From: Patescibacteria group bacterium
GTDB lineage: Bacteria; Patescibacteriota; Patescibacteriia; Buchananbacterales; SURF-54
Direction of reading: 5' to 3'
DNA: 49,219 nt
Assembly: GCA_018818885.1 (NCBI GenBank)
Contig: JAHIRB010000021.1
Location: 76,461 to 125,679 of the forward strand
In this document: in pieces, positions 1 to 49,219 of the stretch
How positions within the stretch are numbered: the first letter of the stretch is position 1
Layout of the letters: each line of letters begins with the position of its first letter
Notes under the pieces: model-generated
The model's database searches: none
Told to the model about the DNA's origin: nothing
Seen by the model: only the letters and a program-made list of their open reading frames with translations
Made by a program: the position numbers and the translations under genes

Positions 1-412
1 ATCTGGCTTCTATAAGCTAAAAGCAATCGCCTACGATGATGTTGGTAACAGAAGTTCAGAAGAAATTAATCTTAACCTAATACTTTCTGATCTTCCGCTG
101 ACAATCAATGTCACTTCGCCTTCAGGTGGAACAAATATTTTAAAAACTAATTTTCCTCAAGACTTAAGTGCAAATCTATCTGCAACAACAAACATTACCA
201 GCGTAACTTTTTATCTAGAAAATACTGCTGGTGGACGAGTTGATACTATTGGTAATATTAAACAAATTAGTTCTAATACTGTTGCATCTTCTTGGCTTAC
301 TGCTCCGACTATTGGTGAATACAAACTATATGCTAAAGCGTTTGATAACATTGGCAGAACATTTGTTTCACCAAAAATTGATGTTTCTATTGTAGATAGT
401 GTTGAAGAATAA
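1..412 (+). CDS. C-terminal end of an Ig-like-domain surface protein (partial)
   Basis: An open frame runs in from the left edge (frame 2) and stops with TAA at 410-412, giving the last 136 residues. It reads as one and a half beta-sandwich repeats: YKLKAIAYDDVGNRS, then a stretch beginning INVTSPSGG, then GEYKLYAKAFDNIGR near the end. This alternation is typical of bacterial Ig-like (Big/PKD-type) repeats in exported proteins. In related lean genomes such repeats often form the tail of class A penicillin-binding proteins or of large surface proteins; which one cannot be told without the missing N-terminus. No membrane anchor or sorting signal is visible at the C-terminus. Confidence 0.75.
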   Translation, partial: SGFYKLKAIAYDDVGNRSSEEINLNLILSDLPLTINVTSPSGGTNILKTNFPQDLSANLSATTNITSVTFYLENTAGGRVDTIGNIKQISSNTVASSWLTAPTIGEYKLYAKAFDNIGRTFVSPKIDVSIVDSVEE

Positions 413-425
413 ATAATCTTAAATG

Positions 426-556
426 AGCTACCGCCGAAGGCTCGCCTCGCTCGACGCCAGCCACGACGGCTAGGCGGGCAAGTCGAAGCGGGCGTCCCCG
501 TCTAGTCGTTCGCGAACGACTAGACCCGCCGAGGCTGCTAGAGCTATACAGCTTAA
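426..556. repeat. GC-rich palindromic intergenic element
   Basis: This stretch is far more GC-rich than its surroundings and contains a perfect 24-bp palindrome at 501-524 centred on TTCG|CGAA, plus degenerate CCGCC/GGCGGG arms outside it. It sits between the stop of the Ig-like gene and that gene's probable terminator, as an inserted palindromic repeat would. An open frame across it on the minus strand is a by-product of the repeat. Confidence 0.55.
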
Positions 557-622
557 ATAAACCCTCTCGGCGAGCCCCGAACAATAAATTTTCGCGGCGA
601 TGACGCCTTAGAGGGTTTTTTT
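557..622 (+). terminator. Probable terminator of the Ig-like gene
   Basis: AACCCTCT (about 559-566) pairs with AGAGGGTT followed by a run of T (about 610-621). About 45 nt of GC-rich sequence lies between the arms and can fold on itself. The T-run after the right arm fits an intrinsic terminator on the plus strand. The rest of the gap up to 765 is AT-rich with no recognisable element. Confidence 0.5.
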
Positions 623-765
623 ATAATTTCTAATTAATTAAAAAGATTAGAGCTATTAGAGTCAGCTTCTCTAATCTCTATATCTCATTTTGCTTTTTTT
701 ATTCATCTCAAGTTAACTTACGTTTCTTCCATCTCTACAATAACTCTAATCTCTATATCGCTATT

Positions 766-1197
766 CTATTTAAACTCCTTCATATACTCCTTCATCTTTG
801 CTGCATACTCCTCAACTTCTTTAAAAACTTTATCATTTACCATATTCTTTTTTGCATATTCAACAATACCTGGCAGAGACTTCATAAACTTTCCGTGCTC
901 ATCCATCCATTGATGCCGAGGGAATACCCAGACATGAAAATTATATTTTGAATCTTCGTTCTGCCATAAACGGACTTTTTCAATTTTTAAGACCTCTTTC
1001 ATGCCTTCTCTAAGTTTTTTTAATACTCTTATAAATTCGTTTGCTTTTTCATCACTAAACTCAGCAATTGAATTTTGTGATCTGTCTTTTGTCGCTATTA
1101 TAAAAAAACCTGGGATTGGAATTTCCCAGTCTTGGTGCACGTCAAAGTGTTTGGTGATGATAACGTTGTATTTTGGATCTTCGAAGAGATGTGGCAT
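766..1197 (-). CDS. HIT-like protein with a degenerate histidine triad
   Basis: A 143-residue protein. The segment FHVWVFPRH (residues 87-95) aligns with the HxHxH..PR strand of histidine-triad nucleotide hydrolases, and the preceding helix (about 50-72) and N-terminal strands fit the fold. Only one histidine of the triad (H88) is in place; W90 and F92 replace the others, so ordinary nucleotidyl hydrolysis or transfer is doubtful and a binding role is possible. The lysine-rich C-terminal helix (125-143) is likely exposed. No Shine-Dalgarno sequence precedes the ATG. The gene is monocistronic, downstream of the nitroreductase gene on the same strand after a repeat-bearing gap of about 130 bp. 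Confidence 0.55.
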   Translation of the reverse strand: MPHLFEDPKYNVIITKHFDVHQDWEIPIPGFFIIATKDRSQNSIAEFSDEKANEFIRVLKKLREGMKEVLKIEKVRLWQNEDSKYNFHVWVFPRHQWMDEHGKFMKSLPGIVEYAKKNMVNDKVFKEVEEYAAKMKEYMKEFK

Positions 1198-1224
1198 AGT
1201 AGTTGAAATATTACGTAATTTTAT

Positions 1225-1312
1225 TGATACTGTTAATACGATTAGACTGTTAATACGACACGCAAAATAATTATGTTAACGTATTAACAATATCAACTGT
1301 ATCAACAGCTAC
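1225..1312. repeat. Imperfect palindrome/direct repeats of the GTTAATACG type
   Basis: CTGTTAATACGA occurs twice in direct orientation (about 1229 and 1248), followed by the inverted form AACGTATTAACA and by GATACTG/CAGTATC-like outer arms. Similar TTAATACG/GTTGATAC words recur near 41145-41240. This looks like a low-complexity intergenic repeat. Confidence 0.4.
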
Positions 1313-1327
1313 TTCATTTCACTCCCC

Positions 1328-1792
1328 TTACTTCGCATACCCCACAGGCAAAATTGCTACTGCCCTTAAGTTAGAACTTAGCTTTAATGTCTCACTCACC
1401 TTTTCTTCGTCAAAAGCACCAACCCAGCAACTAGCGAGTCCTAAATCTGTTACAGCTAAAAGCATGTTTTGGGTGGCAGCAGCTGTGTCTTGAATAGTAT
1501 ATAAATTTTTACCACGCTCGCCATAAGTATGTTCACTTTTAGTAACATCAGCACAAACAATAATTGCCACTGGCGCTTGAGAAATAAATTTTTGTCCCAT
1601 GGCATCTAAAGATAACTGATCACGTATTGATTGGTCTCTAATAACCTCAAAATGCCAATCTCGCATTCCTCCAGCAGAAGGAGCGAGTTGACCTGCTTCT
1701 AATATTTTTTTGATGTGATTTTCTGGAACCTTTTTTTCTGCATCAAAATTTCTAACACTTCTTCTTAATTTAATTGTTGTCCAAAAATCCAT
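1328..1792 (-). CDS. Nitroreductase family protein
   Basis: A 154-residue FMN-dependent nitroreductase-fold protein. RRSVRNF near the N-terminus (residues 10-16) and the LAPSAGG..DWHF segment (about 36-49) are the FMN-phosphate and isoalloxazine contacts of this family, and the C-terminal LGLASCWVG...LPVGYAK segment completes the binding site. Family members reduce nitro compounds, quinones or flavins with NAD(P)H as obligate dimers; the substrate cannot be read from sequence. It is at the short end of the family (usually 170-220 residues) but all core blocks are present. It is transcribed alone and no clear ribosome site is seen. Confidence 0.85.
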   Translation of the reverse strand: MDFWTTIKLRRSVRNFDAEKKVPENHIKKILEAGQLAPSAGGMRDWHFEVIRDQSIRDQLSLDAMGQKFISQAPVAIIVCADVTKSEHTYGERGKNLYTIQDTAAATQNMLLAVTDLGLASCWVGAFDEEKVSETLKLSSNLRAVAILPVGYAK

Positions 1793-1834
1793 ATATTCTT
1801 ATTATACCAAACTATTACTAATAAAGACTAATAT

Positions 1835-1863
1835 TTGACAAAATAAATCATAAGTAGTAAAAC
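1835..1863 (+). promoter_or_regulatory. Sigma70-type promoter of the small zinc-ribbon gene
   Basis: TTGACA (1835-1840), 17-nt spacer, TAAAAC (1858-1863), followed 35 nt later by the ATG of the small gene. Confidence 0.55.
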
Positions 1864-1897
1864 AAAATAGGTCATTACTGGAAAGGAGGTGAAGGTA

Positions 1898-2038
1898 ATG
1901 GGTGATCCTTGCAAAAAAATAAAGGATGACGAATCAGGGCTCACGTGCTCGAAATGCGGGCAAGAAGTTGATAGTAAAACTGTTCCTTGCCCAAATTGTA
2001 ATCACGATCACTTCAAACACCCAAGGTTTGAGGAATAA
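1898..2038 (+). CDS. 46-residue zinc-ribbon protein
   Basis: ATG at 1898 lies 5-8 nt after a near-perfect ribosome site (GGAAAGGAGGTGA) and the frame runs to TAA at 2036-2038. The peptide has two Cys pairs, CSKCG (17-21) and CPNC (31-34), followed by HDHFKH, so it should bind one zinc ion as a rubredoxin/ribbon knuckle. It has its own promoter upstream and a strong terminator at 2101-2141, so it is a stand-alone, probably well expressed, small protein. Function unknown; a nucleic-acid or ribosome-associated role is only a guess. Confidence 0.75.
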   Translation: MGDPCKKIKDDESGLTCSKCGQEVDSKTVPCPNCNHDHFKHPRFEE

Positions 2039-2100
2039 TCTTGGGCTTTCATTTGAGCCCTACTAGAATCTTCACATCAACACAAAAATGCCGTTCGGCC

Positions 2101-2141
2101 AGATGCCCGCTTTACGCAATCATGAGCGGGCATCTTTCTTT
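2101..2141 (+). terminator. Intrinsic terminator of the zinc-ribbon gene
   Basis: A perfect 11-bp stem AGATGCCCGCT (2101-2111) / AGCGGGCATCT (2125-2135) is followed by TTCTTTT. Confidence 0.85.
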
Positions 2142-2144
2142 TAC

Positions 2145-2166
2145 TAAAAAACCGCTTCAATAGCGG
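2145..2166 (-). terminator. Intrinsic terminator of the structured ncRNA
   Basis: On the minus strand CCGCT, a 5-nt loop and AGCGG (2152-2166) are followed by six U (2151 down to 2146). It closes the RNA whose promoter lies at 2418-2445. Confidence 0.65.
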
Positions 2167-2411
2167 CATTATATTTTTTAGACAAAAGAAAGAAGACTAA
2201 GTGCTTCTATCATGAAAATTCATCATTTGATGAATGGGGGGGAGAAGGTTAAGATTGAGAGTTTATTATAATTTATTATAATTGCAGTAATAACTGCGTA
2301 AAAGAGAAGAGGTGTAAGGAAGGAAATTCTATCTCCTGCTTGCGCAAGAAACAGAATTTCCTCCCCAAAACTTCATATCTCTTTTAAAACTTCAATCTAC
2401 ACTTAGTCTTC
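2146..2411 (-). ncRNA. Structured non-coding RNA, 6S-like rod architecture
   Basis: A minus-strand RNA starting near 2411 behind a very good promoter. Nested pairings in order from outside in: 2400-2411 with 2192-2203 (12 bp, perfect), 2392-2398 with 2252-2258 (7 bp), 2378-2385 with 2300-2307 (8 bp), 2353-2361 with 2322-2330 (9 bp) closing a loop of about 22 nt. Two side hairpins occur in the 3' half: GCAGT/ACTGC around 2284-2297 and TTCATCA/TGATGAA around 2218-2234. No open frame of note covers it. A closing stem, large internal bubble and apical stem over about 220 nt resemble 6S RNA, the regulator that occupies RNA polymerase; identity as 6S is an inference from shape, not sequence. Confidence 0.6.
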
Positions 2412-2417
2412 GCCTTT

Positions 2418-2445
2418 ATTCTACCATGCTTATATACTGCGTCAA
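2418..2445 (-). promoter_or_regulatory. Promoter of the structured ncRNA
   Basis: On the minus strand TTGACG (2445-2440), a 16-nt spacer and TAGAAT (2423-2418). The predicted start near 2411 falls exactly at the base of the outermost RNA stem. Confidence 0.75.
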
Positions 2446-2603
2446 TAGCATTTTTTTTGGCGTAGTTGAGCCACTAAAAAAAGTTATCCCCAAACCCTTC
2501 GACTCACTATGCTCGCTCAGAATAAACCAAAAACTCCCCCCCAACGCGAGAGAGTGTCCGCCTCACCAAACTTTCCAAAACACCGGTGGGAAACTGCTTG
2601 ACC

Positions 2604-3383
2604 TTACCACTTATTTATAATCTTAAGCAACTGTTTATGAATAGTAGTATTACTGCTGGCTAAAAATTTGCTGTTCTTGTCTGATTTTTCTTGGTTGCCA
2701 TTGAAATCAGTAATCACTGCTCCTGCCTCGCGTGCAATTAACTTACCAGCTAAAAAATCGTAGATTTCATTATCATTATTAACTATGGCTTCCAGTTTGC
2801 CTAAAGCTAAAAGGCAAAAATCATACGCTGGTGCCCAGTTGGATAAGACTCTTTTAAGATTAGCTCTAGTTAAGCTTCCCATTTGAGCAGCCACTATATT
2901 TTTAGGATCATTGTAAGCACATGAATAACAGACCGTAGCTTGAGACAAATGTCGCGTGTTATTAGTCTTTAGCCTAACACCGTCCAGATATGCTCCCTTA
3001 CCCTTTTGTGCATAATAGGTTTTATCTAATATTGGATGATGTATAACCGAAGCTATAATCTGATCCTTTTGTAACAAAGCAATGTTAATAGCAAAATTGG
3101 GAATGTTTAGTGCAAAATTGTTTGTGCCATCCAAAGGATCAATTATAAAAATATAATCTGATTTTTTATCAATTAAACCACACTCTTCAGAAAAAATATT
3201 ATAGTCAGGAAATTCTTTGATCAAAACTTTCAAAACAGCTTTTTCTGAATCAATATCGGCTTGAGTAAAAAAATTAGCGGCAGTGCCTTTATTTATCTGC
3301 TTAAGATTCTGGCCAAAATATTTTTTTAATACTCTACCGCCACTTTTTGCGGAGTTAATTATTTTTTGTATTTGCTGTGTCAT
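2604..3383 (-). CDS. Inositol monophosphatase family protein
   Basis: A 259-residue Mg2+/Li+-sensitive phosphatase-fold protein. The family signature DPLDGTNNF is at residues 82-90 with the metal ligands EE at 66-67 and D82/D85; a second signature lies near the C-terminus, where AYDFCLLALGK and LAGKLIAREAGA match the usual WD..A...AREAGG block with the Asp retained. Members hydrolyse myo-inositol-1-phosphate, fructose-1,6-bisphosphate, 3'-phosphoadenosine phosphates or histidinol phosphate; the substrate is not predictable here. Length is normal (about 260). It is on the same strand as the ncRNA but separated from it by about 190 bp and the ncRNA promoter. No Shine-Dalgarno site precedes the start. 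Confidence 0.88.
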   Translation of the reverse strand: MTQQIQKIINSAKSGGRVLKKYFGQNLKQINKGTAANFFTQADIDSEKAVLKVLIKEFPDYNIFSEECGLIDKKSDYIFIIDPLDGTNNFALNIPNFAINIALLQKDQIIASVIHHPILDKTYYAQKGKGAYLDGVRLKTNNTRHLSQATVCYSCAYNDPKNIVAAQMGSLTRANLKRVLSNWAPAYDFCLLALGKLEAIVNNDNEIYDFLAGKLIAREAGAVITDFNGNQEKSDKNSKFLASSNTTIHKQLLKIINKW

Positions 3384-3419
3384 GTAGAACTATTATAGCG
3401 TACAAACAAAAGGAAATCA

Positions 3420-3486
3420 AAAAACTCCCTTTTATCTCGCCGAAGTCTTGCGTAAGCGGGGCGAAGGCAGATAGGGAGCTTTTTAT
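3420..3486. terminator. Bidirectional long-stem terminator between the membrane protein and phosphatase genes
   Basis: AAAACTCCC (about 3420-3428) pairs with GGGAGCTTTTT (about 3475-3484), with inner CTCGCCGAAG / CGAAGGCAG-type arms. Runs of A and T flank the stem on both sides, so it could stop transcription in either direction. Confidence 0.55.
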
Positions 3487-3502
3487 GTTGATTATTACAT
3501 TA

Positions 3503-4798
3503 TTAACGAAATAATTTATCAAAAAACATATTATTACACCTAATAAGCTGGGTATCTTTTACTTGCCACAGTCTTTCTGTATTTTTATCGATATTGTTTG
3601 GAACATTATTAAATCCACAACTAAAATAAAAAGTTCCTAAAAAATTAAAATATACTGAAATGATTGTAAGTAATAAAAAAAAACCTATCAAATATTTATT
3701 TTTTACGATTATTTTTTCCCAGGACAATACTAAAAAGATCATCCAAATCGGAATGGTTTCAATTATCAATCTATATCCAAAGGACCACCCTCCCCACCAC
3801 ATAGTCCACTTAGCTACCAAGATTAATGTTAAAAGTAAAGAAACAAATAAATATTTTATTAAGGTATCCTCCTTTTTTTTAAATATTTTTGGAAAATATA
3901 ATAAACTAAACAAAAAAATAGGACTAAATACAAAAAGCCCTCTTGCTGGGCTAATTAAAATCCCTGCTAAACTTGTCAACAAAGGTGTCCTAAAAAATTC
4001 TATCCCCTTCCTAGCTTGTCCCAAAGCCCAAATTGACCCGTGATAAGAAAATGAATACCAACTAAGTAAAAAAGCTGGTATTAAAATCAATATTAGATAT
4101 TTAGTAAATAACTTTCTATGGTTTAAAAAAAAGTATATTGTAATTGGTAAAGCTATTAAAAAATTTGTTGGTCTATTGAATACTGCCATACCTATAAAAA
4201 ATCCCGCCCACGGTAATAGCTTTTCTTTTTTTATCAAAAGAATATAAATTGTAATATTTATTAATAATAATGAAGGGCCGTGCTGCCAGATATCCTGGCT
4301 TGCAACACTCCAGACTAAAGTTGCGAATGCATACACCAAAGAAAAAATTATTGAGGTTATTTCTTTTTTTGTAATATTTCTAAAAATAAGAAACATCAAA
4401 ATTACTGAAAAAGAAGAAATTATAGCCGCGCTAATAGCTGAAAGTAGGTCTCTATGTTTAATTAAGTCAACGGTAAAAAAAGATGCTATCGCATAGACGG
4501 GTGTATTAAGCACTCCAGGAATAATTGGATAATTAGAAACAAAACGTCCTTTAATTATACTTCTTGAATAATGATGAGTAGTATCACAAATTCCTTCTTG
4601 ATTACAAAAAAACTCATTTAAATCAAAATCTCCTTCGTTTAAAATCGATATTGGTAATAATTTATTAGGTATTAAATCTCCATTTCCGTCATATCTCTGG
4701 TCGATTAAAAAAATAGTTAAAGTAATACTAAAAAGAAAAAAACAAATCCAAATAGTTTTGTTATTGAATATATCTGATAAACTCTTTATCACATTCAT
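3503..4798 (-). CDS. Polytopic membrane protein, GT-C glycosyltransferase-like
   Basis: A 431-residue integral membrane protein with about ten to eleven hydrophobic helices starting at residues 13-31. After the first helix a short loop DQRYDGNGD carries acidic residues in the place where GT-C (GT39/PMT-like) transferases have a catalytic Asp, and a longer soluble-looking loop DFDLNEFFCNQEG follows. This layout fits lipid-linked-sugar-dependent glycosyltransferases of the cell envelope. The protein lacks a large C-terminal periplasmic domain. Substrate and acceptor are unknown. It is flanked by a bidirectional terminator on one side and a repeat-rich gap on the other, so it is likely monocistronic. 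Confidence 0.65.
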   Translation of the reverse strand: MNVIKSLSDIFNNKTIWICFFLFSITLTIFLIDQRYDGNGDLIPNKLLPISILNEGDFDLNEFFCNQEGICDTTHHYSRSIIKGRFVSNYPIIPGVLNTPVYAIASFFTVDLIKHRDLLSAISAAIISSFSVILMFLIFRNITKKEITSIIFSLVYAFATLVWSVASQDIWQHGPSLLLINITIYILLIKKEKLLPWAGFFIGMAVFNRPTNFLIALPITIYFFLNHRKLFTKYLILILIPAFLLSWYSFSYHGSIWALGQARKGIEFFRTPLLTSLAGILISPARGLFVFSPIFLFSLLYFPKIFKKKEDTLIKYLFVSLLLTLILVAKWTMWWGGWSFGYRLIIETIPIWMIFLVLSWEKIIVKNKYLIGFFLLLTIISVYFNFLGTFYFSCGFNNVPNNIDKNTERLWQVKDTQLIRCNNMFFDKLFR

Positions 4799-4848
4799 AT
4801 AATTTATTATATCATAAAAACTCCCCCGAAAAAGCGAGAGAGTGTCCG

Positions 4849-4876
4849 CCTCTCTAAACTCATCAAAACACCGGCA
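4849..4876. repeat. REP-like CCGCC...CACCGGC element, degenerate copy
   Basis: CCGCCTCTCTAAACTC...ACACCGGCAG is a member of the family seen at 2558-2590, 5472-5503, 7927-7956, 13394-13425 and 14074-14105. Its right edge lies 8 nt before the -35 box of the first sRNA gene. Confidence 0.55.
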
Positions 4877-4883
4877 GAATTAC

Positions 4884-4912
4884 TTGACAAATAATAATTA
4901 GTTCGCTATGCT
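4884..4912 (+). promoter_or_regulatory. Promoter of sRNA copy 1
   Basis: Consensus TTGACA (4884-4889), 17-nt spacer and TATGCT (4907-4912). The spacer sequence is identical in the second copy at 10843-10871. Confidence 0.85.
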
Positions 4913-4918
4913 TAGAAC

Positions 4919-4988
4919 AAATGGTTAGCATCACTTTCGATGCAACTCCGAGACCCTGCAACGCAAGTTGCGGGGATCGTTTTTTTAT
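4919..4988 (+). ncRNA. Small structured RNA converging on the MazF-like toxin gene, copy 1
   Basis: A transcript of about 70 nt is bounded by a consensus promoter and a terminator. Hairpin 1 is GCATC/GATGC (4928-4932 / 4939-4943). Hairpin 2 is CCCTGCAAC / GTTGCGGGG with a GCAA tetraloop, extended by CGA/TCG across tandem G-A mismatches, and ends in a T7 run (4980-4986). The second copy (10878-10944) keeps hairpin 2 exactly and changes hairpin 1 to GCACC/GGTGC, a compensatory base-pair change. The RNA has no ORF and ends about 20 nt from the stop of the convergent toxin gene. Known analogues would be RNA antitoxins (type III ToxIN) or antisense regulators; the role is inferred from synteny only. 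Confidence 0.75.
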
Positions 4989-5008
4989 AGATTATTGATA
5001 ATATACTT

Positions 5009-5383
5009 TCATATTAATTTAATATTACCTTGTGAAATCTTTTCCATTTTCCTAATTAACCTTTTACTGCTAATCAATCTTAGCTGAGGCCAAATAATTG
5101 TATAGCTTTTGCCATTTTCTATAAATGTATAAAAAAATCTTCCTTCTTTCTTTTTCGTGGTTAACGGTATGGCCCAAAGCATATTCTTATTAAATTTTCT
5201 GAATATTAATACAGGCCTTTCGAATTTTTCATTTTTACCATCTTCTTCAAAACCAATATTACAACCCAAAGATGCCCACCAGATTTCCCTTTCATAAAAA
5301 TAAAAACTGATGTCTTTATTAATAATAATCCTAATCTTTAATCTTGTCCATTCAACAATCTTAGTTAATTTTTCTTCAATCAT
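5009..5383 (-). CDS. MazF/PemK-like toxin, copy 1
   Basis: A 124-residue MazF/PemK-fold protein. REIWWASLGCNIGFEEDGK (about 32-50) holds the IWW..LG.N.G strand and loop of this family, followed by RPVLIFRKFN and AIPLTTK, the conserved core strands, and WPQLRLISSKRL near the end. MazF/PemK toxins are sequence-specific endoribonucleases. No protein antitoxin gene adjoins it: the next gene upstream on this strand starts 250 bp away and the gap has no usable frame. It differs from copy 2 (10943-11341) mainly by scattered substitutions and by ending eight residues earlier. A convergent sRNA lies immediately 3'. Transcription probably starts at the 5438-5466 promoter and passes a terminator-like hairpin before the ATG. 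Confidence 0.8.
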   Translation of the reverse strand: MIEEKLTKIVEWTRLKIRIIINKDISFYFYEREIWWASLGCNIGFEEDGKNEKFERPVLIFRKFNKNMLWAIPLTTKKKEGRFFYTFIENGKSYTIIWPQLRLISSKRLIRKMEKISQGNIKLI

Positions 5384-5402
5384 AATTAAGTAATTAATAC
5401 AA

Positions 5403-5426
5403 AAAACGGCTCCAAAGCGCCGTTTT
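5403..5426 (-). promoter_or_regulatory. Terminator-like hairpin in the toxin 1 leader
   Basis: AAAACGGC / GCCGTTTT with a loop of 8 nt; on the minus strand the right arm runs into T-rich sequence just 20 nt before the toxin ATG. Near-identical elements precede toxin 2 (11361-11385) and, at greater distance, dinD (12401-12426). Because it lies between the promoter and the start codon it could act as an attenuator. Confidence 0.6.
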
Positions 5427-5437
5427 GTTATGTTGAA

Positions 5438-5466
5438 ATGTTACTTGATTGTATCTTAAATGTCAA
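5438..5466 (-). promoter_or_regulatory. Promoter of MazF-like toxin copy 1
   Basis: On the minus strand TTGACA (5466-5461), 17-nt spacer, TAACAT (5443-5438). The -35 box directly abuts a REP-like element at 5472-5503. Confidence 0.6.
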
Positions 5467-5471
5467 ATGGT

Positions 5472-5503
5472 CCGCCTCACCAAACTTCGCACAACACCGG
5501 CGG
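5472..5503. repeat. REP-like CCGCC...GGCGG element
   Basis: CCGCC and GGCGG arms enclose CTCACCAAACTTCGCACAA-type sequence. It belongs to the family with copies at 2558-2590, 4849-4876, 7927-7956, 13394-13425 and 14074-14105. Confidence 0.65.
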
Positions 5504-5559
5504 AAAGCACGCACAGCTTTCCACCTCTTTTCTTTTCCAAAATCAAAAAAACTCCCCCA

Positions 5560-5612
5560 ATCACTTGTCATTCCGGACTCCGATCCGGAATCTCCTACCT
5601 AAGGGGGAGTCT
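5560..5612. repeat. Hairpin repeat with ATTCCGGA...TCCGGAAT arms
   Basis: ATTCCGGACTCCGATCCGGAAT forms a near-perfect hairpin, and the flanking AACTCCCCC / GGGGGAGT words pair outside it. It lies downstream of the YgjP gene stop (5636) and may end that minus-strand transcript. Confidence 0.5.
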
Positions 5613-5635
5613 TATTTATATTGCTAAATAATTAT

Positions 5636-6199
5636 TTAAAAGTATAAACCTTTGTTTCTGATCTCTTTTCTTATTTCTTTATGATTGGGTACAAGCGTTG
5701 CCACTAAATTCCAAAACTTTGTTGAATGATTAAATTCTTTTAAATGGCAAAGCTCGTGAACAATAATATAATCTGCTGCATGCTTCGGCAAGAATAATAT
5801 TTTGTAATTAAAATTTAAATTTCGTTTCTTAGAACAACTCCCCCATCTGGTTTTTTGATTCTTTATGTTTATTTTGTTGTACTTAAATTGATAGGTAGAA
5901 TTGAAATGCTGTATGCGCTCTTGCACAAATTCTAAAGTTTTATTTTTGTATGTTAAATATTTTTGCTTGTCGTTTTTATTTATATCCACTCCAAACTTTT
6001 TAAAATGATCAATTTTAGCAAGCACCCAATTAGATTTTTCCATAATATATTTTTCTACTACCCTATCATTTAAACCCATTGGTTTAGTAACCACAAAACT
6101 GCCATCGCAATAAACAGCCAAACGCAACTTTTTAGCCTTCTTGCTGGTTTTTAATGTGTAGTTGATATCTCTACTATGTATTTTGATTTGTTTAGTCAT
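5636..6199 (-). CDS. YgjP-like zinc metallopeptidase
   Basis: A 187-residue protein of the YgjP/DUF45 (SprT-related M48-type) family. The zinc-binding motif HELCH is at residues 148-152 with a third ligand at H158 (EFNHS), and the family-specific RWGSCS lies at 118-123. Members are soluble metalloproteases of uncertain substrate, often encoded beside restriction or other defence genes. The ATG is 14 nt downstream of the stop of the Fic gene on the same strand, so the two are almost certainly cotranscribed from the promoter at 7129-7157. Length is slightly below the usual 220-240, missing part of the N-terminal beta region. Confidence 0.85.
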   Translation of the reverse strand: MTKQIKIHSRDINYTLKTSKKAKKLRLAVYCDGSFVVTKPMGLNDRVVEKYIMEKSNWVLAKIDHFKKFGVDINKNDKQKYLTYKNKTLEFVQERIQHFNSTYQFKYNKINIKNQKTRWGSCSKKRNLNFNYKILFLPKHAADYIIVHELCHLKEFNHSTKFWNLVATLVPNHKEIRKEIRNKGLYF

Positions 6200-6213
6200 T
6201 CTAAAACAGTAAC

Positions 6214-7098
6214 TTAAAAACTTTTAGCAATTTTCCAGACACCTTTTTCGCGAAAGGCAGGAATGGTTTGCCGTTTGGCTTTATTTAAAAGAATTGATAT
6301 AGATATATTTTTCTTTTTGGCATATTCTGAAAGTTTAACAATTTCTTCTCCTTCCAAATAAGCGATCCTTTTATGGAAAGACTCCACTAGCGCCAATGAT
6401 AAAACCTTGTCCATGATGGCGGTTTTTTTCTTATCGCTATTTCTATATTCTTTAAACGAATTATAATAAACTACCTTTTCTTTATCACGAATAATAATCG
6501 GCGGGAATCCAAGCTGTATCAATTGGTAATTAATAAGCACACGTCCGATTCTTCCATTGCCATCGCAAAATGGATGAATATGTTCAAATTCCAGATGGAA
6601 CTTTGCGATTTTCTCAAGAAAATATTGTGTATGCCGACTTGAATATTCCAAAAGCATATTATCAATCATGGCCTCGATATGTTTAGGCGCGGGCGCAATG
6701 TATGTTCCTACACGAACATGTTCGTTTTGCTTACGAAATCTGCCGGCAATTTTTTCATCTATATTCGAAATTAGCATGTTGTGCAACAACAAAATTAAGT
6801 TCATATCAATATTTTGTGTACTTATTTTTTCTTTTATATGCTCAAACACACGGGCCAGATTTCTTGCTTCAAAAACTTCTCGCACTGACACGTTGCGAGA
6901 AACTTCCATGTCTAAAAGAATCTTTTCCGTTTCTAAGACAGTTAAAGTTGAATTCTCAATTGCATTGGAATTGTAAACAGATTCCGGCAATTCTGACTCA
7001 AACACAATATCTAAAAGCGATTCTTTGTTTTTCTTTAAAGAATCATATTCTTTTTTCAACAAATCAATTTTTCCCTTAATATCTTTTGATGTGGCCAT
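6214..7098 (-). CDS. Fic family protein 1
   Basis: A 294-residue Fic-domain protein. The catalytic motif HPFCDGNGRIGR is at residues 175-186 and an N-terminal inhibitory motif SNAIEN at 44-49 ([S/T]xxxE[G/N]), so this is a class II, self-inhibited Fic enzyme. Such proteins transfer AMP to hydroxyl side chains of target proteins. The C-terminus (about 250-294, LSEYAKKKNISISILLNKAK...) looks like a winged-helix DNA-binding unit, as is common in these proteins. It leads an operon with the YgjP protease. Its promoter is overlapped by repeated TTCACG/CGTGAA half-sites, fitting autoregulation. Confidence 0.9.
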   Translation of the reverse strand: MATSKDIKGKIDLLKKEYDSLKKNKESLLDIVFESELPESVYNSNAIENSTLTVLETEKILLDMEVSRNVSVREVFEARNLARVFEHIKEKISTQNIDMNLILLLHNMLISNIDEKIAGRFRKQNEHVRVGTYIAPAPKHIEAMIDNMLLEYSSRHTQYFLEKIAKFHLEFEHIHPFCDGNGRIGRVLINYQLIQLGFPPIIIRDKEKVVYYNSFKEYRNSDKKKTAIMDKVLSLALVESFHKRIAYLEGEEIVKLSEYAKKKNISISILLNKAKRQTIPAFREKGVWKIAKSF

Positions 7099-7109
7099 AG
7101 TATTAAAAA

Positions 7110-7196
7110 ATCGTGGATTTATACTATCATTGTAGCATATTCACGATATTTTGTCAATATGCCGTGAATATTTAGCAAAAATGACTCAAATTCACG
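7110..7196 (-). promoter_or_regulatory. Promoter and operator of fic 1
   Basis: On the minus strand TTGACA (7157-7152), 17-nt spacer and TACAAT (7134-7129). The inverted repeat ATATTCACG / CGTGAATAT (arms about 7162-7170 and 7137-7145) brackets the -35 box. Related half-sites lie downstream (TCCACGAT near 7115) and upstream (GCGTGAATT near 7192). Confidence 0.75.
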
Positions 7197-7247
7197 CTAA
7201 TACCCCAATCCTCTATATACCATATGCCACTAGCTATAATAGTATAA

Positions 7248-7314
7248 ACCCTTCGTCCCATTCGGTTTTACTCAAGAGTCGCACTGAGTTTATCGAAGTG
7301 CGCAAGCTCAGGGT
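7248..7314. repeat. ACCCTTCG...CTCAGGGT intergenic repeat, long copy
   Basis: ACCCTTCG at the left and CTCAGGGTAAAC at the right with an internal CACTGAGTTTATCGAAGTG hairpin. Shorter copies of the same family are at 10777-10796 and 11417-11436. A CCGCCTCGCCCTGAAC fragment follows at 7350-7365. Confidence 0.5.
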
Positions 7315-7368
7315 AAACCAAAAAACCCCTCACTAAAAAAGGGGGGTCCGCCTCGCCCTGAACATTTA

Positions 7369-7824
7369 TTATTCAAATTGGCTTTTTTTTGTTGCCCAGT
7401 TATCAGGCCTGTCAGTGCTTGACATTGCTTTTTTAATTAGATTATCTGCTACATCTTTTCCCTCATGGAGATCTAGATATATCTGTACGTAACTGTATTC
7501 TTTTGGTTGCAGTACATGACTGAATGTTACTGAATTTTCAGAAGCAATGGTAATTATTATATTTCCTGGGTTTTCCAGTTTTAATTCTTTAAATTGCCTC
7601 CAGTCATATGATATTGTACTGGCATTATCCGATCTATCCGTCAAATATTCAAAACTTTTACACAATTGTTCGGCTGGATTTCTATTATTTTTTATATCTT
7701 CATTTAATTCTTTGTGTAGAAAATTATCTTCATCAATATAGGCAACACTAACCTTTCCAGACTCATCGCCTTCGACTTGAATAGTAACTATTATCTTTCC
7801 TTTAAGCTCAGCCGTTTCTTGCAC
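7369..7824 (-). CDS. Hypothetical protein, 151 residues
   Basis: Not recognised. The protein is soluble, acidic and beta-rich: KGKIIVTIQVEGD near the start and NIIITIASEN in the middle look like paired strands, and the C-terminal third (about 115-151) looks helical. The start used is GTG at 7824, the only start codon in frame before a run of non-start codons; a GGAGG lies only 2 nt before it, which is closer than usual, so the true start may differ. No gene partner is evident. It lies between repeat-bearing gaps and is transcribed towards the fic 1 promoter region. Confidence 0.6.
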   Translation of the reverse strand: MQETAELKGKIIVTIQVEGDESGKVSVAYIDEDNFLHKELNEDIKNNRNPAEQLCKSFEYLTDRSDNASTISYDWRQFKELKLENPGNIIITIASENSVTFSHVLQPKEYSYVQIYLDLHEGKDVADNLIKKAMSSTDRPDNWATKKSQFE

Positions 7825-7926
7825 GCCCTCCGGATTATCTAAATTTTTTTTAACATATTGGTTAATGTATAAAATTTAAAGCTTAGGATTATCTTAACAG
7901 TTGTATATGTTATGTCAATCACTCCA

Positions 7927-7956
7927 CCGCCTCGCAAAACATCTCAAAACACCGGC
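7927..7956. repeat. REP-like CCGCC...CACCGGC element
   Basis: CCGCCTCGCAAAAC...ACACCGGCAGG ends 4 nt before the -35 box of the serine leader. Same family as 5472-5503. Confidence 0.55.
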
Positions 7957-7960
7957 AGGG

Positions 7961-7989
7961 TTGACAACAAAAATATTAAAATATAAGAT
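7961..7989 (+). promoter_or_regulatory. Promoter of the serine leader/serC operon
   Basis: TTGACA (7961-7966), 17-nt spacer, TAAGAT (7984-7989). The -10 box ends only 9 nt before the leader ATG, so the message is nearly leaderless. Confidence 0.8.
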
Positions 7990-7998
7990 ATATATAAT

Positions 7999-8097
7999 AT
8001 GCAAGACAAAATTTACCTTACACCAATTAAAAGCTGGGCTTCAGTTTGTTCATCTAGCTCATCATCAGCCTATGGTGGAAGGTTTTTTATTGGATAG
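7999..8097 (+). CDS. Serine-codon leader peptide of the serC operon
   Basis: A 32-codon frame from ATG 7999 to TAG 8095-8097. It has eight Ser codons, six of them consecutive (codons 18-23, TCA/TCT/AGC) after a Cys. It starts within a few nucleotides of the predicted transcription start and is followed by mutually exclusive hairpins and then by an operon ending in phosphoserine aminotransferase. The codon content matching the downstream pathway is the hallmark of leader peptides in transcription attenuation (as for trp, his and leu). Scarce seryl-tRNA would stall the ribosome at 8041-8067 and favour read-through. Confidence 0.82.
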   Translation: MQDKIYLTPIKSWASVCSSSSSSAYGGRFFIG

Positions 8098-8160
8098 ATA
8101 ATATACATTAGTTAATATAGAAAACAGCCTTCTACCAATTAGTTAGGCTGTTTTCTTATT
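8074..8160 (+). promoter_or_regulatory. Antiterminator/terminator switch of the serine attenuator
   Basis: Terminator: GAAAACAGCC (8120-8129) pairs perfectly with GGCTGTTTTC (8146-8155), followed by TTATT. Antiterminator: GGTGGAAGG (8074-8082, inside the leader frame) pairs with CCTTCTACC (8128-8136, one G-U), and the following T run can pair with AAAA at 8121-8124, which would sequester the left terminator arm. A ribosome at the leader stop covers 8074-8082 and leaves the terminator free. Confidence 0.8.
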
Positions 8161-8204
8161 GATATAACCCTAGGAGGAGTACATTTACAACCAAGGAGGC
8201 TGTT

Positions 8205-8696
8205 ATGAAAGAAAACAAACTGGAACATATATGCATACCTATCGATATCAAAGCCTTACCCGATGAGCTAAAAAACAAAATTGAAGAAATAGTAAAAAGA
8301 GAAAAAAAATTTGTAGTATTGAGATATGGTTACCTGCTGGAAAAAGGAAAAATCAAAAAAAGAGAAATCACCATTCATATTGGATATAACACGAAAGCCA
8401 TACATACGGTAAAAGACTTTAGACCATTCCAAAGATTTCTCCCTTGCCATGGGCAGGGTGAAGAGGTCCTTAAGGTGGTTAAGGCAGTATGCTGGTATGG
8501 AGGCACTCATTGGAATATTATTGCTGCCATAGGCAAAGAATTTTATAAAACAGTTACTATCAATGCCATGACAGCAATAATCGAACATCATACTCAATAT
8601 ATCAAATTTCGAGTTCTGGTAAACCGAGGTCTTTCCTTTGATGTTGATAAGAAAGATTATAATTTGACCTTACTCTTACAGGAGGTGCTTGAATAA
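8205..8696 (+). CDS. Hypothetical protein in the serC operon
   Basis: A 163-residue soluble protein of unrecognised family. The start is set by AGGAGG 7 nt before ATG 8205. The N-terminus has a Lys/Glu-rich helix (about 19-40), then alternating strands (REITIHIGYNTK), a Cys/His-bearing stretch RFLPCHGQG (about 78-86) and CWYGGTHWN (about 97-105), which could form a metal or nucleotide site but matches no motif I know. The only neighbours in the operon are the serine attenuator upstream and serC 60 bp downstream, which suggests a link with serine supply; that is inference from context only. Confidence 0.7.
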   Translation: MKENKLEHICIPIDIKALPDELKNKIEEIVKREKKFVVLRYGYLLEKGKIKKREITIHIGYNTKAIHTVKDFRPFQRFLPCHGQGEEVLKVVKAVCWYGGTHWNIIAAIGKEFYKTVTINAMTAIIEHHTQYIKFRVLVNRGLSFDVDKKDYNLTLLLQEVLE

Positions 8697-8755
8697 AAAT
8701 CTAAAAAATTCATTAGCGTAACGCAAAGATTTGCTCTAACCAAGGAGGTAAAAAA

Positions 8756-9835
8756 ATGAAAGTGTGGAACTTTAATCCCGGCCCGGCAAAACTGCCCGAA
8801 CCAGTGCTGTTACAGATCCAGCAGGAATTACTGGATTTTCAAGGCACCGGTATTTCCATTCTGGAAACCAGCCATCGCTCAGTGGCCTTTGACAAGATTT
8901 TGTTTGGTGCAGAAGAAAATATCAGGCAGCTACTGAAATTTACGTCTGATGAATGCCAGATCATTTTTATGCAGGGCGGAGCCAACATGCAGTTTTTCAT
9001 GGCGCCATTGAATCTGGCTGTACCCGGCAAGCCGTTTGTCTATCATGATACCGGCTACTGGTCTCAAAAAGCCATAGCAGCTGCAAAAGAAATCGGGGAA
9101 GTTTGGCGTATCAAAACTTTCGAGAACGGCAGATTCGATCTAGACCCTGAATATGAGACCATGCAAAAATACCTTAAGGCCGCCTACGAGCACATAACAA
9201 GCAATGAAACTATTGATGGCAAGCGCTGGCGCTATCTGTTTGATGGCAGATTTACCCCGCCGATTGTAGTTGATATGTCGTCTGATTTCCTGTCTCGGTA
9301 TTTTCGAGTCCAGCAGTGCGGTCTAGTTTATGCCGGAGCACAAAAAAATCTCGGCATTGCCGGAGTGACAGTCGTGATTATCAGAAACGACATGCTAAAA
9401 CGTAATGGTTTGCATCCAGACAAATTTCATTGTTACCGCACACACCTTGGTTCAAGGTACAATACGCCGCCAGTGGTGGCTATCTATGTCCTGAAGCTTA
9501 TGACAGACTGGATACTAGCCCAGGGATTGGATAACATTCAGGATGCAAATTATCAAAAAGCTAAGAGGCTCTACGACTATATTGATGGGTCAGGGCTGTA
9601 TGAAAACAATGTCCATGAAGATGTCCGTTCTGTGATGAATGTGGTCTTCCTACTAAAGGAAGGGTATGAGGAGCTCGTCAATGACCTGCTGGAACATTTC
9701 GAAGACCATGGTCTGATAGGTCTAAAAGGTCATCGCAGTGTAGGAGGTTTTCGAGCCTCGCTTTACAACGCCATGCCTATTGACGGCGTACGCGCTTTGG
9801 TTGAAGCAATGAAAGAATTTGAAAGAACCCACTAA
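8756..9835 (+). CDS. serC: Phosphoserine aminotransferase
   Basis: A 359-residue class V (fold type I) PLP aminotransferase that converts 3-phosphohydroxypyruvate plus glutamate to 3-phosphoserine plus 2-oxoglutarate, the second step of serine synthesis. NFNPGPAKLPEPV at the N-terminus, ISILETSHRS (33-42) and the Schiff-base lysine K197 in GAQKNLG are SerC marks, as is GSRYNTPP in the C-terminal half. Length is normal (about 360). The start is fixed by AAGGAGG 8 nt upstream of the ATG. The gene is visibly richer in G+C than the flanking genes, a hint of transfer. It is the last gene of the attenuator-controlled operon; a terminator follows. serA and serB are not in the window. Confidence 0.93.
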   Translation: MKVWNFNPGPAKLPEPVLLQIQQELLDFQGTGISILETSHRSVAFDKILFGAEENIRQLLKFTSDECQIIFMQGGANMQFFMAPLNLAVPGKPFVYHDTGYWSQKAIAAAKEIGEVWRIKTFENGRFDLDPEYETMQKYLKAAYEHITSNETIDGKRWRYLFDGRFTPPIVVDMSSDFLSRYFRVQQCGLVYAGAQKNLGIAGVTVVIIRNDMLKRNGLHPDKFHCYRTHLGSRYNTPPVVAIYVLKLMTDWILAQGLDNIQDANYQKAKRLYDYIDGSGLYENNVHEDVRSVMNVVFLLKEGYEELVNDLLEHFEDHGLIGLKGHRSVGGFRASLYNAMPIDGVRALVEAMKEFERTH

Positions 9836-9841
9836 AAAACT

Positions 9842-9879
9842 AGCCGCATGGAACTCCAACCATGTGGCTTTATTCTTTT
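9842..9879 (+). terminator. Terminator of the serC operon
   Basis: AGCCGCATGG (9842-9851) / CCATGTGGCT (9860-9869), one G-U, followed by TTATTCTTTT. Confidence 0.85.
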
Positions 9880-9954
9880 AAACAAAAAACCCCTCATTAC
9901 TAAAGGAGTATTCTATATTGTCATTCCGTTTATTCTATTTGCCTGCCCTTCGAA

Positions 9955-10004
9955 GTCCCGCTTTAGCGGGACGTAGGAGGGTCATCCTGAACTCGATTCA
10001 GGAT
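9955..10004. repeat. Two adjacent perfect hairpin repeats
   Basis: GTCCCGCT/AGCGGGAC (9955-9962 / 9965-9972) and ATCCTGAA/TTCAGGAT (9984-9991 / 9997-10004). The second is the dispersed TCATCCTGAA...TTCAGGATCT type. They end the minus-strand exonuclease transcript from below and separate it from serC. Confidence 0.65.
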
Positions 10005-10016
10005 CTCGGTATTTCG

Positions 10017-10730
10017 TTAAATATTCAAATATTTTTTTAAAGTATAAACTAATTCTTCATTTTGGTTAAGCAAATCTTTTTTTGATTCATTCTCGTACAA
10101 CCATTTTAGATAGCTTGAGTTTTCTTTATTTACTTCTTCAAAAGTTTTTCCAGCATATTTCCCAAAAGCAAAAACTTTTAACAAAATTGGGGTCTGGGTT
10201 AGCTCTATTAATTTTTCAATAATTTCGTCGTCTGAATTTAAAGAAAACTTTTCTTTAGCAACATTTTTTAGATGTTCAAACAAAGGTTCTAAAACAGCAA
10301 CATCTCCAGAAGCATTATGTGCAACTCCATCAATTTCAAATCCCAAAAAGTATCTTAAGTATTGAATATTATATCTATCGCAATTAAGTAAATGCATTGA
10401 TACGCGCAAAGTGTCTATATGCTTATTTGTTTTAACTCCTTCGTTTTTTAATATGTTGATATCAAACCCCGCATTATGCGCAACTAAAATATTATCTTTT
10501 AGTATTTTGATTAAATTAGTTTGATGCTTGCTTCCTTTAAAAACAGGTTTGTCTTCTACCATCTTTTCTGTAATATGATGAGTAGCCATTGCAGTAAACA
10601 AAATTGGAACAGGGGGTTTAAAATACTCATCAACTACCTCGCCAGTAGTTAAGTTTTTATAAGCTAGCTGAACTAATCTGGCAGTGGGAGCTAAGCCAGT
10701 AGTTTCTGTATCTAATGCTATTATTTGCAT
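10017..10730 (-). CDS. DnaQ-like 3'-5' exonuclease (ExoX type)
   Basis: A 237-residue DEDDh exonuclease. Exo I is LDTETTGL (residues 6-13), Exo II is HNAGFDINIL (mid-protein) and Exo III is HNASGDVAVLEPL, all with the catalytic acids and His. The C-terminal part, FGKYAGKTFEEV...YLKWLYENE, matches the small DUF3820-type domain found at the end of exodeoxyribonuclease X-like proteins. Likely role: degradation of single-stranded DNA ends in repair or recombination rather than pol III proofreading, since it is not fused to or beside a polymerase. It is monocistronic and no Shine-Dalgarno site is visible. Confidence 0.87.
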   Translation of the reverse strand: MQIIALDTETTGLAPTARLVQLAYKNLTTGEVVDEYFKPPVPILFTAMATHHITEKMVEDKPVFKGSKHQTNLIKILKDNILVAHNAGFDINILKNEGVKTNKHIDTLRVSMHLLNCDRYNIQYLRYFLGFEIDGVAHNASGDVAVLEPLFEHLKNVAKEKFSLNSDDEIIEKLIELTQTPILLKVFAFGKYAGKTFEEVNKENSSYLKWLYENESKKDLLNQNEELVYTLKKYLNI

Positions 10731-10776
10731 GGTTTTGTTTTGGTTATTTTTTTCTATTGTATTGATTATAGCATAA

Positions 10777-10796
10777 ACCCTTCGTTACACTCAGGG
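10777..10796. repeat. ACCCTTCG...CTCAGGGT repeat, short copy
   Basis: ACCCT and AGGGT arms around a TTCGTTACACTC loop; the same short unit recurs at 11417-11436. Confidence 0.5.
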
Positions 10797-10842
10797 TAAA
10801 ACTAAAAACCCCCTCACACGCAAAGTTTAGGGGGGGTAATAC

Positions 10843-10871
10843 TTGACAAATAATAATTAGTTCGCTATGCT
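10843..10871 (+). promoter_or_regulatory. Promoter of sRNA copy 2
   Basis: TTGACA (10843-10848), 17-nt spacer, TATGCT (10866-10871); identical to copy 1 from -35 through -10. Confidence 0.85.
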
Positions 10872-10877
10872 TAGGTC

Positions 10878-10944
10878 AAATGGTTAGCACCTTTTCGGTG
10901 CAACTCCGAGACCCTGCAACGCAAGTTGCGGGGATCGTTTTTTT
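10878..10944 (+). ncRNA. Small structured RNA converging on the MazF-like toxin gene, copy 2
   Basis: Second copy of the sRNA at 4919-4988. The conserved core CAAATGGTTAGCA is followed by hairpin 1, GCACC/GGTGC (10887-10891 / 10897-10901), then an identical linker and an identical terminator hairpin with GCAA loop and T7 tail. Its terminator T-run overlaps the stop codon of toxin 2 (10943-10945), so toxin message reading past its stop would be antisense to the sRNA. Confidence 0.75.
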
Positions 10945-11341
10945 AAAGATTATTTATAATTTCTTTTTTAATCAATTCTATAGTAGCTTTTGAAATTTTT
11001 GTCATCTTTCTGATTAATCTCTTACTACTAATCAATCTTAGCTGAGGCCAAATTAAAGTATAGCTTTTATCATTCTCTACAAATGTATAAAAGAATTTTC
11101 CTTCTTTTTGTTTTGTAGTTAATGGGATAGCCCATAGCATATCCTTATTAAATTTTTTCCATATAAGTACTGGCCTTTCAAAATTTCTATTTTTACCATC
11201 TTCTTCAAAACCAATATTACAGCCTAGAGATGCCCACCAAATTTCCCTTTCATAAAAATAAAAACTGATATCTTTGTTAGAAATTATTCTTATTTTTAGT
11301 TTTGTCCATTCAATAATTCTAGTCAATTTATTTTCAATCAT
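10943..11341 (-). CDS. MazF/PemK-like toxin, copy 2
   Basis: A 132-residue paralogue of the 5009-5383 protein, with the same REIWWASLGCNIG, RPVLIWKKFN, AIPLTTK and WPQLRLISSKRL blocks; most substitutions are conservative and the tail is eight residues longer (ending KKEIINNL). Expected activity is RNA cleavage by analogy with MazF/PemK. As in copy 1 there is no adjacent antitoxin protein frame, a convergent sRNA overlaps the 3' end, and a terminator-like hairpin (11361-11385) stands between the promoter region and the ATG. An extended -10 (TGCTATACT) near 11404-11412 could drive it. Retention of both partners in two copies argues that they function together. Confidence 0.8.
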   Translation of the reverse strand: MIENKLTRIIEWTKLKIRIISNKDISFYFYEREIWWASLGCNIGFEEDGKNRNFERPVLIWKKFNKDMLWAIPLTTKQKEGKFFYTFVENDKSYTLIWPQLRLISSKRLIRKMTKISKATIELIKKEIINNL

Positions 11342-11360
11342 AATTTAGTAATTAATAAAA

Positions 11361-11385
11361 AAAACGGCTACATCTGCGCCGTTTT
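11361..11385 (-). promoter_or_regulatory. Terminator-like hairpin in the toxin 2 leader
   Basis: AAAACGGC (11361-11368) / GCCGTTTT (11378-11385), loop 9 nt; the T-rich tail on the minus strand precedes the toxin ATG by about 20 nt. The loop differs from copy 1 while the arms are unchanged. Confidence 0.6.
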
Positions 11386-11416
11386 GTTATTGTTAATATG
11401 TTTAAGTATAGCACAA

Positions 11417-11436
11417 ACCCTTCGTCGAACTCAGGG
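11417..11436. repeat. ACCCTTCG...CTCAGGGT repeat, short copy
   Basis: Same unit as 10777-10796, here with a TTCGTCGAACTC loop; lies just upstream of the toxin 2 promoter region. Confidence 0.5.
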
Positions 11437-11485
11437 TAAACAAAAAACCACTCTAAGGCGGTTTATAACTTACTTTACTTAAATA

Positions 11486-12319
11486 TTATTTTAATTCTTT
11501 CTTTTTTTCTTCAACAATTTTTTTTACTTCCTTTTTTACCTCCTTAATATGTTTGTCAGTTGGTAAGTCTTCTGGCATTACACCACCTATTTCTCTAATA
11601 GTCTGTCGAACTCTATCACCTACCATGTTGTGTGTGTTGATAGCGCTAATTTCACCTTTGACAGTATCACTTTTTATTTTCTCATCTGTTTGAGTAATAC
11701 GAAACAGATTAGCTGCTAACTCCGTTGAACCTGCCCGGTCTAATAATTCTCCTCTCTTGATTCCCTTCTTTTTCTCAATGGCCTTCAATGATATACCATA
11801 AAGCCCTCTATACCCAGCATCGTTAAACAAGCCAAAATTTTTAACACCTACTGCCGTGGCAGTTTTAAAAAGTTTCTTGTTGTGGTCGGAAACTTCTCCT
11901 CTTATATATAAACGTTTTTCACTTGCCGACAATTGCTCAAATATTTCTTGTTTTCTGGTCTGTATCGCAAAATAGGTTTGTGCCAAAGCTATTTCTTCTT
12001 TACTAGAATCACCATTCTGAGCAATTAGATAACAGGCGTATCTATCCAATTTATAATCTTCGACTTTTCTTACCGTATTTGAGCCAATTTTTACCATTTT
12101 CGTGAGCTTAAGAAAATGGTTATCCACAGCCTGACCGCTTGCTAAACATGCCCTTGCTGCTCTTCCTACTACTTCATCAAAATTTTCCCACCTGGCATAT
12201 CCTAACAAAGGCATTAATTCTCGCGCCTCCCAATACTCTACTTTATTTTTATCAACCTTTTTTATACTTTCAAAGTCTTTATGAGGAGTGGATGGCATTA
12301 TATCATTGTCATTTGTCAT
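11486..12319 (-). CDS. dinD: DNA damage-inducible protein D-like
   Basis: A 277-residue protein. YWEARELMPLLGYARWENF (about 29-47) followed by a stretch with VEDYKLDRYACYLIAQNGD (about 86-104) is the Bro-N/KilA-N-like N-terminal half typical of DinD; RQTIREIGGVMPEDLP near 241-256 is the conserved C-terminal block. In E. coli DinD is SOS-induced and restrains RecA-mediated strand exchange. Length matches (about 275). The promoter candidate is TTGACA with a TAAAAT-like box about 60 nt upstream of the ATG; I see no obvious LexA-type box there. It is monocistronic between the toxin 2 cassette and a degraded gene fragment. Confidence 0.85.
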   Translation of the reverse strand: MTNDNDIMPSTPHKDFESIKKVDKNKVEYWEARELMPLLGYARWENFDEVVGRAARACLASGQAVDNHFLKLTKMVKIGSNTVRKVEDYKLDRYACYLIAQNGDSSKEEIALAQTYFAIQTRKQEIFEQLSASEKRLYIRGEVSDHNKKLFKTATAVGVKNFGLFNDAGYRGLYGISLKAIEKKKGIKRGELLDRAGSTELAANLFRITQTDEKIKSDTVKGEISAINTHNMVGDRVRQTIREIGGVMPEDLPTDKHIKEVKKEVKKIVEEKKKELK

Positions 12320-12400
12320 ATTATAGAATTATATTAATTATTTTCCAACTTAAATTTTATTATATTTTAGCCATTATTGTCAATGAATTTATTAATACAA

Positions 12401-12426
12401 AAAACGGCTACTTAATGCGCCGTTTT
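12401..12426. repeat. Third copy of the AAAACGGC/GCCGTTTT hairpin
   Basis: AAAACGGC (12401-12408) / GCCGTTTT (12419-12426), flanked by ATTAATAC on the left and GTTAT on the right as in the two toxin leaders. Here it is about 80 nt upstream of dinD and no toxin gene is present. Confidence 0.6.
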
Positions 12427-12482
12427 GTTATTATATGAATTTTACTAGCTTAAAAACAGAAAGTCAAATTTAGTTTTTGAAC

Positions 12483-12600
12483 ATCCCGTATATGGGACCA
12501 GTGGTCCCATACGGGACTTGCTTCGCGGGACTTTACTGGTTGGATATTGGAATTTGATTATTGTTTGGAATTTGGTGCTTGGTGCTTGGAATTTAACTCC
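12483..12600. repeat. Inverted repeat and TTGGAATTTGG tandem words
   Basis: CCGTAT(AT)GGGACC and GGTCCCATACGG form a 12-bp stem with an AGT loop around 12486-12515, followed by GTCCCGCG-type arms. From about 12540 to 12595 the words TTGGAATTT and GGTGCTTGG recur in tandem. Together with the hairpin at 12401-12426 this fills the gap between dinD and the gene fragment. Confidence 0.55.
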
Positions 12601-12603
12601 ACG

Positions 12604-12820
12604 TTACTTTTCGTAACCCCCAACTGCTTCCCTATAAGCACAATAATCGCAATCCTTTCCCGCCTTGGGAATTGATAAAGAACGTTATAGTGTCACTTTT
12701 CTTGGTGGCAGACATTACTTCGGCTAATCGTTCGGTAAACTCTTTGTAGAAACCATTAGGTTCCATACTGCCGCAGATCCATATTGGATGCTTGTAATAG
12801 CCCTTTTTCATTTCACTCAC
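12604..12820 (-). pseudogene. Chimeric fragment: ClpP-like N-terminus joined to the 3' end of a RecB-like nuclease gene
   Basis: The frame from ATG 12820 begins with about 50 residues containing PIWICGSM and DTITFFINSQGG; the latter matches the ITLYINSPGG block of ClpP-type serine proteases. It then runs out at 12632 in a different kind of sequence. The DNA from about 12604 to 12665 is nearly identical to the 3' end of the nuclease gene at 14205-14270 (the CDYCAYREAVGEV region), but in another reading frame. So the 5' part of one gene has been joined to the 3' scrap of another. It is unlikely to make a working protein. Confidence 0.6.
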
Positions 12821-12962
12821 CCCTTCATTTTTTTATACCAAACCCAAGAAAATTGAATTATTTTTTTCAACTTTTTAGACTATCATATAAAGATACATTT
12901 GTCAATCCTAAACCAAAAAACCCCCGGCAAACCGCCTGCTTGCCCTGTCCCATGGAATGCTA

Positions 12963-12991
12963 TTGACAAACAAAGCTTAATTTGAAAAGAT
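12963..12991 (+). promoter_or_regulatory. Weak promoter candidate for the Cys-rich small gene
   Basis: TTGACA at 12963-12968 with a poor AAAGAT -10 at 17-nt spacing (12986-12991). Confidence 0.35.
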
Positions 12992-13056
12992 ACTTTTAGA
13001 AATAACCATTGATACTGGGATATATGACCCTAGAAACTCTAACCAGGAGGTGTGCG

Positions 13057-13320
13057 ATGGGAGTTCTAACAAGGATAGGAACCCAAGACCTTACAGGAGA
13101 AGGAGGGTCTGTTACCCTGCCAGAGAGGGTGACACTTTACTGTCCGCAATGTGGCACTAAGTGCAGCGATAAAGGTCAGTGTCTTCTTGCCTTTCGAAAG
13201 GTTTCGGCCCAAAACGAAAAAAAGTTTGAACCCTTGGCCAAGAAAGGCTTTGAGGTCAAACTCTTGGTAGACTGCCGATGCTGTGGCTGCGACGGTGAAC
13301 CACCGGCTGCTGACTTCTGA
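13057..13320 (+). CDS. Cys-rich small protein, 87 residues
   Basis: Not a recognised family. The start at 13057 is chosen because CAGGAGGTG lies 6-8 nt before it; an in-frame ATG at 13009 has no such site. CPQCGTKC (29-36) and CRCCGCDG (73-80) supply seven cysteines, so one or two zinc sites are likely, with a lysine-rich helix between them. The gene has higher G+C and better ribosome-site use than its neighbours. A hairpin-free T-rich stretch follows at about 13372-13388, and the next gene has its own promoter. Confidence 0.65.
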   Translation: MGVLTRIGTQDLTGEGGSVTLPERVTLYCPQCGTKCSDKGQCLLAFRKVSAQNEKKFEPLAKKGFEVKLLVDCRCCGCDGEPPAADF

Positions 13321-13393
13321 TGTCAGTTGAAAATATGAGTCATGAGGGGTGCGCGATAACTTCAACCACCCCTTTTCTGTTTTTATAAAAACC

Positions 13394-13425
13394 CCGCCTC
13401 GCCAAACTTCGCATAACACCGGCGG
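13394..13425. repeat. REP-like CCGCC...GGCGG element
   Basis: CCGCC (13394-13398) and GGCGG (13421-13425) around TCGCCAAACTTCGCATAACA. The identical unit is at 14074-14105. Its right edge is 9 nt from the -35 box at 13435. Confidence 0.7.
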
Positions 13426-13434
13426 AAGTTGGAT

Positions 13435-13463
13435 TTGACTAATATACTAAAAATAATTAAGAT
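13435..13463 (+). promoter_or_regulatory. Promoter of the histidine-phosphatase-like gene
   Basis: TTGACT (13435-13440), 17-nt spacer, TAAGAT (13458-13463). Confidence 0.65.
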
Positions 13464-13517
13464 ATCAGCACAATACAACACAGACAATCTTTTTAAACTA
13501 ACGCGACAGGGGGGGAG

Positions 13518-13976
13518 ATGACAGGCAAACTAAAAGAACTGATTATTTGTGGGCATGGCGATACAGAGGGTTTCCACAAAAGAGTCACCCCAGTGGGTGA
13601 ACAGCAAATGCGCGACTTAGCAACGCAACTAAAGGAGGAGTACGGTATAACTAATCCTCTACTGTTGCATTCGTGGCTTGATCGCGCAGTAAAATGCGCA
13701 ACTATTATGCACGAAATCCTAGGTGGCGAAATACAGTGCCACAAAACTCTCAGCGAAGATGCATATGAAATCACGGAAGCAAAACTCATCGAGCTCATCG
13801 AGCAAAGCGACCATGAATGCATCATCATCATGGCACACGGAGTGGACACCGAAGATCTGCAAAAAGAAATGGTACCAAAGCTGGTTGGAGAAAAACTCCC
13901 CTATCAGCATATCAGCTATGGCAGGCAGGCATGCCTAATTAATTTGGAAACCAAGGAATCAATCCTGGTCGGATGA
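13518..13976 (+). CDS. Histidine phosphatase superfamily protein
   Basis: A 152-residue protein of the phosphoglycerate-mutase-like/SixA group. ICGHGDTEG (10-18) replaces the usual RHG[ET] motif: the His is kept but the preceding Arg is Gly's neighbour Cys-Gly, so the phosphate pocket is altered. LHSWLDRAVKCATIM (about 50-64) matches the S..RA..TA block and MAHG (about 104-107) supplies the second active-site His. Members dephosphorylate proteins or small molecules; with the first Arg lost, activity is uncertain. The start is set by GGGGGGGAG just before ATG. A promoter lies at 13435-13463 and a terminator at 14026-14055. Confidence 0.72.
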   Translation: MTGKLKELIICGHGDTEGFHKRVTPVGEQQMRDLATQLKEEYGITNPLLLHSWLDRAVKCATIMHEILGGEIQCHKTLSEDAYEITEAKLIELIEQSDHECIIIMAHGVDTEDLQKEMVPKLVGEKLPYQHISYGRQACLINLETKESILVG

Positions 13977-14025
13977 AAATGGGTTAGGAGAAAAACACAC
14001 AGGAGGCAAACAAACGTATTACAAA

Positions 14026-14055
14026 AAGGCGCTCCCTAAAAAGAGCGCCTTCATC
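14026..14055 (+). terminator. Terminator of the histidine-phosphatase-like gene
   Basis: AAGGCGCTC (14026-14034) / GAGCGCCTT (14043-14051), perfect 9-bp stem; only a short, T-poor tail follows. An AGGAGG at 14001-14006 has no start codon after it. Confidence 0.65.
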
Positions 14056-14073
14056 ACGTTTAAAAATAAATAC

Positions 14074-14105
14074 CCGCCTCGCCAAACTTCGCATAACACC
14101 GGCGG
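14074..14105. repeat. REP-like CCGCC...GGCGG element
   Basis: Identical in its 32 positions to 13394-13425. Confidence 0.7.
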
Positions 14106-14196
14106 AAGTTAGATATAAGTTGTAAGATATAAGATATAAGTTTTTAAAAAACTTACTAACTTGATAACTTACTAACTTGATAACTTGATAACTTAC
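14106..14196. repeat. AT-rich tandem words AGATATAAG and AACTTACTAACTTGAT
   Basis: GATATAAG recurs three times (about 14112-14140), followed by four or five copies of AACTTAC/AACTTGAT (14150-14195). This short-period tandem array ends at the stop codon of the nuclease gene. Confidence 0.6.
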
Positions 14197-14949
14197 TCAC
14201 TTGCAAACTTCCCCAACTGCTTCCCGATACGCACAATAATCGCAATCCTTGCCCGCCTTAGGAATCTTTTTACTTTTCAAACACTTATGCGCGTCTAAAA
14301 TTGTCTTTTCCACCCAGCCAGCATCGCCTTCGTAGGCAATGATTTTTACGTCAAACTCCAGCTTGGCATCAAAAGCTTTGACATCGGTTTTGCCGTTGCA
14401 GTAGACAAAATAGCCGGTATCTGAAACCTTAAAACCATTTTGGCGCAAAAGCCACTGATATATTTCCATCTGCCTTTTGTAGCTTATCTGCCAGTCTGCA
14501 TCCAAACTAACCTCGTCGTTTTTGGAAGTTGCCTTGTAATCCACAACATAAAGCACGCCTTTTTTATCAACCCAGATGTCGTCCACAGCGCCGGTGATTA
14601 TAAGGTTGGTAGCAACATGCAAAAACTGCACGCCCTTAAAGTTTTCGCGCCATTCATCAAGTTTTTCGTGGGTATAAGGAATTAAATCAATTTTGTATTC
14701 TTTCATTAAAGGATGGACCTGATCCTTAGCCCGATGTATATCAAATTCTTTTTTTAATAAAGCGTCAACAGCGGAGTTTAGGTTAAAGGGAAATCCCGGA
14801 GGCCTACCAACTCCAAGTTTTCGGTCAAGAAAAAAACATCTAGGGCATTCTAGAAAAAGATCAATCTTTGAGCGGGAGAGTTTGAAGGGGTGTTTAATGG
14901 TAGGGTTGTAGAGATTGGTTTTACGTTGAGGATTATAGTATTGGGACAT
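14197..14949 (-). CDS. PD-(D/E)XK nuclease, RecB/Cas4-like
   Basis: A 250-residue protein. KLSRSKIDLFLECPRCFF (23-40) is the usual N-terminal helix with two Cys; GAVDDIWV (120-127) gives the first acid, and VVDYKATSK (135-143) is the D-x-K motif. CDYCAYRE near the end supplies two more Cys, with a further Cys two residues from the terminus, so a Cas4/AddB-style iron-sulphur cluster is likely. Such nucleases trim DNA ends in repair or defence. No cas genes or CRISPR array are here. The Pif1-like helicase at 26182-27537 was probably its upstream neighbour before the 42-bp-bracketed block came to lie between them. A scrap of this gene's 3' end is also found at 12604-12665. Confidence 0.82.
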   Translation of the reverse strand: MSQYYNPQRKTNLYNPTIKHPFKLSRSKIDLFLECPRCFFLDRKLGVGRPPGFPFNLNSAVDALLKKEFDIHRAKDQVHPLMKEYKIDLIPYTHEKLDEWRENFKGVQFLHVATNLIITGAVDDIWVDKKGVLYVVDYKATSKNDEVSLDADWQISYKRQMEIYQWLLRQNGFKVSDTGYFVYCNGKTDVKAFDAKLEFDVKIIAYEGDAGWVEKTILDAHKCLKSKKIPKAGKDCDYCAYREAVGEVCK

Positions 14950-14971
14950 TGTTATTTTTATTTGACTAAAA

Positions 14972-15013
14972 ATATTTAGAACATTGGATGAATTTTATAA
15001 AGTCGGATTTTGT
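14972..15013. repeat. 42-bp direct repeat, left copy
   Basis: The 42 bases starting ATATTTAGAACATTGGATG and ending AGTCGGATTTTGT are identical to 26128-26169, with partial similarity for another 10 nt. It lies 22 nt upstream of the nuclease start codon. Confidence 0.9.
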
Positions 15014-15173
15014 GAGCATTGTTTATTTGTTTTTAAATTCTTTTTTGGCATATGATTAATCTCAATTTTATAAATATAAGTATCTTAATTATTACTCTTT
15101 TAAGCCAAATTTGTCAATTATAATAAATATTTTAATAATTTAGACATTAATATTTAATGTGGATAAATAGCTA

Positions 15174-15210
15174 TTTAAACTTCGGTAAATCTTCGGTATA
15201 ATTATATTAT
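15174..15210 (+). promoter_or_regulatory. Promoter and possible LexA-type operator of the fusion gene
   Basis: A TATAAT box (15197-15202) lies 8 nt before the ATG, so the message is leaderless or nearly so; the -35 (TTTAAA-like) is weak. CTTCGGTA is repeated directly with an 11-bp period (15180-15187 and 15191-15198), overlapping the -10. An 11-bp direct repeat is also the geometry of the GTTC-N7-GTTC LexA box of alphaproteobacteria. Operator function is inferred. Confidence 0.55.
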
Positions 15211-16779
15211 ATGCATACGGTCACAAAGAGACAAAAAGAAATCTACGATTATGTAAAAAACCATATAAAAGAATATGGCTATTCCCCTACCTTTGATGAG
15301 ATAGGAAAACATTTTAAGCTTTCTGCCTCATCTACAATACATCAGCATATAAAAGCTCTTGCAGATAAAGGGCTAATAACAAAAAATAATTATGGAGCAA
15401 GAAGCATTGAACTGGTAAAAAATGAAATTGCCGATAATAATCTTATTAATATCCCTCTTGCTGGCAAAATTACTGCCGGCCAGCCGATTGAAGCTGTAGA
15501 AGAAACAGGCACCACCATTCCAGTAGTCAAAAACGGCTTAAGCAGATTTGAAAAATACTTCGCTTTGCATGTTTCTGGAGACAGCATGGTTGATGAAGGC
15601 ATTTTCGACGGGGATATAGTTGTTATAAAAAAGCAATCAGTTGCAGAAAATGGACAAACAGTAGTCGCTATAATTGATGATAACGAAGCAACTCTGAAAA
15701 AACTCTATCGAGAAGATAATCGATTTCGCTTACAGCCAGCCAACCAGAAGCTACTTCCTATTTACAGGAAAGAGATTGAGGTTAGAGGAGTGGTAGTAAA
15801 AATAATCAGAGACATAGTTGATCAAACCCAAGATATAGGTTGTAGAACTCTTGATTTATTTGCCGGAGTAGGAGGCGTACGGCTTGGTTTTGAAAAAGCT
15901 GGATTTAAAACAGTATTCGCCAATGATTTTGAAAAGCAATGCAAGGAAACTTATGATCTTAATTTTAAGGATTCAAAACTTATAGTTGAAGATATAAGAA
16001 AAATTGGAATCGATGATCTGCCTGAATTCGATTTCTTACTAGCTGGATTTCCCTGCCAGGCCTTCTCGATTGCTGGTTACAGACATGGATTCAAAGATAA
16101 AAAAGACAGAGGCAATTTATTTTTTGACATAGCAAGGATTTTAGAAGCAAAAAAACCAGCGGGTTTCCTACTTGAGAATGTTAAAAATTTAAAGGGACAT
16201 GATCAAGGAAAAACTTTTGATATTATCTCAAAAACCCTCAAGGATTTTGGCTACCATATAAAATCAAAAGTCTTGAATAGTATGGAATATGGTAATGTTC
16301 CCCAAAACAGAGAAAGAATTTATATCGTAGGATTTAAAAATAAAAAATATTTCGACAACTTTAATTTTCCAAAACCTAAAAAACTTTCTGTTAAAGTAAC
16401 TGATTTACTAGAAAAAAATGTAAACGATAAATACTATTACAATGGAAAACCTTTGTATACGAGACTTAAAAATGACATAAAAGAAGAAGGGAAAGTTTAC
16501 CAGTGGCGCAGAAAATATGTTAGAGAAAATAAAAAAGGCGTCTGTCCGACGCTTACAGCAAATATGGGTATGGGTGGCCACAATGTGCCAATCATTAAGG
16601 ACAAGAAAGGTATAAGAAAATTAACACCACGTGAATGCGCGAGACTGCAGGGTTTTCCAAAAAATTATAAACACCCTGTTATGGCAGACTCTACTTTATA
16701 TAAACAGTTTGGTAACTCTGTAACAGTTCCAGTAGTAGAAGCGGTTGCAAAACAAATAAAAATTGCTATTTCGTTTTAA
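15211..16779 (+). CDS. LexA repressor fused to a cytosine-5 DNA methyltransferase
   Basis: One uninterrupted 522-residue frame. Residues 1-202 are a complete LexA: winged helix (TKRQKEIYDYV..., recognition helix about 40-53), cleavage site A89-G90 in ITAGQP, catalytic S125 in SGDSM and K163 in EATLKK. A linker of about ten residues leads to a complete C5 methyltransferase (212-522): motif I LDLFAGVGG, motif IV GFPCQAFS with C282, motif VI ENVKNL, motif VIII QNRERIYI, motif IX RKLTPRECARLQGFP and motif X FGNSVTVPV. It would methylate cytosine in a short site and bind an operator; RecA-stimulated self-cleavage would part the DNA-binding head from the methyltransferase. Its 3' end overlaps the convergent endonuclease gene by 14 bp. 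Confidence 0.93.
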   Translation: MHTVTKRQKEIYDYVKNHIKEYGYSPTFDEIGKHFKLSASSTIHQHIKALADKGLITKNNYGARSIELVKNEIADNNLINIPLAGKITAGQPIEAVEETGTTIPVVKNGLSRFEKYFALHVSGDSMVDEGIFDGDIVVIKKQSVAENGQTVVAIIDDNEATLKKLYREDNRFRLQPANQKLLPIYRKEIEVRGVVVKIIRDIVDQTQDIGCRTLDLFAGVGGVRLGFEKAGFKTVFANDFEKQCKETYDLNFKDSKLIVEDIRKIGIDDLPEFDFLLAGFPCQAFSIAGYRHGFKDKKDRGNLFFDIARILEAKKPAGFLLENVKNLKGHDQGKTFDIISKTLKDFGYHIKSKVLNSMEYGNVPQNRERIYIVGFKNKKYFDNFNFPKPKKLSVKVTDLLEKNVNDKYYYNGKPLYTRLKNDIKEEGKVYQWRRKYVRENKKGVCPTLTANMGMGGHNVPIIKDKKGIRKLTPRECARLQGFPKNYKHPVMADSTLYKQFGNSVTVPVVEAVAKQIKIAISF

Positions 16780-17584
16780 AAAACTTTTTTATTATTTTTT
16801 TTACGTATTTATTAAATTTTAATTCATCCACTATTATCTTTCTTAAATTAACACCTTTGTCATCTAAAGAAGCCTTAAAATCCCATGAAATTAATAGTTG
16901 ATCTTCTTTCATTTTTTTTGGTAAACACCTTAATTCCATTCTTTTTTTAGATTTATAAATTTTTACATTTCCATAACTGGCATCAATAAACCCGTCAACA
17001 AAGACGGATTTTCCTGTGGCACTTTTAACCGCAAGATTTTTTATTTTAGAAGGGAACACTTTAGCCACTGCTAAATGTATACTGTTACCCCCTCTAAGAA
17101 AAATAAAATAGTAGACTTGTTTAAGATCATAATCCTTAATAGGCTTTTGCATTTTTTCTGAAAGTATTTTTTTCCAACCATTTAAAATTTTGTCATATTC
17201 TTTGCTTGCAAAATCTTGATCTAAGTCAGTCCCAGCATCTACAAATTTTTGACCTAAAGAGCTTTCTCCTGTCACACCTTTTTTAAAATTATCCTCTGAA
17301 TCAACAGCAGCAGACATAAATTTAACGTCAGCTCCAAACTTTTTTTCCTTTGAATAAACATCAATTGGATAACTACCTGACCCAACTCTTTCCCACCCCA
17401 AACCTTGCGCAACCCACTGTTCCAAAAATTCCTTCGGTATCTGTATATTATCTTCTTTTTGACCTGGTAAAAGTTCCGGTTGCGAGAATAACACTTTTTT
17501 TAAAAGATATTCAATGGTTTTGATACTTTTATTATCAAAAATTTCTTTAATTTCTTGTTTACTTAAAAATTCTAGTACATTCAT
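16766..17584 (-). CDS. Type II restriction endonuclease (partner of the fusion methyltransferase)
   Basis: A 272-residue protein of a restriction endonuclease type. GSGSYPIDVY (68-77) followed by FGADVKFMS (83-91) gives a PD-(D/E)XK catalytic set: D75, D86 and K88. The basic C-terminus (KKIIKKFFKTK) could contact DNA. It converges on the LexA-methyltransferase gene with a 14-bp 3' overlap, the usual tight pairing of a type II restriction-modification system. Its recognition site is not readable from sequence and should equal that of the methyltransferase. A promoter (TTGACT, 17 nt, GATGAT) lies about 30 nt upstream of the start; the fusion gene's CTTCGGTA repeat is not present there. Confidence 0.82.
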   Translation of the reverse strand: MNVLEFLSKQEIKEIFDNKSIKTIEYLLKKVLFSQPELLPGQKEDNIQIPKEFLEQWVAQGLGWERVGSGSYPIDVYSKEKKFGADVKFMSAAVDSEDNFKKGVTGESSLGQKFVDAGTDLDQDFASKEYDKILNGWKKILSEKMQKPIKDYDLKQVYYFIFLRGGNSIHLAVAKVFPSKIKNLAVKSATGKSVFVDGFIDASYGNVKIYKSKKRMELRCLPKKMKEDQLLISWDFKASLDDKGVNLRKIIVDELKFNKYVKKIIKKFFKTK

Positions 17585-17646
17585 ATAATAAAAATTTAAT
17601 TCACAAATAAATCATCCCATTTTTCACCCTAAAAGTCAAAATAAAA

Positions 17647-17675
17647 AACGGGTAATTTCTCACCCGCTTTTTTCT
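17647..17675. terminator. Bidirectional terminator between the DpnI-like operon and the endonuclease gene
   Basis: CGGGT (17649-17653) / ACCCG (17662-17666) with A-run before and T-run after; on the minus strand it ends the DpnI-like operon. Confidence 0.7.
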
Positions 17676-17688
17676 TTTACCTCTAGAA

Positions 17689-17844
17689 CTACGATTGATC
17701 AGTTATAACGACACTTTGCTTAGGATATTTATCAGAATAAACAGGTTTCACCACGGGTATATTGTCTGCCATAACAACGTCGATAGTGTCACCCCTGTTC
17801 TCCGCAATATTATTTAGATACTCAATAAATCTTTTTAATCTCAT
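17689..17844 (-). CDS. Small protein 2 of the DpnI-like operon, 51 residues
   Basis: ATG at 17844 overlaps the TGA of the preceding gene in an ATGA junction, and the frame runs to TAG at 17689-17691. The N-terminal half is a basic amphipathic helix (MRLKRFIEYLNNIAENRG); the rest is Pro/Val-rich. The overlap implies translational coupling to the preceding small gene. Function unknown; it could be a regulator or accessory factor of the DpnI-like enzyme. It is followed by a terminator. Confidence 0.65.
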   Translation of the reverse strand: MRLKRFIEYLNNIAENRGDTIDVVMADNIPVVKPVYSDKYPKQSVVITDQS

Positions 17845-18029
17845 AGGTTTATATTAGCATTTTTTAAATCATTCAAAGAGTATTTCTCAATAAGCTTATT
17901 TTTATTCCATACATTCAACATTCTTCCATCCCATTCTAATAAATCAAAGGGTTCTGTTGTGGTTTTAAAATGCGCATAGATCTCATTGTATTGTCTTTGT
18001 AACTTTTTGTAATCCATAATTTTAGACAA
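17841..18029 (-). CDS. Small protein 1 of the DpnI-like operon, 62 residues
   Basis: A 62-residue protein overlapping the end of the DpnI-like gene by 8 bp and the next small gene by 4 bp (ATGA). It has a Lys/Gln/Tyr-rich helix (KKLQRQYNEIYAHF) and a strand-rich centre (EPFDLLEWDGRML). No family recognised. The S. pneumoniae DpnI cassette also has a second gene, dpnD, downstream of the endonuclease gene, but its product is larger, so equivalence is not claimed. Confidence 0.65.
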   Translation of the reverse strand: MSKIMDYKKLQRQYNEIYAHFKTTTEPFDLLEWDGRMLNVWNKNKLIEKYSLNDLKNANINL

Positions 18030-18798
18030 CTTGGTAATGACCGCGTTTAAAAAATTTAAGATAGCCCTTGTCTCTCAAAACTTGTAATTGTTGTCGTATT
18101 TTATCTTTAATGTGGTGGTTATTTGGATGTTTTTTACTTAATTCATCTTTAAACGCATATATTTCATCAAGTGAAAATTTTTTACTACCCAATTTTTCTA
18201 TACATACCATTACATCTAAAAGCCAGCCTTTCGCGTCTATTACTTTTTCTTCACGCAAAAAAAGTGTCCTTTCCCATTGAATGAGTACTTTGTTTTTTGG
18301 TTTGACAATCTTATCTTTTACAAAAAATATTTTACCAGTTTGCGGGATACTTTTGAGCAATATATTACAACCGACCCATCCAGCGCGCCGTGCGGTTTGT
18401 GACAAAGGTTTACGTTTCTCAATTATTTCTGGCACAAAAAAGTGTTTTGGGATAACAAAAAAATCTAGAACTTGATAATTATGTATATTATAATTAAGTA
18501 GAAAAAAATTTGGGTTGTGCCCACCCATTAATCTTTCCAGCATCGTGCGATATGCACCATCATTAATTTTTGCACCGATAGTTTCTTTTTTACTTTTTAA
18601 TTCATAGTCTTCTTTACAATTTGAACAAAAAAAATCAGCCACTGGCTTATTGTTTTCATATTTATCTATATCTAAATTGCCACAATTCGGACAAAATATC
18701 TGTTTATCAACCCAGTGTTCGGACATAACTCTGATCTTTTGCGACTGACTTTTATAATTTTTGGCTAGCCTTGTGTCAAAAAATAAATTCATATCCAC
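18022..18798 (-). CDS. DpnI-like methyl-directed restriction endonuclease
   Basis: A 258-residue protein that follows DpnI along its length: YKSQSQKIRVMSEHWV near the N-terminus, a CPNC/CSNC zinc site (C36, C39, C58, C61), catalytic D55, E66 and K68 in ADFFC...YELKSKK, INDGAYRTM, TARRAGWVGCNI, and a C-terminal winged helix ending in IRQQLQVLRDKGYLKF. DpnI cuts GATC only when the adenine is methylated. A host carrying it should lack Dam-type methylation and would destroy Dam-methylated incoming DNA, complementing the classical system next door. First gene of a three-gene coupled operon. Confidence 0.93.
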   Translation of the reverse strand: MDMNLFFDTRLAKNYKSQSQKIRVMSEHWVDKQIFCPNCGNLDIDKYENNKPVADFFCSNCKEDYELKSKKETIGAKINDGAYRTMLERLMGGHNPNFFLLNYNIHNYQVLDFFVIPKHFFVPEIIEKRKPLSQTARRAGWVGCNILLKSIPQTGKIFFVKDKIVKPKNKVLIQWERTLFLREEKVIDAKGWLLDVMVCIEKLGSKKFSLDEIYAFKDELSKKHPNNHHIKDKIRQQLQVLRDKGYLKFFKRGHYQVV

Positions 18799-18899
18799 GC
18801 CGTCTTTTTCTTAGTATTTTTAGTTGTTGTTTTTTTGATTTTTTCATACGCCGTTATTGTATTTTCCCATTTTTTAAGGGCTTTGTCAAAGATAAAAAA

Positions 18900-18924
18900 T
18901 CACCCCAAAATGAGGGGCATTGTA
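18900..18924 (-). terminator. Terminator of the 230-residue hypothetical gene
   Basis: On the minus strand CCCC, loop and GGGG (about 18902-18917) are followed by TGATTTTTTATC. Confidence 0.5.
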
Positions 18925-18941
18925 TTACAGGCTGGAACATA

Positions 18942-19634
18942 TTATTTTTTGTTTTTATCTACTTGCTGTTTATAAACCTCTAAAACAAAACCTAAATTAT
19001 TAAAATTATCTAATAAATTATTAACATCAGCCAACATTTCAAGCAAATCATCATCACTAACTTTATCTAATACATCATCATAATTAATGTTTATTTTTAA
19101 ATTGTTGTCAGGGTATCGAAAAGCAGTATTACTTATATCCTCAATTATATAACTACCCCCAAGTTTATTCATTAAGATCTCACAATGATAGTACTTTAGT
19201 ATTAATTTCTCCAAACTTTTTAAAATATCGTCAATTTTCAGCTTATTATTATAAGCAATTTCCAAATTTATACTTTCCGGGTTGTCTTGATATTCTTTTC
19301 TTATAACTTCAACTATCTTATGTTTTTTTATTTCAATCTTTAACAATTCAAATAGTTCAGAAATGTTGTGTTTTAAATCTTTCTTATTCAACTTCTCAGC
19401 TAATATTATTTTTAAAGTTTTTATAAATGATTCTATTCCATGCTTGATATTAAATAATGTAGGTATAAAAATATCCCTCGCTTTATATTTTCGTTCTTTA
19501 ATAGAGTTTTCCCCATACCTTATAGCTATTCCGAGCTTTTTGCTTAATACTGCTTCACAGCTTAATCTAGCTTGGTGTAAATAGCTTTGTGAAAATTGAA
19601 CCCAATTATAATTTTTATCAATCTTAATTGACAT
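18942..19634 (-). CDS. Hypothetical helical protein, possibly HEPN-like
   Basis: A 230-residue, mostly helical, Lys/Asn/Ile-rich protein. The segment FNIKHGIESFIKTLKIILA...LKHNISELFELL (about 61-95) resembles the helical pairs of HEPN proteins, but I do not find the catalytic Rx4-6H, so the assignment is tentative. The rest (EVIRKEY, DDILKSLEKLI, EMLADVNNLLDNF) is a chain of amphipathic helices. It lies between SppA and the DpnI-like operon on the same strand with its own terminator. A defence or sensor role is possible by location only. Confidence 0.6.
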   Translation of the reverse strand: MSIKIDKNYNWVQFSQSYLHQARLSCEAVLSKKLGIAIRYGENSIKERKYKARDIFIPTLFNIKHGIESFIKTLKIILAEKLNKKDLKHNISELFELLKIEIKKHKIVEVIRKEYQDNPESINLEIAYNNKLKIDDILKSLEKLILKYYHCEILMNKLGGSYIIEDISNTAFRYPDNNLKININYDDVLDKVSDDDLLEMLADVNNLLDNFNNLGFVLEVYKQQVDKNKK

Positions 19635-19649
19635 GTATTTTTATTAATT

Positions 19650-20612
19650 TTACCAACAAACCTCAACTTCCTCACCCAACATCTCTCCCAAATAATCCTT
19701 CACATCATAAAACCCACCAATCTTATCTATCAACCCCAATTCCAGCGCGGTTTGGCCTAACACTGTTGAGCCATCTGCTATTTCTCTCACTTTTTCTATA
19801 TCTAATCCTCTGTAATCTGAAACCACTTTTACAAAATTTTCATGAAGTATATTTACATCGCGCATGAATAACTCTTCTTCTTCTGCTGTTAGGGGCCTAT
19901 CTGGATCTCCTGAATCCTTATACTTGGCAGAACTAAGTGATATGTATTTAATTCCTTCTGCTTGGTTTTGATCCGAGTAATCCAGATACGACATAGTAAC
20001 TCCTATTGAACCTATGTCTGAATTTCTTGAGGCAAAGATTGTATCTGCTCCTGTTGCTGCCCAGTAGGCTGCGGAAACGGCTCCTTCTCTTATAAATACT
20101 ACTGTCGGTTTTTTTGCTTTTCTTAATGCATTAGCTACCTCTTCTGCTGCTACTGGATATCCTCCGTAGGAATCTATTTCTAATATTATTGCTTTAATGT
20201 TATTTGATGTTTCAGCATCTCTTATACCAACTGCAATTTCTTGCGACGAGACTTCGTCAACTAATGGGTAACCTGCTTCATCTAAATTCTCGTTTGATAT
20301 ATATGTAACTAAAGTACCAAGGAATTCTATGCCTGCAACATTACAATCCATTTCCGAAAAGCTTGTTGCGTAATCTTCTTCGTAGCCGTAGTCGTCTTCA
20401 TAATATTCATCTTCATAACCATAGTCGTCGTAATAGCCAACCATATATAGTATCTCATCTTTAATTACAATGATGGAAGCTGATAACAATATTAAAATAA
20501 TCAAGCCTGCGCCAAACCACTGCAAAATTTTTAAGATCTTTTTATCTTTTTGTCTTGACCACAGCTGGGGGTTTAATTTGCTTTTGGGTTTTTGAGGTGT
20601 AACTTCTTCCAT
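19650..20612 (-). CDS. sppA: Signal peptide peptidase SppA-like, S49 family
   Basis: A 320-residue membrane-anchored S49 serine peptidase. A basic N-terminus is followed by one membrane helix (about 29-51), then a Tyr/Asp/Glu-rich stalk (58-82), then the catalytic domain with EIDSYGG (145-151), the nucleophile S180 in EGAVSAAYWAA, and the general base K232 in AKYKDSGDP. It should degrade signal peptides or misfolded membrane segments at the outer face. Length matches the short Bacillus-type SppA. A 5' scrap of a second copy, sharing KSKLNPQLWSRQKDKK, is at 22468-22653. Confidence 0.9.
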   Translation of the reverse strand: MEEVTPQKPKSKLNPQLWSRQKDKKILKILQWFGAGLIILILLSASIIVIKDEILYMVGYYDDYGYEDEYYEDDYGYEEDYATSFSEMDCNVAGIEFLGTLVTYISNENLDEAGYPLVDEVSSQEIAVGIRDAETSNNIKAIILEIDSYGGYPVAAEEVANALRKAKKPTVVFIREGAVSAAYWAATGADTIFASRNSDIGSIGVTMSYLDYSDQNQAEGIKYISLSSAKYKDSGDPDRPLTAEEEELFMRDVNILHENFVKVVSDYRGLDIEKVREIADGSTVLGQTALELGLIDKIGGFYDVKDYLGEMLGEEVEVCW

Positions 20613-20635
20613 AAGTTTATTTTTATATTTTTATT

Positions 20636-21376
20636 CTATAGATTTTTCGTTTTCTTTAAAATATTCAAAAAGTTGCGGGTTGTTTCGGATACTCCGTCTT
20701 TTTCCACTTGTGCTTTTATTTTCAAATCAGTAGAATTTTCTATAGCCCATTCTCTCATATACATTGGAATATTATTCCAGTTCTCAGCTAAATATTCTAC
20801 CGGCATGCAGTCAACGCTTTTAATGATTTTTCGGCAGTGTTCAGAACCGCAGTTGCATGTCATTTCCCATTCCGGGTTTGTTTCTAATAAAGAATAATCT
20901 GCTGTTAGCTGTTCCCCGGGCTGTATTTCTCTGGTAGATATAAACTGAAAAGAGTCGGCAGCTTGGCGGGTAGTATTTGGCTTGCAGGAATGATTAAGAA
21001 ACCGCAGCGGACTATTTTCTGGAGGGGTAGCATAGATAAATTCACCATTTGAACCTCCGCCATGACCGCCTGGTTCTTCTCTGCCGACTACAACAGCATT
21101 TTGGTTAGTCCGGGCAGAAGGTATAAAATTACGTTCATCTGTTTCTTTACCTTTTTTACCATCAAAAACAAATACTTCTTTTCTATTCTTAAAATGTTTT
21201 CTTGCAAACAGGCCTTTGCCAATACTGTCGTTACCAGTATTTTTTATTTCTAATGTATCTGTTTTTAGTTCACTATCTAGTAAATCTGGTTCTCGATAAG
21301 GGTGAAATTGTACCCATTTATCATCTGGCCGAAAATTATATTCTTCTCTGCCGGCAATATTTGATAAAAACCCCAT
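20636..21376 (-). CDS. SET-domain protein
   Basis: A 246-residue protein with a complete SET core: SIGKGLFA (51-58) binds the cofactor, RFLNHSCKPN (125-134) is the pseudoknot motif, GEQLTADY (154-161) carries the catalytic Tyr, and CNCGSEHCR (174-182) is a post-SET zinc cluster. SET proteins methylate lysine in proteins with S-adenosylmethionine. Bacterial examples are uncommon and may act on DNA-binding or ribosomal proteins of the host or on targets in other cells; no target is suggested here. It lies 23 bp upstream of the SppA gene on the same strand, so they are likely cotranscribed. Confidence 0.85.
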   Translation of the reverse strand: MGFLSNIAGREEYNFRPDDKWVQFHPYREPDLLDSELKTDTLEIKNTGNDSIGKGLFARKHFKNRKEVFVFDGKKGKETDERNFIPSARTNQNAVVVGREEPGGHGGGSNGEFIYATPPENSPLRFLNHSCKPNTTRQAADSFQFISTREIQPGEQLTADYSLLETNPEWEMTCNCGSEHCRKIIKSVDCMPVEYLAENWNNIPMYMREWAIENSTDLKIKAQVEKDGVSETTRNFLNILKKTKNL

Positions 21377-21409
21377 GGTATTATTTATTACGTTTTTAGT
21401 TTACCAATA

Positions 21410-22480
21410 TTAAATCAACATATACCCCGAAGCCGGACCCTTGCCTACTTGCTTGATCATTCCTAATTTTTTTAGTTTTTGCAGGTAAGACTGGGCGGTT
21501 CTTTTTGGGCAATGTAAAATATCTATAACATCCTGGACTGTAATTTTTCCAACCTGATCAAGAAAATCTAAAATCTGCATTTGATTTTTATCCAAATAAA
21601 CCTTGGCTTGAATTTTTTCATCAACTTTTTTCATCGACAAAGAGGCAATCTTATCTTTTACCTCATCAATTTCCTGCTTAAATCCTTTGACAAAATATTC
21701 CAGCCAAGAAGTAAAATCAGTTTGGCGCTCTTCGTAGTTTTTGCCAATGTTAATAGCCGCGTAATACTTTGGCCGATCCTGATTGTAATAGTCTTCCAAG
21801 GCAAAAAGCCGCCTGAAATCATACCCTCTCTCATACAAAATAAGGGTTGCCAGAGCGCGCGCTGTTCGGCCATTGCCATCGGTAAACGGATGAATGGCAG
21901 CCAGTTCTTGATGAACGATGCCGGCAACAATAATAGGATGAATTTCTTTTTTTGAGCTTTGCTTTATCCATTCCACCAAGTCTTTCATCAAACCAGCGAC
22001 TTTTTTTGCTGCTGGGCCGGTATAGACTGTTTCTTGCGATTTGCCAAACCGGCGGCTGACAACATAAATCGGCTCCCGGCGGTAATGCCCGGACTGTTCA
22101 TCATTTAAGGTATCGGCTGTGGCCAGCTGATGTATTTTTAAAACTACTTTTTCAGTTACTTGTTGTTTTTTTTCAACTACCTGCTCGATATACTTTAAAG
22201 CTTTTAAGTAATTCTCAACTTCAAAAATATCACGCGCCGGCGCATCAATTTTTTTGTTCGCCAGCAAGTCTTCAACCTGACGAGCGTTAAGCATGTTTCC
22301 CTCAATAGCGGTAGAACTGTGAGTCATGCGAATCATTGCCTGCCGGCGCAACCTTAACTCGTGCTTGGGAAGCAATTTAGCGCGGTTGATAACAGACTTG
22401 GCTTCGGCGATGGCAGTCAGCCAGTTTACAATCTTGTTGCTTATTTTATATTGGGGTGTAAACATACTTATATTATACAT
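21410..22480 (-). CDS. Fic family protein 2
   Basis: A 356-residue class II Fic protein. The inhibitory motif SSTAIEGN is near residue 56, the catalytic loop HPFTDGNGRTAR at 197-208, and a winged-helix domain at the C-terminus (about 300-350, MQILDFLDQVGKITVQDVIDIL...) matches the DNA-binding tail of this subgroup. Expected activity is AMP transfer to protein hydroxyls. Three copies of ATCGCGCA just upstream of the start look like an operator for the winged helix. It ends 33 bp before the SET gene and may be cotranscribed with it. Confidence 0.9.
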   Translation of the reverse strand: MYNISMFTPQYKISNKIVNWLTAIAEAKSVINRAKLLPKHELRLRRQAMIRMTHSSTAIEGNMLNARQVEDLLANKKIDAPARDIFEVENYLKALKYIEQVVEKKQQVTEKVVLKIHQLATADTLNDEQSGHYRREPIYVVSRRFGKSQETVYTGPAAKKVAGLMKDLVEWIKQSSKKEIHPIIVAGIVHQELAAIHPFTDGNGRTARALATLILYERGYDFRRLFALEDYYNQDRPKYYAAINIGKNYEERQTDFTSWLEYFVKGFKQEIDEVKDKIASLSMKKVDEKIQAKVYLDKNQMQILDFLDQVGKITVQDVIDILHCPKRTAQSYLQKLKKLGMIKQVGKGPASGYMLI

Positions 22481-22653
22481 GATTTTAAATAATCGCGCAA
22501 GTATCGCGCAGAAAATCGCGCAGATATAATATCCTCTACAAAAACGACTAAAAATTTTAAAATCTTTTTTGAAAAACCAAAGATCTTTTTATCTTTTTGC
22601 CTACTCCACAGCTGGGGGTTTAATTTGCTTTTTGGTTTTGATTGGTCTTCCAT
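22468..22653 (-). pseudogene. 5' fragment of a second sppA-like gene
   Basis: Residues 5-24 (SKPKSKLNPQLWSRQKDKK) match SppA residues 9-25, and the DNA around 22580-22650 matches that near 20540-20610. After the expected start of the membrane helix the frame turns into unrelated sequence that includes the ATCGCGCA repeats and the start of fic 2. There is no peptidase domain. It is therefore a decayed duplicate cut off where the fic 2 control region begins. Confidence 0.6.
22490..22524 (-). promoter_or_regulatory. Three ATCGCGCA iterons upstream of fic 2
   Basis: ATCGCGCA at 22492-22499, 22503-22510 and 22515-22522 (steps of 11 and 12 bp, about one helix turn), 12 bp upstream of the fic 2 start. 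A TATTAT/TTATAT box lies just beyond at about 22525-22533. Confidence 0.75.
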
Positions 22654-22662
22654 AGTTTGCTT

Positions 22663-23145
22663 TTAATTATTTTCACATTTCTCCCCGTTCCAACATTTAT
22701 CCGGCCCACAGTTGCAGGCGTCTGTGAATGCCTGCCCACAGAACATTCTATCTGCATTTCTTATATAAGTACAGTTGTCGCCACATGTATTTTGAAACTG
22801 GCCCCAGGTGCCTCCGCCACGAATACACTTGCTTATCTTATCATCTGAAAGTATGACATCCTCTGGTAAAGAAGGCTGTTCAGCAGGCCTTGTTAAGAAA
22901 AAAAGTGCAACGATCCCTGTTACCAAAATTACAGTGATTACCGCTATTAATATTATTATCTCTTTTCTCTTCTTTATTAACCATAATATTCCCAGGATTA
23001 TTAAAACCACTAATAAAATCATTGCGCTCCAAAATATAAAATGAGTTAATCTTTCCTGCTGCCAGTTATTGGCGCACAGAAAAGTATCCAGCCTTCCTTG
23101 GGCTTGCTGTAAGCAATATTCGTAATATGACATTCCTTGGCCCAT
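22663..23145 (-). CDS. Two-helix membrane protein with a Cys-rich tail
   Basis: A 160-residue protein. Residues about 35-57 and 63-87 are two hydrophobic helices separated by a short basic loop (KKRKE), putting both ends on the same, probably outer, side. The C-terminal 70 residues hold about eleven Cys (for example GDNCTYIRN, CNCGPDKCWNGEKC), likely disulphide-bonded. No family recognised. It lies upstream of the sppA fragment on the same strand; the original unit may have been this gene plus a second sppA. Confidence 0.65.
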   Translation of the reverse strand: MGQGMSYYEYCLQQAQGRLDTFLCANNWQQERLTHFIFWSAMILLVVLIILGILWLIKKRKEIIILIAVITVILVTGIVALFFLTRPAEQPSLPEDVILSDDKISKCIRGGGTWGQFQNTCGDNCTYIRNADRMFCGQAFTDACNCGPDKCWNGEKCENN

Positions 23146-23244
23146 ATGTTTTTTTATTTTTTTTGCGGTGTTAGCTCTTGCATAAATTTAATTTTTGATT
23201 CACCGACGAAATAATTAAATTTCCCACTATAGTAGCAGTTATCA

Positions 23245-24426
23245 CTATTTTGATTTAGCGCGTGCTGCGCGGAAAGCATCGTCAAAAATTTCATAATAAT
23301 CGGCATAAATATATTTTTGAGCATATTGCGCATCACCAAGAGGCTCAAGAATCTTTAAAGCCTTAAGACGTTCGATTACTCTATAAGCTCCGGGAGCGGT
23401 AAATTTGGTCCATCCCATTATTTCGCCCACTCCGATGATAGGCTGGCTGAACAACTTACGCACAATCTCCAGAGTCGAAGCGGCTGATTTTTTACCAAGC
23501 TTTTGCATTTTAGCGAAATCCCGGTCGCGCAAAGCTGTTATTTGCGTGCAGGTTTCAATACCAGAATCTGCAATTTCACAAACACCTTCAAGAAAAAAAT
23601 CCAGCCAACCATCAACATCCGCCTCTTCGTCGTGATAATTCTGTAATTTTTGATAATATACTTTTTGGTATTTTTTGAAATAACTAGAAAGGTAAAGTAC
23701 GGGTAATTCCAAAAGTTTTTTATGATAAATAAACATGGTTATGAGCATTCGCCCGGTGCGTCCGTTACCATCGGTAAAAGGATGGATAGTTTCAAATTGC
23801 GCGTGTATAAGGCCTGCCTTTATTAAAGAAGGGTAATTATCCCCGGCATGGATAAATTTTTCCAAATCAACCAAAGATTTCTGCATATCATCTACTGCAG
23901 GCGGAACAAAAGATGCATCCGTCGGGGTTTTACCGCCGATCCAATTTTGTGAATGTCTAAATTCCCCAGGACAAGAATGCTGTGTGCATCTTGCACCAGT
24001 CATTAGTTTTTCATGAAGCTCTCTTATAAACCTTAAAGAAATAGGAAACTCTTTGGTTCTTTCTATACCATAATTAGCAGCTTTGATATAATGTTCGATG
24101 TCATCTACATCCACATTTTTACGATCCTTCTTTTCCGTAACCGGAGCAGCGACAGCATCCTGTAAAGTGGCTTTGGTTCCTTCTATCTGGCTTGAGTAGG
24201 TGGCATCTTTTACGACAAACATCGAAATAAAAAAATCTTTGTCCGGCAAAAGACGGGTGATGCCGTCGAGTTTTCCCACCAAGCGGATGGCTTCTTCGTG
24301 TTTTTTGTTTAATTTTAGGCTGATTGGAACCCCCCCCAGCGGTGGGAAGCCAAAAGGCGTAAAAGCCTTAAAACCTTCTTTTTGCTGAATATATCGGCCG
24401 ATTTTAGGTTTGTTTATATTGCTCAT
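23245..24426 (-). CDS. Fic family protein 3
   Basis: A 393-residue class II Fic protein of the Fic_N/Fic/winged-helix type. The inhibitory motif SSQIEG is at 78-83, the catalytic loop HPFTDGNGRTGR at 215-226, and a winged-helix segment at about 305-365 (ALEIVRKLF-like SQPIIGVGEIMGW...AYRVIERL). PLGGVPISLKLN near the N-terminus is typical of the Fic/DOC N domain. Expected activity is AMPylation. The promoter is surrounded by GATATAAAC half-sites, again fitting autoregulation. It is on the same strand as, and about 100 bp upstream of, the two-helix membrane gene. Confidence 0.92.
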   Translation of the reverse strand: MSNINKPKIGRYIQQKEGFKAFTPFGFPPLGGVPISLKLNKKHEEAIRLVGKLDGITRLLPDKDFFISMFVVKDATYSSQIEGTKATLQDAVAAPVTEKKDRKNVDVDDIEHYIKAANYGIERTKEFPISLRFIRELHEKLMTGARCTQHSCPGEFRHSQNWIGGKTPTDASFVPPAVDDMQKSLVDLEKFIHAGDNYPSLIKAGLIHAQFETIHPFTDGNGRTGRMLITMFIYHKKLLELPVLYLSSYFKKYQKVYYQKLQNYHDEEADVDGWLDFFLEGVCEIADSGIETCTQITALRDRDFAKMQKLGKKSAASTLEIVRKLFSQPIIGVGEIMGWTKFTAPGAYRVIERLKALKILEPLGDAQYAQKYIYADYYEIFDDAFRAARAKSK

Positions 24427-24427
24427 A

Positions 24428-24482
24428 TAGATATAAACATTTTATACTATTTTGTTTATATTGGCAAGTATGATATAAACCA
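24428..24482 (-). promoter_or_regulatory. Promoter and operator of fic 3
   Basis: On the minus strand TTGCCA (24467-24462), 17-nt spacer, TAAAAT (24444-24439). On the plus strand GATATAAAC occurs at 24430-24438 and 24472-24480 with the inverted GTTTATATT at 24454-24462 between them, covering the whole promoter. Confidence 0.72.
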
Positions 24483-24552
24483 AATCACAATAGCACTTTC
24501 TTGCTAGATATGAGTAATTAGATACATACATCTGTTTTTGCTAATTTTAAAA

Positions 24553-24572
24553 GCGAGGTAGAAAGCCCTCGC
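24553..24572 (-). terminator. Terminator of the small Cys-rich gene
   Basis: GCGAGG (24553-24558) / CCTCGC (24567-24572); on the minus strand followed by TTTTAAAATT. Confidence 0.6.
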
Positions 24573-24582
24573 CAATATTTTT

Positions 24583-24747
24583 TTATTTCTTTTTGCTGTA
24601 ATCTTTTGCACATTTCTCACAGCATTGCAGTTGATGCAACTTTTGAGCATTATCGGTTACCTCAAACAAGTCGTGGGATTCTTTGCCACAACACTGGCAA
24701 TATCTTGGTTCGCCGGTTATGAATTTTTTTACTTTATCTTTTTTCAT
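24583..24747 (-). CDS. 54-residue zinc-binding small protein
   Basis: A frame from ATG 24747 to TAA 24583-24585. Two CxxC pairs, CQCCGK (17-22) and CCEKC (42-46), separated by about 20 residues, predict a single zinc ribbon; the ends are Lys-rich. No Shine-Dalgarno site. It stands alone between fic 3 and the MerR-like gene with its own terminator. Function unknown, perhaps nucleic-acid binding. Confidence 0.6.
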   Translation of the reverse strand: MKKDKVKKFITGEPRYCQCCGKESHDLFEVTDNAQKLHQLQCCEKCAKDYSKKK

Positions 24748-25001
24748 TTATATAATTGGATTTACCTCTAAATTTTGCCATTTTTTAAGGATTTTGTCAA
24801 AAAAGTAAAATTTTGTTTAACCTCGCCGAAACTCCCGAAGGGAGTGGAGGCGGGTCAAAATATTAAACAGACACTAAATGTCTGAGTTTCTTCTTAATTT
24901 TAATACTTATATATAGTTAAATTTGTATACTTATTATGTAATAAATATGATAAAATTGCTATTTTTAGACAAATTATTTTTTCATTATGTATAGTTTCTA
25001 T
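24748..25001. other. AT-rich gap with one short hairpin
   Basis: ACTCCC/GGGAGT (around 24831-24846) within a CCTCGCC...GGCGGG context and AGACA/TGTCT (24868-24883) form small hairpins; the rest is plain AT-rich sequence up to the next promoter. Confidence 0.5.
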
Positions 25002-25030
25002 TTGACAATTTAGCCTATATCTGCTATCAT
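25002..25030 (+). promoter_or_regulatory. Promoter giving a leaderless MerR/ATPase message
   Basis: TTGACA (25002-25007), 17-nt spacer, TATCAT (25025-25030); the ATG at 25037 coincides with the expected transcription start. Confidence 0.8.
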
Positions 25031-25036
25031 AAATGT

Positions 25037-25762
25037 ATGAATAATTTATATTCAATAAGACAAGTTGCTGAAATTCTTGGAAAAAACATAATTACTTTAC
25101 GGCGCTGGGAAAAAGCAGGTAAACTTATGTCCGTACGTTCTAATGGTGGCCATCGTTATTATCAAAAAGATGAGATTGAAAGGTTTTTGTCTAAACAAGA
25201 TATCTTTAAGATGGCTCAAAAATGGGTGAAAGCAAAAGATGCCAAAGAGCCGGCAGATATTTTTTATTGTCCTACCAGCGACGTTTTCAAGATCAGATTA
25301 ATCAGGCTAGAAAAAGAACTGATGTCTTATCCAAAATTAAAAGAGTTATATTCTCTTATAATTGCTTTAGCCGGAGAAATAGGTAATAACTCATACGATC
25401 ATAACTTGGGGAATTGGCCGGATGTATTAGGCATATTCTTTGGACACAATGTGCAAACTCGGCAAATTATTTTGGCTGACAGGGGTTTGGGTGTTTTAGC
25501 CACACTAAAAACCATCAAACCAGAATTAAATAATCACTATGATGCTTTAAAAGTAGCTTTTACCGAAACTGTTACCAGTCGCTCACCTGAGCATCGCGGT
25601 AATGGCTTAAAATTTGTACGTGAAGTTATAGCTAACTACGATATATCCTTAATTTTTGAAACAGGAAATGCCAGACTCAAAATAGGCCCAAGAAATGGTA
25701 CCTTACATCTACGGCGAGTTAAAAAATCAATTCATGGCTGTCTGGCCTTAATCCAATATTAA
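25037..25762 (+). CDS. MerR/excisionase-type HTH fused to a GHKL-like ATPase domain
   Basis: A 241-residue protein. Residues 1-52 are a MerR/excisionase helix-turn-helix (YSIRQVAEILGKNIITLRRW..., NGGHRYY). Residues about 85-220 fit a GHKL (histidine-kinase-type) ATP-binding fold: N-box GEIGNNSYDHN (113-123), G1 DRGLG (148-152) and G2 HRGNGLKFV (186-194). No His phospho-acceptor domain is present, so it is more like an anti-sigma-type kinase or ATP-sensing switch. The start is leaderless. The STAS-like gene follows after 8 bp, so the pair resembles a minimal partner-switching module attached to a DNA-binding head. Confidence 0.72.
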   Translation: MNNLYSIRQVAEILGKNIITLRRWEKAGKLMSVRSNGGHRYYQKDEIERFLSKQDIFKMAQKWVKAKDAKEPADIFYCPTSDVFKIRLIRLEKELMSYPKLKELYSLIIALAGEIGNNSYDHNLGNWPDVLGIFFGHNVQTRQIILADRGLGVLATLKTIKPELNNHYDALKVAFTETVTSRSPEHRGNGLKFVREVIANYDISLIFETGNARLKIGPRNGTLHLRRVKKSIHGCLALIQY

Positions 25763-25770
25763 TTTATTTT

Positions 25771-26064
25771 ATGATAATTCAATTAAAAAAATTCGGCACC
25801 ACATTGATTTCAAGGCAATCGGGTCGTGAAGCCTATGCTGCTTTTTTGCCTTCCTTAAAAAATATTTCACCTGATGAAAACATAGAAATAGATTTTGCTG
25901 GTGTTAATACCTTTTCGCCTTCCTGGGCTGATGAGTTTTTAACTCCCTTAGCAAAAGAATACAAAGCGAAGTTAAGATTAAAAAAATCAGATAACCTTTC
26001 GGTTATTAGTACTATAAAACTGCTGGGGAGGATAAATGGTGATAAGTACGTGATTATTGGATGA
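25771..26064 (+). CDS. STAS-like (DUF4325) protein
   Basis: A 97-residue protein. The order SRQSGREAYAAFLPSL, then IEIDFAGVNTFSPSWADEFL (about 38-57), matches STAS-like DUF4325 proteins, which are usually encoded next to a GHKL ATPase, as here. The usual regulatory Ser/Thr region is replaced by TFSPSW, which retains serines that could be phosphorylated. It is cotranscribed with the upstream gene (8-bp gap) and followed by a terminator. Likely role: phospho-switch partner of the upstream ATPase; target unknown. Confidence 0.75.
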   Translation: MIIQLKKFGTTLISRQSGREAYAAFLPSLKNISPDENIEIDFAGVNTFSPSWADEFLTPLAKEYKAKLRLKKSDNLSVISTIKLLGRINGDKYVIIG

Positions 26065-26094
26065 CAAGTTACAACTAATTTTTTAAAACTAAAA

Positions 26095-26116
26095 AACAGG
26101 CGAAAGCCTGTTTTTG
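26095..26116 (+). terminator. Terminator of the MerR-ATPase/STAS operon
   Basis: AACAGGC (26095-26101), GAAA loop, GCCTGTT (26106-26112), then TTT. Confidence 0.85.
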
Positions 26117-26127
26117 TGCAGCCAAAG

Positions 26128-26169
26128 ATATTTAGAACATTGGATGAATTTTATAAAGTCGGATTTTGT
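26128..26169. repeat. 42-bp direct repeat, right copy
   Basis: Identical to 14972-15013 over 42 bases. It ends 12 nt before the stop codon of the Pif1-like helicase gene. Confidence 0.9.
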
Positions 26170-26181
26170 TAACATTTTTAA

Positions 26182-27537
26182 TTATTTAAATTGTATCCCA
26201 AATAAATTACTGTCAGAATCAGCTTTACTTTGCGTTAAAAAATCTTTCTGTAATTTTTTTAATTCTTTTTTATCTATTTTGATTGATTTTTCTAAATCCT
26301 TTTTTGATTTTGTAAATAATGTTTTATCTAGTTTTAGTGCTTCTTGATTTACCTGCAGTGCTAATTTATTTATACCAGTTAATGTTATGCCGTCTAAAGA
26401 ACGTACCCTAGAAAGTGCAACATAACCCATCCCATATTCAAAAGTTTTGCTTAGATCTATTTCTGCGCAGTCTAAACTCATGCCTTGGCTTTTATGTACA
26501 GTTATTGCCCAAGCTAAACGTAGCGGAACTTGGCTAATCGAGGCAACATCTTTATCGCCTTCTTCTATCACCCATCTTTCTGGTGCTGCAATAATTTTGT
26601 GTCCAGAAATTGTTTCTATTACGGGGTAACCGCTATCTTTATCAAAGTTAGTAACTTTACCCAAAGTACCATTGACATATTGTTTCTTAAAATTATTTTT
26701 AACAAACATTACCACGGCATCAACTTTTAATTTTAAAGTTTCTGGCGCAATACAACTCTTTTTTAAACTTTTAACTAATTTTTTCTCACCAGTTGATTGC
26801 ATCTCATAAACTTTTTGAATTCCAGATAACTTATTTAATTCAAAATCATTGTATGAATCTACATCTATATTATGTGTATGTAATTTAGTAGGTTTTATTT
26901 TAACCTTTGTCGGCTTGTTAAGCCTTGTTGCTAATAGCTTACTGGTATCTTTAGTAACAGAATTTTGCCTAATATCATTTAATACTTTTAAAAAGTTTTT
27001 ATCTGCTTGCCGATACTGGTCTTGCAGATAACAAATTTTTATATCCATGCTTTGCCAGATATTAGATTCCGTAACAAAACGTCCGTCTTCTGACCCGCGT
27101 GCCACAGGAGGTAATTGGAAAAAATCACCACACAAAATAACTTGCATACCGCCAAAAGGCCTTAAATCTTGCTTAATGGCTTTACAGATATGGTCAATTA
27201 AATCTAAGCGTTTGGCGTTAAGCATAGAAATTTCATCTATAACTAAAACTTTTGTACTTATTATTCTATTTCTTAATACTTCTTTTTTCAGTAAGTTTTT
27301 AAATTGAGGAGCAGGCATTGTTTCGCTAATGCCTATCCCACACCAAGAATGTATGGTACGGCCATTTATATGAGTAGCTGCAATGCCAGTGGAAGCAGTA
27401 ATACCAGTCTTAATTTTATTTTTCTTAAGATGGTTAATATATTGATTTAGCAAAAAAGTCTTGCCACAACCAGCAGGACCAGTTAAAAAAATATTTTCTC
27501 CTAGCTTTAGTATCTCAAAAGCTTCTTTTTGTTTCAT
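26182..27537 (-). CDS. Pif1-like helicase
   Basis: A 451-residue superfamily 1B helicase. Walker A is FLTGPAGCGKTFLL (17-30), followed by GITASTGIAATHINGRTIHSW (motif Ia region), Walker B VLVIDEISML, GDFFQLPPV (motif III), LQDQYRQ (motif IV) and the C-terminal AWAITVHKSQGMSL and YVALSRV motifs (V and VI). Pif1 enzymes unwind DNA 5'-3' and resolve G-quadruplexes or stalled forks. It lies directly upstream of the right 42-bp repeat. Removing the bracketed block would place it a few dozen bp in front of the RecB-like nuclease gene on the same strand, a sensible helicase-nuclease pair. Confidence 0.92.
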   Translation of the reverse strand: MKQKEAFEILKLGENIFLTGPAGCGKTFLLNQYINHLKKNKIKTGITASTGIAATHINGRTIHSWCGIGISETMPAPQFKNLLKKEVLRNRIISTKVLVIDEISMLNAKRLDLIDHICKAIKQDLRPFGGMQVILCGDFFQLPPVARGSEDGRFVTESNIWQSMDIKICYLQDQYRQADKNFLKVLNDIRQNSVTKDTSKLLATRLNKPTKVKIKPTKLHTHNIDVDSYNDFELNKLSGIQKVYEMQSTGEKKLVKSLKKSCIAPETLKLKVDAVVMFVKNNFKKQYVNGTLGKVTNFDKDSGYPVIETISGHKIIAAPERWVIEEGDKDVASISQVPLRLAWAITVHKSQGMSLDCAEIDLSKTFEYGMGYVALSRVRSLDGITLTGINKLALQVNQEALKLDKTLFTKSKKDLEKSIKIDKKELKKLQKDFLTQSKADSDSNLFGIQFK

Positions 27538-27564
27538 TATGTTATTTAGTTTGACTTGTTAAAA

Positions 27565-27879
27565 TTACTTTTTAATTATTTTGATACCTTTTAGCCCAAA
27601 TATTAATAAGCCTATAATTAATATTTTTAAAATATAATGGCTCTGTATATCTATAAAGTCTGCGGTCATGGGAGTTATTTTTCCAACAATTAGATGGGCA
27701 ACAATTCCAATTGGTAAAGTTAGGTACAACCAATTTTTTTTTGGTATATCAAGTTTGAGTTTTAAAAAAAATTTTGATAATAAGGGAGAAAGTAAGTAAA
27801 CTCCTAAAAATGCTGCTACGAAATCAAAAATAGCGTATCCACTAAATCTAAATTGCCTAATAAATTCTATTGGAACCAT
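27565..27879 (-). CDS. Small membrane protein, 104 residues
   Basis: A 104-residue protein with three or four hydrophobic helices (about 15-35, 48-64 and 83-100) and a basic C-terminus (KGIKIIKK). No family is recognised. It is 9 bp downstream of the 27889-28797 gene on the same strand, so it is the probable last gene of an operon that begins at the cupin or lipoprotein genes. Confidence 0.6.
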   Translation of the reverse strand: MVPIEFIRQFRFSGYAIFDFVAAFLGVYLLSPLLSKFFLKLKLDIPKKNWLYLTLPIGIVAHLIVGKITPMTADFIDIQSHYILKILIIGLLIFGLKGIKIIKK

Positions 27880-27888
27880 ATGGTTCTA

Positions 27889-28797
27889 TTATATTTTATG
27901 CTGACTAAAAATTTGCTCTATCTTTTTTTCCCGCTCCTCTGGTTTAATATCCTCCCACTTTTCGCTTACATCATCAAAAAATTTACCCTGGGCTACTGCG
28001 GCAGATAAATCTCCCATTAAGCTATTCATTTGTTCTGGTTCAAGTTCATTATTTGCCTGCATAATTTTTTCAAAAAGATCTGCTCTCACGCTTACATCGT
28101 CGATATATTTTGAACGCATAATTGTTAATATGGAATATACATCAACCTCGTTATTTAGTAATTCTTCTAAGTCTGGTAATTCTTTATCAATACTTCCTTC
28201 TTTAACAAGCATAAGTGTATCTAGCTCATTACTATAAAACGGCCTCATTTGTAATTTATCTTTGTCTGGCATCTTTTCTCCATATTCGTCTATTAAATCG
28301 GTTTCTTCCTTTAAGGCTTTTAACACCGCCTCTTTAGTTATATTTTGATTTGTTTCTTGATCGATATTTCTTTGTGTAAATTCTTCTGCTAAGTCTGGCT
28401 GGCTAAGTATAAATTCGGCAATTTGCTCTACGTTGCTTGAGGATGTTTTATTAATTTTCCAAACATCAATAAGTTCTTTATTACGATTGATAAAATCAAT
28501 CACAGCTTGTTTTGATTCGTCTTTTTCTAAACGACCCAATATTCCTAAATAACCAATACAACGTTCTTTACCATATTCAATTTTTTCCAAATATTGACTA
28601 TTGGGGTCAGCTTCTATAATCTCTTCGAAAAATGTTTTTAGTTCTCCTTTAAATTCTGGATTATGGAAGGGAACAAAAGTGCTGTTGGCATCTTCTTTCA
28701 TGTGCGCGTACAAAACTTCTCTTGTGTTTTCTACAAGCTCTTGGCGCGTATACATTGTTTGTATACCTTTTATCATGTTAGTTGTATCGTTTACCAA
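27889..28797 (-). CDS. Hypothetical protein, probable 3' part of a frameshifted gene
   Basis: A 302-residue, acidic, helix-rich soluble protein with no recognised family. The frame stays open upstream of the first ATG, through the 41-bp gap and into the end of the 28839-29540 gene. The extra residues (LTLGESFDREGKNEKLVND) join smoothly in sense to the ...MLAYKI end of that gene, as in a nucleotidyltransferase-fold protein where an AYK-type helix is followed by K-D/N-D elements. One -1 shift near 28840-28846 would restore a single product of about 550 residues. It may be a true frameshift, a sequencing error, or two real genes. Confidence 0.6.
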   Translation of the reverse strand: MVNDTTNMIKGIQTMYTRQELVENTREVLYAHMKEDANSTFVPFHNPEFKGELKTFFEEIIEADPNSQYLEKIEYGKERCIGYLGILGRLEKDESKQAVIDFINRNKELIDVWKINKTSSSNVEQIAEFILSQPDLAEEFTQRNIDQETNQNITKEAVLKALKEETDLIDEYGEKMPDKDKLQMRPFYSNELDTLMLVKEGSIDKELPDLEELLNNEVDVYSILTIMRSKYIDDVSVRADLFEKIMQANNELEPEQMNSLMGDLSAAVAQGKFFDDVSEKWEDIKPEEREKKIEQIFSQHKI

Positions 28798-28838
28798 TTT
28801 TTCGTTTTTTCCCTCGCGGTCAAAACTTTCTCCTAAGG

Positions 28839-29540
28839 TTAAATTTTATATGCCAGCATCATCTTTGGCTCGGTTACAAAGACATCTTTGCCATCTACAT
28901 TAACTCTGGCAATACCTTTTTTTGGATCTATTGTAACCACGGTATCGCATTCTAGTTTTTCCTTTCCTCGCTCCATTTTTAAGGCTACTAAGGCTTCTTG
29001 AGGTATTGCATTTAAAGATAGCCCCTCTTCTCTGGAAATTGCACCTTCTTGTTTTAAATATTTGCTTTCTAAGGGTACAAAATCTATGTCACCAATTTTT
29101 CTGATTAATTTATTGAAATATTTCAGCGACTCAGAAGGAATTTCTTTTTTTTCTGTTGTCTCAACCTTTGGCAACGAGGTTTCATCAACAAGTTCAAATT
29201 CGCCGGCTTCCATTAAGGCCGACATTGCCAAAGAACCGCCAAGAGTATAGTTTAAATTGCCATCTTGGTCTTGTTGCGGATACTTTTCTACAAAGTATTC
29301 TAACAAATGTTTGGAGCCTTCTAGAATAGCTTCTTTAGATTCACCCTGGCGAAGTTTTTCCAATCGGTTTTTTCCGTCACTAGACTCTTGTGCAGCTTCT
29401 TGATATTGAGGGGTTTGCTTTTCCTGTTCTAAAATTTCTCTTCTTTTTTCTTTAGGCGTATTTTTTAGCTCTTTTGCTAGTTCTTCTCTATATTTCATTG
29501 CATCAAAATTTTCCATTGTATTTAAAAATTTTTTATTCAC
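28839..29540 (-). CDS. Nucleotidyltransferase-fold protein, 5' part
   Basis: A 233-residue protein. After a charged helical N-terminus (residues 10-60), YTLGGSLAMSALM (about 101-113) and, later, IRKIGDIDFVPL (about 146-157) form the GGS...DxD pattern of nucleotidyltransferases of the AbiEii/MNT type. It ends in MMLAYKI just where such proteins continue into a helical domain; see 27889-28797 for the probable frameshift. The listed start is GTG 29540, overlapping the cupin gene by 8 bp; an ATG eight codons later is an alternative. Activity is unproven. Confidence 0.6.
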   Translation of the reverse strand: MNKKFLNTMENFDAMKYREELAKELKNTPKEKRREILEQEKQTPQYQEAAQESSDGKNRLEKLRQGESKEAILEGSKHLLEYFVEKYPQQDQDGNLNYTLGGSLAMSALMEAGEFELVDETSLPKVETTEKKEIPSESLKYFNKLIRKIGDIDFVPLESKYLKQEGAISREEGLSLNAIPQEALVALKMERGKEKLECDTVVTIDPKKGIARVNVDGKDVFVTEPKMMLAYKI

Positions 29541-29937
29541 TCAACTCCCCTTCAAACTCCGCATCTTGCTTTTCAGCCTGCTCTTTGGTTTCTCTAACAA
29601 TTCCGTCTTTGTGATGAGGTGGAGTATAAAGTGTATAAAGTTGCAAACTTTCTGTTTGCGAAGTATTGATGACATTGTGCTTGGCACCAGAAGGAACAAT
29701 TACTGCATCGCCATCACCTACTTCGTATTCTGTTTCATTAATAATTACTTTACCTTGGCCTTTTTCAAAACGAAAAAACTGATCGTTTTCCTCGTGAACT
29801 TCTATGCCAATTTCTACACTTGGGGCAAGCGCCATTAGAACCAGTTGGCAATGCTTGGCTGTGTAGAGTACTTTACGAAAATTTTTGTTATCTTGCGTTA
29901 ATTTTTCGATGTTTTCTTTGTATCCTTTTTTTGCCAT
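29533..29937 (-). CDS. Cupin-domain protein
   Basis: A 134-residue single-domain cupin, like the small mannose-6-phosphate-isomerase-like cupins. Motif 1 is EIGIEVHEENDQFFRFEKGQG (about 41-61), with the metal ligands H, E and the trailing G, and motif 2 is VPSGAKHNVINTS (about 81-93). LYTLYTPPHHKDG near the end is characteristic of this subgroup. These proteins bind metal and small molecules; the substrate is unknown. It overlaps the next gene by 8 bp, so translation is coupled, and it follows the lipoprotein gene by about 20 bp. Confidence 0.88.
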   Translation of the reverse strand: MAKKGYKENIEKLTQDNKNFRKVLYTAKHCQLVLMALAPSVEIGIEVHEENDQFFRFEKGQGKVIINETEYEVGDGDAVIVPSGAKHNVINTSQTESLQLYTLYTPPHHKDGIVRETKEQAEKQDAEFEGELSE

Positions 29938-29957
29938 ATAATTTTTGCTATTAATAA

Positions 29958-31202
29958 TTAGTTATCTTTTGTTTGTTTCATCAATGTTTTACAACTATCA
30001 ACTAAAGATGCTGCTACACGTTCTTTTTCTTTACTTTCCCAACTATCTATTTCTTGCTGATATTGTGCAACCTGTGTTTCAATTTCTGCCAAACGCGCCT
30101 GGCGTGGGGCATTTGCTTCTATACTTGCTTTTAAAACATCGTCAATAACACCTTTTGTTAAATGCTGATCTCGTAAAATATTAATTTCTGCTGGAGTTAA
30201 ATCTGCAGAAGGTAGTGCAGCTAAGGTTGAACTTTTAACAAATTCCGTGGCAACTTTTATTGGATCACCTAAGCTATCTATTGCTTCTAAGGCAACGTTA
30301 GCACCAACTGACTTGGCTTTACCAGAAAGTTCTCTCGTATCTATGGCTAAGGCCGAGTTAGCAGGCGTTAATCCTTGTACCACTTTTAGGCCAGCACCAA
30401 CTGTTTCCACTGTTGCACCAGTGGTTAATAAAGTTGAATATGAACTACCTAAACCTTTTGCATTTTGGATGGTGGAATAAGTAATCCACGAAAGTCTCCA
30501 AAAAGATTTTAGTAAATTAGTTTTGATGTTTTGTACTAACGCCTCACGATACTCTCCTAGCACACCTTGCATTTGGGTTTCTAATTCAATATCTCGTTCA
30601 AGTTCAAAACCTTCTGCCATCAAATCAATCATTGCGTCATATGCTACTAGTGCATTCTGCGCTTCGTAACTTCGCTCATCATAATCTAAACGTTCGTCGA
30701 TATCTGAATACTTTTTCCAGTCACGGTCATATTCATCTTGTTTTAGAGTACAATCTTCGTTATACGGTCCGTCTGGTAGTTTTGTCTCTTCATCTTCTTC
30801 CTCTTCGTCTAGCCCCTCACTGTCATCAACACAACCATCTTCACTTGCCGTATAACCATCCTCACAATAGTTACAAGTGTCATTCTCTATGTAAGCATTT
30901 TGGATGACACACGTTGTTATAAATGCCTCAAACTTTTCATCTAACCACTTTTTATATTCACTTTGTACATACTTATTTGCTTCTTTTTGATCCATACCAA
31001 TGGCATCACAATATTCATCGTGAAAAGCACATTTACAGTATTGAAAATTTATTTCTACCCCACAAAAGTCATCTTTAATATCTGGTTTGATAAAACTTTC
31101 ACTTCTACTTACCCCCTTACCCTTGCAACCAGCCAAAAGAAGTAAACAAACTACTCCTAAGAAGATTAATTTTTTGTATTGTGGGGAAGAAAATTTATTC
31201 AT
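29958..31202 (-). CDS. Lipoprotein, Cys-rich then helical
   Basis: A 414-residue exported lipoprotein: basic N-terminus, hydrophobic core and lipobox LLLLAGC with the lipidated Cys at residue 26. A Cys-rich segment follows (CGVEINFQYCKCAFHDEYC and CNYCEDGYTASEDGC, about 43-132), then an acidic low-complexity stretch (EGLDEEEEDEETK). The second half is a long alanine-rich helical region ending in a coiled coil (about 360-410). No family recognised; it may be a surface stalk or a secretion/pilus accessory protein. It is in an apparent operon with a small membrane protein gene 3 bp upstream and the cupin gene downstream. Confidence 0.72.
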   Translation of the reverse strand: MNKFSSPQYKKLIFLGVVCLLLLAGCKGKGVSRSESFIKPDIKDDFCGVEINFQYCKCAFHDEYCDAIGMDQKEANKYVQSEYKKWLDEKFEAFITTCVIQNAYIENDTCNYCEDGYTASEDGCVDDSEGLDEEEEDEETKLPDGPYNEDCTLKQDEYDRDWKKYSDIDERLDYDERSYEAQNALVAYDAMIDLMAEGFELERDIELETQMQGVLGEYREALVQNIKTNLLKSFWRLSWITYSTIQNAKGLGSSYSTLLTTGATVETVGAGLKVVQGLTPANSALAIDTRELSGKAKSVGANVALEAIDSLGDPIKVATEFVKSSTLAALPSADLTPAEINILRDQHLTKGVIDDVLKASIEANAPRQARLAEIETQVAQYQQEIDSWESKEKERVAASLVDSCKTLMKQTKDN

Positions 31203-31205
31203 AAT

Positions 31206-31583
31206 TTATTTTTTAAAACTTTTCAATATAAAAAATCTGGTATAAAAAAATGCTATAGCAGTATAAATAACTCCTTCCAATATGATGTCTAAATTTCTGA
31301 AAAAAATAAAATAAGCGATATAAATACCTCCAGATATAATTGCTAGCCTTTTACTTACATCTACTGCATCTTCGGGCACAAACTTCTTTTTTAGTATGCT
31401 TAGGGTTAAATGAAATGCTATCAAAGCTAACACCCCTGCTAAAATCGATTCAACTATAATATTTTCTGCAATACTACCAAAAAGAATAAAACCAATCACA
31501 AATAAAGGAATAGATATTATAATTACTAACACGATAATTAAAAATGACTTTAAACCTATTTTGTTTTTTACTTTATTATCCAT
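31206..31583 (-). CDS. Small membrane protein, 125 residues
   Basis: A four-helix membrane protein (about 13-35, 38-60, 78-94 and 98-118) with short basic loops and ends. No family is recognised. It lies 3 bp upstream of the lipoprotein gene, so the two are translated in close succession and are probably linked in function. Confidence 0.65.
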   Translation of the reverse strand: MDNKVKNKIGLKSFLIIVLVIIISIPLFVIGFILFGSIAENIIVESILAGVLALIAFHLTLSILKKKFVPEDAVDVSKRLAIISGGIYIAYFIFFRNLDIILEGVIYTAIAFFYTRFFILKSFKK

Positions 31584-31607
31584 AATTTTTATTTTTTAAT
31601 TTTTTTA

Positions 31608-31632
31608 AAACGAGGTCATTGCAACCTCGTTC
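31608..31632 (-). terminator. Terminator after the dnaN-side hypothetical gene
   Basis: AACGAGGT (31609-31616) / ACCTCGTT (31624-31631); on the minus strand followed by TTAAAAAAATT. It separates the dnaA-dnaN unit from the membrane/lipoprotein operon. Confidence 0.7.
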
Positions 31633-31660
31633 TTAATATCATTATATAAACATTAATTTA

Positions 31661-32221
31661 TTAAATAACCTGGATAGAATACTCTATTGTATCTGGCTTT
31701 GTAGGCGAAGGAATTGAATCAACTACAACACTTATTCCGGCCTCTTCCATTATACTTGCGATTATTTCTTTTTTGTCACTACCGCTATCATCATATATTT
31801 TTATTGAGGTTCCTCGCGAAGATCCTTTTAGTTCTTCAATTGCTTTTGTGATTCCCTCAACTTGTTCTTTGATCTTAGGTTTTTCTTCTTGACCTGAGTT
31901 TGCCAAAGGACTTGCTTCTTCTGCTTGAGATAAAAGCTCTTCAACAATCCTTTTTGCTACTAACAAATCCATTGAGGCTTTTTTTATTAATTCATTTTCT
32001 GATTCTTTACATTCAGCAAAGAAAGTTGCTAATTCTTTATTTAACTCTTCCCTGACTTTTTGTATTGCTTTGATCTTATTATCTTCAAGCCCATGAATAA
32101 TAATTCGATACTTTTGTTTATCTTCCAATGCTTGGGCAACTAGCTCATCAACTTTTGCATCTTTTTCTGCTATCCCCGGGATAGTATCTTCAATGTGTTG
32201 TGGCTGTTCTTGTTCTGTCAT
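31661..32221 (-). CDS. Hypothetical acidic coiled-coil protein downstream of dnaN
   Basis: A 186-residue Glu/Lys-rich soluble protein, largely helical (about 20-100 is probable coiled coil). A C-terminal alpha/beta-looking piece (residues about 135-186) has KIYDDSGSDKKEI and TIEYSIQVI. No family recognised. It starts 4 bp after dnaN on the same strand, so it is cotranscribed with dnaN. A role at the replication fork is possible from position only. Confidence 0.65.
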   Translation of the reverse strand: MTEQEQPQHIEDTIPGIAEKDAKVDELVAQALEDKQKYRIIIHGLEDNKIKAIQKVREELNKELATFFAECKESENELIKKASMDLLVAKRIVEELLSQAEEASPLANSGQEEKPKIKEQVEGITKAIEELKGSSRGTSIKIYDDSGSDKKEIIASIMEEAGISVVVDSIPSPTKPDTIEYSIQVI

Positions 32222-32225
32222 AATT

Positions 32226-33359
32226 TTATTGCTTGATCGGCATTACTATATAAATATAATCTTTGTCCTGTGATTTTAGAACACATGGGTTAGAACTATC
32301 ATTCATTTCTAATGCTACGTCATCACTTTCCATCACCGCCAACCCATCAAGCAGATATTTATAATTTACTACAATATTATTTTCTTCTCCTTCTAATTTT
32401 GCGTCGAGTTCGGAAATATTTTCTCCTAGCTGATTATTAGTAGAACTTACAATTAATTTTTTACCTGCTACTGAAAAATCTAAGTTAACATCATAAATGC
32501 CAGACCGTGTGAACAAGCTGGCTGTCTTGGTTGCTTTCACCAATTCTTGTTTATCTAAACTAGCTTTAGTTTTGTTTTGTTCTGGAATTATTTGTCTGTA
32601 ATCTGGGTACTGTCCTTCTACCAACCGCGAAATTAGTTCGATGTTATCTACCACAAATAAAATCTGGTTTTCTGTTATATAAAGTTTTACATTTTCGATA
32701 TTTTCTATTGCACTTGGGTCTTTAAAGCTAGAAAGTATTCTTAAAATTTCTTGCATTGTTCTTGCTGGCACAATTACTTTTGTTTCTTTTCCACCTTTTA
32801 TTTTAATGGTTTTTTCTGCTAAACGATAAGAATCTGTTGCTGCTAAGGTCAATTGATCACCTGCTACAGAAAGCAAAACTCCAGAAATTTCTGGACGCGT
32901 TTCAGAGGCGGCCACCGCAAATATTGTTTGGGAAATTGCTTGGCGTAATTCACTGGCACTAACAGTTACTGGGTTTTTTTTATCAATTTCTGGAATTAAT
33001 GGAAAATCATTTGATGACGCTCCTTTGATTTTTGTAGAATAATTTTCGCATTTAATATTTAGTGTGCCTTCTTTATCCTCTTCTTCCAATACTTCTAAAT
33101 TTACATTTTTCTTGGGTAATAAATTTACATAGTCAGCCAATAAACGTGATTGTACGGTGAAAGATCCGTCTTTTTCTACCTTACCCCTAATTACACACGT
33201 TACTCCTATTTCTAAATTAGTTGATAAAAGTTTTATACTCCCGCCTTCAGCCTTAATTAAAATATTATTTAAAATTGGCAAGCTCGTGCTCTTGGCTGCT
33301 ACATGGCTTACCACTAAAAGTCCTTGGTTTAAATTTTCTTGTGTTGCGGAGAGTTTCAT
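32226..33359 (-). CDS. dnaN: DNA polymerase III subunit beta (sliding clamp)
   Basis: A 377-residue beta clamp with the three repeated domains. MKLSATQENLNQGLLVVSHVA at the start, EGQYPDYRQIIP (about 243-254) and a C-terminal hydrophobic MPIKQ end with the YIYIVMPI strand are family marks. It forms the ring that tethers DNA polymerase to DNA. Length is normal (365-380). It lies downstream of dnaA on the same strand, with 282 bp between them. No Shine-Dalgarno site; a TATAAT about 10 nt upstream of the ATG suggests a nearly leaderless message. Confidence 0.97.
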   Translation of the reverse strand: MKLSATQENLNQGLLVVSHVAAKSTSLPILNNILIKAEGGSIKLLSTNLEIGVTCVIRGKVEKDGSFTVQSRLLADYVNLLPKKNVNLEVLEEEDKEGTLNIKCENYSTKIKGASSNDFPLIPEIDKKNPVTVSASELRQAISQTIFAVAASETRPEISGVLLSVAGDQLTLAATDSYRLAEKTIKIKGGKETKVIVPARTMQEILRILSSFKDPSAIENIENVKLYITENQILFVVDNIELISRLVEGQYPDYRQIIPEQNKTKASLDKQELVKATKTASLFTRSGIYDVNLDFSVAGKKLIVSSTNNQLGENISELDAKLEGEENNIVVNYKYLLDGLAVMESDDVALEMNDSSNPCVLKSQDKDYIYIVMPIKQ

Positions 33360-33641
33360 AGTAGTTATATTATAGTTTATTTATTTAATAGTAATAGTAA
33401 TAAGGGGTGTTGATATGTTGAGAAGTTAATATTTTGTTTTTGTTGTGCGGTTTTTTTGGGGTGCCTGTGTTAGGAAACACTTAGTAAATATTTGGATAAA
33501 AGTTAGTGAAGGTGTGTATAGGTTTTGGAAATTTTATTTTTTGAAATTTAGTGTCAACAACCTCGGGATAGATGTAGTGTTTCGTCAACATGTTATATAT
33601 GACATGTAGTATGTTATATGAAACTTACCAACACGTTACCA
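33360..33641. other. dnaA-dnaN intergenic region with near-match DnaA boxes
   Basis: A 282-bp T-rich gap on the plus strand. TGTGTATAG (near 33514) and a TTTATCCAA-like word (rc near 33494) are one-off DnaA boxes. ATGTTATAT is repeated directly (about 33590 and 33612) with ACATG/CATGT between. A minor origin element is possible, but the dnaA-rpmH gap carries better boxes. Confidence 0.4.
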
Positions 33642-35009
33642 TTAAGTATTATACAGTCTCTCCCGGATAAGGGTGACATCTTGTTTCATCTTTTCGTCTT
33701 CGTCTACAGCTTTAGAAATTTTTAAATAAGCATGCATAGCAGTAGTGTGATCTCGATTTCCAATTTCTTGTCCAATAGAAGGATAAGAAGTTTTTATTTC
33801 TTCGCGCATTAAGTACATAATAATTTGTCTGGGTACTGCTAAACTTTTTTTTCTGCAAGAACCAAGAACATCTTCGATAGCTATGTCGTAAAAAGTTGTT
33901 ACTATATTTATGATCTGTTTAGGTGTTAAGGAACGTTTTTGCTGCCTAGAAGTTAAAGAAGCAAGAATTGTTTTAGCTGATTCTAGTGTTGGTTTTGTGT
34001 TTGATAATTGGTGTGTAGCAATTAGCTTGTTTAATGCACCTTCTAGTTCTCTAACATTGTTTTGTATTGTAGTTGCTAGATAATTTAAAGTTTCTTTATC
34101 TAATTTGCATTCTTTATCAAAACACTTATATTCTAAAATAGCAAGGCGTGTTTCAAAATCTGGAATAGCGATATCTGCAGTCATCCCCCATTCAAAGCGA
34201 GAGACAAGGCGTTGTTCTAAAGCAGGTATTGCTTTTGGAGGCCTGTCCGAAGTTAAAATAATTTGTTTGTTAGCTTGATGTAAATCGTTAAAGGTATGGA
34301 AAAATGCTTCTTGGGTTCCTTCTTTGCCTGCTAAAAATTGAACGTCATCAATCAACAATACGTCTTGTGAGCGATAAATATTTTTAAATTGACTTGGTTT
34401 ATTGTTAGAAATCGCTTGGATAAAATCGTTGGTAAACTTTTCGCAACTAACATAAAGAACTTTTTTGTTTGGATAATTTTCTAACACTTTATTACCAACC
34501 GCTTGCAACAGATGGGTCTTTCCCAAACCTACACCACCGTAAATAAAAAGAGGATTGTAAACATCCCCTGGCTTGGTTGCTACTGCAGTAGCAGCGGCTT
34601 GTGCTAGTTCGTTACCCTTTCCGATGACAAAGTTAGAAAAGGCATATTTTTTGTTTAGGCCAGAAGCATCAACTACTTCTATTGTAGAAGAGACTGCTGG
34701 TGCTTGTGTTTGTGCTTCTTCTTCGAGTTCGCCTAAAATATCAGTAGTTGCATCAACAGGTATTGTTTCTACCTTGTATTCAATTCTCTTGATTTGGTTT
34801 TCAGAACTTTTTTGTAGAGCTTTTAAAATTATTGAATGATATTTTTTTTCTAACCAAGTTTTTGTAAAAGTATTTGGGACACCAATGATAATTTTTTCTT
34901 CTTCTTGTATTGATATAAAAGTACTCTTAAACCATGTAGTAAAATTAGCTTTGCTAAGAGTGAGTTCAAGTTCACCTAAAGTCGATTGCCAGAGTTGTTT
35001 AGTATCCAT
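33642..35009 (-). CDS. dnaA: Chromosomal replication initiator DnaA
   Basis: A 455-residue initiator with all four domains: N-terminal DnaB/partner domain (1-85), a short linker, AAA+ core with Walker A YGGVGLGKTHLL (about 158-169), Walker B VLLIDDVQFL, and the C-terminal DNA-binding signature GNRDHTTAMHA (about 424-434). It binds DnaA boxes and opens the origin. Length is normal. The gene has no Shine-Dalgarno site. A candidate promoter at 35148-35176 fires away from the rpmH promoter, with DnaA boxes in its leader, consistent with autoregulation. Confidence 0.98.
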   Translation of the reverse strand: MDTKQLWQSTLGELELTLSKANFTTWFKSTFISIQEEEKIIIGVPNTFTKTWLEKKYHSIILKALQKSSENQIKRIEYKVETIPVDATTDILGELEEEAQTQAPAVSSTIEVVDASGLNKKYAFSNFVIGKGNELAQAAATAVATKPGDVYNPLFIYGGVGLGKTHLLQAVGNKVLENYPNKKVLYVSCEKFTNDFIQAISNNKPSQFKNIYRSQDVLLIDDVQFLAGKEGTQEAFFHTFNDLHQANKQIILTSDRPPKAIPALEQRLVSRFEWGMTADIAIPDFETRLAILEYKCFDKECKLDKETLNYLATTIQNNVRELEGALNKLIATHQLSNTKPTLESAKTILASLTSRQQKRSLTPKQIINIVTTFYDIAIEDVLGSCRKKSLAVPRQIIMYLMREEIKTSYPSIGQEIGNRDHTTAMHAYLKISKAVDEDEKMKQDVTLIRERLYNT

Positions 35010-35147
35010 AGGCTGCTTTTTAGTTTAAAAATTATTTATTATTTTATTTTGATTTGATACGACGTATTATATCACGTATAAGGGTTAAGAAACATGGTTT
35101 AAAGAAAGTTAATATGTGTATATTCTGTTGAACATCTGTGTATAATG

Positions 35148-35176
35148 TATTTATCATATATACAAACTTTAGTCAA
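35148..35176 (-). promoter_or_regulatory. Promoter towards dnaA
   Basis: On the minus strand TTGACT (35176-35171), 17-nt spacer, TAAATA (35153-35148). Its -35 is one half of the 16-bp palindrome AGTCAAGGCGTTGACT-type sequence at 35171-35186. A DnaA box lies just downstream of the -10. Confidence 0.6.
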
Positions 35177-35180
35177 GGCG

Positions 35181-35209
35181 TTGACTAATTAGAAATTAAC
35201 CAGTAGAAT
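35181..35209 (+). promoter_or_regulatory. Promoter of the rpmH operon
   Basis: TTGACT (35181-35186), 17-nt spacer, TAGAAT (35204-35209); the predicted start is near 35216, giving a leader of about 130 nt. Confidence 0.7.
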
Positions 35210-35345
35210 ATATACTGTCGTAGTACAAATTACGAATCAATACGAATATATGAATCAATAGAACGGATCCGGTATTTGTAGATTAATATTATTAGTAATA
35301 AAATTTGTAATTTGTATATTCGTATGAATAAGTAATTCGTAATTT

Positions 35346-35483
35346 ATGCCTAAAAGAACATTTCAACCAAAAACAAGAAGAGCCAAGAGAAAACACGGCT
35401 TTAAAGCCAGAATGAGCACCAGTACAGGACGCAATGTGCTTAAAAATAGAAGAGCCAAGGGGCGCAAAAAATTAAGTGCCTAA
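35346..35483 (+). CDS. rpmH: 50S ribosomal protein L34
   Basis: A 45-residue frame from ATG 35346 to TAA 35481-35483. [19 protein letters not shown] and [22 protein letters not shown] are the conserved L34 sequence. It is first in the classical rpmH-rnpA-yidD-yidC order next to dnaA. rnpA begins 9 bp after its stop. Confidence 0.98.
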
Positions 35484-35492
35484 TTTTTTAAT

Positions 35493-35831
35493 ATGTTAGC
35501 TAAAATCAACCGCTTAGCTAAACAAAAAGATTTTGACCACGTCTTTAAACGTGGTAAATCAGTTTTTTCTGCAAATTTAAAGTTACGTTTTGTTAGAAAC
35601 GAACTAAAAAATTCTAGATTTGCTTTTGTTGTTTCCAATAAAATTTCTAAAAAAGCAACAGTGCGCAATAGGATAAGACGACAACTTTCAGAAATAGTTA
35701 GAACAAATCTTACAACAATCAAAAAAGGCAATGATGTTGTGGTAGTAGTTAAGCAAACCATCTTAAAGAAAGATTTTGAACAAATCACCAACGAATTACT
35801 AACAAATTTAAAAAAAGCCAAGTTATCATAA
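35493..35831 (+). CDS. rnpA: Ribonuclease P protein component
   Basis: A 112-residue basic protein. [21 protein letters not shown] at the start and [18 protein letters not shown] (about 49-66, the RNR motif) are family marks. It assists RNase P RNA in maturing tRNA 5' ends. It lies 9 bp downstream of rpmH and 4 bp upstream of yidD. Confidence 0.96.
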
Positions 35832-35835
35832 CAAA

Positions 35836-36093
35836 ATGTCAAATTACTTTTCAATATATATAAAGTTGTTTGTTTTAAAACTAATAAAGTTGTATCAAAA
35901 AACGCTTTCCTTTGATCATGGAGTGCTAAGTTATCTGTACCCCGGAGGATTTTGTCGATATAGACCCACTTGTTCAGAATATGGCTATCAAGCTATTGAA
36001 AAACATGGAGTAATCAAGGGTGGCGTGATGACATTTTGGAGAGTTTTGAGATGTAACCCGTTCAGTAAGGGCGGCCATGATCCAATTAAATGA
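35836..36093 (+). CDS. yidD: Membrane protein insertion efficiency factor YidD
   Basis: An 85-residue protein with an amphipathic N-terminus, then [19 protein letters not shown] (about 40-58), [18 protein letters not shown] at the end; these are the YidD signature with its three Cys. It supports YidC-dependent insertion of membrane proteins. yidC itself is 650 bp further on, separated by two minus-strand genes. Confidence 0.96.
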
Positions 36094-36102
36094 AAAAGCT
36101 GC

Positions 36103-36336
36103 TCAGCTTGAATCAATGCCGAGCAGCCTAGCTACCTCGTCAACGCGGTGACCATAGAATTTATGCTGTGCTTGCGGGTGAGTGGTTTTGGTGGTCCAAT
36201 GTCGTGATACTGGGGTGCTTTTATCGCCGAATTCTATCACGATGTCTTCACCACCAGGCTCAGTTTGGACAGTTACAATTATGTTACCTAACAGAATTGG
36301 TTCACCTGCCACAAAAATTGTTGAAGAACCCATCAT
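36103..36336 (-). CDS. Hypothetical protein, 77 residues
   Basis: Not recognised. A beta-rich small protein (IFVAGEPILLGNIIVTVQTEPGG-type strands) with a His-rich centre (HWTTKTTHPQAQHKF) and a helical end. The start is set by AAGGAGG 5 nt before the ATG. It is on the minus strand inside the otherwise plus-strand rpmH-yidC operon, 9 bp downstream of a sister gene on the same strand (36346-36681). Confidence 0.65.
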   Translation of the reverse strand: MMGSSTIFVAGEPILLGNIIVTVQTEPGGEDIVIEFGDKSTPVSRHWTTKTTHPQAQHKFYGHRVDEVARLLGIDSS

Positions 36337-36345
36337 TGTCCCTCC

Positions 36346-36681
36346 TTAGCGTGTCGATGCTTGTCTGAATTTACCAAGTAGTTCCCGTAGATTATTATTT
36401 TCATAACAATGTGACGACGAATTAAGTGTCATAGAAGTTTGCATAAGTTCTAAAGTGATAGATTCACCAGTGACACTGTATTTGTCGCCCAGCCTGGTTT
36501 CGCCAAGACAAGAAATTCGAAATGAGACTATTGGACCTGTGTTTTTACCATTGATAACTCGTTGTATTGCTATTTCTCCAGAGCCTGTAATTGATATTAC
36601 CCTTATTATGCGTACAAATCTTCTTTTGCTTATTCTGATAAGCTTTCCATGCGCAACTTCTTCAAATGCGAAGTGTGACAT
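36346..36681 (-). CDS. Hypothetical protein, 111 residues
   Basis: Not recognised. A beta-rich protein with a basic first third (KLIRISKRRFVRIIRV) and a C-terminal amphipathic helix. AAAGGAGGTGT precedes the ATG by 6 nt. With 36103-36336 it forms a two-gene minus-strand unit placed between yidD and yidC, and both have the strong ribosome site and higher G+C of the accessory gene class in this window. Confidence 0.65.
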   Translation of the reverse strand: MSHFAFEEVAHGKLIRISKRRFVRIIRVISITGSGEIAIQRVINGKNTGPIVSFRISCLGETRLGDKYSVTGESITLELMQTSMTLNSSSHCYENNNLRELLGKFRQASTR

Positions 36682-36739
36682 AATACACCTCCTTTGCTAG
36701 AATAAATTATCATAATTAATAATAAAAATCAAGTAATCT

Positions 36740-37486
36740 ATGGCAGAATTATTTAACACAGCACTATATCAACCAATATTCAATGCTTTGATATTTTTAT
36801 ATAATGTTATTCCAGGAGATAATATTGGTATTGCTATCATTGTTTTAACAGTGCTAATAAAGCTGATTTTATTTCCGTTTTCGTGGAAATCCATAAAATC
36901 TCAGCGAGCTTTGCAGGCAATACAGCCTAAAATGGCAGAACTCAAAAAGAAATTTGCAGACCAAAAAGAAAAGCTGGCAGCAGAAATGATGAAGCTATAT
37001 AAAACCGAGAAAGTAAGCCCTTTTTCCTCATGTTTACCGCTTTTAATACAGTTACCTTTTTTGTTTGCAGTTTTTAGAGTTTTTAGGGATGGGTTTAGAG
37101 ATGAAGCTTTAAGTATGTTGTATCCATTTGTAAATAACCCGGGTCATGTTAACTCCTGGGTCTATGGAGTGGATTTAGCTCAGCCTAATTTAATTTTGGC
37201 AATTTTAACTGGAGCTGTGCAGTTTTGGCAAGCTAAGATGATGATAACTACCAAACAACCTAAAGTGGCCGGGGCAAAAGACGAAGCAATGCTTTCTGCC
37301 ATGAATAAGCAGATGGTTTATTTTATGCCAATCTTTACAGTTATCATTGGCATGCAACTTCCCGCAGGTTTGATGGTCTATTGGATGACAACCACACTGC
37401 TTATGGTGTTTCAACAATATTATATTTTTGGCAAAGATAAACATAAGGACGAGAAAGTAGAAGTCATAGATCAAAAACCTAATTAG
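36740..37486 (+). CDS. yidC: Membrane protein insertase YidC/Oxa1
   Basis: A 248-residue Oxa1-type insertase: a hydrophobic helix at about 24-46 (GDNIGIAIIVLTVLIKLI), a cytoplasmic charged hairpin (IQPKMAELKKKFADQKEKL), then SPFSSCLPLLIQLPFLFAVF, and two further helices ending with MPIFTVIIGMQLPAGLMVYW. It lacks the large periplasmic domain of Gram-negative YidC, which fits a Gram-positive-like or CPR envelope. It ends with an acidic/basic tail and is 4 bp from the PRC-barrel gene. Confidence 0.95.
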   Translation: MAELFNTALYQPIFNALIFLYNVIPGDNIGIAIIVLTVLIKLILFPFSWKSIKSQRALQAIQPKMAELKKKFADQKEKLAAEMMKLYKTEKVSPFSSCLPLLIQLPFLFAVFRVFRDGFRDEALSMLYPFVNNPGHVNSWVYGVDLAQPNLILAILTGAVQFWQAKMMITTKQPKVAGAKDEAMLSAMNKQMVYFMPIFTVIIGMQLPAGLMVYWMTTTLLMVFQQYYIFGKDKHKDEKVEVIDQKPN

Positions 37487-37490
37487 ACAT

Positions 37491-37769
37491 ATGGTTTTAG
37501 AAAACCAAGATTTAATTAATCTACCAGTTCAGACAAAATCTGGCGATAACTTAGGTCGGATTAATCATTTTGAAATTGACCAAAACCAACACATTGTTCG
37601 ATACTTTGTAAAATCAGGATTGATACAAGGTTTGTGGAAAGACCAATTAATAATTCATCGCGATCAGGTAATATCCATTAATAAGGAAAAAATGGTGGTA
37701 GATGATAATGTTATGGCTGTTAAAGAATCAGTCAAAACAGTTAAATTTGCAACAAGCGCTTCTAAATAA
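37491..37769 (+). CDS. PRC-barrel domain protein
   Basis: A 92-residue protein. VQTKSGDNLGRINHFEIDQN (about 13-32) followed by YFVKSG and LIIHRDQVISI is the six-strand PRC-barrel fold, as in RimM C-terminal and photosynthetic H-subunit domains. Stand-alone copies often bind RNA or ribosome components. It starts 4 bp after yidC and so is cotranscribed. Confidence 0.85.
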   Translation: MVLENQDLINLPVQTKSGDNLGRINHFEIDQNQHIVRYFVKSGLIQGLWKDQLIIHRDQVISINKEKMVVDDNVMAVKESVKTVKFATSASK

Positions 37770-37772
37770 AAA

Positions 37773-37907
37773 CTCCCCCTCTACCTCCTCTGACTCTCCC
37801 TTGTTAAGGGGGAGAACCCTAAGGGGGAGGGACTCGGGAATGACGTCTGACGTACTTGCCCGAGTGCTTCCTCCTTTATAAGGAGGGGGATAGGGGAGGT
37901 TTTTTGA
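37773..37907. repeat. Large cruciform-forming intergenic repeat
   Basis: The outer arms AAAACTCCCC and GGGGAGGTTTTTT pair across 135 bp; inside are CTCCCTTGTTAAGGGGGAG, ACTCGGG/CCCGAGT and AGGAGG arms. The T-run on the right would stop plus-strand transcription from the yidC operon. Confidence 0.65.
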
Positions 37908-37912
37908 TTATG

Positions 37913-37945
37913 AAAAAAATCGGCGATCTTGTGCGAAGATCGCCG
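37913..37945 (-). terminator. Terminator of the three-paralogue operon
   Basis: CGGCGATCTT (37921-37930) / AAGATCGCCG (37936-37945), perfect 10-bp stem; on the minus strand followed by ATTTTTTTC. Confidence 0.85.
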
Positions 37946-37978
37946 GGTTAAAGAGCGGGGTGGGTGGTTGCGGAAGTT

Positions 37979-38329
37979 CTATTTTTTCCTTCTTTCTAAG
38001 ATGTCTACATTCAGGTTGTCGATTGCGATGTGGATTTTTGTCATTATTACATCACAGCAATATTTTATTTTGGGGATCCTATCACTGAGCTCAAGTGTGG
38101 TTTCACGTATACCTTCCAGGGCTTCGTTGGGGATCTCCATTTTGACCATTGTGTCACAATGATCGCACACTGCCAAGGTTGCCAGCTCCATTCTCTGATA
38201 GCCCAAAGTCTTAAGAGTGAGTTTTGGCCCTCCCTCAATTGAAATTTGTTCGATGACAGAGATTTCATTTTCAAGCTTCTCCATCAGAACAACGTGCGGT
38301 GCTTTTTTCTTTTCGTCTTGATCACGCAT
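37979..38329 (-). CDS. Paralogue A of the tandem helical family, 116 residues
   Basis: Helical acidic/basic protein of an unrecognised family shared with the two genes upstream. Shared blocks are [A/P]PHVVLMEKL (about 10-20) and MEIPNEALEGIRETTLEL (about 64-81), with similar spacing to paralogues B and C. It has two Cys pairs of its own (CDHCD, YCCD). The start follows AGGAGG by 8 nt; the ribosome site and the eight nucleotides before ATG are nearly the same as in paralogue B. Third and last gene of the operon. Function unknown. Confidence 0.7.
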   Translation of the reverse strand: MRDQDEKKKAPHVVLMEKLENEISVIEQISIEGGPKLTLKTLGYQRMELATLAVCDHCDTMVKMEIPNEALEGIRETTLELSDRIPKIKYCCDVIMTKIHIAIDNLNVDILERRKK

Positions 38330-38363
38330 CCTGTGCTTCCTCCTTTTCTTTTATGGGGGCTTA

Positions 38364-38777
38364 TTAGTCCTCTTTGGCCTCTATTTTTTCCATTCTTTTA
38401 TTGAGGTTTGCTTCGAGGTCTGTGAGACATTTGAACTTGTCCTGTTCGTCGACATCAAGCATTTTTCCATGTACGCCGGGTACACCGCTGAGATTGAGCA
38501 AACGAACCTTCTCGTGCAATGCGGGAATGACGTCGTCGGGGAGCTTCATCGCCATTAGGTTTTTGGCGTTGGTGCGAAGTTTGGCCAGCTCTTGTTGTGT
38601 TAACAAGATAGCGCTTACCCACTCACCAACATCCTGGTGGGTTGCCTTGAGTATCGGCGGTTTGAGTTTTTCCAGATCGTTCTGGACCATTTCTCCGAGA
38701 AGGCAGAGACTTGTTCTAATTTCTGTCATCAAAATTATATGCGCCGGTGGCAGTTCAATCTTTTCTTTTTCATCCAT
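38364..38777 (-). CDS. Paralogue B of the tandem helical family, 137 residues
   Basis: Shares PPAHIILMTEI (about 10-20) and MKLPDDVIPALHEKVRLL (about 76-93) with its neighbours. It has a charged helical C-terminus (LEANLNKRMEKIEAKED). No signal peptide or membrane segment; likely cytoplasmic. The start is set by AGGAGG 8 nt upstream. It lies 34 bp from paralogue A and about 50 bp from paralogue C. Family not known to me. Confidence 0.7.
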   Translation of the reverse strand: MDEKEKIELPPAHIILMTEIRTSLCLLGEMVQNDLEKLKPPILKATHQDVGEWVSAILLTQQELAKLRTNAKNLMAMKLPDDVIPALHEKVRLLNLSGVPGVHGKMLDVDEQDKFKCLTDLEANLNKRMEKIEAKED

Positions 38778-38827
38778 CCTGTGTTTCCTCCTTTTGGTTT
38801 GTATATTACTATCTCTTGTGGAAACAG

Positions 38828-39442
38828 TTAGTTTGCAAGGCGTTGTTGGAGTTTATCGCACAGTAGTGCGAGTGTGGTAAGCACTCGTCCGTTGTAAGGA
38901 ACAGTGTATCTGACATCGCTGTTGACTTCTTCAACAAGCGCCTTTGCCTTATCCAATAATCCGGGAACAGCGTCAGGTGGAATATCCATTTTTTGTAGAG
39001 CAGTGGAGTAGGCGGTAATGATGAGTATAACCTCCTTTGCCCTCTCTTCTGCTGACGAATAAAGGCATGCTCCCACAAATTCTGTCATTGAGGATATGAA
39101 ATTCCACAGTACATGATGCGGCGGCAGGAATTTTTCTTCTGGCGGAGAAGCTTTTTGCTCGTTCGCTTTAGAAATTATAAAATCAAAGACTCTGAGATGG
39201 CTTTGTGCATTTTTCGGCAACGCAGTTTTGGCCTCCTCAAGTTTTTCGATGACAAGAGCTAGCTCGGAGCTCTCTAAATCTGATTCATCGAGCACTATGG
39301 TGAGGCACTGGATTGCTGAATTTTGGTACATGGTGTTGGCATAGGGATAGTCTTTCTGTAGGTGAGCAAGCTTTGTACTTTGTTTAACAATGTGGTCAAG
39401 CAAAGTCCGCAGTACATCTTTTTTTTTCTTTTCGTCTGTCAA
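38828..39442 (-). CDS. Paralogue C of the tandem helical family, about 204 residues
   Basis: The start is placed at TTG 39442 because AGGAGGGG lies 9 nt before it; the frame stays open further up to 39547, where the sequence instead forms the promoter. The C-terminal half has the family blocks PPHHVLWNFI and MDIPPDAVPGLLDKAKAL; the N-terminal half is an extra helical unit that may be a diverged repeat of the same fold. First gene of the three-gene operon. Cytoplasmic; function unknown. Confidence 0.7.
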   Translation of the reverse strand: MTDEKKKKDVLRTLLDHIVKQSTKLAHLQKDYPYANTMYQNSAIQCLTIVLDESDLESSELALVIEKLEEAKTALPKNAQSHLRVFDFIISKANEQKASPPEEKFLPPHHVLWNFISSMTEFVGACLYSSAEERAKEVILIITAYSTALQKMDIPPDAVPGLLDKAKALVEEVNSDVRYTVPYNGRVLTTLALLCDKLQQRLAN

Positions 39443-39518
39443 TGTTCTTCCCCTCCTTTGTTTTTTTGTGGCTTTCTTTGACGGTATTCTCAATTTATCA
39501 AATAAATCTTGATTATCG

Positions 39519-39547
39519 AATTTATCATAATTATTTGTATAAGTCAA
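39519..39547 (-). promoter_or_regulatory. Promoter of the three-paralogue operon
   Basis: On the minus strand TTGACT (39547-39542), 17-nt spacer, TAAATT (39524-39519), giving a leader of about 70 nt to the TTG start. Confidence 0.7.
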
Positions 39548-39559
39548 GGGTGCAATTTA

Positions 39560-39590
39560 AAAAAATTAAAAAAAGCCCTATTAGGCTCTT
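39560..39590 (-). terminator. Terminator of the DAG-kinase-like gene
   Basis: AGCC/GGCT hairpin around 39574-39588; on the minus strand followed by a long T-rich tail (TTTTTTTAATTTTTTT). Confidence 0.5.
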
Positions 39591-39614
39591 GTTCCATGCT
39601 ACATGTTACATGAT

Positions 39615-40388
39615 TTAGAACATTCTATCCTTGCCCACAATTACTTTTATCTTTTTAGGAACTATTTCTATCTTGACTGGTGTTTTTAAAATTTTTTGAT
39701 CGTCTGCTACTACTGGTATAGATTTTTTGCTTCTGATAGAAAGTTTTTTGCAGGAAAATATGCTGTCTTTTTCTTCTTTTTTTGAGAATGTTGAAAATAG
39801 TCTTTTTGTTGTTGTAGTTGCCGAAATTAGAGCTTCTAGCATCCCATCCTGCGGATTAAAATATTTACGTGAATAGTTTTCTGCTGTAGCAAAGGATGGG
39901 CGTAAATTACAGATATTTATTTGAAGCGAAGATTTGTTTATATCAACATGATATTTTTCTTCGCATTCCAAAGTAACAGGGCCTTGGGAAACTTTTAAAT
40001 TGCCCAAGAAATAACTACCGTTTATTTTGCCAAGATCAATCTTTTCAATCTTTCTTGCAGATATTACTTCGCAGGCAGCTTCATCGGAAGGTAGTCCTAG
40101 AATTTTCGCTATGATATTGTTAGTACCAATTGGAATATAGCCGATGACTACTTTTGAATCAGCCACAACATTTATAACCTCAGACAAAGTTTTGTCGTTT
40201 CCTACCACAGTTACTGTTTTTACTCCTCCCCTAATCTCGTCTTCTACCAGCTCTTTTAAATTCTTTAGTGGCGAAAGTCTAGCAATTTTGCCACCAATAC
40301 CCAAATCAGTTAGACGTGTTTCAATACGCGCTAGCTTATTAGAAAACTTTGGATTATTTAAAAAATTATCGTATAAGTAGAGATACAT
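39615..40388 (-). CDS. Diacylglycerol kinase-like protein with a diverged catalytic loop
   Basis: A 257-residue DAGK/YegS-fold protein. TVTVVGNDKTLSEVINVV (about 58-75) aligns with the GGDGT...E..NG loop and YIPIGTNN (about 86-93) with PLGTGN, but the canonical GGDGT has become GNDKT. FVLGNL-like and KISQG-type C-terminal parts agree with the beta-sandwich domain. It may phosphorylate a lipid or sphingoid-like substrate, or be a relic; the altered nucleotide loop makes activity uncertain. It lies downstream of bactofilin on the same strand with an inverted repeat between. Confidence 0.75.
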   Translation of the reverse strand: MYLYLYDNFLNNPKFSNKLARIETRLTDLGIGGKIARLSPLKNLKELVEDEIRGGVKTVTVVGNDKTLSEVINVVADSKVVIGYIPIGTNNIIAKILGLPSDEAACEVISARKIEKIDLGKINGSYFLGNLKVSQGPVTLECEEKYHVDINKSSLQINICNLRPSFATAENYSRKYFNPQDGMLEALISATTTTKRLFSTFSKKEEKDSIFSCKKLSIRSKKSIPVVADDQKILKTPVKIEIVPKKIKVIVGKDRMF

Positions 40389-40399
40389 ATTAGGTCATC

Positions 40400-40456
40400 A
40401 AGTATCAGGGTACAAGTAACAAGTGCACGTAATTGTACCTTGTACCTTGATACCTG
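40400..40456. repeat. 14-bp inverted repeat between bactofilin and the DAGK-like gene
   Basis: TATCAGGGTACAAG and CTTGTACCTTGATA pair with one G-U; the outer GTAACAAG/TTACTTGG words extend the symmetry. Confidence 0.6.
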
Positions 40457-40467
40457 TTACTTGGAAA

Positions 40468-40926
40468 TTATTTATTAGTCTTTTTGGTTGGGCTTAAAAT
40501 AGGTAGTGCCTTTTCTTTTTTTTCAGGTTTTTCTGGTTCAAGTTTATCTAGTTTTGATTTTCGTTCTGATCCACAATGACATTTCCCGTCAATTGATGCG
40601 CCTTCTGCAACTACCAAAATTTTGGTTTTTATATCACCAAATACCCTAGCAGTACTGTGGAGTTCAAGTCTATCCGAAACCTTAACATTACCTTGTACTT
40701 CACCAGAAATTTGTGCTGTGCCTGCGCGTACATTTGCAAAAATTTTTGCCTGCGGGCCAATTTTTAGGTTAGCTTCTGTCTTTAAATTACCCGAGACAAT
40801 ACCTTCTACCACAACATCACCATTAGCTACAAAATCACCCTCGACTTTTACCGAAGGGCCGATAATTGTTTCGATGTCGTCTTTTTTAAATTCTTTTTCT
40901 TCGTCTTTAAATATTGGATTTTTCAT
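40468..40926 (-). CDS. Bactofilin
   Basis: A 152-residue polymer-forming cytoskeletal protein. The central region (about 22-120) is the right-handed beta-helix with a regular VxVEGxVxGNxxxxxxLxIGPxAxIxA repeat (visible as VEGIVSGNLKTEANLKIGPQAKIFANV). A Cys-His-Cys patch CHCG and a Lys/Pro-rich tail follow. Bactofilins assemble into filaments used in cell shape, division or envelope synthesis. Length is typical. No Shine-Dalgarno site. Confidence 0.92.
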   Translation of the reverse strand: MKNPIFKDEEKEFKKDDIETIIGPSVKVEGDFVANGDVVVEGIVSGNLKTEANLKIGPQAKIFANVRAGTAQISGEVQGNVKVSDRLELHSTARVFGDIKTKILVVAEGASIDGKCHCGSERKSKLDKLEPEKPEKKEKALPILSPTKKTNK

Positions 40927-41343
40927 ACGCAGTAGTGAAAATTTAATAATTAATATTTATGTAATTATATAGTATTAAATTTTTTATTCATCCCCGATAA
41001 TAAAGAGAAACTGATTAAATTTCACTACCGGGTCATAATTTGAGATTAATTATTACGCATGTATAATAGCGTGGATATGCGTGAGTTGTCAATGTAGCAA
41101 AGCTTAGCAGTTACATAGTTGATTAGAGAGATTGGAGTTATGGTTTAGTTAATACTGTTGATAGGTTGATACAGCTAATACGTACACGTGATTTCCAAAT
41201 ATCATATTAACTGTCTTAATCGTATTAATAATTACTTTATACTTCGCCTACAATATAACTCGCTTACAATTTTCTCACTTGACCAACTACTACATTCATG
41301 CTATCTTATCTTCATTATCATTAAATCAAACACATAACTTATG
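40927..41343. other. Long AT-rich gap with GTTGATAC-type repeats
   Basis: About 415 bp without a gene. It holds degenerate repeats of TTAATACG and GTTGATAC type (about 41145-41240), related to 1225-1312, and promoter-like TATAAT words near 41061. It must contain the bactofilin promoter (left-going) and the rpsT promoter (right-going); none stands out. Confidence 0.4.
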
Positions 41344-41451
41344 CCCAGCAGTGATCCCGTAAAATTTTAATCACCATCGGACATAAAATAAATATAAAGC
41401 TATTATAAGTAATTAATAAATTAAATCCCATTTACGGGACTACTACTGGGT
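41344..41451 (+). promoter_or_regulatory. Leader stem-loop of rpsT
   Basis: CCCAGCAGTGATCCCGTAAA (41344-41363) pairs with the 20 nt at 41431-41450 with three non-canonical positions, across a 67-nt AT-rich loop. The right arm ends one nucleotide before the rpsT ATG, so folding would hide the start region. No Shine-Dalgarno site is present. Confidence 0.55.
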
Positions 41452-41718
41452 ATGCCAATAAAAAAAGCAGCTTTTAAAGATTTACGACAAACTAAAAAGA
41501 GAACCAAAAAAAATAAGGCCGATAAAGACAACATCGCCTATTTAGTAAAGAAGGCAAAAAAAGCTATAGAAGCAAAGAAAACAGATGAAGCCAAAGGCTT
41601 TGTGCAAAAAGCTCAAAAAGCAATTGATAAAGCATTACAGCACGGAATTATGAAAAAGAACACAGCAGCTCGCAAGAAGTCGAGTTTAGCTAAGCTTTTG
41701 AATAAGCCTACAAAATAA
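41452..41718 (+). CDS. rpsT: 30S ribosomal protein S20
   Basis: An 88-residue Lys/Ala-rich three-helix protein. KKAAFKDLRQTKKRTKKNKADK at the start, LVKKAKKAIEAKK in the centre and LQHGIMKKNTAARKKSSLAKLLNK at the end are S20 marks. It binds 16S rRNA early in 30S assembly. It is monocistronic, with a long leader that can fold over the start codon. Confidence 0.95.
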   Translation: MPIKKAAFKDLRQTKKRTKKNKADKDNIAYLVKKAKKAIEAKKTDEAKGFVQKAQKAIDKALQHGIMKKNTAARKKSSLAKLLNKPTK

Positions 41719-41720
41719 TT

Positions 41721-41833
41721 TTGTCATTGCTAACAGAGTGAAGTCATGCCAGAGGCTGATGCGCCTCTGGCGCAAGCCTCTAGCGGACAATCCTTTAGGA
41801 GATTGCTTCGTCCCTTCGGTTCTCGCAATGACA
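41721..41833. repeat. GTCATTGC...GCAATGAC palindromic repeat after rpsT
   Basis: Terminal inverted words GTCATTGC (41722-41729) and GCAATGAC (about 41825-41832) enclose CCAGAGGC/GCCTCTGG and a GGAGATTGCTTCGTC block. This is the dispersed TCATTGCGA...GATTGCTTCG type of repeat found in many genomes. It may also terminate rpsT. Confidence 0.65.
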
Positions 41834-41843
41834 GTGGTATAAA

Positions 41844-42806
41844 CTAATACTTAGCAACTAGCAAATCAAATAAAGTTTTTGCAGAAGTAGCACTAGTTTT
41901 GATAGAAAAGTCTATCGCAAGTAATTGTCGGTAGATTTTTTTTAATTCGTCTAAAGAGAAGTTTCTTACCTGACCTAAACTTTTTTTAACAACAAAAGGA
42001 TGTAGCCCCAACTCCTTGGCGATTTTGTAAGAGGCGTTGGCTGGTTCGTTATCTGCCAAACTTTTTACTTGAAGTAAATTTTTAAATTGCCAAGTAATTT
42101 TTGAAAGAAGAACAGTTTCTGGTGTTCCAGATTCAAGTTGATCGGAAATTAGTTTTAAGGCGCGTGCTTTGTTTTTTTGGCCCAAAGCATCAGTAAGTTC
42201 AAAAATATTTTCTTCTAGTTTATTTTTGGTCATCATCTCTACTGCTTGTGCATCAATTTTTCTATTTTTGCAATAAGCAAGTAGTTTATCTATTTCTGAA
42301 TTCATTTGCCACAAATCATCCCCTACCCAGTTGACTAGCATGTTAACTGCGATGATATCAATTTCGCCTTTTTCTGTTTTTATTTTAGAGTTTACCCATT
42401 TGCGAAGCTGGGCTTCGTTTAATAAATCAAATTTCTGAGAATACCTTTCTTTTTCCAGTTTGGCAAAAAGTACTGCACTACTATCTTTAAGTTTTTTTGC
42501 ACCAACATCTCCATCCCAAAATACTATAATATTTTCGTTTTTAATTTCACTTAATGTTTTTAAAACTTCGTGACTATTTTTTTTCAATGGTTTTAAAAAA
42601 ATATTTTCTACCACTACCATTCTTTTTTTAGCTAAAAAAGCTTCTGCTAAAACAGCGCCTCTAAATTTATTCAGATCAAGTTTTACTCCATCAAGTGTTT
42701 CTAAATTCAAAGCAGACTTATCTACTGTGGAGATAAACTTTTTTTTGAGTTCTGTTAGTTTTTCACGGCTTCGAAAAGTATCTGGGCCGTATAAAAAGAT
42801 AAACAT
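41844..42806 (-). CDS. holA: DNA polymerase III subunit delta
   Basis: A 320-residue clamp-loader subunit. MFIFLYGPDTFRSREKL at the start, LAKKRMVVVENIF, and the C-terminal helical collar (LEENIFELTDALGQKNKARAL, VLLSKITWQFKNLLQVK) follow HolA order. It opens the beta clamp with tau/gamma and delta prime. Length is normal (320-345). It follows polA on the same strand after about 90 bp containing a palindrome. Confidence 0.92.
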   Translation of the reverse strand: MFIFLYGPDTFRSREKLTELKKKFISTVDKSALNLETLDGVKLDLNKFRGAVLAEAFLAKKRMVVVENIFLKPLKKNSHEVLKTLSEIKNENIIVFWDGDVGAKKLKDSSAVLFAKLEKERYSQKFDLLNEAQLRKWVNSKIKTEKGEIDIIAVNMLVNWVGDDLWQMNSEIDKLLAYCKNRKIDAQAVEMMTKNKLEENIFELTDALGQKNKARALKLISDQLESGTPETVLLSKITWQFKNLLQVKSLADNEPANASYKIAKELGLHPFVVKKSLGQVRNFSLDELKKIYRQLLAIDFSIKTSATSAKTLFDLLVAKY

Positions 42807-42847
42807 AGCTTATATATTTTAGCAGAAAGTCATTTTTATAACAACGC

Positions 42848-42871
42848 AGGCGACATTGGCTAATGTCGCCT
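42848..42871. repeat. AGGCGACATT palindrome 3' of polA
   Basis: AGGCGACATT...AATGTCGCCT over 24 bp with a GGCT centre; almost identical to the palindrome 5' of polA at 45808-45831. Confidence 0.75.
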
Positions 42872-42895
42872 ACCTAAGAATGTTATTTTGTTTTT

Positions 42896-45676
42896 TTATA
42901 TATTTTTTAATTCTCCCCAGTTATCACCTACTTCTACATCAGTTTGTATTGAAGTGCGTAGTTTGTAAATATTATTCATCGTAGTTTCGATAAATTTCGC
43001 TACTTTCTCTACATCTTTTTCTGGTACTTCAAAAACCAGTTCATCATGAACCTGCATAATCATTTTTGACTGATTACTGATTGCTGATAACTGATTACTA
43101 ATTTTTATCATGGCTAGTTTCATCAAATCTGCAGCTGTGCCCTGGATAGGATGGTTGATGGCTGCACGTTCTGCACCTGCGCGGACTTGTTGCATACCTG
43201 ATTCAATCTCTGGTAAATACCGCTTACGTCCAAAAAGTGTTTCTACATAGCCAATTTTTCTAGCTTGTTTTTTGGTATCTTCCATGTAGTTCCAGATTTT
43301 GTTGTGCAGTGTAAAGTAAGTGTCGATAAAATTTTGTGCTTCATCAATGGATATATCAGCACCGCGCGCTAAGCCATATGCTCCCATGCCGTAAATAATC
43401 CCGAAGTTGATGGTTTTTGCATGTCTACGCATTTTCTTGTCAACTTTGTCCAATGAAACATCGTAAATTTCCGCAGCCGTTCTGGTGTGAATATCCTCGC
43501 CTTTTTTGAAAGATTCAAGCATTTTTGTGTCATTAGCAATTGAGGCAATCACTCTAAGTTCAATTTGGGAGTAATCAGCAGCTATTATTTTATAACCCTT
43601 GGGTGCAATAAATGCTTTTCTTATACGTTGCCCAATATCTGTTCTAATTGGAATATTTTGTAGATTTGGGTCAGAAGAAGAAAGTCTTCCCGTAGCAGTA
43701 ATAGTTTGGTTGTAGCTTGTGTGTACTCGTTTATCAAATTTACTGACCAATTTTGGTAGCGCATCTAGATAAGTTGATTTTAGTTTTGATAGTTCTCGAA
43801 TTTGTGAGATTAAATCAATGATAGGATGCTTGCCTTTCATTTTTTCTAGTTCTGCTGCAGCTGTAGAAACGCCTGTTTTGGTTTTGCTTAAACCATCTGT
43901 TGAAATTTTTAAGTCTTCGAACAAAACTTTTTTTAGTTGAAGCGGAGATGCAATGTTAAATTCTGACCCGGCGAGCTTGTATATTTGTTTTTGAAGTTTT
44001 GTAATATCATTTCCAGTTTCTGTAGAAAGTTTATTTAAGAATTTTGAATCAATCATAACACCATTTTTTTCTATCTTAGCTAAAACAGGAATTAAGGGGA
44101 GTTCAATTTTTTCTAACAGCGCAATCAATTGATTTTTTTTAAGCTGTTTTTTTAGAGGCGCGACGAGTCTAAAGGTAAAATCGGCATCTTCGCAAGAATA
44201 ATCAGAAAGTTTAGAAAGCGGTACCTCGTCAATTCCAAGTTTACCTTTGGTTTTCTTTGGAACTTTTTTGCCAAGTAAATCATTAAAACTAATCATCTGA
44301 TGTCCAAATTCGGTAAAGACAACATTATCAAGTGAGTGTCCCCGACTTCCTGGGCTTATCAAGTACGATGCAATCATGGTATCAAAATTAATTCCTTTCA
44401 AATCAAATCCAGCTGAGTTTAAAACTTCTAAATCATATTTGATATTATGTCCGTACTTTTTTATGTTTTCGTCGGCAAATATTTTAGCTAAATCATCCTT
44501 TTGTTTTTCGTAAGCTTTGGGAATAACAAAAAAAGCTTCTTCGTCTTTCCAACAAAAGCTAATGCCTAAAAGTTCACCAAAAAATGGATCTAGCTCGTTA
44601 GTTTCGGTATCTACTGCAAAAGCTGTTTGTTCAGAAAGTTGTGCTAGGAAGATTTTGAACTTATCGGCAGTGTCGATCAATGTATACTTAAAGTCACCTG
44701 CCTCGGCGGGACGTCTTCCCTCGACCTGAGCTCGGGACGAAGGTCGGTGGGTTTCGTGAAGGTCAAGTTGTCCTTGGGCTGGAGCTTTCGTGCCAAAGAC
44801 CGAGGAAAGTCTGGCCATCAAAGATTTAAAACCAAGTTCTTGGAAAAGCTCAATAACTTTTTCTTGATCATAACCAGAAACGATGGTTTTTTCTAGATCA
44901 AATCCTATTGGTACATCTTCCACCAAAGTCACTAATCTTTTAGATTCCATAGCATCTTTTTCTTGCTCTTTAAATAATGTACGCGCCTTGTCTTTGATTT
45001 TTTTTGAATCAATGTTTTTGTAAATGTTTTCTAGAGTTTTAAACTCATTTAAAAGATTGATTGCAGTCACCTCTCCTAAACCCTTGACTCCAATTATGTT
45101 ATCTGATTTATCTCCAACTATGGCTTTGTAGTCTACCATTTGGTTTGGCAAAAGACCTTTGTATTTTTCCTTTACCGCTTGAGTATCATAAGTAATTGTG
45201 TCAGACATACCTTTGTGCAGAGTAAAGACATCGGTTTCTGTATTAACTAATTGTAAGGCGTCTAAATCGCCTGTTACTATAGTTTTATGGATGCCTTTGA
45301 GAGTTTTGTCTTTGACAACAGTTGCTATCACGTCATCTGCCTCAAAACCTTCTTTTTCGTAAATAGGAATATTAAAAGCTCTTACTACTTCTTTTACTTT
45401 AGGGATTTGTTCGTACAGCTCGTCTGGTTGTTTAATACGCGTTGCTTTGTATTCTTTGTATTCTTTGTGTCTAAACGTCGGAGTAGCTAAGTCAAAGGTA
45501 ACAGCCAAATGAGTTGGTTTAAGATCTTTTAAAACTTTAAGTAAGATGGTGGTAAAACCATAAACTGCATTAGTAAGCTCGCCCTTTTTATTAGTTAAGG
45601 GTGGGAGCGCATGAAATGCGCGGTGGATTAAGGCATTGCCGTCTATTATGATAAATTTTGATTTTTTAGTAGACAT
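42896..45676 (-). CDS. polA: DNA polymerase I
   Basis: A 926-residue three-domain enzyme. The 5'-nuclease domain (1-300) has IIIDGNALIHRAF, GFEADDVIATV and DKSDNIIGVKGLG; the 3'-5' exonuclease domain (about 330-520) retains AVDTETNEL and YSCEDADF; the polymerase domain has motif A DYSQIELRV, motif B RRHAKTINFGIIYG and motif C MQVHDELVFE. It fills gaps and removes primers. About 19 residues (307-326, HRPSSRAQVEGRRPAEAG) between the nuclease and exonuclease domains come from a GC-rich palindromic element inserted in frame, and a repetitive ISNQLSAISNQS lies just before motif C. Preceded by a palindrome and no Shine-Dalgarno site. Confidence 0.97.
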   Translation of the reverse strand: MSTKKSKFIIIDGNALIHRAFHALPPLTNKKGELTNAVYGFTTILLKVLKDLKPTHLAVTFDLATPTFRHKEYKEYKATRIKQPDELYEQIPKVKEVVRAFNIPIYEKEGFEADDVIATVVKDKTLKGIHKTIVTGDLDALQLVNTETDVFTLHKGMSDTITYDTQAVKEKYKGLLPNQMVDYKAIVGDKSDNIIGVKGLGEVTAINLLNEFKTLENIYKNIDSKKIKDKARTLFKEQEKDAMESKRLVTLVEDVPIGFDLEKTIVSGYDQEKVIELFQELGFKSLMARLSSVFGTKAPAQGQLDLHETHRPSSRAQVEGRRPAEAGDFKYTLIDTADKFKIFLAQLSEQTAFAVDTETNELDPFFGELLGISFCWKDEEAFFVIPKAYEKQKDDLAKIFADENIKKYGHNIKYDLEVLNSAGFDLKGINFDTMIASYLISPGSRGHSLDNVVFTEFGHQMISFNDLLGKKVPKKTKGKLGIDEVPLSKLSDYSCEDADFTFRLVAPLKKQLKKNQLIALLEKIELPLIPVLAKIEKNGVMIDSKFLNKLSTETGNDITKLQKQIYKLAGSEFNIASPLQLKKVLFEDLKISTDGLSKTKTGVSTAAAELEKMKGKHPIIDLISQIRELSKLKSTYLDALPKLVSKFDKRVHTSYNQTITATGRLSSSDPNLQNIPIRTDIGQRIRKAFIAPKGYKIIAADYSQIELRVIASIANDTKMLESFKKGEDIHTRTAAEIYDVSLDKVDKKMRRHAKTINFGIIYGMGAYGLARGADISIDEAQNFIDTYFTLHNKIWNYMEDTKKQARKIGYVETLFGRKRYLPEIESGMQQVRAGAERAAINHPIQGTAADLMKLAMIKISNQLSAISNQSKMIMQVHDELVFEVPEKDVEKVAKFIETTMNNIYKLRTSIQTDVEVGDNWGELKNI

Positions 45677-45689
45677 AATTTGCGTTGCC

Positions 45690-45735
45690 GCCTGTCCCGT
45701 AAATCCCGAACACGGTGAGGGATTCTACGGGATCA
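45690..45735. repeat. TCCCGTA...TACGGGA hairpin upstream of polA
   Basis: TCCCGTAAATCCC (about 45694-45706) pairs with GGGATTCTACGGGA (about 45718-45731); the arms resemble those of the rpsT leader stem. Confidence 0.6.
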
Positions 45736-45807
45736 ATTATTACAAATTTTTGTTTCTTTGCCATGTAGTAATTATAGCATTTTGACACCTCTCTGTCCTC
45801 TCTTCGC

Positions 45808-45831
45808 AGGCGACATTGGCCAATGTCGCCT
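45808..45831. repeat. Perfect 24-bp AGGCGACATTGG palindrome 5' of polA
   Basis: AGGCGACATTGG followed by its exact reverse complement; related to 42848-42871. A cousin, GGCGACCC/GGGTCGCC, is at 45888-45908. Confidence 0.8.
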
Positions 45832-45887
45832 ACCGTGGAAGTGGAATTGTAAAGGTTCCGCTACGAAAAAAAATATTAAATCGCGTA

Positions 45888-45908
45888 GGCGACCCTTGAT
45901 GGGTCGCC
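45888..45908. repeat. GGCGACCC...GGGTCGCC hairpin
   Basis: 8-bp perfect stem with TTGAT loop; shares the GTAGGCGAC edge with the polA-flanking palindromes. Confidence 0.65.
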
Positions 45909-45921
45909 GTCATCTATAACA

Positions 45922-45963
45922 AAAAAAAGAAACCCCGCTCGTCCGAGATGGGCGGGCGGGGTT
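45922..45963 (-). terminator. Terminator of dapA
   Basis: AACCCCGC (45931-45938) / GCGGGGTT (45956-45963); on the minus strand followed by TCTTTTTTTT. Confidence 0.85.
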
Positions 45964-45998
45964 GTTGTGTGAATGCTTACGAGCTAGGGTGGATTTTT

Positions 45999-46943
45999 TT
46001 ACAATCCCATTATTTTTCTTCTCGCATATGCTGCCAAATGTGCATTCATCGCGAACGACGGGAACGGTTCCGTATCGATATTGACATAGAAGGTTCTAAG
46101 GGTCACTTCAACATCCACTCTGTGGGATTCTTCGAGCGGTGTTAGAGGCCTCCGTAGTTCATTTTGAATTAATTCCAGTAGTGATAGAGCAAACTTCACC
46201 GGGATGGGATTTGTTTCACAGAACAGAATATTGAACAGAGGTAATAGGATGTAGTGTAACTTTCTGGCTGTTTTCATGTCGCTGTTTTTGATCAGTTCGA
46301 CGAGGTACGCAATCGCCTCTGGTACAACATTCGCTGCTACACTGACAACACCTTTGGCGCCGAGTGCCATCATAGGTAAGATCAGTTTGTCATCACCAGA
46401 AACAACAGTGATATCGCACATGCTCAATATGGCTTCTGCCTGGTCCACACTTCCGCTGGCTTCCTTTATGGCAACGATGTTATCGATTTTGGAGAGTTTT
46501 GCCACAGTGTCAGGAAGCATGTTTACGCCGGTGCGGCTCGGAACATTGTACAACATTATTGGCAAGTCAACGGATGCTGCAATTTTCTCGTAGTGAAGTC
46601 GAAGGCCATTTTGAGTGGGCTTGTTGTAATACGGTGTTATCATAAGCGCACCATCTGCTCCGGCTTTTTTTGCCAGTTTTGTGAGTTTTATAGCTTCTGA
46701 CGTGCTGTTGGAGCCTGTACCGGCAACAACTTTTACCCGTCCGGCAACCACCTCGACTACGCGTTCGATGATTCGAATCTGTTCATCGTGGGTTAAGGTT
46801 GCAGCCTCCCCAGTACAACCACATGGGCAGATTACATCAGTGCCATTTTTGAGTTGGTGTTCTACCAAACCGGGAATTCTTTCTTCGTCGACTTCACCGT
46901 TCTTAAATGGTGTTGCCAGTGCTACCATTGAGCCAGTAAACAT
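45999..46943 (-). CDS. dapA: 4-hydroxy-tetrahydrodipicolinate synthase
   Basis: A 314-residue class I aldolase that condenses pyruvate with aspartate semialdehyde, the first step of the diaminopimelate/lysine branch. The Schiff-base lysine is K160 in VAIKEASG, with Y132 in LYNVPSRTG and GTGSN (75-79). The usual GTTGE is CGCTGE (41-46), so one Thr of the proton relay is Cys. Slightly long (usual 290-300) because of a C-terminal tail. The start follows GGGAGG by 6 nt. Expression is probably controlled by a lysine-codon leader and terminator about 150-260 bp upstream. Confidence 0.93.
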   Translation of the reverse strand: MFTGSMVALATPFKNGEVDEERIPGLVEHQLKNGTDVICPCGCTGEAATLTHDEQIRIIERVVEVVAGRVKVVAGTGSNSTSEAIKLTKLAKKAGADGALMITPYYNKPTQNGLRLHYEKIAASVDLPIMLYNVPSRTGVNMLPDTVAKLSKIDNIVAIKEASGSVDQAEAILSMCDITVVSGDDKLILPMMALGAKGVVSVAANVVPEAIAYLVELIKNSDMKTARKLHYILLPLFNILFCETNPIPVKFALSLLELIQNELRRPLTPLEESHRVDVEVTLRTFYVNIDTEPFPSFAMNAHLAAYARRKIMGL

Positions 46944-47090
46944 ATTTTCCTCCCTTGTCTCTACTGAGACGGTTTACAATATATTCTAGTCAAACTTTTT
47001 TGAATCCTCACTTTGTAAATACGACCTTATCACTAAAATCAGTTTTAGTCAATCATCCCCTTTTGTTAAAGATCCATTATTTTTGCATAC

Positions 47091-47159
47091 AAAAAAACCT
47101 GCCGTCTGGGCAGATTTGTTGTTGCTTTTAAACTTTAGAAAAAAGAAACCAACCCAGAC
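47091..47159 (-). promoter_or_regulatory. Antiterminator/terminator switch of the dapA attenuator
   Basis: Minus strand: terminator CTGCC/GGCAG (47113-47109 / 47103-47099) with T7 after it (47097-47091). GTCTGGG at 47159-47153, overlapping the leader stop codon, is complementary to CCCAGAC at 47110-47104 in the terminator and can compete with it. GCTTTAAACTT in the leader can also pair with AAGTTTAAAAGC at about 47125-47136. Confidence 0.7.
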
Positions 47160-47206
47160 TAAGCGGGAGATTTCTTATTCTTTAAGTTTAAAGCAGTGTA
47201 TTGCAT
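47159..47206 (-). CDS. Lysine-codon leader peptide of dapA
   Basis: A 15-residue frame MQYTALNLKNKKSPA, ATG at 47206 and TAG at 47161-47159. Three of codons 9-12 are Lys. The ATG is 7 nt from the -10 box, so the message is leaderless, as at the serine leader. Lys codons in front of a lysine-pathway gene, followed by a conditional terminator, fit transcription attenuation. The short frame alone would not be convincing without those flanks. Confidence 0.68.
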   Translation of the reverse strand: MQYTALNLKNKKSPA

Positions 47207-47212
47207 ATCTAT

Positions 47213-47241
47213 AATTTATCAAATCAGAATAAGTTTGTCAA
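47213..47241 (-). promoter_or_regulatory. Promoter of the dapA leader
   Basis: On the minus strand TTGACA (47241-47236), 17-nt spacer, TAAATT (47218-47213). Further TTGACT-type candidates lie between the terminator and dapA. Confidence 0.7.
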
Positions 47242-47245
47242 TATG

Positions 47246-47283
47246 TGAAAATGCGCGCACCCGAATTGGTTTTGGATGCGCGC
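47246..47283 (-). terminator. Terminator of prs
   Basis: GCGCGCATCC / GGGTGCGCGC (arms 47274-47283 and 47253-47262, one wobble); on the minus strand followed by ATTTTCA. Confidence 0.7.
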
Positions 47284-47306
47284 GGTTGTTTTGTGTTTAT
47301 TGATCG

Positions 47307-48269
47307 TTAGTGTCGATCACGCATTGCGTGGAAGGATTCATCGTTATGACGAACCTTTATAGCTTGGGCGAAAAGTTGTACAACAGAAACCACTTCGATT
47401 TTCCCCCTTTCTTTTTGTGATGGTAGCGGTATTGTGTCTGTTATATAGAGTTTCTGCAACGGAGAGTCTTGAATCAAATCAGGACCATTTTTGGTAAGGA
47501 AACCGTGGGTGGTTGCGGCACTGACCTCGATTGCTCCGTTTCGAAGCAATACATCGACACCTTCAATTAAGGTACTACCAGACAGGGCTTCATCGTCAAA
47601 GATGAATGCTTTTTTATCTCGGACATTGCCCATGATCTCGTCACCCATTTCAGCGGTTTCAGTATCGTCTTTTCTGTCTTTGTTGAGAATTGCCCATGGG
47701 ATACCCATGCCTTTTGTATGTTTTTTGACATATTTGGCTGCGCCGACGTCTGGTGCTACAAAAACGAAACCGTCCTTTTCTTCTCCGACAATATGTTCGG
47801 CCAAAATGCGTGTTGCGGTTAACGCGTCCACTTGTAGATTTTTGTGAGCGACCTCGATAGTGTTGCTATGAGGGTCCATGGTGAGAACTCTGTCAGCACC
47901 AGCCTCTCTCATAAAGGCTTTAATCAATCCGGCCATTTCACTGATTCGACGTCCTTCCTTTTTGTCGGAACGTGCATAAGGAAAGTACGGTACAACAATT
48001 GTAACGCGATTAGCATTGCTGGCATATTTAGCAGCGTCAATCATTGCCAGCATTTCCAGTATGGCGTTTCCGAGATTATCGCTGTGTTGCATAAATATGT
48101 AAGCATCACTGCCAGAGATATTTTCCATAATCTCGGGTTGGACATTTTGATTACTGAAAGTAACCACTTGAGTTTTGACAAGTGAGGTTTCAAGTTCCTT
48201 TGCAACCAGAGCTGCGAAATTTGTTGCCGACTGACACGATATTAATCTTAATTCACCATAACGAGACAT
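47307..48269 (-). CDS. prs: Ribose-phosphate pyrophosphokinase, diverged
   Basis: A 320-residue PRPP synthetase-like protein. VVPYFPYARSDKKEGR (about 88-103), ADRVLTMDPHSNTIE (about 122-136) and VFVAPDVGAAKYVKKH match the enzyme's ATP and ribose-5-phosphate sites. The PRPP-binding loop FIFDDEALSGSTLIEG replaces the usual DDMIDTGGT, and the N-terminal DNLGNAILEML block is altered too, so it is a divergent member. The start chosen is ATG 48269, 7 nt after GGGAGGAG, not the upstream ATG 48302. It supplies PRPP for nucleotides and some amino acids. Confidence 0.85.
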   Translation of the reverse strand: MSRYGELRLISCQSATNFAALVAKELETSLVKTQVVTFSNQNVQPEIMENISGSDAYIFMQHSDNLGNAILEMLAMIDAAKYASNANRVTIVVPYFPYARSDKKEGRRISEMAGLIKAFMREAGADRVLTMDPHSNTIEVAHKNLQVDALTATRILAEHIVGEEKDGFVFVAPDVGAAKYVKKHTKGMGIPWAILNKDRKDDTETAEMGDEIMGNVRDKKAFIFDDEALSGSTLIEGVDVLLRNGAIEVSAATTHGFLTKNGPDLIQDSPLQKLYITDTIPLPSQKERGKIEVVSVVQLFAQAIKVRHNDESFHAMRDRH

Positions 48270-48273
48270 CGTT

Positions 48274-48315
48274 CTATCTCCTCCCTTTTTGTACAAGTAC
48301 AACTTTTCCCTCCAT
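48274..48315 (-). other. Possible 13-codon upstream frame of prs
   Basis: ATG at 48315 to TAG at 48276-48274, ending inside the prs ribosome site 5 nt before the prs ATG. A promoter-like TTTACA, 17 nt, TAAGAT lies near 48350-48380. Translation of this frame is unproven; it could couple to prs. Confidence 0.3.
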
Positions 48316-48404
48316 TGGTAATTAACTTTTAAAAAAGCTTATATATCTTAATGGAATAAAAAGTATTTGTAAAGTGGAAATTTAGTGGAAAAGTTCTAAA
48401 GAAA

Positions 48405-48436
48405 AATGCGCGCTTTCTTTCTTGAAAACGCGCAAG
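48405..48436 (-). terminator. Terminator of the membrane-anchored hypothetical gene
   Basis: TGCGCG (48407-48412) / CGCGCA (48429-48434) with TTTC/GAAA continuing inside; on the minus strand followed by TTTTTCTTT. Confidence 0.65.
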
Positions 48437-48466
48437 TTATTTCGATTTGAGTATAATGAAACTCAC

Positions 48467-49006
48467 TTAGCAAAGGCAGAGATTAGCCGTGCTTGTTGCT
48501 TTTGCTATTTCTGTGTTTTCAGGAAGCTCCTTTGCTATTTTGCAGAGTAGTATATTGGCAGCCTTATCCAGGCTGCGGTGAGAAACCATCCTTATCCAGA
48601 AGAGAGGATAGACGGAATCTTTATCTGAATATACACAAGCATGTATCTTCCAGACCCGTTCTTTTTCATCGTAGTAGAAAATCCCTATGTCAAGTAAATA
48701 TCCATCTTTTTGGATCCTGCGATGCCCTTCGCATATTTTAGATATTACCACCCAATTTTTTATATTGGCACCCGCACCGAGAAACTTGCCTTTCAATATG
48801 CTGCCAAGTTTTTGGTGTTCCCCCGCCATTTGACTGTTTCTGTTTGTTCCGGTATACAACAAGGTGTTGTAGGTCAGACGTAACGAGAAATTCCTACCTA
48901 CAAGTTTTTTCGAAGTGATATTTCGGAGACGACTGTTAGTTGTCAGTCTTCGAAGAAAGTAGACGAGCATTGCGAAAGCGAACAAGATAATAGCATATTC
49001 TTTCAT
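48467..49006 (-). CDS. Hypothetical membrane-anchored protein, 179 residues
   Basis: One N-terminal membrane helix (about 3-19) followed by a basic linker (LRRLTTNSRLRN) and a soluble alpha/beta domain facing the cytoplasm. DIGIFYYDEKERVWKIHACVYSD (about 107-129) looks like a strand pair; there are two Cys in the last four residues (NLCLC). No family recognised. The start follows AAAGGAGGAAATC, a perfect ribosome site. It lies upstream of prs on the same strand but has its own terminator. Confidence 0.68.
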   Translation of the reverse strand: MKEYAIILFAFAMLVYFLRRLTTNSRLRNITSKKLVGRNFSLRLTYNTLLYTGTNRNSQMAGEHQKLGSILKGKFLGAGANIKNWVVISKICEGHRRIQKDGYLLDIGIFYYDEKERVWKIHACVYSDKDSVYPLFWIRMVSHRSLDKAANILLCKIAKELPENTEIAKATSTANLCLC

Positions 49007-49219
49007 GATTTCCTCCTTTGGTTTTTTGCACCCCTTTAATATTGGCTTACTGTCTTGCTAGGATAGCGGTCATTTAATACCTAGATTCGCATTTGAAACC
49101 GAACACTTGTAAAATAAAATTAGGATTTTAATTAAATAAAATAGTATAATGAAAAAAAAGAAAGAAGTTTGCTCATTTAAATAAAAATGATAGAAATGAA
49201 ATTAGCATTCTTTTAAGTA
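49007..49219. other. Right-edge gap
   Basis: AT-rich sequence with a purine-rich run (49148-49165). I see no complete gene or clear element; it should hold the promoter of the 48467-49006 gene. Confidence 0.5.

Follow-up and report, generated by a model that had tools for sequence, protein, structure and literature searches.

The minus strand of the 49,219-nt stretch of Patescibacteria DNA analyzed here (the window) carries, between 2445 and 2146, what is best explained from its sequence and its relatives as a gene for a standalone non-coding RNA (~220-266 nt) that acts in trans and is the first described example of a family known so far only from one class of Patescibacteria (GTDB class ABY1). 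We are almost certain that this is a real and new RNA family, and it counts as new because none of the 4227 Rfam models matches it. A literature search of incomplete coverage returned neither an RNA regulator described as specific to Patescibacteria nor such an RNA from these bacteria. The locus comprises the following features, in window coordinates:

2445 to 2418, minus strand: sigma-70 type promoter, TTGACG (2445-2440), 16 nt, TAGAAT (2423-2418)
2411 to 2146, minus strand: predicted transcript of ~266 nt, running from the presumed start through the terminator, based on the folding-energy z-score and on covariance-model homologues
2411-2192, minus strand: folded body, 220 nt
2411-2399/2204-2192, minus strand: closing stem P1, 13 pairs (12 perfect and one U.G), from the predicted fold and covariation
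2398-2387/2264-2252, minus strand: P2, with one bulged base in its 3′ strand, from the predicted fold and covariation
2386-2378/2307-2299, minus strand: P3, from the predicted fold and covariation
2377-2367, minus strand: 5′ side of an internal loop containing the weak P4, AUGARGUU-like in several copies
2374-2370/2313-2309, minus strand: weak P4
2366-2317, minus strand: terminal hairpin P5, 23 pairs (2366-2344/2339-2317), loop GCAA
2316-2308, minus strand: 3′ side of the internal loop, AACAC(U)-like in several copies
2298-2265, minus strand: arm 1, a one-sided insertion separating the 3′ strand of P3 from that of P2
2251-2205, minus strand: arm 2, a one-sided insertion separating the 3′ strand of P2 from that of P1
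2191-2177, minus strand: tail UUUCUUUUGUCUAAA, directly after P1
2167-2146, minus strand: intrinsic terminator, hairpin GCCGCTATTGAAGCGGT-TTTTT with U run
1898-2038, plus strand: zinc-ribbon-like ORF of 46 aa, convergent with the RNA, with a strong AAGGAGGTG ribosome site

The preliminary description of this region gave no strand; what it had claimed of the gene itself (the promoter, the intrinsic terminator, a perfect 12-bp closing stem, nested helices with two side hairpins over ~220 nt, and a lack of coding potential) is borne out on the minus strand, with a third side hairpin (2235-2218, in arm 2) to be added. The promoter has 10/12 matches to sigma-70 and an extended -10 (TGG), with TG before the -10, and 6 nt separate the end of the -10 at 2418 from the start of P1 at 2411. 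The sole open reading frame of at least 60 aa that touches the RNA gene is a 64-aa frame on the opposite strand, overlapping the promoter end. The gene is present in one copy in the window's genome; its upstream neighbor, on the same strand, is an inositol-monophosphatase-family gene (2604-3383), and all Pfam matches of the convergent 46-aa ORF fell below cut-off. A TTGAGA-N16-TATAAT sequence (11/12) inside the RNA gene but on the opposite strand (2255-2282, plus) is possibly a chance occurrence. Elsewhere in the window, a PemK/MazF-like toxin-family protein (Pfam PF02452) is encoded at 5009-5383 on the minus strand. ARAGORN found neither tmRNA nor tRNA in the window.

Positions 2412-2146 fold with a minimum free energy of -97.2 kcal/mol, whereas shuffled sequences averaged -48.3 (sd 4.5; z = -10.9) and none of 200 was as low; the plus strand folds more weakly (z = -7.35). 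The predicted structure is a rod in which the 5′ strand is nearly all paired and the unpaired stretches lie almost entirely on the 3′ strand. Arm 1 of this copy forms two small hairpins (2297-2284 and 2282-2265), and arm 2 holds a C7 run besides its single small hairpin.

Plain DNA similarity, searched in 93 relatives, yielded only short matches at chance level. A covariance model built on the window sequence alone and run on 380 genomes of the class returned full-length matches in one genome of the same family (G001, E 4e-10) and one of the same order (G004, E 2e-11), with no match in other genomes at E <= 0.1 (E-values of all our covariance models are rough). The model from three hand-registered sequences added copies in G006, G010, G011, G039 and G301, and a scan of named genomes for a pattern, the recurring 5′ word AGATTGAGAGTAGAWAGRA, found copies in G006 (Parcubacteria bacterium GW2011_GWA2_38_13), in G301 (a Candidatus Komeilibacteria genome) and, as a new pair, in Candidatus Falkowbacteria S3_17; we take the Parcubacteria, Komeilibacteria and Falkowbacteria carriers to belong to GTDB class ABY1. 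Among ten pattern-scan loci in other phyla, five were chance matches without the fold. A model from nine sequences, also run on close relatives with laxer filters, matched 26/380 genomes of the class at E <= 0.1; in a 379-genome sample of the phylum, which held few known carriers, the window's genome was its sole match at E <= 0.01.

After inspection of the matches, the accepted family consists of 20 copies in 19 Patescibacteria genomes from at least nine families, the window's genome included (the others being G001, G004, G006, G009, G010, G011, G027, G039, G044, G098, G119, G133, G146, G182, G260, G301, G330 and Falkowbacteria S3_17, the last with two copies). Nine-sequence-model matches in G108 and G142 were inspected and rejected, a match in G007 (L069) is a repeated palindrome and hence no member, and weak nine-sequence-model matches in G017, G040, G219, G305, G358, G363 and G376 were left out of the counts. 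The true spread is under-counted, because weak members such as G027 score only E 0.04. In five of the 11 further genomes from the window's order no match was convincing, reflecting either absence or loss of the RNA or its divergence. The inositol monophosphatase family protein next to the gene had no relatives in the genome contigs searched, and no convincing RNA copy lay beside its relatives in whole genomes.

The compensatory changes in relatives by which the preliminary description proposed to judge the structure are present. In G001 and G004, the sequence of the closing stem is largely exchanged and its pairing kept. Among three sequences, 28/62 pairs changed on both sides, versus 2-4 when the pairing was slid, and among nine sequences 48/59 did, versus 12-16, with 88% of cells paired; these counts lean towards structure, because the rows of both alignments were registered by hand and padded with N, MAFFT having misaligned P2 and P5. 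By helix, the nine sequences show changes on both sides in 12/13 pairs of P1; all six modelled pairs of P3 covary, 20/23 pairs of P5 changed on both sides, the P2 core (GAAGUU/AACUUC) is conserved in relatives, and P4 is paired in just 71% in the nine-sequence check.

The promoter lay outside the covariance models and was scored within 5-10 nt of P1: at least 10/12 sigma-70 matches occur just upstream of 17/19 copies, versus 0.4% of random positions at the same loci (TTGACA-TATATT in G001 and TTGACA-TATAAT in G004, each just before the RNA). From 5′ to 3′, family members run through P1 (often AAGAUUGAGAGU), P2 (GAUAGAAGUUU), P3, a AUGAGGUU-like loop and P5 (~18-23 pairs), then through an AACAC-like loop, the 3′ strand of P3, arm 1, the 3′ strand of P2 (AACUUCUAUC), arm 2, the 3′ strand of P1 and a pyrimidine tail, often UUUCUUUUGYC. 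The arms of relatives measure 22-85 nt (arm 1) and 7-78 nt (arm 2), and arm 1 is in most of them largely unpaired A/C-rich RNA. Over 19 copies (1449 nt), the 3′ half contains 3.0% G, 42% A and 37.5% C, and 6% G in the window's own copy. Pyrimidines and then UUUUGYC, or a close variant, directly follow P1 in 8/19 copies. A UUUCUUUUGYCNAAA tail recurs between the closing stem and the terminator, at 2191-2177 in the window and in relatives. The proposed family is defined by what its members were found to have: a sigma-70 promoter 5-10 nt before P1, a rod made up of P1, P2, P3 and P5, and 3′ arms nearly free of G.

By analogy with known systems, the RNA is probably a trans-acting ligand of a protein. 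Transcribed from its own sigma-70 promoter, it would be made in quantity; the rod would protect it, and the arms, kept free of G, would stay single-stranded and thus open to protein binding. Our first choice of partner, and the likeliest single candidate, is RNA polymerase, a tentative assignment made because 6S is undetectable here and because Ms1, a rod-like RNA of different sequence, binds the sigma-free core of RNA polymerase in actinobacteria, in which, too, no 6S has been found (PMC9130861, PMC4191392). It is also quite possible, if short of probable, that this is a class-wide housekeeping RNA with a mechanism of its own, operating in genomes in which 6S, Hfq and Rho are undetectable, and that its rod presents the G-free single-stranded arms to a novel protein or to the ribosome.

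The main rival reading is that of a base-pairing regulator, modelled on the C-rich regions of Gram-positive sRNAs, whose G-free, C-containing arms would pair with purine-rich Shine-Dalgarno regions and block translation. We regard it as unlikely. Nearly every copy does have C-rich, mostly unpaired arms, the C7 run in the window's copy is matched by a C9 run in G011, and CTTCTCCCCC is common to two copies. However, the C runs are no longer than those of composition shuffles in 17/19 copies and supply no conserved seed, and CAACAAA-type words, which are typical of unstructured linkers, are only weakly enriched; conservation in the arms thus concerns their lack of G and their openness rather than a seed sequence. 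Nor was an Hfq domain found in 18 genomes, the window's among them, by which an Hfq-type sRNA is ruled out.

A true but highly diverged 6S homologue (RF00013), which would act as a template for pRNA, is improbable, although several features point its way: the length, rod shape, own promoter and single copy of the RNA, and, beneath the end hairpin, a small two-sided loop (~10 by 9 nt, around the weak P4) that lies ~35-56 nt in from the 5′ end. Moreover, 6S is otherwise undetected in the clade, with RF00013 matching 0/35 genomes of relatives and a control search finding 6S in known genomes. Against this stands the lack of any Rfam match, whether in the window at gathering threshold, at 1900-2700 for 6S at E 10, or at 16 homologous loci for 6S or any other family at E 1. 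The families that came nearest there (rseX, plastid psbA 3′UTR, miRNAs) scored far below gathering and were absent from the homologues. Searches for 6S, SRP RNA, tmRNA and RNase P RNA, proposed along with the original 6S suggestion, likewise gave no match at the locus (Rfam models, ARAGORN). That suggestion had been built on a rod-with-bubble form, of which the rod is present and the bubble, in 6S large, central and two-sided, is not: in the predicted structure, the longer unpaired segments bulge from the 3′ strand alone, and the only two-sided loop is the small one just described. Of the two identities offered at the time, a 6S homologue is not supported and a lineage-specific RNA is correct. 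The RNA may have a 6S-like function.

The surroundings of the gene bear on whether it acts in cis or in trans. In two pairs of related genomes a neighbor is kept: the RNA stands before a flippase-like gene in both G010 and G011, and after gyrB in both G146 and G182. The copy in G098 precedes a nusA-like gene, and that in G182 precedes secE-nusG-rplK-like genes (all of these genes were named by eye; loci L066, L067, L100, L101 and L103). Elsewhere the RNA has different neighbors in different families, so that no single gene accompanies it throughout, and this argues for a role in trans. G004, where a gene (methionine sulfoxide reductase by eye) begins ~25 nt downstream of the RNA, and an ATG in the internal loop of several copies might suggest that the RNA is a leader acting in cis or a short mRNA. 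However, the genes downstream vary between families, the ATG frames vary and are not conserved, and a terminator-like hairpin with U run is readable after the copies of many relatives, before the next gene; we consider this reading very improbable.

Duplications were seen at two loci. Falkowbacteria S3_17 (L087, minus strand) has two differing tandem copies, at about 5524-5766 and 5346-5505, the second with a perfect 14-bp closing stem and a weak promoter (8/12); the two may be transcribed together. In G133 (L111, minus strand), the end hairpin and A/C-rich arm are repeated just downstream with a near-identical hairpin, as a partial tandem duplication. Tandem or partly duplicated copies of this sort, together with the long nested inverted repeats, are what might be seen in a palindrome arisen by chance or in a small mobile element with inverted repeats, but the compensatory changes refute such an origin, and the single copy in the window's genome, the fixed place of the promoter in relatives and the same neighbor gene kept in two genome pairs leave it with scarcely any credibility. 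A decoy for the transcription terminator Rho, whose favored sites are C-rich and G-poor like the arms, has practically no chance, since the RNA-binding domain of Rho was undetected in the window's genome and in 17 relatives (in a search whose control was positive in 9/14 known genomes), which removes this reading as the lack of Hfq removes an Hfq-type sRNA.

The preferred reading, a trans-acting RNA that probably binds a protein, matters beyond this locus. Patescibacteria account for a very large share of bacterial diversity, and a standalone RNA with strong promoters is present here in numerous genera of a single class, within a clade without detectable 6S, Hfq or Rho. If it does bind RNA polymerase, it would join 6S and Ms1 as a third solution of independent shape; if it does not, it would point to a novel form of RNA-based control in minimal cells.

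Among known systems, 6S binds the holoenzyme of the housekeeping sigma factor and is the template for pRNA. Like 6S (RF00013), the RNA described here is ~200 nt long, standalone, single-copy and rod-shaped, with a closing stem at the 5′ end, a long end hairpin and a structure conserved more than its sequence; unlike 6S, it has no Rfam match and no large two-sided central bubble, and its unpaired regions are one-sided, A/C-rich and nearly without G. The C-rich-region sRNAs of Gram-positive bacteria, such as RsaE/RoxS, expose C-rich single strands and do not need Hfq, and in both respects the new RNA resembles them, but it has no conserved seed, and its arms are generally A/C-rich and are carried on a long rod rather than in small hairpin loops. 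Ms1 differs by its central bubble and by the extra hairpins that it carries at either end (PMC9130861), its relation having been compared through Rfam only; it is similar in being a longer, rod-like RNA from bacteria in which no 6S has been found (PMC9130861). The family itself is new, and its RNA is of a kind already known, to which 6S and Ms1 belong: standalone, rod-shaped bacterial RNAs of the abundant type.

What the first reader, a model, noticed from the sequence alone, without database searches (positions are those of the whole stretch)
7961..8160. Serine-codon attenuator in front of a serC operon
A nearly leaderless 32-codon peptide has six consecutive Ser codons; an antiterminator formed by part of the peptide frame (8074-8082 with 8128-8136) competes with a 10-bp terminator (8120-8155); the operon encodes phosphoserine aminotransferase. 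All parts of classical attenuation are in place. Ser leaders are not among the well-known set (trp, his, leu, ilv, thr, phe), and such control in a CPR-like genome would be new to me.
Basis: partly seen in the sequence, partly recalled or inferred. Interest (0 to 1): 0.85.

Follow-up and report, generated by a model that had tools for sequence, protein, structure and literature searches.

The report
Serine-sensing transcription attenuator in Parcubacteria
A tiny-genome bacterium of the Parcubacteria lineage appears to switch on a serine-making gene by letting a ribosome stall on a run of six serine codons, and related bacteria use the same switch with leucine or isoleucine codons in front of the matching genes.

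Summary
A -35/-10 promoter (7961-7989) lies 9 nt before the ATG of a 32-codon ORF (7999-8097) with six consecutive Ser codons (8050-8067). Codons 26-28 (8074-8082) pair with 8128-8136, which excludes the terminator hairpin 8120-8155. serC follows as the second gene of the presumed operon, after an orphan ORF (8205-8696).

The switch is one of at least 24 related leaders in the same class (Parcubacteria). Three other Ser leaders exist: two sit directly before serA-like genes in two other genera, and one is in this genome. Leu leaders precede leuA (6) and Ile leaders precede cimA (2). In all 11 cases with a recognisable target, the codons match the pathway. Each leader's segments pair better with its own partners than with swapped ones. 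The stop codon ends 24 nt after the start of segment 2 in 19 of 24.

Nothing in Rfam matches, and I found no paper on serine-specific or Parcubacterial attenuators. This is a new variant (Ser-specific, leaderless) of a known mechanism. No expression data exist, and Ser leaders are rare.

The parts
7961..7989 (+). Promoter: TTGACA (7961-7966), 17-nt spacer, TAAGAT (7984-7989)
   Evidence: Promoter scan, 10 of 12 matches. Same arrangement before nearly all related leaders and inside the DNA conserved with the C37 paralogue, which starts at 7961.
7999..8097 (+). Leader peptide ORF, 32 codons, no Shine-Dalgarno, ATG 9 nt after the -10 box (leaderless or nearly so)
   Evidence: Homologous Ser leaders in G000:C37, G001 and G004.
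8016..8024 (+). Segment 1, CCTTACACC, pairs with segment 2
   Evidence: 8 of 9 pairs with 8074-8082, -13.8 kcal duplex. Segment 1 of 23-24 leaders prefers its own segment 2: 0 of 20,000 and 0 of 50,000 swaps as good.
8050..8067 (+). Six control codons TCA TCT AGC TCA TCA TCA (Ser18-23)
   Evidence: Ser runs at the same place in the three other Ser leaders.
8074..8084 (+). Segment 2, GGTGGAAGGTT (codons 26-29), 5' arm of the antiterminator
   Evidence: GGTGRAAGGTT is nearly invariant in the founding set. The AGG/AGA/AGT codon changes together with its partner segments in several leaders.
8126..8136 (+). Segment 3, AGCCTTCTACC, shared by antiterminator and terminator
   Evidence: Antiterminator pairing; own-versus-swapped test 3 of 20,000, and 0 of 50,000 with 24 leaders.
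8120..8160 (+). Intrinsic terminator: 10-bp hairpin 8120-8155 with a T-rich 3' arm and tail
   Evidence: Not listed by the simple consensus scan, because its loop is longer than 8 nt. Counterparts with U-tracts in the other leaders.
8205..8696 (+). orf163, orphan ORF with a good Shine-Dalgarno (AAGGAGG 8193-8199)
   Evidence: No Pfam or NCBIfam family above cut-off. No homologue in nine order relatives. Single-sequence fold unreliable, pLDDT 37.5.
8756..9835 (+). serC, phosphoserine/phosphohydroxythreonine transaminase
   Evidence: NF003764 398 bits, cut-off 253; Aminotran_5.
9842..9879 (+). Terminator at the end of the presumed operon
   Evidence: Terminator-like site with 10 pairs and T-rich tail.

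Best explanation
It is a ribosome-mediated (classical) transcription attenuator that senses charged tRNA-Ser. RNA polymerase starts at about 7996, and a ribosome loads on the 5'-terminal AUG and follows it. With enough Ser-tRNA the ribosome runs to the stop codon (8095-8097) and covers most of segment 2 (8074-8084). Segment 3 then pairs with segment 4, the 8120-8155 terminator forms, and transcription ends near 8160. When Ser-tRNA is short, the ribosome stalls at the first Ser codons of the run. It keeps segment 1 from pairing with segment 2 and leaves segment 2 free, so segment 2 captures segment 3 (antiterminator) before the terminator is complete. Polymerase then reads through into orf163 and serC. 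With no ribosome, 1:2 and 3:4 form and transcription ends. Shown here: the sequence anatomy, its conservation, partner-matched pairing, codon-to-pathway match and computed fold states. Inferred: the transcription start, actual termination, stalling, serine response and operon structure.
For: All parts are present and correctly spaced. Folding of the RNA ahead of a stalled ribosome behaves as a switch: RNA free from 8064 or 8067 (first two Ser codons of the run in the A site, under the assumed footprint) gives antiterminator probability 0.997 or 0.994 at length 8156. RNA free from 8076 or later gives terminator 0.999, and a ribosome at the stop codon gives antiterminator 0.001 at lengths 8137-8142. 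Related leaders: the control codons match the downstream pathway in every case with a recognisable gene, namely Ser with serC, serA, serA; Leu with leuA six times; Ile with cimA twice. Two independent pairings prefer their own partner: 1:2, 0 of 50,000 swaps; 2:3, 0 of 50,000; similar with one leader per genome. G007 changes all three segments together (CTTTCCGC, GGCGGAAGG, CTTCCGCC). The stop codon ends 24 nt after the start of segment 2 in 19 of 24 leaders. The pairing is under selection as RNA: in G013 and G003-Ile the ORF stops just before segment 2, which is still conserved.
Against: No RNA or expression data. Ser leaders are few: four, all in one order. One of them (G000:C37) precedes an orphan ORF where relatives have serA. 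The window's genome has no PGDH hit at 1e-60 and no serB above cut-off, so a full serine pathway is not evident and serC might serve another role. G004's 1:2 pairing is weak (-7.1 kcal). Column-wise covariation of the antiterminator helix does not exceed shuffles, because the helix is mostly invariant. At full length (8165) the equilibrium favours the terminator in most states, so the switch must be kinetic. The serA-like, cimA and some leuA hits are below NCBI's curated cut-offs.
Confidence: 0.87

Rival explanations
1. The ORF does the sensing but the signal is not serine alone: conserved Trp and Cys codons just before the Ser run (S-W-x-x-V/I-C-S6) make the leader respond to serine and to two amino acids made from serine.
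For: Trp and Cys are conserved in three of four Ser leaders, and G004 keeps a Cys. In the folding model a stall at Trp13 covers segment 1 and gives antiterminator 0.977 at length 8156.
Against: The three sequences are close homologues, so conservation may be descent. The divergent G004 leader has no Trp. No Cys or Trp run.
Confidence: 0.12
2. The region is a constitutive terminator with a small unrelated ORF, or a small secreted/membrane peptide gene; the Ser run is chance.
For: Ser runs occur by chance elsewhere in the window in other frames. No RNA evidence.
Against: Same anatomy in about 24 leaders with matching codons and partner-matched segments. GG[R/S]F is conserved mainly as codons that pair, not as peptide.
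Confidence: 0.03
3. It is a riboswitch or T-box that binds a ligand or tRNA directly, and the ORF is incidental.
For: Some amino acid operons elsewhere are controlled by T-boxes (general knowledge).
Against: No Rfam match at gathering threshold; best weak match Thr_leader, 23 bits against a cut-off of 55. The segment between 1 and 2 is only a variable codon run, with no conserved aptamer.
Confidence: 0.03
4. The attenuator works, but its main target is orf163 and serC is not co-transcribed.
For: orf163 is the first gene. Many related leaders precede small orphan ORFs.
Against: Only 59 nt separate orf163 and serC, no terminator was found between them, and serC has its own Shine-Dalgarno; in G001 and G004 the first gene is serA-like.
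Confidence: 0.08

Closest known systems
trp/his/leu/thr/ilv leader-peptide attenuators of Proteobacteria (Rfam Leu_leader, Thr_leader and others)
   Same: Leader ORF with control codons for the amino acid made by the operon; alternative 1:2, 2:3 and 3:4 helices; intrinsic terminator before the first gene.
   Different: Serine specificity; 5'-terminal AUG without Shine-Dalgarno; antiterminator arm inside the ORF at a fixed 24 nt from the stop; no Rfam match.
Actinobacterial attenuators (trp, ilvB, trpS, leuS; PMC1262725) and Mtb ilvB1 (PMC13236596)
   Same: Leader ORF, antiterminator and terminator; the ribosome at the stop codon masks the antiterminator.
   Different: Amino acids covered are Trp, Leu, Ile/Val and Cys, not Ser; no shared sequence core seen.
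Leaderless polycysteine ORFs of mycobacteria (Canestrari et al. 2020, cited in PMC13236596; paper not held)
   Same: Leaderless short ORF with a run of one amino acid before a biosynthetic operon.
   Different: Cys instead of Ser; PMC1262725 finds no conserved terminators there.
Serine-codon effect on sinR translation in Bacillus subtilis (PMC3862929)
   Same: Serine shortage read through serine codons.
   Different: Acts within a coding gene; no leader peptide switch as described in its abstract.

Membership tests
Ribosome-mediated (classical) transcription attenuators | Short leader ORF with a run of codons for the amino acid of the downstream pathway | tested here: met
   Six Ser codons before orf163-serC; match in 11 of 11 related leaders with a recognisable target.
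Ribosome-mediated (classical) transcription attenuators | Mutually exclusive antiterminator and intrinsic terminator before the first gene | tested here: met
   8074-8084/8126-8136 versus 8120-8155; fold states depend on ribosome position.
Ribosome-mediated (classical) transcription attenuators | Protector pairing of segment 1 with segment 2 | tested here: met
   8016-8024 with 8074-8082; own-versus-swapped test over the family. Weak in G004.
Ribosome-mediated (classical) transcription attenuators | Read-through rises when the cognate tRNA is uncharged; transcription coupled to leader translation | not testable with these tools
   Needs expression data.
T-box leaders | Specifier stem and T-box sequence, direct tRNA binding | tested here: not met
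   No T-box match in Rfam, at gathering threshold or up to E = 10.
Rfam serC leader of alphaproteobacteria (recalled from memory) | Match to its covariance model | tested here: not met
   No such match in the window.
Rfam Thr_leader / Leu_leader families | Score above the family gathering threshold | tested here: not met
   Thr_leader 23.0 bits against 55; no Leu_leader match.
Leaderless leader-peptide attenuators | Transcript starts at or just before the AUG | tested here: inconclusive
   -10 to ATG distance is 5-11 nt in 20 of 23 leaders, which predicts leaderless RNA; no mapped start site.

The most novel reading that the evidence does not exclude
Parcubacteria carry a modular, leaderless attenuator cassette (promoter, ORF with exchangeable control codons, fixed GGTGGAAGGTT core, terminator) that has been copied and re-aimed at Ser, Leu, Ile and perhaps Thr genes. 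In this genome a copy related to the one at the rpsP-khpA site, where relatives keep serA, stands in front of serC, a gene found in only 2 of 380 class genomes.
Probability: 0.5. Interest if true: 0.75.

Novelty: new variant of a known kind. Interest (0 to 1): 0.66.

Why it matters
A 2010 survey knew leader-peptide systems only in Proteobacteria and Actinobacteria and added histidine leaders in Firmicutes (PMC2965389). This places full attenuators in the Parcubacteria, a group of small-genome bacteria not expected to invest in fine control of biosynthesis. It also adds serine as a sensed amino acid and suggests that a few codons can be exchanged to re-aim one switch. The leaders give a direct, sequence-only clue to which amino acids these uncultured cells make and may run short of. 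They also mark orphan genes (orf163 and others) as likely amino-acid related.

Tried and rejected
Rfam scans: nothing. The DNA hit in G041 (L005) is AT-rich coding sequence, a chance match. In the first class-wide pattern search, hits outside G000, G001, G003 and G013 were not pursued; none was found again by the covariance model. The genome-contig scan gave 15 records; apart from G001 and G013, their flanks show no comparable leader. I thought the small orphan proteins might be free-standing LeuA allosteric domains: hhalign gave at most 2.8% probability, so this is not supported. The predicted fold of orf163 is unreliable. Column covariation in the antiterminator was not above shuffles; the own-versus-swapped duplex test, which allows shifted and bulged partners, was used instead. 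The mask model, which lets RNA pair across a stalled ribosome, gave terminator at full length for stalls at S18-S23; the version that folds only the RNA ahead of the ribosome is more realistic.

Full report
WHAT IS THERE. The promoter TTGACA-17-TAAGAT ends 9 nt before the ATG at 7999. The 32-codon ORF reads MQDKIYLTPIKSWASVCSSSSSSAYGGRFFIG, with Ser18-23 at 8050-8067 (TCA TCT AGC TCA TCA TCA). Codons 26-28, GGT GGA AGG (8074-8082), are complementary to 8128-8136, which overlaps the 5' arm of the hairpin 8120-8155. The leader folds far better than its shuffles (z -3.85). Downstream come orf163 (8205-8696, orphan) and serC (8756-9835; NF003764, 398 bits against a cut-off of 253), then a terminator. 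serC is thus the second gene.

A THIRD HELIX. This completes the 1:2, 2:3, 3:4 set of trp-type attenuators.

RELATIVES. A DNA search of the own genome found a second copy at C37, 71% identical over 205 nt from the promoter to the terminator: MQQKKYLSPKLSWNTVCSSSSSSSACGERFTFA. In G001 (same family; Parcubacteria SURF_54) the leader MNLKKYLSAQSSWSIICSSSCSSSAFGGRFFSA stands directly before a serA-like gene. A covariance model of the core searched in the order gave a fourth Ser leader, in G004 (MKFNLLMKSCQSSSLSSGLSNSGGRLVFT), again directly before a serA-like gene. It also gave leaders with other codon runs: Leu (for example MKPFSLKLNQNLKALLLLLLPFGGRFTYV, G000), Ile (MIKITSTIIIEIIISQPLGGSLLRV, G000) and one Thr/Ile (G003). 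A second model extended this to other families of the class. A sample of 379 genomes of the phylum gave matches only in the same class. In all I tabulated 24 leaders.

CODONS MATCH GENES. In the 11 leaders with a recognisable downstream gene the match is complete: Ser with serC, serA, serA; Leu with leuA in G000, G004, G010, G043, G044 and G060; Ile with cimA in G004 and G010. The PGDH and cimA hits, and some leuA hits, are below NCBI's curated cut-offs, though the best models are those enzymes. The other leaders precede orphan ORFs or ORFs I did not classify.

PAIRING TESTS. Over 24 leaders, segment 1 pairs with its own segment 2 at -13.1 kcal on average, against -10.9 with swapped partners (0 of 50,000 permutations as good). 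For segments 2 and 3 the values are -16.5 and -14.4 (0 of 50,000). Drawing one leader per genome gives at most 1 and 7 of 20,000. Shuffling segment 1 lowers the pairing to -6.9. G007 shows the three-way change by eye: segment 1 CTTTCCGC, segment 2 GGCGGAAGG, segment 3 CTTCCGCC. Caution: leaders are related, so changes are not independent, and simple column counts for the antiterminator are not above shuffles because most of the helix never varies.

GEOMETRY. The -10 box ends 5-11 nt before the ATG in 20 of 23 leaders, so the RNAs should be leaderless. The stop codon ends exactly 24 nt after the start of segment 2 in 19 of 24, which places a terminating ribosome over most of segment 2. In G013 and G003-Ile the ORF ends just before segment 2, which is nevertheless conserved, so segment 2 acts as RNA.

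HOW IT WORKS. Folding only the RNA ahead of the ribosome gives a sharp switch. With RNA free from 8064 or 8067 (stall at Ser18 or Ser19, assuming a footprint reaching 13 nt past the first A-site base), the antiterminator has probability 0.997 or 0.994 when polymerase is at 8156. With RNA free from 8076 onward the terminator has 0.999. A ribosome at the stop codon leaves the antiterminator at 0.001 (lengths 8137-8142). At full length the terminator wins at equilibrium in most states, so the choice has to be made co-transcriptionally, as in known attenuators. The transcription start, stalling and serine response are inferred.

ORIGIN. In G001 and G004 the Ser leader lies between rpsP and serA-khpA. 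In the window's genome the C37 copy lies at the same site, but an unknown 133-aa ORF replaces serA. No PGDH at 1e-60 was found in this genome (weaker 2-hydroxyacid dehydrogenase matches). serC is present in 2 of 380 class genomes, one of these a weak match. I infer that a copy of the serA-type leader came to control serC. This is plausible but untested by a tree.

NOVELTY. Mechanistically this is classical attenuation. What differs is the amino acid (serine), the lineage, the leaderless ORF and the shared core used with several amino acids. Literature searches found no serine-specific leader and no Parcubacterial attenuator, but the library lacks most subscription papers. Relevant papers read: PMC1262725, PMC2965389, PMC13236596, PMC4117421.

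LIMITS. Four Ser leaders in one order; no RNA data; an incomplete serine pathway in this genome (no serB above cut-off); an orphan first gene.

Noticed in passing
L040 (G000:C1:24000-38000), about 8697-10150: Tandem attenuators in the window's own genome: an Ile leader before an orphan ORF and, about 1.2 kb further on, a Leu leader before a leuA-like gene. Similar Ile/Leu or Thr/Ile stacks follow response regulator and ndk genes in G003 and G009.
   Followed up: partly
window 8205-8696; L039 3580-3981; L045 487-891; L047 8922-9317; L049 2380-2796; L043 2404-3055; L046 3345-3993: Many of these leaders precede or neighbour small orphan proteins (about 90-160 aa) without Pfam family; a few are related to each other (G010/G004, G009/G007). 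Their function is unknown, but their control suggests a role in amino acid metabolism.
   Followed up: partly
L039 3309-4613 (G000:C37): Ser leader between rpsP and khpA, where G001 and G004 have serA; here an unknown 133-aa ORF stands instead, as if serA was lost and the leader kept.
   Followed up: partly
L042 about 5640-5725 (G003:C7): Leader with Thr and Ile codons (MELNLSVIITTIKTKTTHLVGGRLIVA) and the same core, before an orphan ORF: a possible Thr/Ile attenuator.
   Followed up: no
window 6214-7098 (-), 21410-22480 (-), 23245-24426 (-): Three proteins with Fic-type motifs (HPFxDGNGR) in one 49-kb window, judged by eye from the translations.
   Followed up: no
window 5009-5383 (-) and 10943-11341 (-): Two near-identical small proteins that look like MazF/PemK-type toxins by eye, a local duplication.
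   Followed up: no
window 7891-7918 (-): A mirror-image promoter (TTGACA, 16 nt, TAAGAT) on the opposite strand just upstream of the serC leader, pointing at the divergent ORF 7369-7824.
   Followed up: no

Follow-up and report, generated by a model that had tools for sequence, protein, structure and literature searches.

A single reading frame in a Patescibacteria genome joins a complete LexA repressor to a complete C5 cytosine methyltransferase, and its gene lies tail to tail with that of a probable PD-(D/E)XK type II restriction endonuclease. The frame occupies positions 15211–16779 (plus strand; 522 aa) of the window, by which we mean the whole stretch of 49,219 nucleotides analysed (assembly GCA_018818885.1, contig JAHIRB010000021.1, positions 76,461 to 125,679). 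We propose, with moderate confidence, that the locus is a type II restriction–modification system in which the methyltransferase is repressed by its own LexA head and derepressed by the SOS response, raising methylation and lowering restriction. What is new here is the combination of a predicted autoproteolytic damage-sensor head with a tail-to-tail endonuclease; fusions of methyltransferases to repressors are already known.

The LexA–methyltransferase fusion

The frame was originally predicted to hold a complete LexA, with a cleavage site at A89-G90 and an S125/K163 dyad, followed by a complete C5 methyltransferase with a catalytic C282, and profile matches and alignments bear out each of these elements (Table 1). 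Residues 1–202 match TIGR00498 (lexA) at 187 bits against a cut-off of 111, reaching the equivalog score, and residues 82–196 match Peptidase_S24; in an exact alignment, A84-G85, S119 and K156 of E. coli LexA correspond to A89-G90, S125 and K163. The head is assigned to LexA on its winged helix and S24 domain at equivalog score, its Ala-Gly site and its Ser-Lys dyad. The second domain matches TIGR00675 (dcm; 347 bits) as well as PF00145, and an alignment of 32 fusions shows C282 (PCQ), ENV, QNRERIY and GNSV without variation. Among solved structures, the head is related to LexA and the second domain to M.HhaI. In an AlphaFold2 model the domains are well formed, and confidence is low at two joints, residues 70–76 (the LexA hinge) and 201–209 (the linker to the methyltransferase); since the model has a pTM of 0.60, the placement of the domains relative to each other is not to be trusted. 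Among fused heads with data, the self-cleavage glycine is present in 61 of 61, preceded by alanine in 60 and by glycine in one, and the catalytic serine likewise in 61 of 61; the catalytic lysine is present in all 62 heads. This conservation in 61 heads argues that cleavage is under selection.

Table 1. Features of the fusion gene and the convergent endonuclease gene (window coordinates)
Feature	Position	Strand	Basis or remark
Promoter-like pair TTTAAA-N17-TATAAT	15174..15202	+	10 of 12 matches
Predicted LexA operator, direct repeat TTCGG-N6-TTCGG in promoter spacer	15181..15196	+	Sequence pattern
LexA winged-helix DNA-binding domain, residues 1–64	15211..15402	+	PF01726 (LexA_DNA_bind), 59 bits
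Predicted self-cleavage site A89-G90	15475..15480	+	Alignment with E. coli LexA
Catalytic serine S125	15583..15585	+	Alignment with E. coli LexA
Catalytic lysine K163	15697..15699	+	Alignment with E. coli LexA
Interdomain linker, residues 203–211	15817..15843	+	Length and sequence vary among homologues; pLDDT <50 at residues 201–209
C5 cytosine methyltransferase domain, residues 212–517	15844..16761	+	PF00145, 321 bits
Catalytic cysteine C282, PCQ motif	16054..16056	+	Invariant
Target-recognition segment VYQWRR..CPTLTANMGMGGHNVPII	16495..16596	+	Common to partners of Bsp6I-type enzymes; predicted GCNGC
Terminator-like hairpin inside methyltransferase gene	16538..16552	-	About 215 nt past endonuclease stop; weak evidence
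Overlap of the two 3' ends, 14 bp	16766..16779	.	Methyltransferase and endonuclease genes
Probable PD-(D/E)XK type II restriction endonuclease, 272 aa	16766..17584	-	Convergent with methyltransferase; motif and position
Promoter-like pair for endonuclease	17611..17639	-	No LexA operator nearby; weak evidence

A search for proteins carrying both domains in this order, and a check of the junction for an assembly join, had been suggested along with the original prediction. Scanning one genome per species across 84,980 species recovered about 40 full-length homologous fusions at 58–79% identity from many Patescibacteria lineages, so LexA and the methyltransferase are not always separate genes; the junction is unbroken in 31 other fusions, which answers the question of a join without recourse to reads. 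The linker differs among homologues in both length and sequence, as a genuine fusion would be expected to show. An assembly error or frameshift joining lexA to a separate methyltransferase gene might be suspected in a window drawn from a draft genome of 51 contigs, and this reading is already refuted, its probability being negligible, by the roughly 40 independent homologous fusions, by their continuous junctions, and by the presence of a separate lexA elsewhere in the genome. The homologues include one of the same architecture on a complete Saccharibacteria chromosome (CP075337.1). Two fusion contigs may be misbinned: L038, labelled as a Propionibacteriaceae MAG, has a head that groups with Saccharibacteria, and L039, labelled as a Brevinema MAG, has a frame broken between LexA and the methyltransferase.

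Predicted operator, endonuclease and specificity

The original prediction did not include the direct repeat in the fusion promoter, a further fusion elsewhere in this genome, or how widely the architecture recurs. The 1.35-Mb assembly (98.6% complete) encodes three LexA heads: that of the window; that of a 630-aa fusion to a methyltransferase of N4/N6 type carrying an SPPY motif (L002, C28; L002/L118 3250–5142), which is convergent with an MvaI/BcnI-type endonuclease (L118); and a separate LexA of 216 aa (L003, C19). TTCGGT-N5-TTCGG adjoins the -10 box of all three genes, and TTCGG-N6-TTCGG occurs exactly three times in the genome, once before each of them, against 0 copies of a reversed-pattern control. 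The genome scan placed no exact repeat at recA or at the window endonuclease gene, and a scan allowing two mismatches performed no better than its control. The presence of exact operators only at lexA and at two LexA-headed methyltransferases suggests that the balance of modification and restriction may be a main task of LexA in this organism.

The position of the operator at the fusion promoter argues for autorepression. With a direct repeat in the -35/-10 spacer and the same repeat before the separate lexA, the originally proposed repression of the gene by its own head is well supported at the level of sequence. A direct-repeat operator also fits the cases of LexA gaining direct-repeat recognition among which, in a passage of PMC7739468, the authors cite their own Patescibacteria study. 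The -10 box ends 8 bp ahead of the ATG, so the fusion mRNA is probably leaderless; the distance is about 8–10 bp for both the fusion (15197–15211) and the separate lexA (L003, near 1495), which suggests the same for the lexA mRNA.

Across the fusions, an 11-bp TTCG repeat lies upstream of 36 of 61, compared with none of the 40 related methyltransferases that stand alone and an average of 0.26 occurrences in shuffles, and the spacing of TTCG pairs peaks sharply at 11. Many fusions that lack the repeat show variants recognisable by eye, such as TTTCTA repeats. Separate lexA genes carry the repeat in genomes G050, G146 and G241 and lack it in G129, G153, G158, G250 and G300, so that a shared operator holds for the present genome only. 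The fusion operator differs from that of the separate LexA in several other genomes, where membership of the SOS regulon may therefore run only through RecA-dependent cleavage.

As to the convergent PD-(D/E)XK endonuclease of the original prediction, the gene exists and is found here to overlap the fusion gene by 14 bp, and the enzyme class is drawn from motif and position, with no family or fold match. PID75...G84-x-D86-x-K88, a PD-(D/E)XK pattern, is invariant in seven homologues, as are E52, E107 and Q112. The family is small, and its members are all convergent with LexA–C5 fusions (L007, L008, L018, L019, L032, L035). The protein has no match in Pfam, PADLOC, PHROG or PDB sequences; its predicted structure is confident (pLDDT 88), and Foldseek returned nothing significant with it, DpnI ranking weakly at the top and EcoRV seventh. 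On its sequence pattern and position, the partner is probably a type II restriction endonuclease.

The target-recognition segment of the methyltransferase is nearly unchanged among C5 fusions whatever the family of the partner endonuclease, and nearly the same segment occurs in the methyltransferase of plasmid pAF22, which lies beside a Bsp6I-family enzyme. The Bsp6I-type methyltransferase of Mycoplasma agalactiae has been assigned GCNGC (PMC9465063). In 434 kb of the present genome, GCNGC has the lowest observed/expected ratio of the 16 XYNY'X' palindromes (0.86, a mild depletion). Because of the segment likeness, the M. agalactiae assignment and this ratio, we predict GCNGC as the site of the window methyltransferase. 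The C5 fusion L124 has a different segment, so this specificity does not extend to every C5 fusion. A role of LexA in aiming the methyltransferase at SOS operators was ruled out for the window gene, the operator of which contains no GCNGC.

Distribution across the Patescibacteria

A search for LexA heads covered 380 genomes of the phylum, and among the matches listed at least 20 genomes had LexA-headed frames of 490 aa or more. The tails behind these heads belong to the C5, N6_N4 and D12 methyltransferase families of Pfam. On a quick tree of the heads, most fused heads fall outside the main clade formed by the separate LexA proteins of Patescibacteria. The class of methyltransferase switches repeatedly along this tree, whose many weak forks leave the number of switches uncertain. 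Genome G265 carries, beside its C5 fusion (L121), a second LexA fusion with a DPPY-type methyltransferase (L199).

The tail-to-tail arrangement recurs with the fusions. The next downstream gene is convergent in 55 of 60 fusion loci, at a median gap of 7 bp, compared with 7 of 38 stand-alone methyltransferases (Fisher p 9e-14, a guide only, since the loci are not independent). The 60 downstream proteins form 21 sequence clusters, 18 of them with convergent members. By Pfam, the partners include Bsp6I (9 loci), NgoFVII (7), PDDEXK_5 (4), MvaI/BcnI (3), MamI (3) and BsaWI (2), with ScaI, EcoRV, HindIII and BglII found once each; AlwI and a MutH-like protein lie downstream at non-convergent loci, and the remaining clusters have no Pfam match. 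PADLOC labels many of the partners type II restriction enzymes, and the identified ones represent numerous unrelated families of type II endonuclease.

Two loci contain the same components in unfused form. At L045 (Niyogibacteria; 1616–4194), genes for a LexA-like protein, a Vsr-like protein and a C5 methyltransferase are lined up ahead of a convergent gene for a PDDEXK_5-like endonuclease, and at L054 a divergent LexA-like gene is followed by a tandem methyltransferase and NgoFVII-like endonuclease, the Vsr and partner names resting on inspection by eye and on similarity to L005 and L012. The presence of unfused LexA-like genes beside the same methyltransferase suggests that LexA-type control preceded fusion; L045 could possibly represent the precursor layout, with Vsr repairing m5C deamination. 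A phage or plasmid origin of the fusion was rejected: no phage record and one plasmid record cover 80% of the fusion in one place, the phage and plasmid matches listed are methyltransferases without a LexA head, and a scan of viral contigs returned one stand-alone methyltransferase.

Proposed mechanism, alternatives and known systems

In the undamaged cell, the LexA head of the fusion and the separate LexA would occupy TTCGG-N6-TTCGG in the methyltransferase promoter and hold synthesis low. DNA damage or self-restriction would load RecA on single strands and provoke self-cleavage of the head at A89-G90, whereupon loss of the DNA-binding domain would release the promoter and allow a burst of methyltransferase. 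The enzyme was originally expected to be freed by cleavage; it would not be bare, as methyltransferase made and then cleaved should still carry the LexA dimerisation domain. The endonuclease gene would remain outside operator control, and strong transcription of the methyltransferase gene would continue into it in antisense. On balance, methylation would rise and restriction would fall as long as freshly repaired DNA lacks its methyl groups, and under-methylation could call up its own remedy through SOS. We infer repression, cleavage, the direction of the effect, antisense damping and GCNGC specificity, and antisense damping of the endonuclease is the least certain step of the mechanism.

Loss of the head upon damage is a prediction supported by the presence of recA in the genome and by the retention of cleavage site and dyad among the fusions. 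Shielding of host DNA by the methyltransferase during repair, part of the original prediction, is plausible, and the conservation of convergent endonucleases strengthens it. Imbalance of type II systems and the ensuing self-restriction induce SOS (PMC3874152), so the proposed loop has a trigger. At 8 of 56 loci (0.8 in shuffles) the methyltransferase gene contains a terminator-like hairpin that would serve the endonuclease transcript, and at 1 of 56 (0.4 in shuffles) the endonuclease gene contains one that would serve the methyltransferase transcript; the absence of the latter from 55 loci is compatible with antisense read-through. Symmetric terminators inside both genes, as in the window, were rejected as a general feature of the 56 loci.

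The wiring could serve other ends. The head may act merely as the helix-turn-helix of Ecl18kI or SsoII does, limiting dosage and timing expression in a new host, with SOS responsiveness incidental. Repressor–methyltransferase fusions of that kind are established (PMC12707154) and the operator does lie inside the gene's own promoter, yet a bare helix-turn-helix would suffice for such control, whereas all 61 heads with data retain the cleavage site and the Ser-Lys dyad. Moreover, since the resident LexA has an operator of the same type in this genome, it would repress the incoming methyltransferase on entry, a dangerous order of events, and we consider this explanation unlikely. Somewhat less likely still is protection of incoming DNA, in which single strands from transformation or conjugation would load RecA, the heads would be cleaved and the rise in methyltransferase would let homologous DNA escape the endonuclease; the competence-induced methyltransferase of the pneumococcal DpnII system offers a comparison. 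Saccharibacteria are naturally competent, with com genes conserved across the group (PMC10633639), and the same wiring would serve both purposes. No evidence here sets this reading apart from alleviation driven by repair.

The fate of the cleaved protein bears on the direction of the effect. In E. coli, LexA fragments are proteolysed after cleavage, and degradation of this kind may count against our model, as it would remove the methyltransferase rather than raise it. If cleavage destabilised the enzyme, sites would go unprotected and the endonuclease would kill damaged or infected cells, as restriction–modification systems can once the methyltransferase is lost (PMC3874152). Such a damage-triggered suicide appears improbable: the same cleavage would derepress the methyltransferase gene, convergent transcription would lower the endonuclease, and loss of the head leaves the catalytic domain untouched. 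We retain SOS-driven derepression of the methyltransferase as the preferred reading. Its extension to the phylum, in which Patescibacteria LexA is an interchangeable SOS-sensing head placed on any methyltransferase class, almost always tail to tail with an endonuclease, so that damage raises modification and antisense transcription lowers restriction, a previously undescribed and general device for transcriptional restriction alleviation, stands in our judgement evenly balanced between right and wrong.

Among known systems, the closest are M.Ecl18kI, M.SsoII and M.EcoRII, type II methyltransferases with an N-terminal DNA-binding repressor domain that acts on their own promoter (PMC12707154). 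The window fusion shares the N-terminal repressor, the type II methyltransferase and, by sequence, an operator in its own promoter. Their heads, however, are helix-turn-helix domains, whereas that of the window is a whole LexA, predicted to cleave itself and to sense DNA damage, and LexA heads occur on C5, N4/N6 and D12 enzymes. Ecl18kI acts at overlapping promoters of the two genes, while the window genes are convergent with no operator at the endonuclease; the fusion would thus work like this family but, without an operator between overlapping promoters, is not filed as a member of the Ecl18kI/SsoII type. From canonical Patescibacteria LexA, which it resembles in domain order, catalytic residues and, in this genome, operator type, it differs in the C-terminal methyltransferase and in the position of most fused heads outside the main clade. 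C-protein systems also have a dedicated regulator, sometimes fused to one enzyme (PMC12707154), but that regulator, the C protein, is a small activator-repressor that neither cleaves itself nor connects to SOS. The Bsp6I-type GCNGC systems of Lactococcus plasmid pAF22 and M. agalactiae have a near-identical target-recognition segment, and Bsp6I-type partners occur at nine fusion loci; the pAF22 methyltransferase, however, has no LexA head and is in tandem with its endonuclease, and the window endonuclease lies outside the Bsp6I family.

Type I restriction alleviation likewise curbs self-restriction at times when damage or repair has left unmethylated sites (PMC11109961). Passages of PMC11109961 and PMC12707154 attribute alleviation in E. 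coli to proteolysis or assembly and not to an SOS function, so the analogy is one of outcome only: EcoKI and ClpXP share the proposed lessening of self-restriction, whereas the window effect would be transcriptional, through LexA cleavage, in a type II system, with no proteolysis of the endonuclease implied. The original claim that the arrangement is undescribed needs qualifying, as its principle is known from Ecl18kI, SsoII and EcoRII (PMC12707154); for a LexA head, a literature search that reached few subscription papers and not the Patescibacteria SOS-network study returned no description of a LexA–methyltransferase fusion. A 2025 review of restriction–modification regulation (PMC12707154) makes no mention of LexA. 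If our model is correct, one polypeptide would tie the SOS response directly to restriction–modification, giving type II systems a built-in answer to the cutting of repair-made unmethylated DNA by their own endonuclease. The model is testable in Saccharibacteria, which are naturally competent and genetically tractable.

Several minus-strand genes neighbour the locus. About 3 kb from the fusion gene, positions 11486–12319 encode a DinD-like DNA-damage-inducible protein (PRK11525, 339 bits, above cut-off), with no exact operator copy nearby. Divergent from the fusion is a PD-(D/E)XK/Cas4-like nuclease (14197–14949), of which a 65% identical copy lies near the L028 fusion. Just upstream of the endonuclease gene, and separated from it by a terminator-like hairpin (17672–17643), is a DpnI-type methyl-directed endonuclease (18022–18798; PF06044 275 bits, DpnI_C 113 bits). 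Beyond it lie a 230-aa protein (18942–19634) with no Pfam, PADLOC, PHROG or NCBIfam match and a SET-domain protein (20636–21376; PF00856 45 bits), unusual for a small bacterial genome.

Follow-up and report, generated by a model that had tools for sequence, protein, structure and literature searches.

A candidate lysine-codon attenuator ahead of dapA in a patescibacterial genome

Lysine genes are textbook targets of the L-box riboswitch or of the T-box, and a dapA gene preceded by what looks like a short peptide-coding leader raises the question of how its expression is controlled. The gene in question lies in a stretch of 49,219 nucleotides (the window) from a bacterium of the Patescibacteria group, for which the first-pass annotation had proposed an attenuator with lysine codons. 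On the basis of the sequence and of folding models, we consider it highly probable (about 0.88) that dapA expression is tied to charged tRNA-Lys by ribosome-mediated transcription attenuation, with a peptide ORF that is probably leaderless. The sequence features by which attenuators are recognized are present, namely clustered lysine codons (three in four codons), a terminator, an antiterminator exclusive with it, a switch that depends in silico on the position of the ribosome, and a pathway gene, dapA. To the anatomy and the modelled switch are added conservation in a sister genus, sister leaders whose codons match their genes and the lack of any L-box match, and the earlier proposal is supported accordingly.

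Anatomy of the dapA leader

The features of the locus are collected in Table 1. The start of dapA has a good Shine-Dalgarno sequence, and by eye the motifs YNVPSRTG and IKEASG of this enzyme family (DHDPS) are kept in the protein. The upstream gene, prs, has a terminator hairpin of its own at about 47283-47249, just upstream of the leader -35 element, and because of this the leader and dapA look like an independent transcription unit. The generic scans detected both the leader promoter, which scores 10/12, and the terminator. The element spans approximately 115 nt, and some 150 nt of leader separate the terminator from dapA. It had been claimed that a -10 box stands at the ATG; TAAATT ends 6 nt upstream of it, and the predicted transcript start therefore falls on the ATG or a few nt away. 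From this position of the promoter we infer that the ORF is leaderless or nearly so. A weak promoter-like sequence, TTGACT-17-TAAGGT, is seen on the minus strand between the attenuator and dapA (window 47052-47024); it failed to reach the cut-off of the promoter scan and could provide a bypass of the attenuator.

Table 1. Positions of the dapA leader, its neighbouring genes and the sister leaders; positions are those of the window unless a handle is given.
Feature	Position	Strand	Evidence or remark
-35 element TTGACA	47236..47241	(-)	sequence and generic promoter scan; identical hexamer heads sister-genus leader
-10 element TAAATT	47213..47218	(-)	17-bp spacer from -35; 6 nt before ATG
Leader peptide ORF MQYTALNLKNKKSPA, 15 codons	47159..47206	(-)	ATG at 47206; stop TAG 47161-47159
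Putative regulatory codons AAG-AAT-AAG-AAA (Lys9, Asn10, Lys11, Lys12)	47171..47182	(-)	sequence
Leader hairpin, peptide-coding region with post-stop region (protector / 1:2 stem)	47124..47194	(-)	folding
Antiterminator 5' arm, including GTCTGGG 47159-47153	47147..47167	(-)	duplex -21.2 kcal/mol
Antiterminator 3' arm	47098..47116	(-)	overlaps terminator 5' arm, loop and part of 3' arm
Intrinsic terminator AAATCTGCC-CAGAC-GGCAGGTTT	47091..47117	(-)	stem-loop 47117-47095; 7-base U-run 47097-47091
dapA, 4-hydroxy-tetrahydrodipicolinate synthase	45999..46943	(-)	TIGR00674, 353.6 bits against a cut-off of 206; PF00701; start at 46943
prs, ribose-phosphate pyrophosphokinase family (upstream gene)	47307..48302	(-)	domain match
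Ser leader MQDKIYLTPIKSWASVCSSSSSSAYGGRFFIG	7962-8165	(+)	TTGACA-17-TAAGAT; arm GGTGGAAGG pairs with terminator CCTTCTACC
Second Ser leader MQQKKYLSPKLSWNTVCSSSSSSSACGERFTFA	L128 3320-3530	(+)	ahead of uncharacterised 133-aa ORF
Cys leader MNSNKCQQNTCNCCCNCCCLPHFSIC	L118 4700-4557	(-)	before SbnI/SerK-like kinase and cysteine synthase
Pro leader MLYRSPQPTPPSNLDLWSVGICI	L130 14971-14856	(-)	ahead of proB and a proC-proA fusion
Four leaders within about 3.3 kb (Ile-rich, Val/Leu/Ile-rich, Leu, aromatic)	L142 14354-11000	(-)	scan

The 15-residue peptide with the run LKNKK that had been described ahead of dapA was found again, with lysines at positions 9, 11 and 12. Its TAG stop codon shares a G with GTCTGGG, as had been stated, and the complementary arm extends beyond that motif; approximately 17 pairs join the 5' arm to the 5' stem, the loop and part of the 3' stem of the terminator. 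The complementary CCCAGAC, said to be contained in the terminator, was located there at 47110-47104; the terminator stem has nine pairs.

Both the L-box and the T-box are usual means of RNA control of lysine genes elsewhere (for the L-box, see PMC1262725), and the annotation had seen no L-box here. Covariance searches agree with it: the whole window gave no Rfam match at gathering score, and neither the L-box nor the T-box was listed up to an E-value of 10 in a permissive search of the 431-base region with the leader. The element is also short and is accounted for by the ORF. The chance that a ligand-binding riboswitch or a T-box controls this gene is accordingly taken to be negligible. The best sub-threshold match on the leader strand was to Phe_leader (27.2 bits against a gathering score of 55; E 0.017), which is itself an amino-acid attenuator.

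A predicted switch that depends on the position of the ribosome

In the mechanism that we propose, transcription would begin at or beside the leader ATG, and a ribosome would translate the message immediately, without a Shine-Dalgarno sequence. With ample Lys-tRNA, the ribosome would reach the stop codon and cover the 5' antiterminator arm around 47159-47153, whereupon the terminator (47117-47091) would form and RNA polymerase would halt before dapA. With scarce Lys-tRNA, the ribosome would stall at Lys9, Lys11 or Lys12 and leave that arm free to pair with the 5' arm and loop of the terminator, and the polymerase would continue into dapA.

Folding models behave in this way. The ribosome was modelled as a footprint that blocks pairing by all RNA as far as its front edge, and the probability of the terminator was 0.00 when the A site was on Lys9 and 1.00 when it was on the stop codon. 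The competing hairpins that had been claimed for this leader are thus found as a terminator and an antiterminator that are mutually exclusive in the folding model. In a model that lets the RNA behind the ribosome pair, the result at Lys9 is unchanged and the effect is weaker at Lys11 and Lys12 (0.24). Without a ribosome, the terminator prevails in the window leader (probability 1.00) and the antiterminator in the leader of the sister genus (terminator probability 0.00); the default state is not conserved, since the ribosome-free leaders of the two genomes (G000, that of the window, and G001) fold to opposite states.

It could be argued that the hairpin ends transcription prematurely and constitutively, or closes the prs transcript, and that the small ORF is accidental. 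Chance ORFs upstream of terminator hairpins are indeed common (hundreds of enriched ORFs lie near terminators), and where a genome is AT-rich a lysine cluster is no rarity; by itself, the cluster is only moderately unusual (window p approximately 0.003 before any correction), and it carries weight because it is conserved in the sister genus. Several results nevertheless make such an explanation very improbable. The prs terminator precedes the promoter of the leader. The strength of the antiterminator duplex was matched by none of 300 shuffles, and shuffling the stretch between the ribosome and the terminator gave the value seen for a stall at Lys9 in 0.3% of cases (a fraction of about 0.003), such that the antiterminator strength and the stall/stop switch beat approximately 99.7% of shuffles. 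The folding energy of the leader was better than that of all 200 dinucleotide shuffles (z -4.35). Finally, the peptide length, the lysine positions, the promoter and both arms are kept in another genus despite much regional divergence.

Conservation of the leader and the lysine pathway

A dapA-like match was obtained in nine of 93 relatives. Within the family a single other genome (G001) was compared; it belongs to a different genus, and its DapA is 64% identical to that of the window. Its leader comprises TTGACA, an ATG directly after the -10 region, 15 codons (MKYFLLSNKDKKPAT), TAA, the arm GTCCAGGCGGATT and the terminator AATCTGCCCGGACGGCAGG. The lysine codons, the conservation of which in relatives had been at issue, occupy the same three positions (9, 11 and 12) in both peptides. 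A single base (A to G) separates the two terminator cores, and its partner in the arm has changed from T to C, which gives one compensatory pair; one A-C mismatch is present in the antiterminator duplex of the sister genus. The overlap of arm and stop codon is not conserved, in that the arm of the sister leader begins just after the TAA. The switch is nonetheless retained there, with a terminator probability of 0.01 when stalled against 1.00 at the stop codon (shuffle fraction 0.007), and the antiterminator duplex is equalled by 1.3% of shuffles.

These comparisons also bear on what the leader senses. Any stall near codons 8-12 leaves the arm free in the folding model, and the peptide has asparagine at positions 7 and 10 in addition to its lysines; the leader might thus respond to slow translation in general, or to asparagine or another residue, rather than to lysine specifically. 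Only the lysines are kept by position in the sister genus, whereas the asparagines move, and the sister leaders described below fit the amino acid of their own gene. We therefore regard a general or asparagine-directed response as unlikely, and lysine as the probable signal.

Other dapA-like loci were inspected in the order and the class, and none had a convincing lysine leader; that of G007, examined by eye, has a promoter approximately 100 nt upstream of the gene and neither a leader ORF nor a terminator. The lysine leader is so far limited, on this evidence, to one family and two genera. The genome of the window contains dapB, ahead of which no lysine leader was seen. A Pfam search in which positive controls were detected found no asd-type dehydrogenase C-domain, DAP epimerase or DAP decarboxylase C-domain in either genome of the family, with the qualification that the sister genome is only 79% complete. 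The lysine pathway of both organisms looks incomplete, or else built on unrecognised enzymes, and because it looks incomplete the advantage of lysine control is not obvious. Genomes across the class are small (0.6-1.5 Mb), with few amino-acid pathways. The 16S rRNA match in the sister genome spans approximately 1.9 kb, which suggests an insertion. Taken together, these traits suggest a lineage of the Patescibacteria/CPR.

Sister leaders and known attenuators

The first-pass annotation had likened the dapA leader to a serine leader, and the likeness holds: the same design, with a switch, is found at window 7962-8165, ahead of an uncharacterised 163-aa ORF that is followed by serC. Nearly all of the genome (51 contigs, about 1.35-1.36 Mb, taken in stretches) was screened with criteria blind to amino acids, that is, promoter, short ORF, terminator and stall/stop switch only. 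Six switch-like elements were returned, compared with none in either of two Markov-shuffled copies, one in a reversed copy and none in 0.5 Mb from other bacteria. The six are the lysine leader, MNSNKCQQNTCNCCCNCCCLPHFSIC, MIKITSTIIIEIIISQPLGGSLLRV, MNKVLSNNLVITISLVVLILVVLI, MNIMQNNWYFGFYFFTDPEARVS and an element at L104 +14955; the last has no trustworthy amino-acid bias and is probably a false positive. Further scans added two serine leaders (window +7999; L128 +3357), a proline leader (L130 -14971) and a leucine leader (L142 -13130). A leucine-looking peptide at L166 +7772 (MNYFLLLLLFLLLLFLLRDGL...) was set aside, because folding of 220 nt gave no evident terminator and there is no gene close downstream.

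The leucine leader, ALLLLLLPFGGRFTYV, precedes a 2-isopropylmalate-synthase-like (leuA-like) gene that falls below strict family cut-offs, and the aromatic leader (NWYFGFYFF) precedes small uncharacterised ORFs; the Ile, Val/Leu and aromatic leaders all stand before genes of no assigned role. The sister genome has a serine leader, apparently at the same place as that of L128, which precedes a serA-like gene (below the family cut-off), and a KH-domain-like ORF lies further downstream of both. No serA-like gene was found in the genome of the window, and the L128 leader is an orphan. The sister genome likewise retains the proline leader (L198 +141), beside a tRNA, and no proB was found there; class-wide searches for serA and proB gave matches. 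Another family of the order has a proB-like gene headed by a leader with a Pro-Pro pair, and cysteine leaders stand before cysK in two further families of the class (L254, and the minus strand of L257, the L257 peptide being read by eye). The sister genome also has tandem leaders on the minus strand of L219 (1480 and 1107), with CCVCC and STTTTC peptides and no biosynthetic gene near; a small Cys-rich ORF follows the first, and a 12-codon ORF the second.

A stall/stop computation on 13 leaders gave a fitting switch for nearly all of them. The weakest switches are those of the proline leader in the sister genome (0.08 against 0.94) and the cysteine leader in G195 (0.27 against 0.99), and those of the serine leaders are clear only when RNA behind the ribosome is barred from pairing across it. 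That the codons of these leaders fit the pathway of the next gene (Ser with serC, Cys with serK-cysK, Pro with proB-proCA, Leu with the leuA-like gene and, in the sister genome, Ser with the serA-like gene) supports the lysine reading of the dapA leader. It is conceivable, and we put it forward tentatively, that the lineage runs its few amino-acid genes mainly by means of a family of leaderless attenuators of one plan (Lys, Ser, Cys, Pro, Leu, Ile, Val/Leu and aromatic), several of which share the GGTGGAAGG arm. The orphan leaders, together with a dapA in an incomplete lysine pathway, raise the possibility that such leaders control partial pathways that a host or partner cell supplies.

The mechanism proposed for dapA is of a classical type. 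Attenuators of the trp, his, thr and phe type (Trp_leader, His_leader, Thr_leader and Phe_leader in Rfam) have, as here, a short ORF with regulatory codons, a terminator, an exclusive antiterminator and a biosynthetic gene. The dapA leader differs from them in its lysine codons, its predicted leaderless ORF, its antiterminator arm at the stop codon and its lineage, and no Rfam family was reached. Canestrari et al. (2020) are said to have dealt with polycysteine leaderless ORFs of mycobacteria. Such ORFs place leaderless runs of cysteine before cysteine genes, as does the cysteine leader in the genome of the window. Early candidates of this kind are to be found in PMC1262725, where no conserved terminator hairpin is given for them, whereas each leader here has a terminator and an antiterminator. 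That survey of Actinobacteria detected Trp, Cys and Leu elements and named L-box riboswitches for lysine elsewhere and attenuators for other amino acids. L-boxes and lysine T-boxes exert RNA-level control of lysine genes in other bacteria, often by premature termination; they sense by RNA, without a translated peptide, and the dapA leader matches neither.

In its predicted start site the dapA leader resembles leuL, trpL, ilvL, thrL and metL of Streptomyces lividans (PMC8079986), in which the transcript starts at the leader ATG, the short peptide is enriched in the end product and the hairpins occur with or without a U-run terminator; in the present case the start is predicted, and the host lineage is unrelated. 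The leaderless attenuators of Streptomyces serve Leu, Trp, Ile, Thr and Met, together with an Ala leader, and lysine, serine, proline and cysteine do not figure among the assignments of the eight leaders listed (PMC8079986). Leader peptides were stated to be known only from Proteobacteria and Actinobacteria before Firmicutes were added, in a genome-wide attenuator study in the main text of which lysine is absent (PMC2965389). In Sinorhizobium, an ORF that carries six Thr and three Lys codons and precedes aspartate dehydrogenase has been suggested to be a leader (PMC10117765). In the literature covered, which lies largely outside the subscription journals, there is no lysine attenuator ahead of a lysine gene and no attenuator in candidate phyla; lysine codons in a leader of this type thus appear to be undescribed. 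Lysine attenuators of the peptide type, and those for serine and proline, would fill gaps among the amino acids sensed in this way, and would suggest that a small-genome lineage couples transcription to translation in the control of messages predicted to be leaderless. The leaders would also offer ready-made reporters of amino-acid status in bacteria that are hard to grow.

Some other genes of the window may be mentioned. A 522-aa ORF on the plus strand (15211-16779) fuses a LexA DNA-binding domain, an S24 peptidase domain and a C-5 cytosine methyltransferase, and a DpnI-like gene lies near it (18022-18798). Three Fic-domain genes are present on the minus strand (6214-7098, 21410-22480 and 23245-24426).
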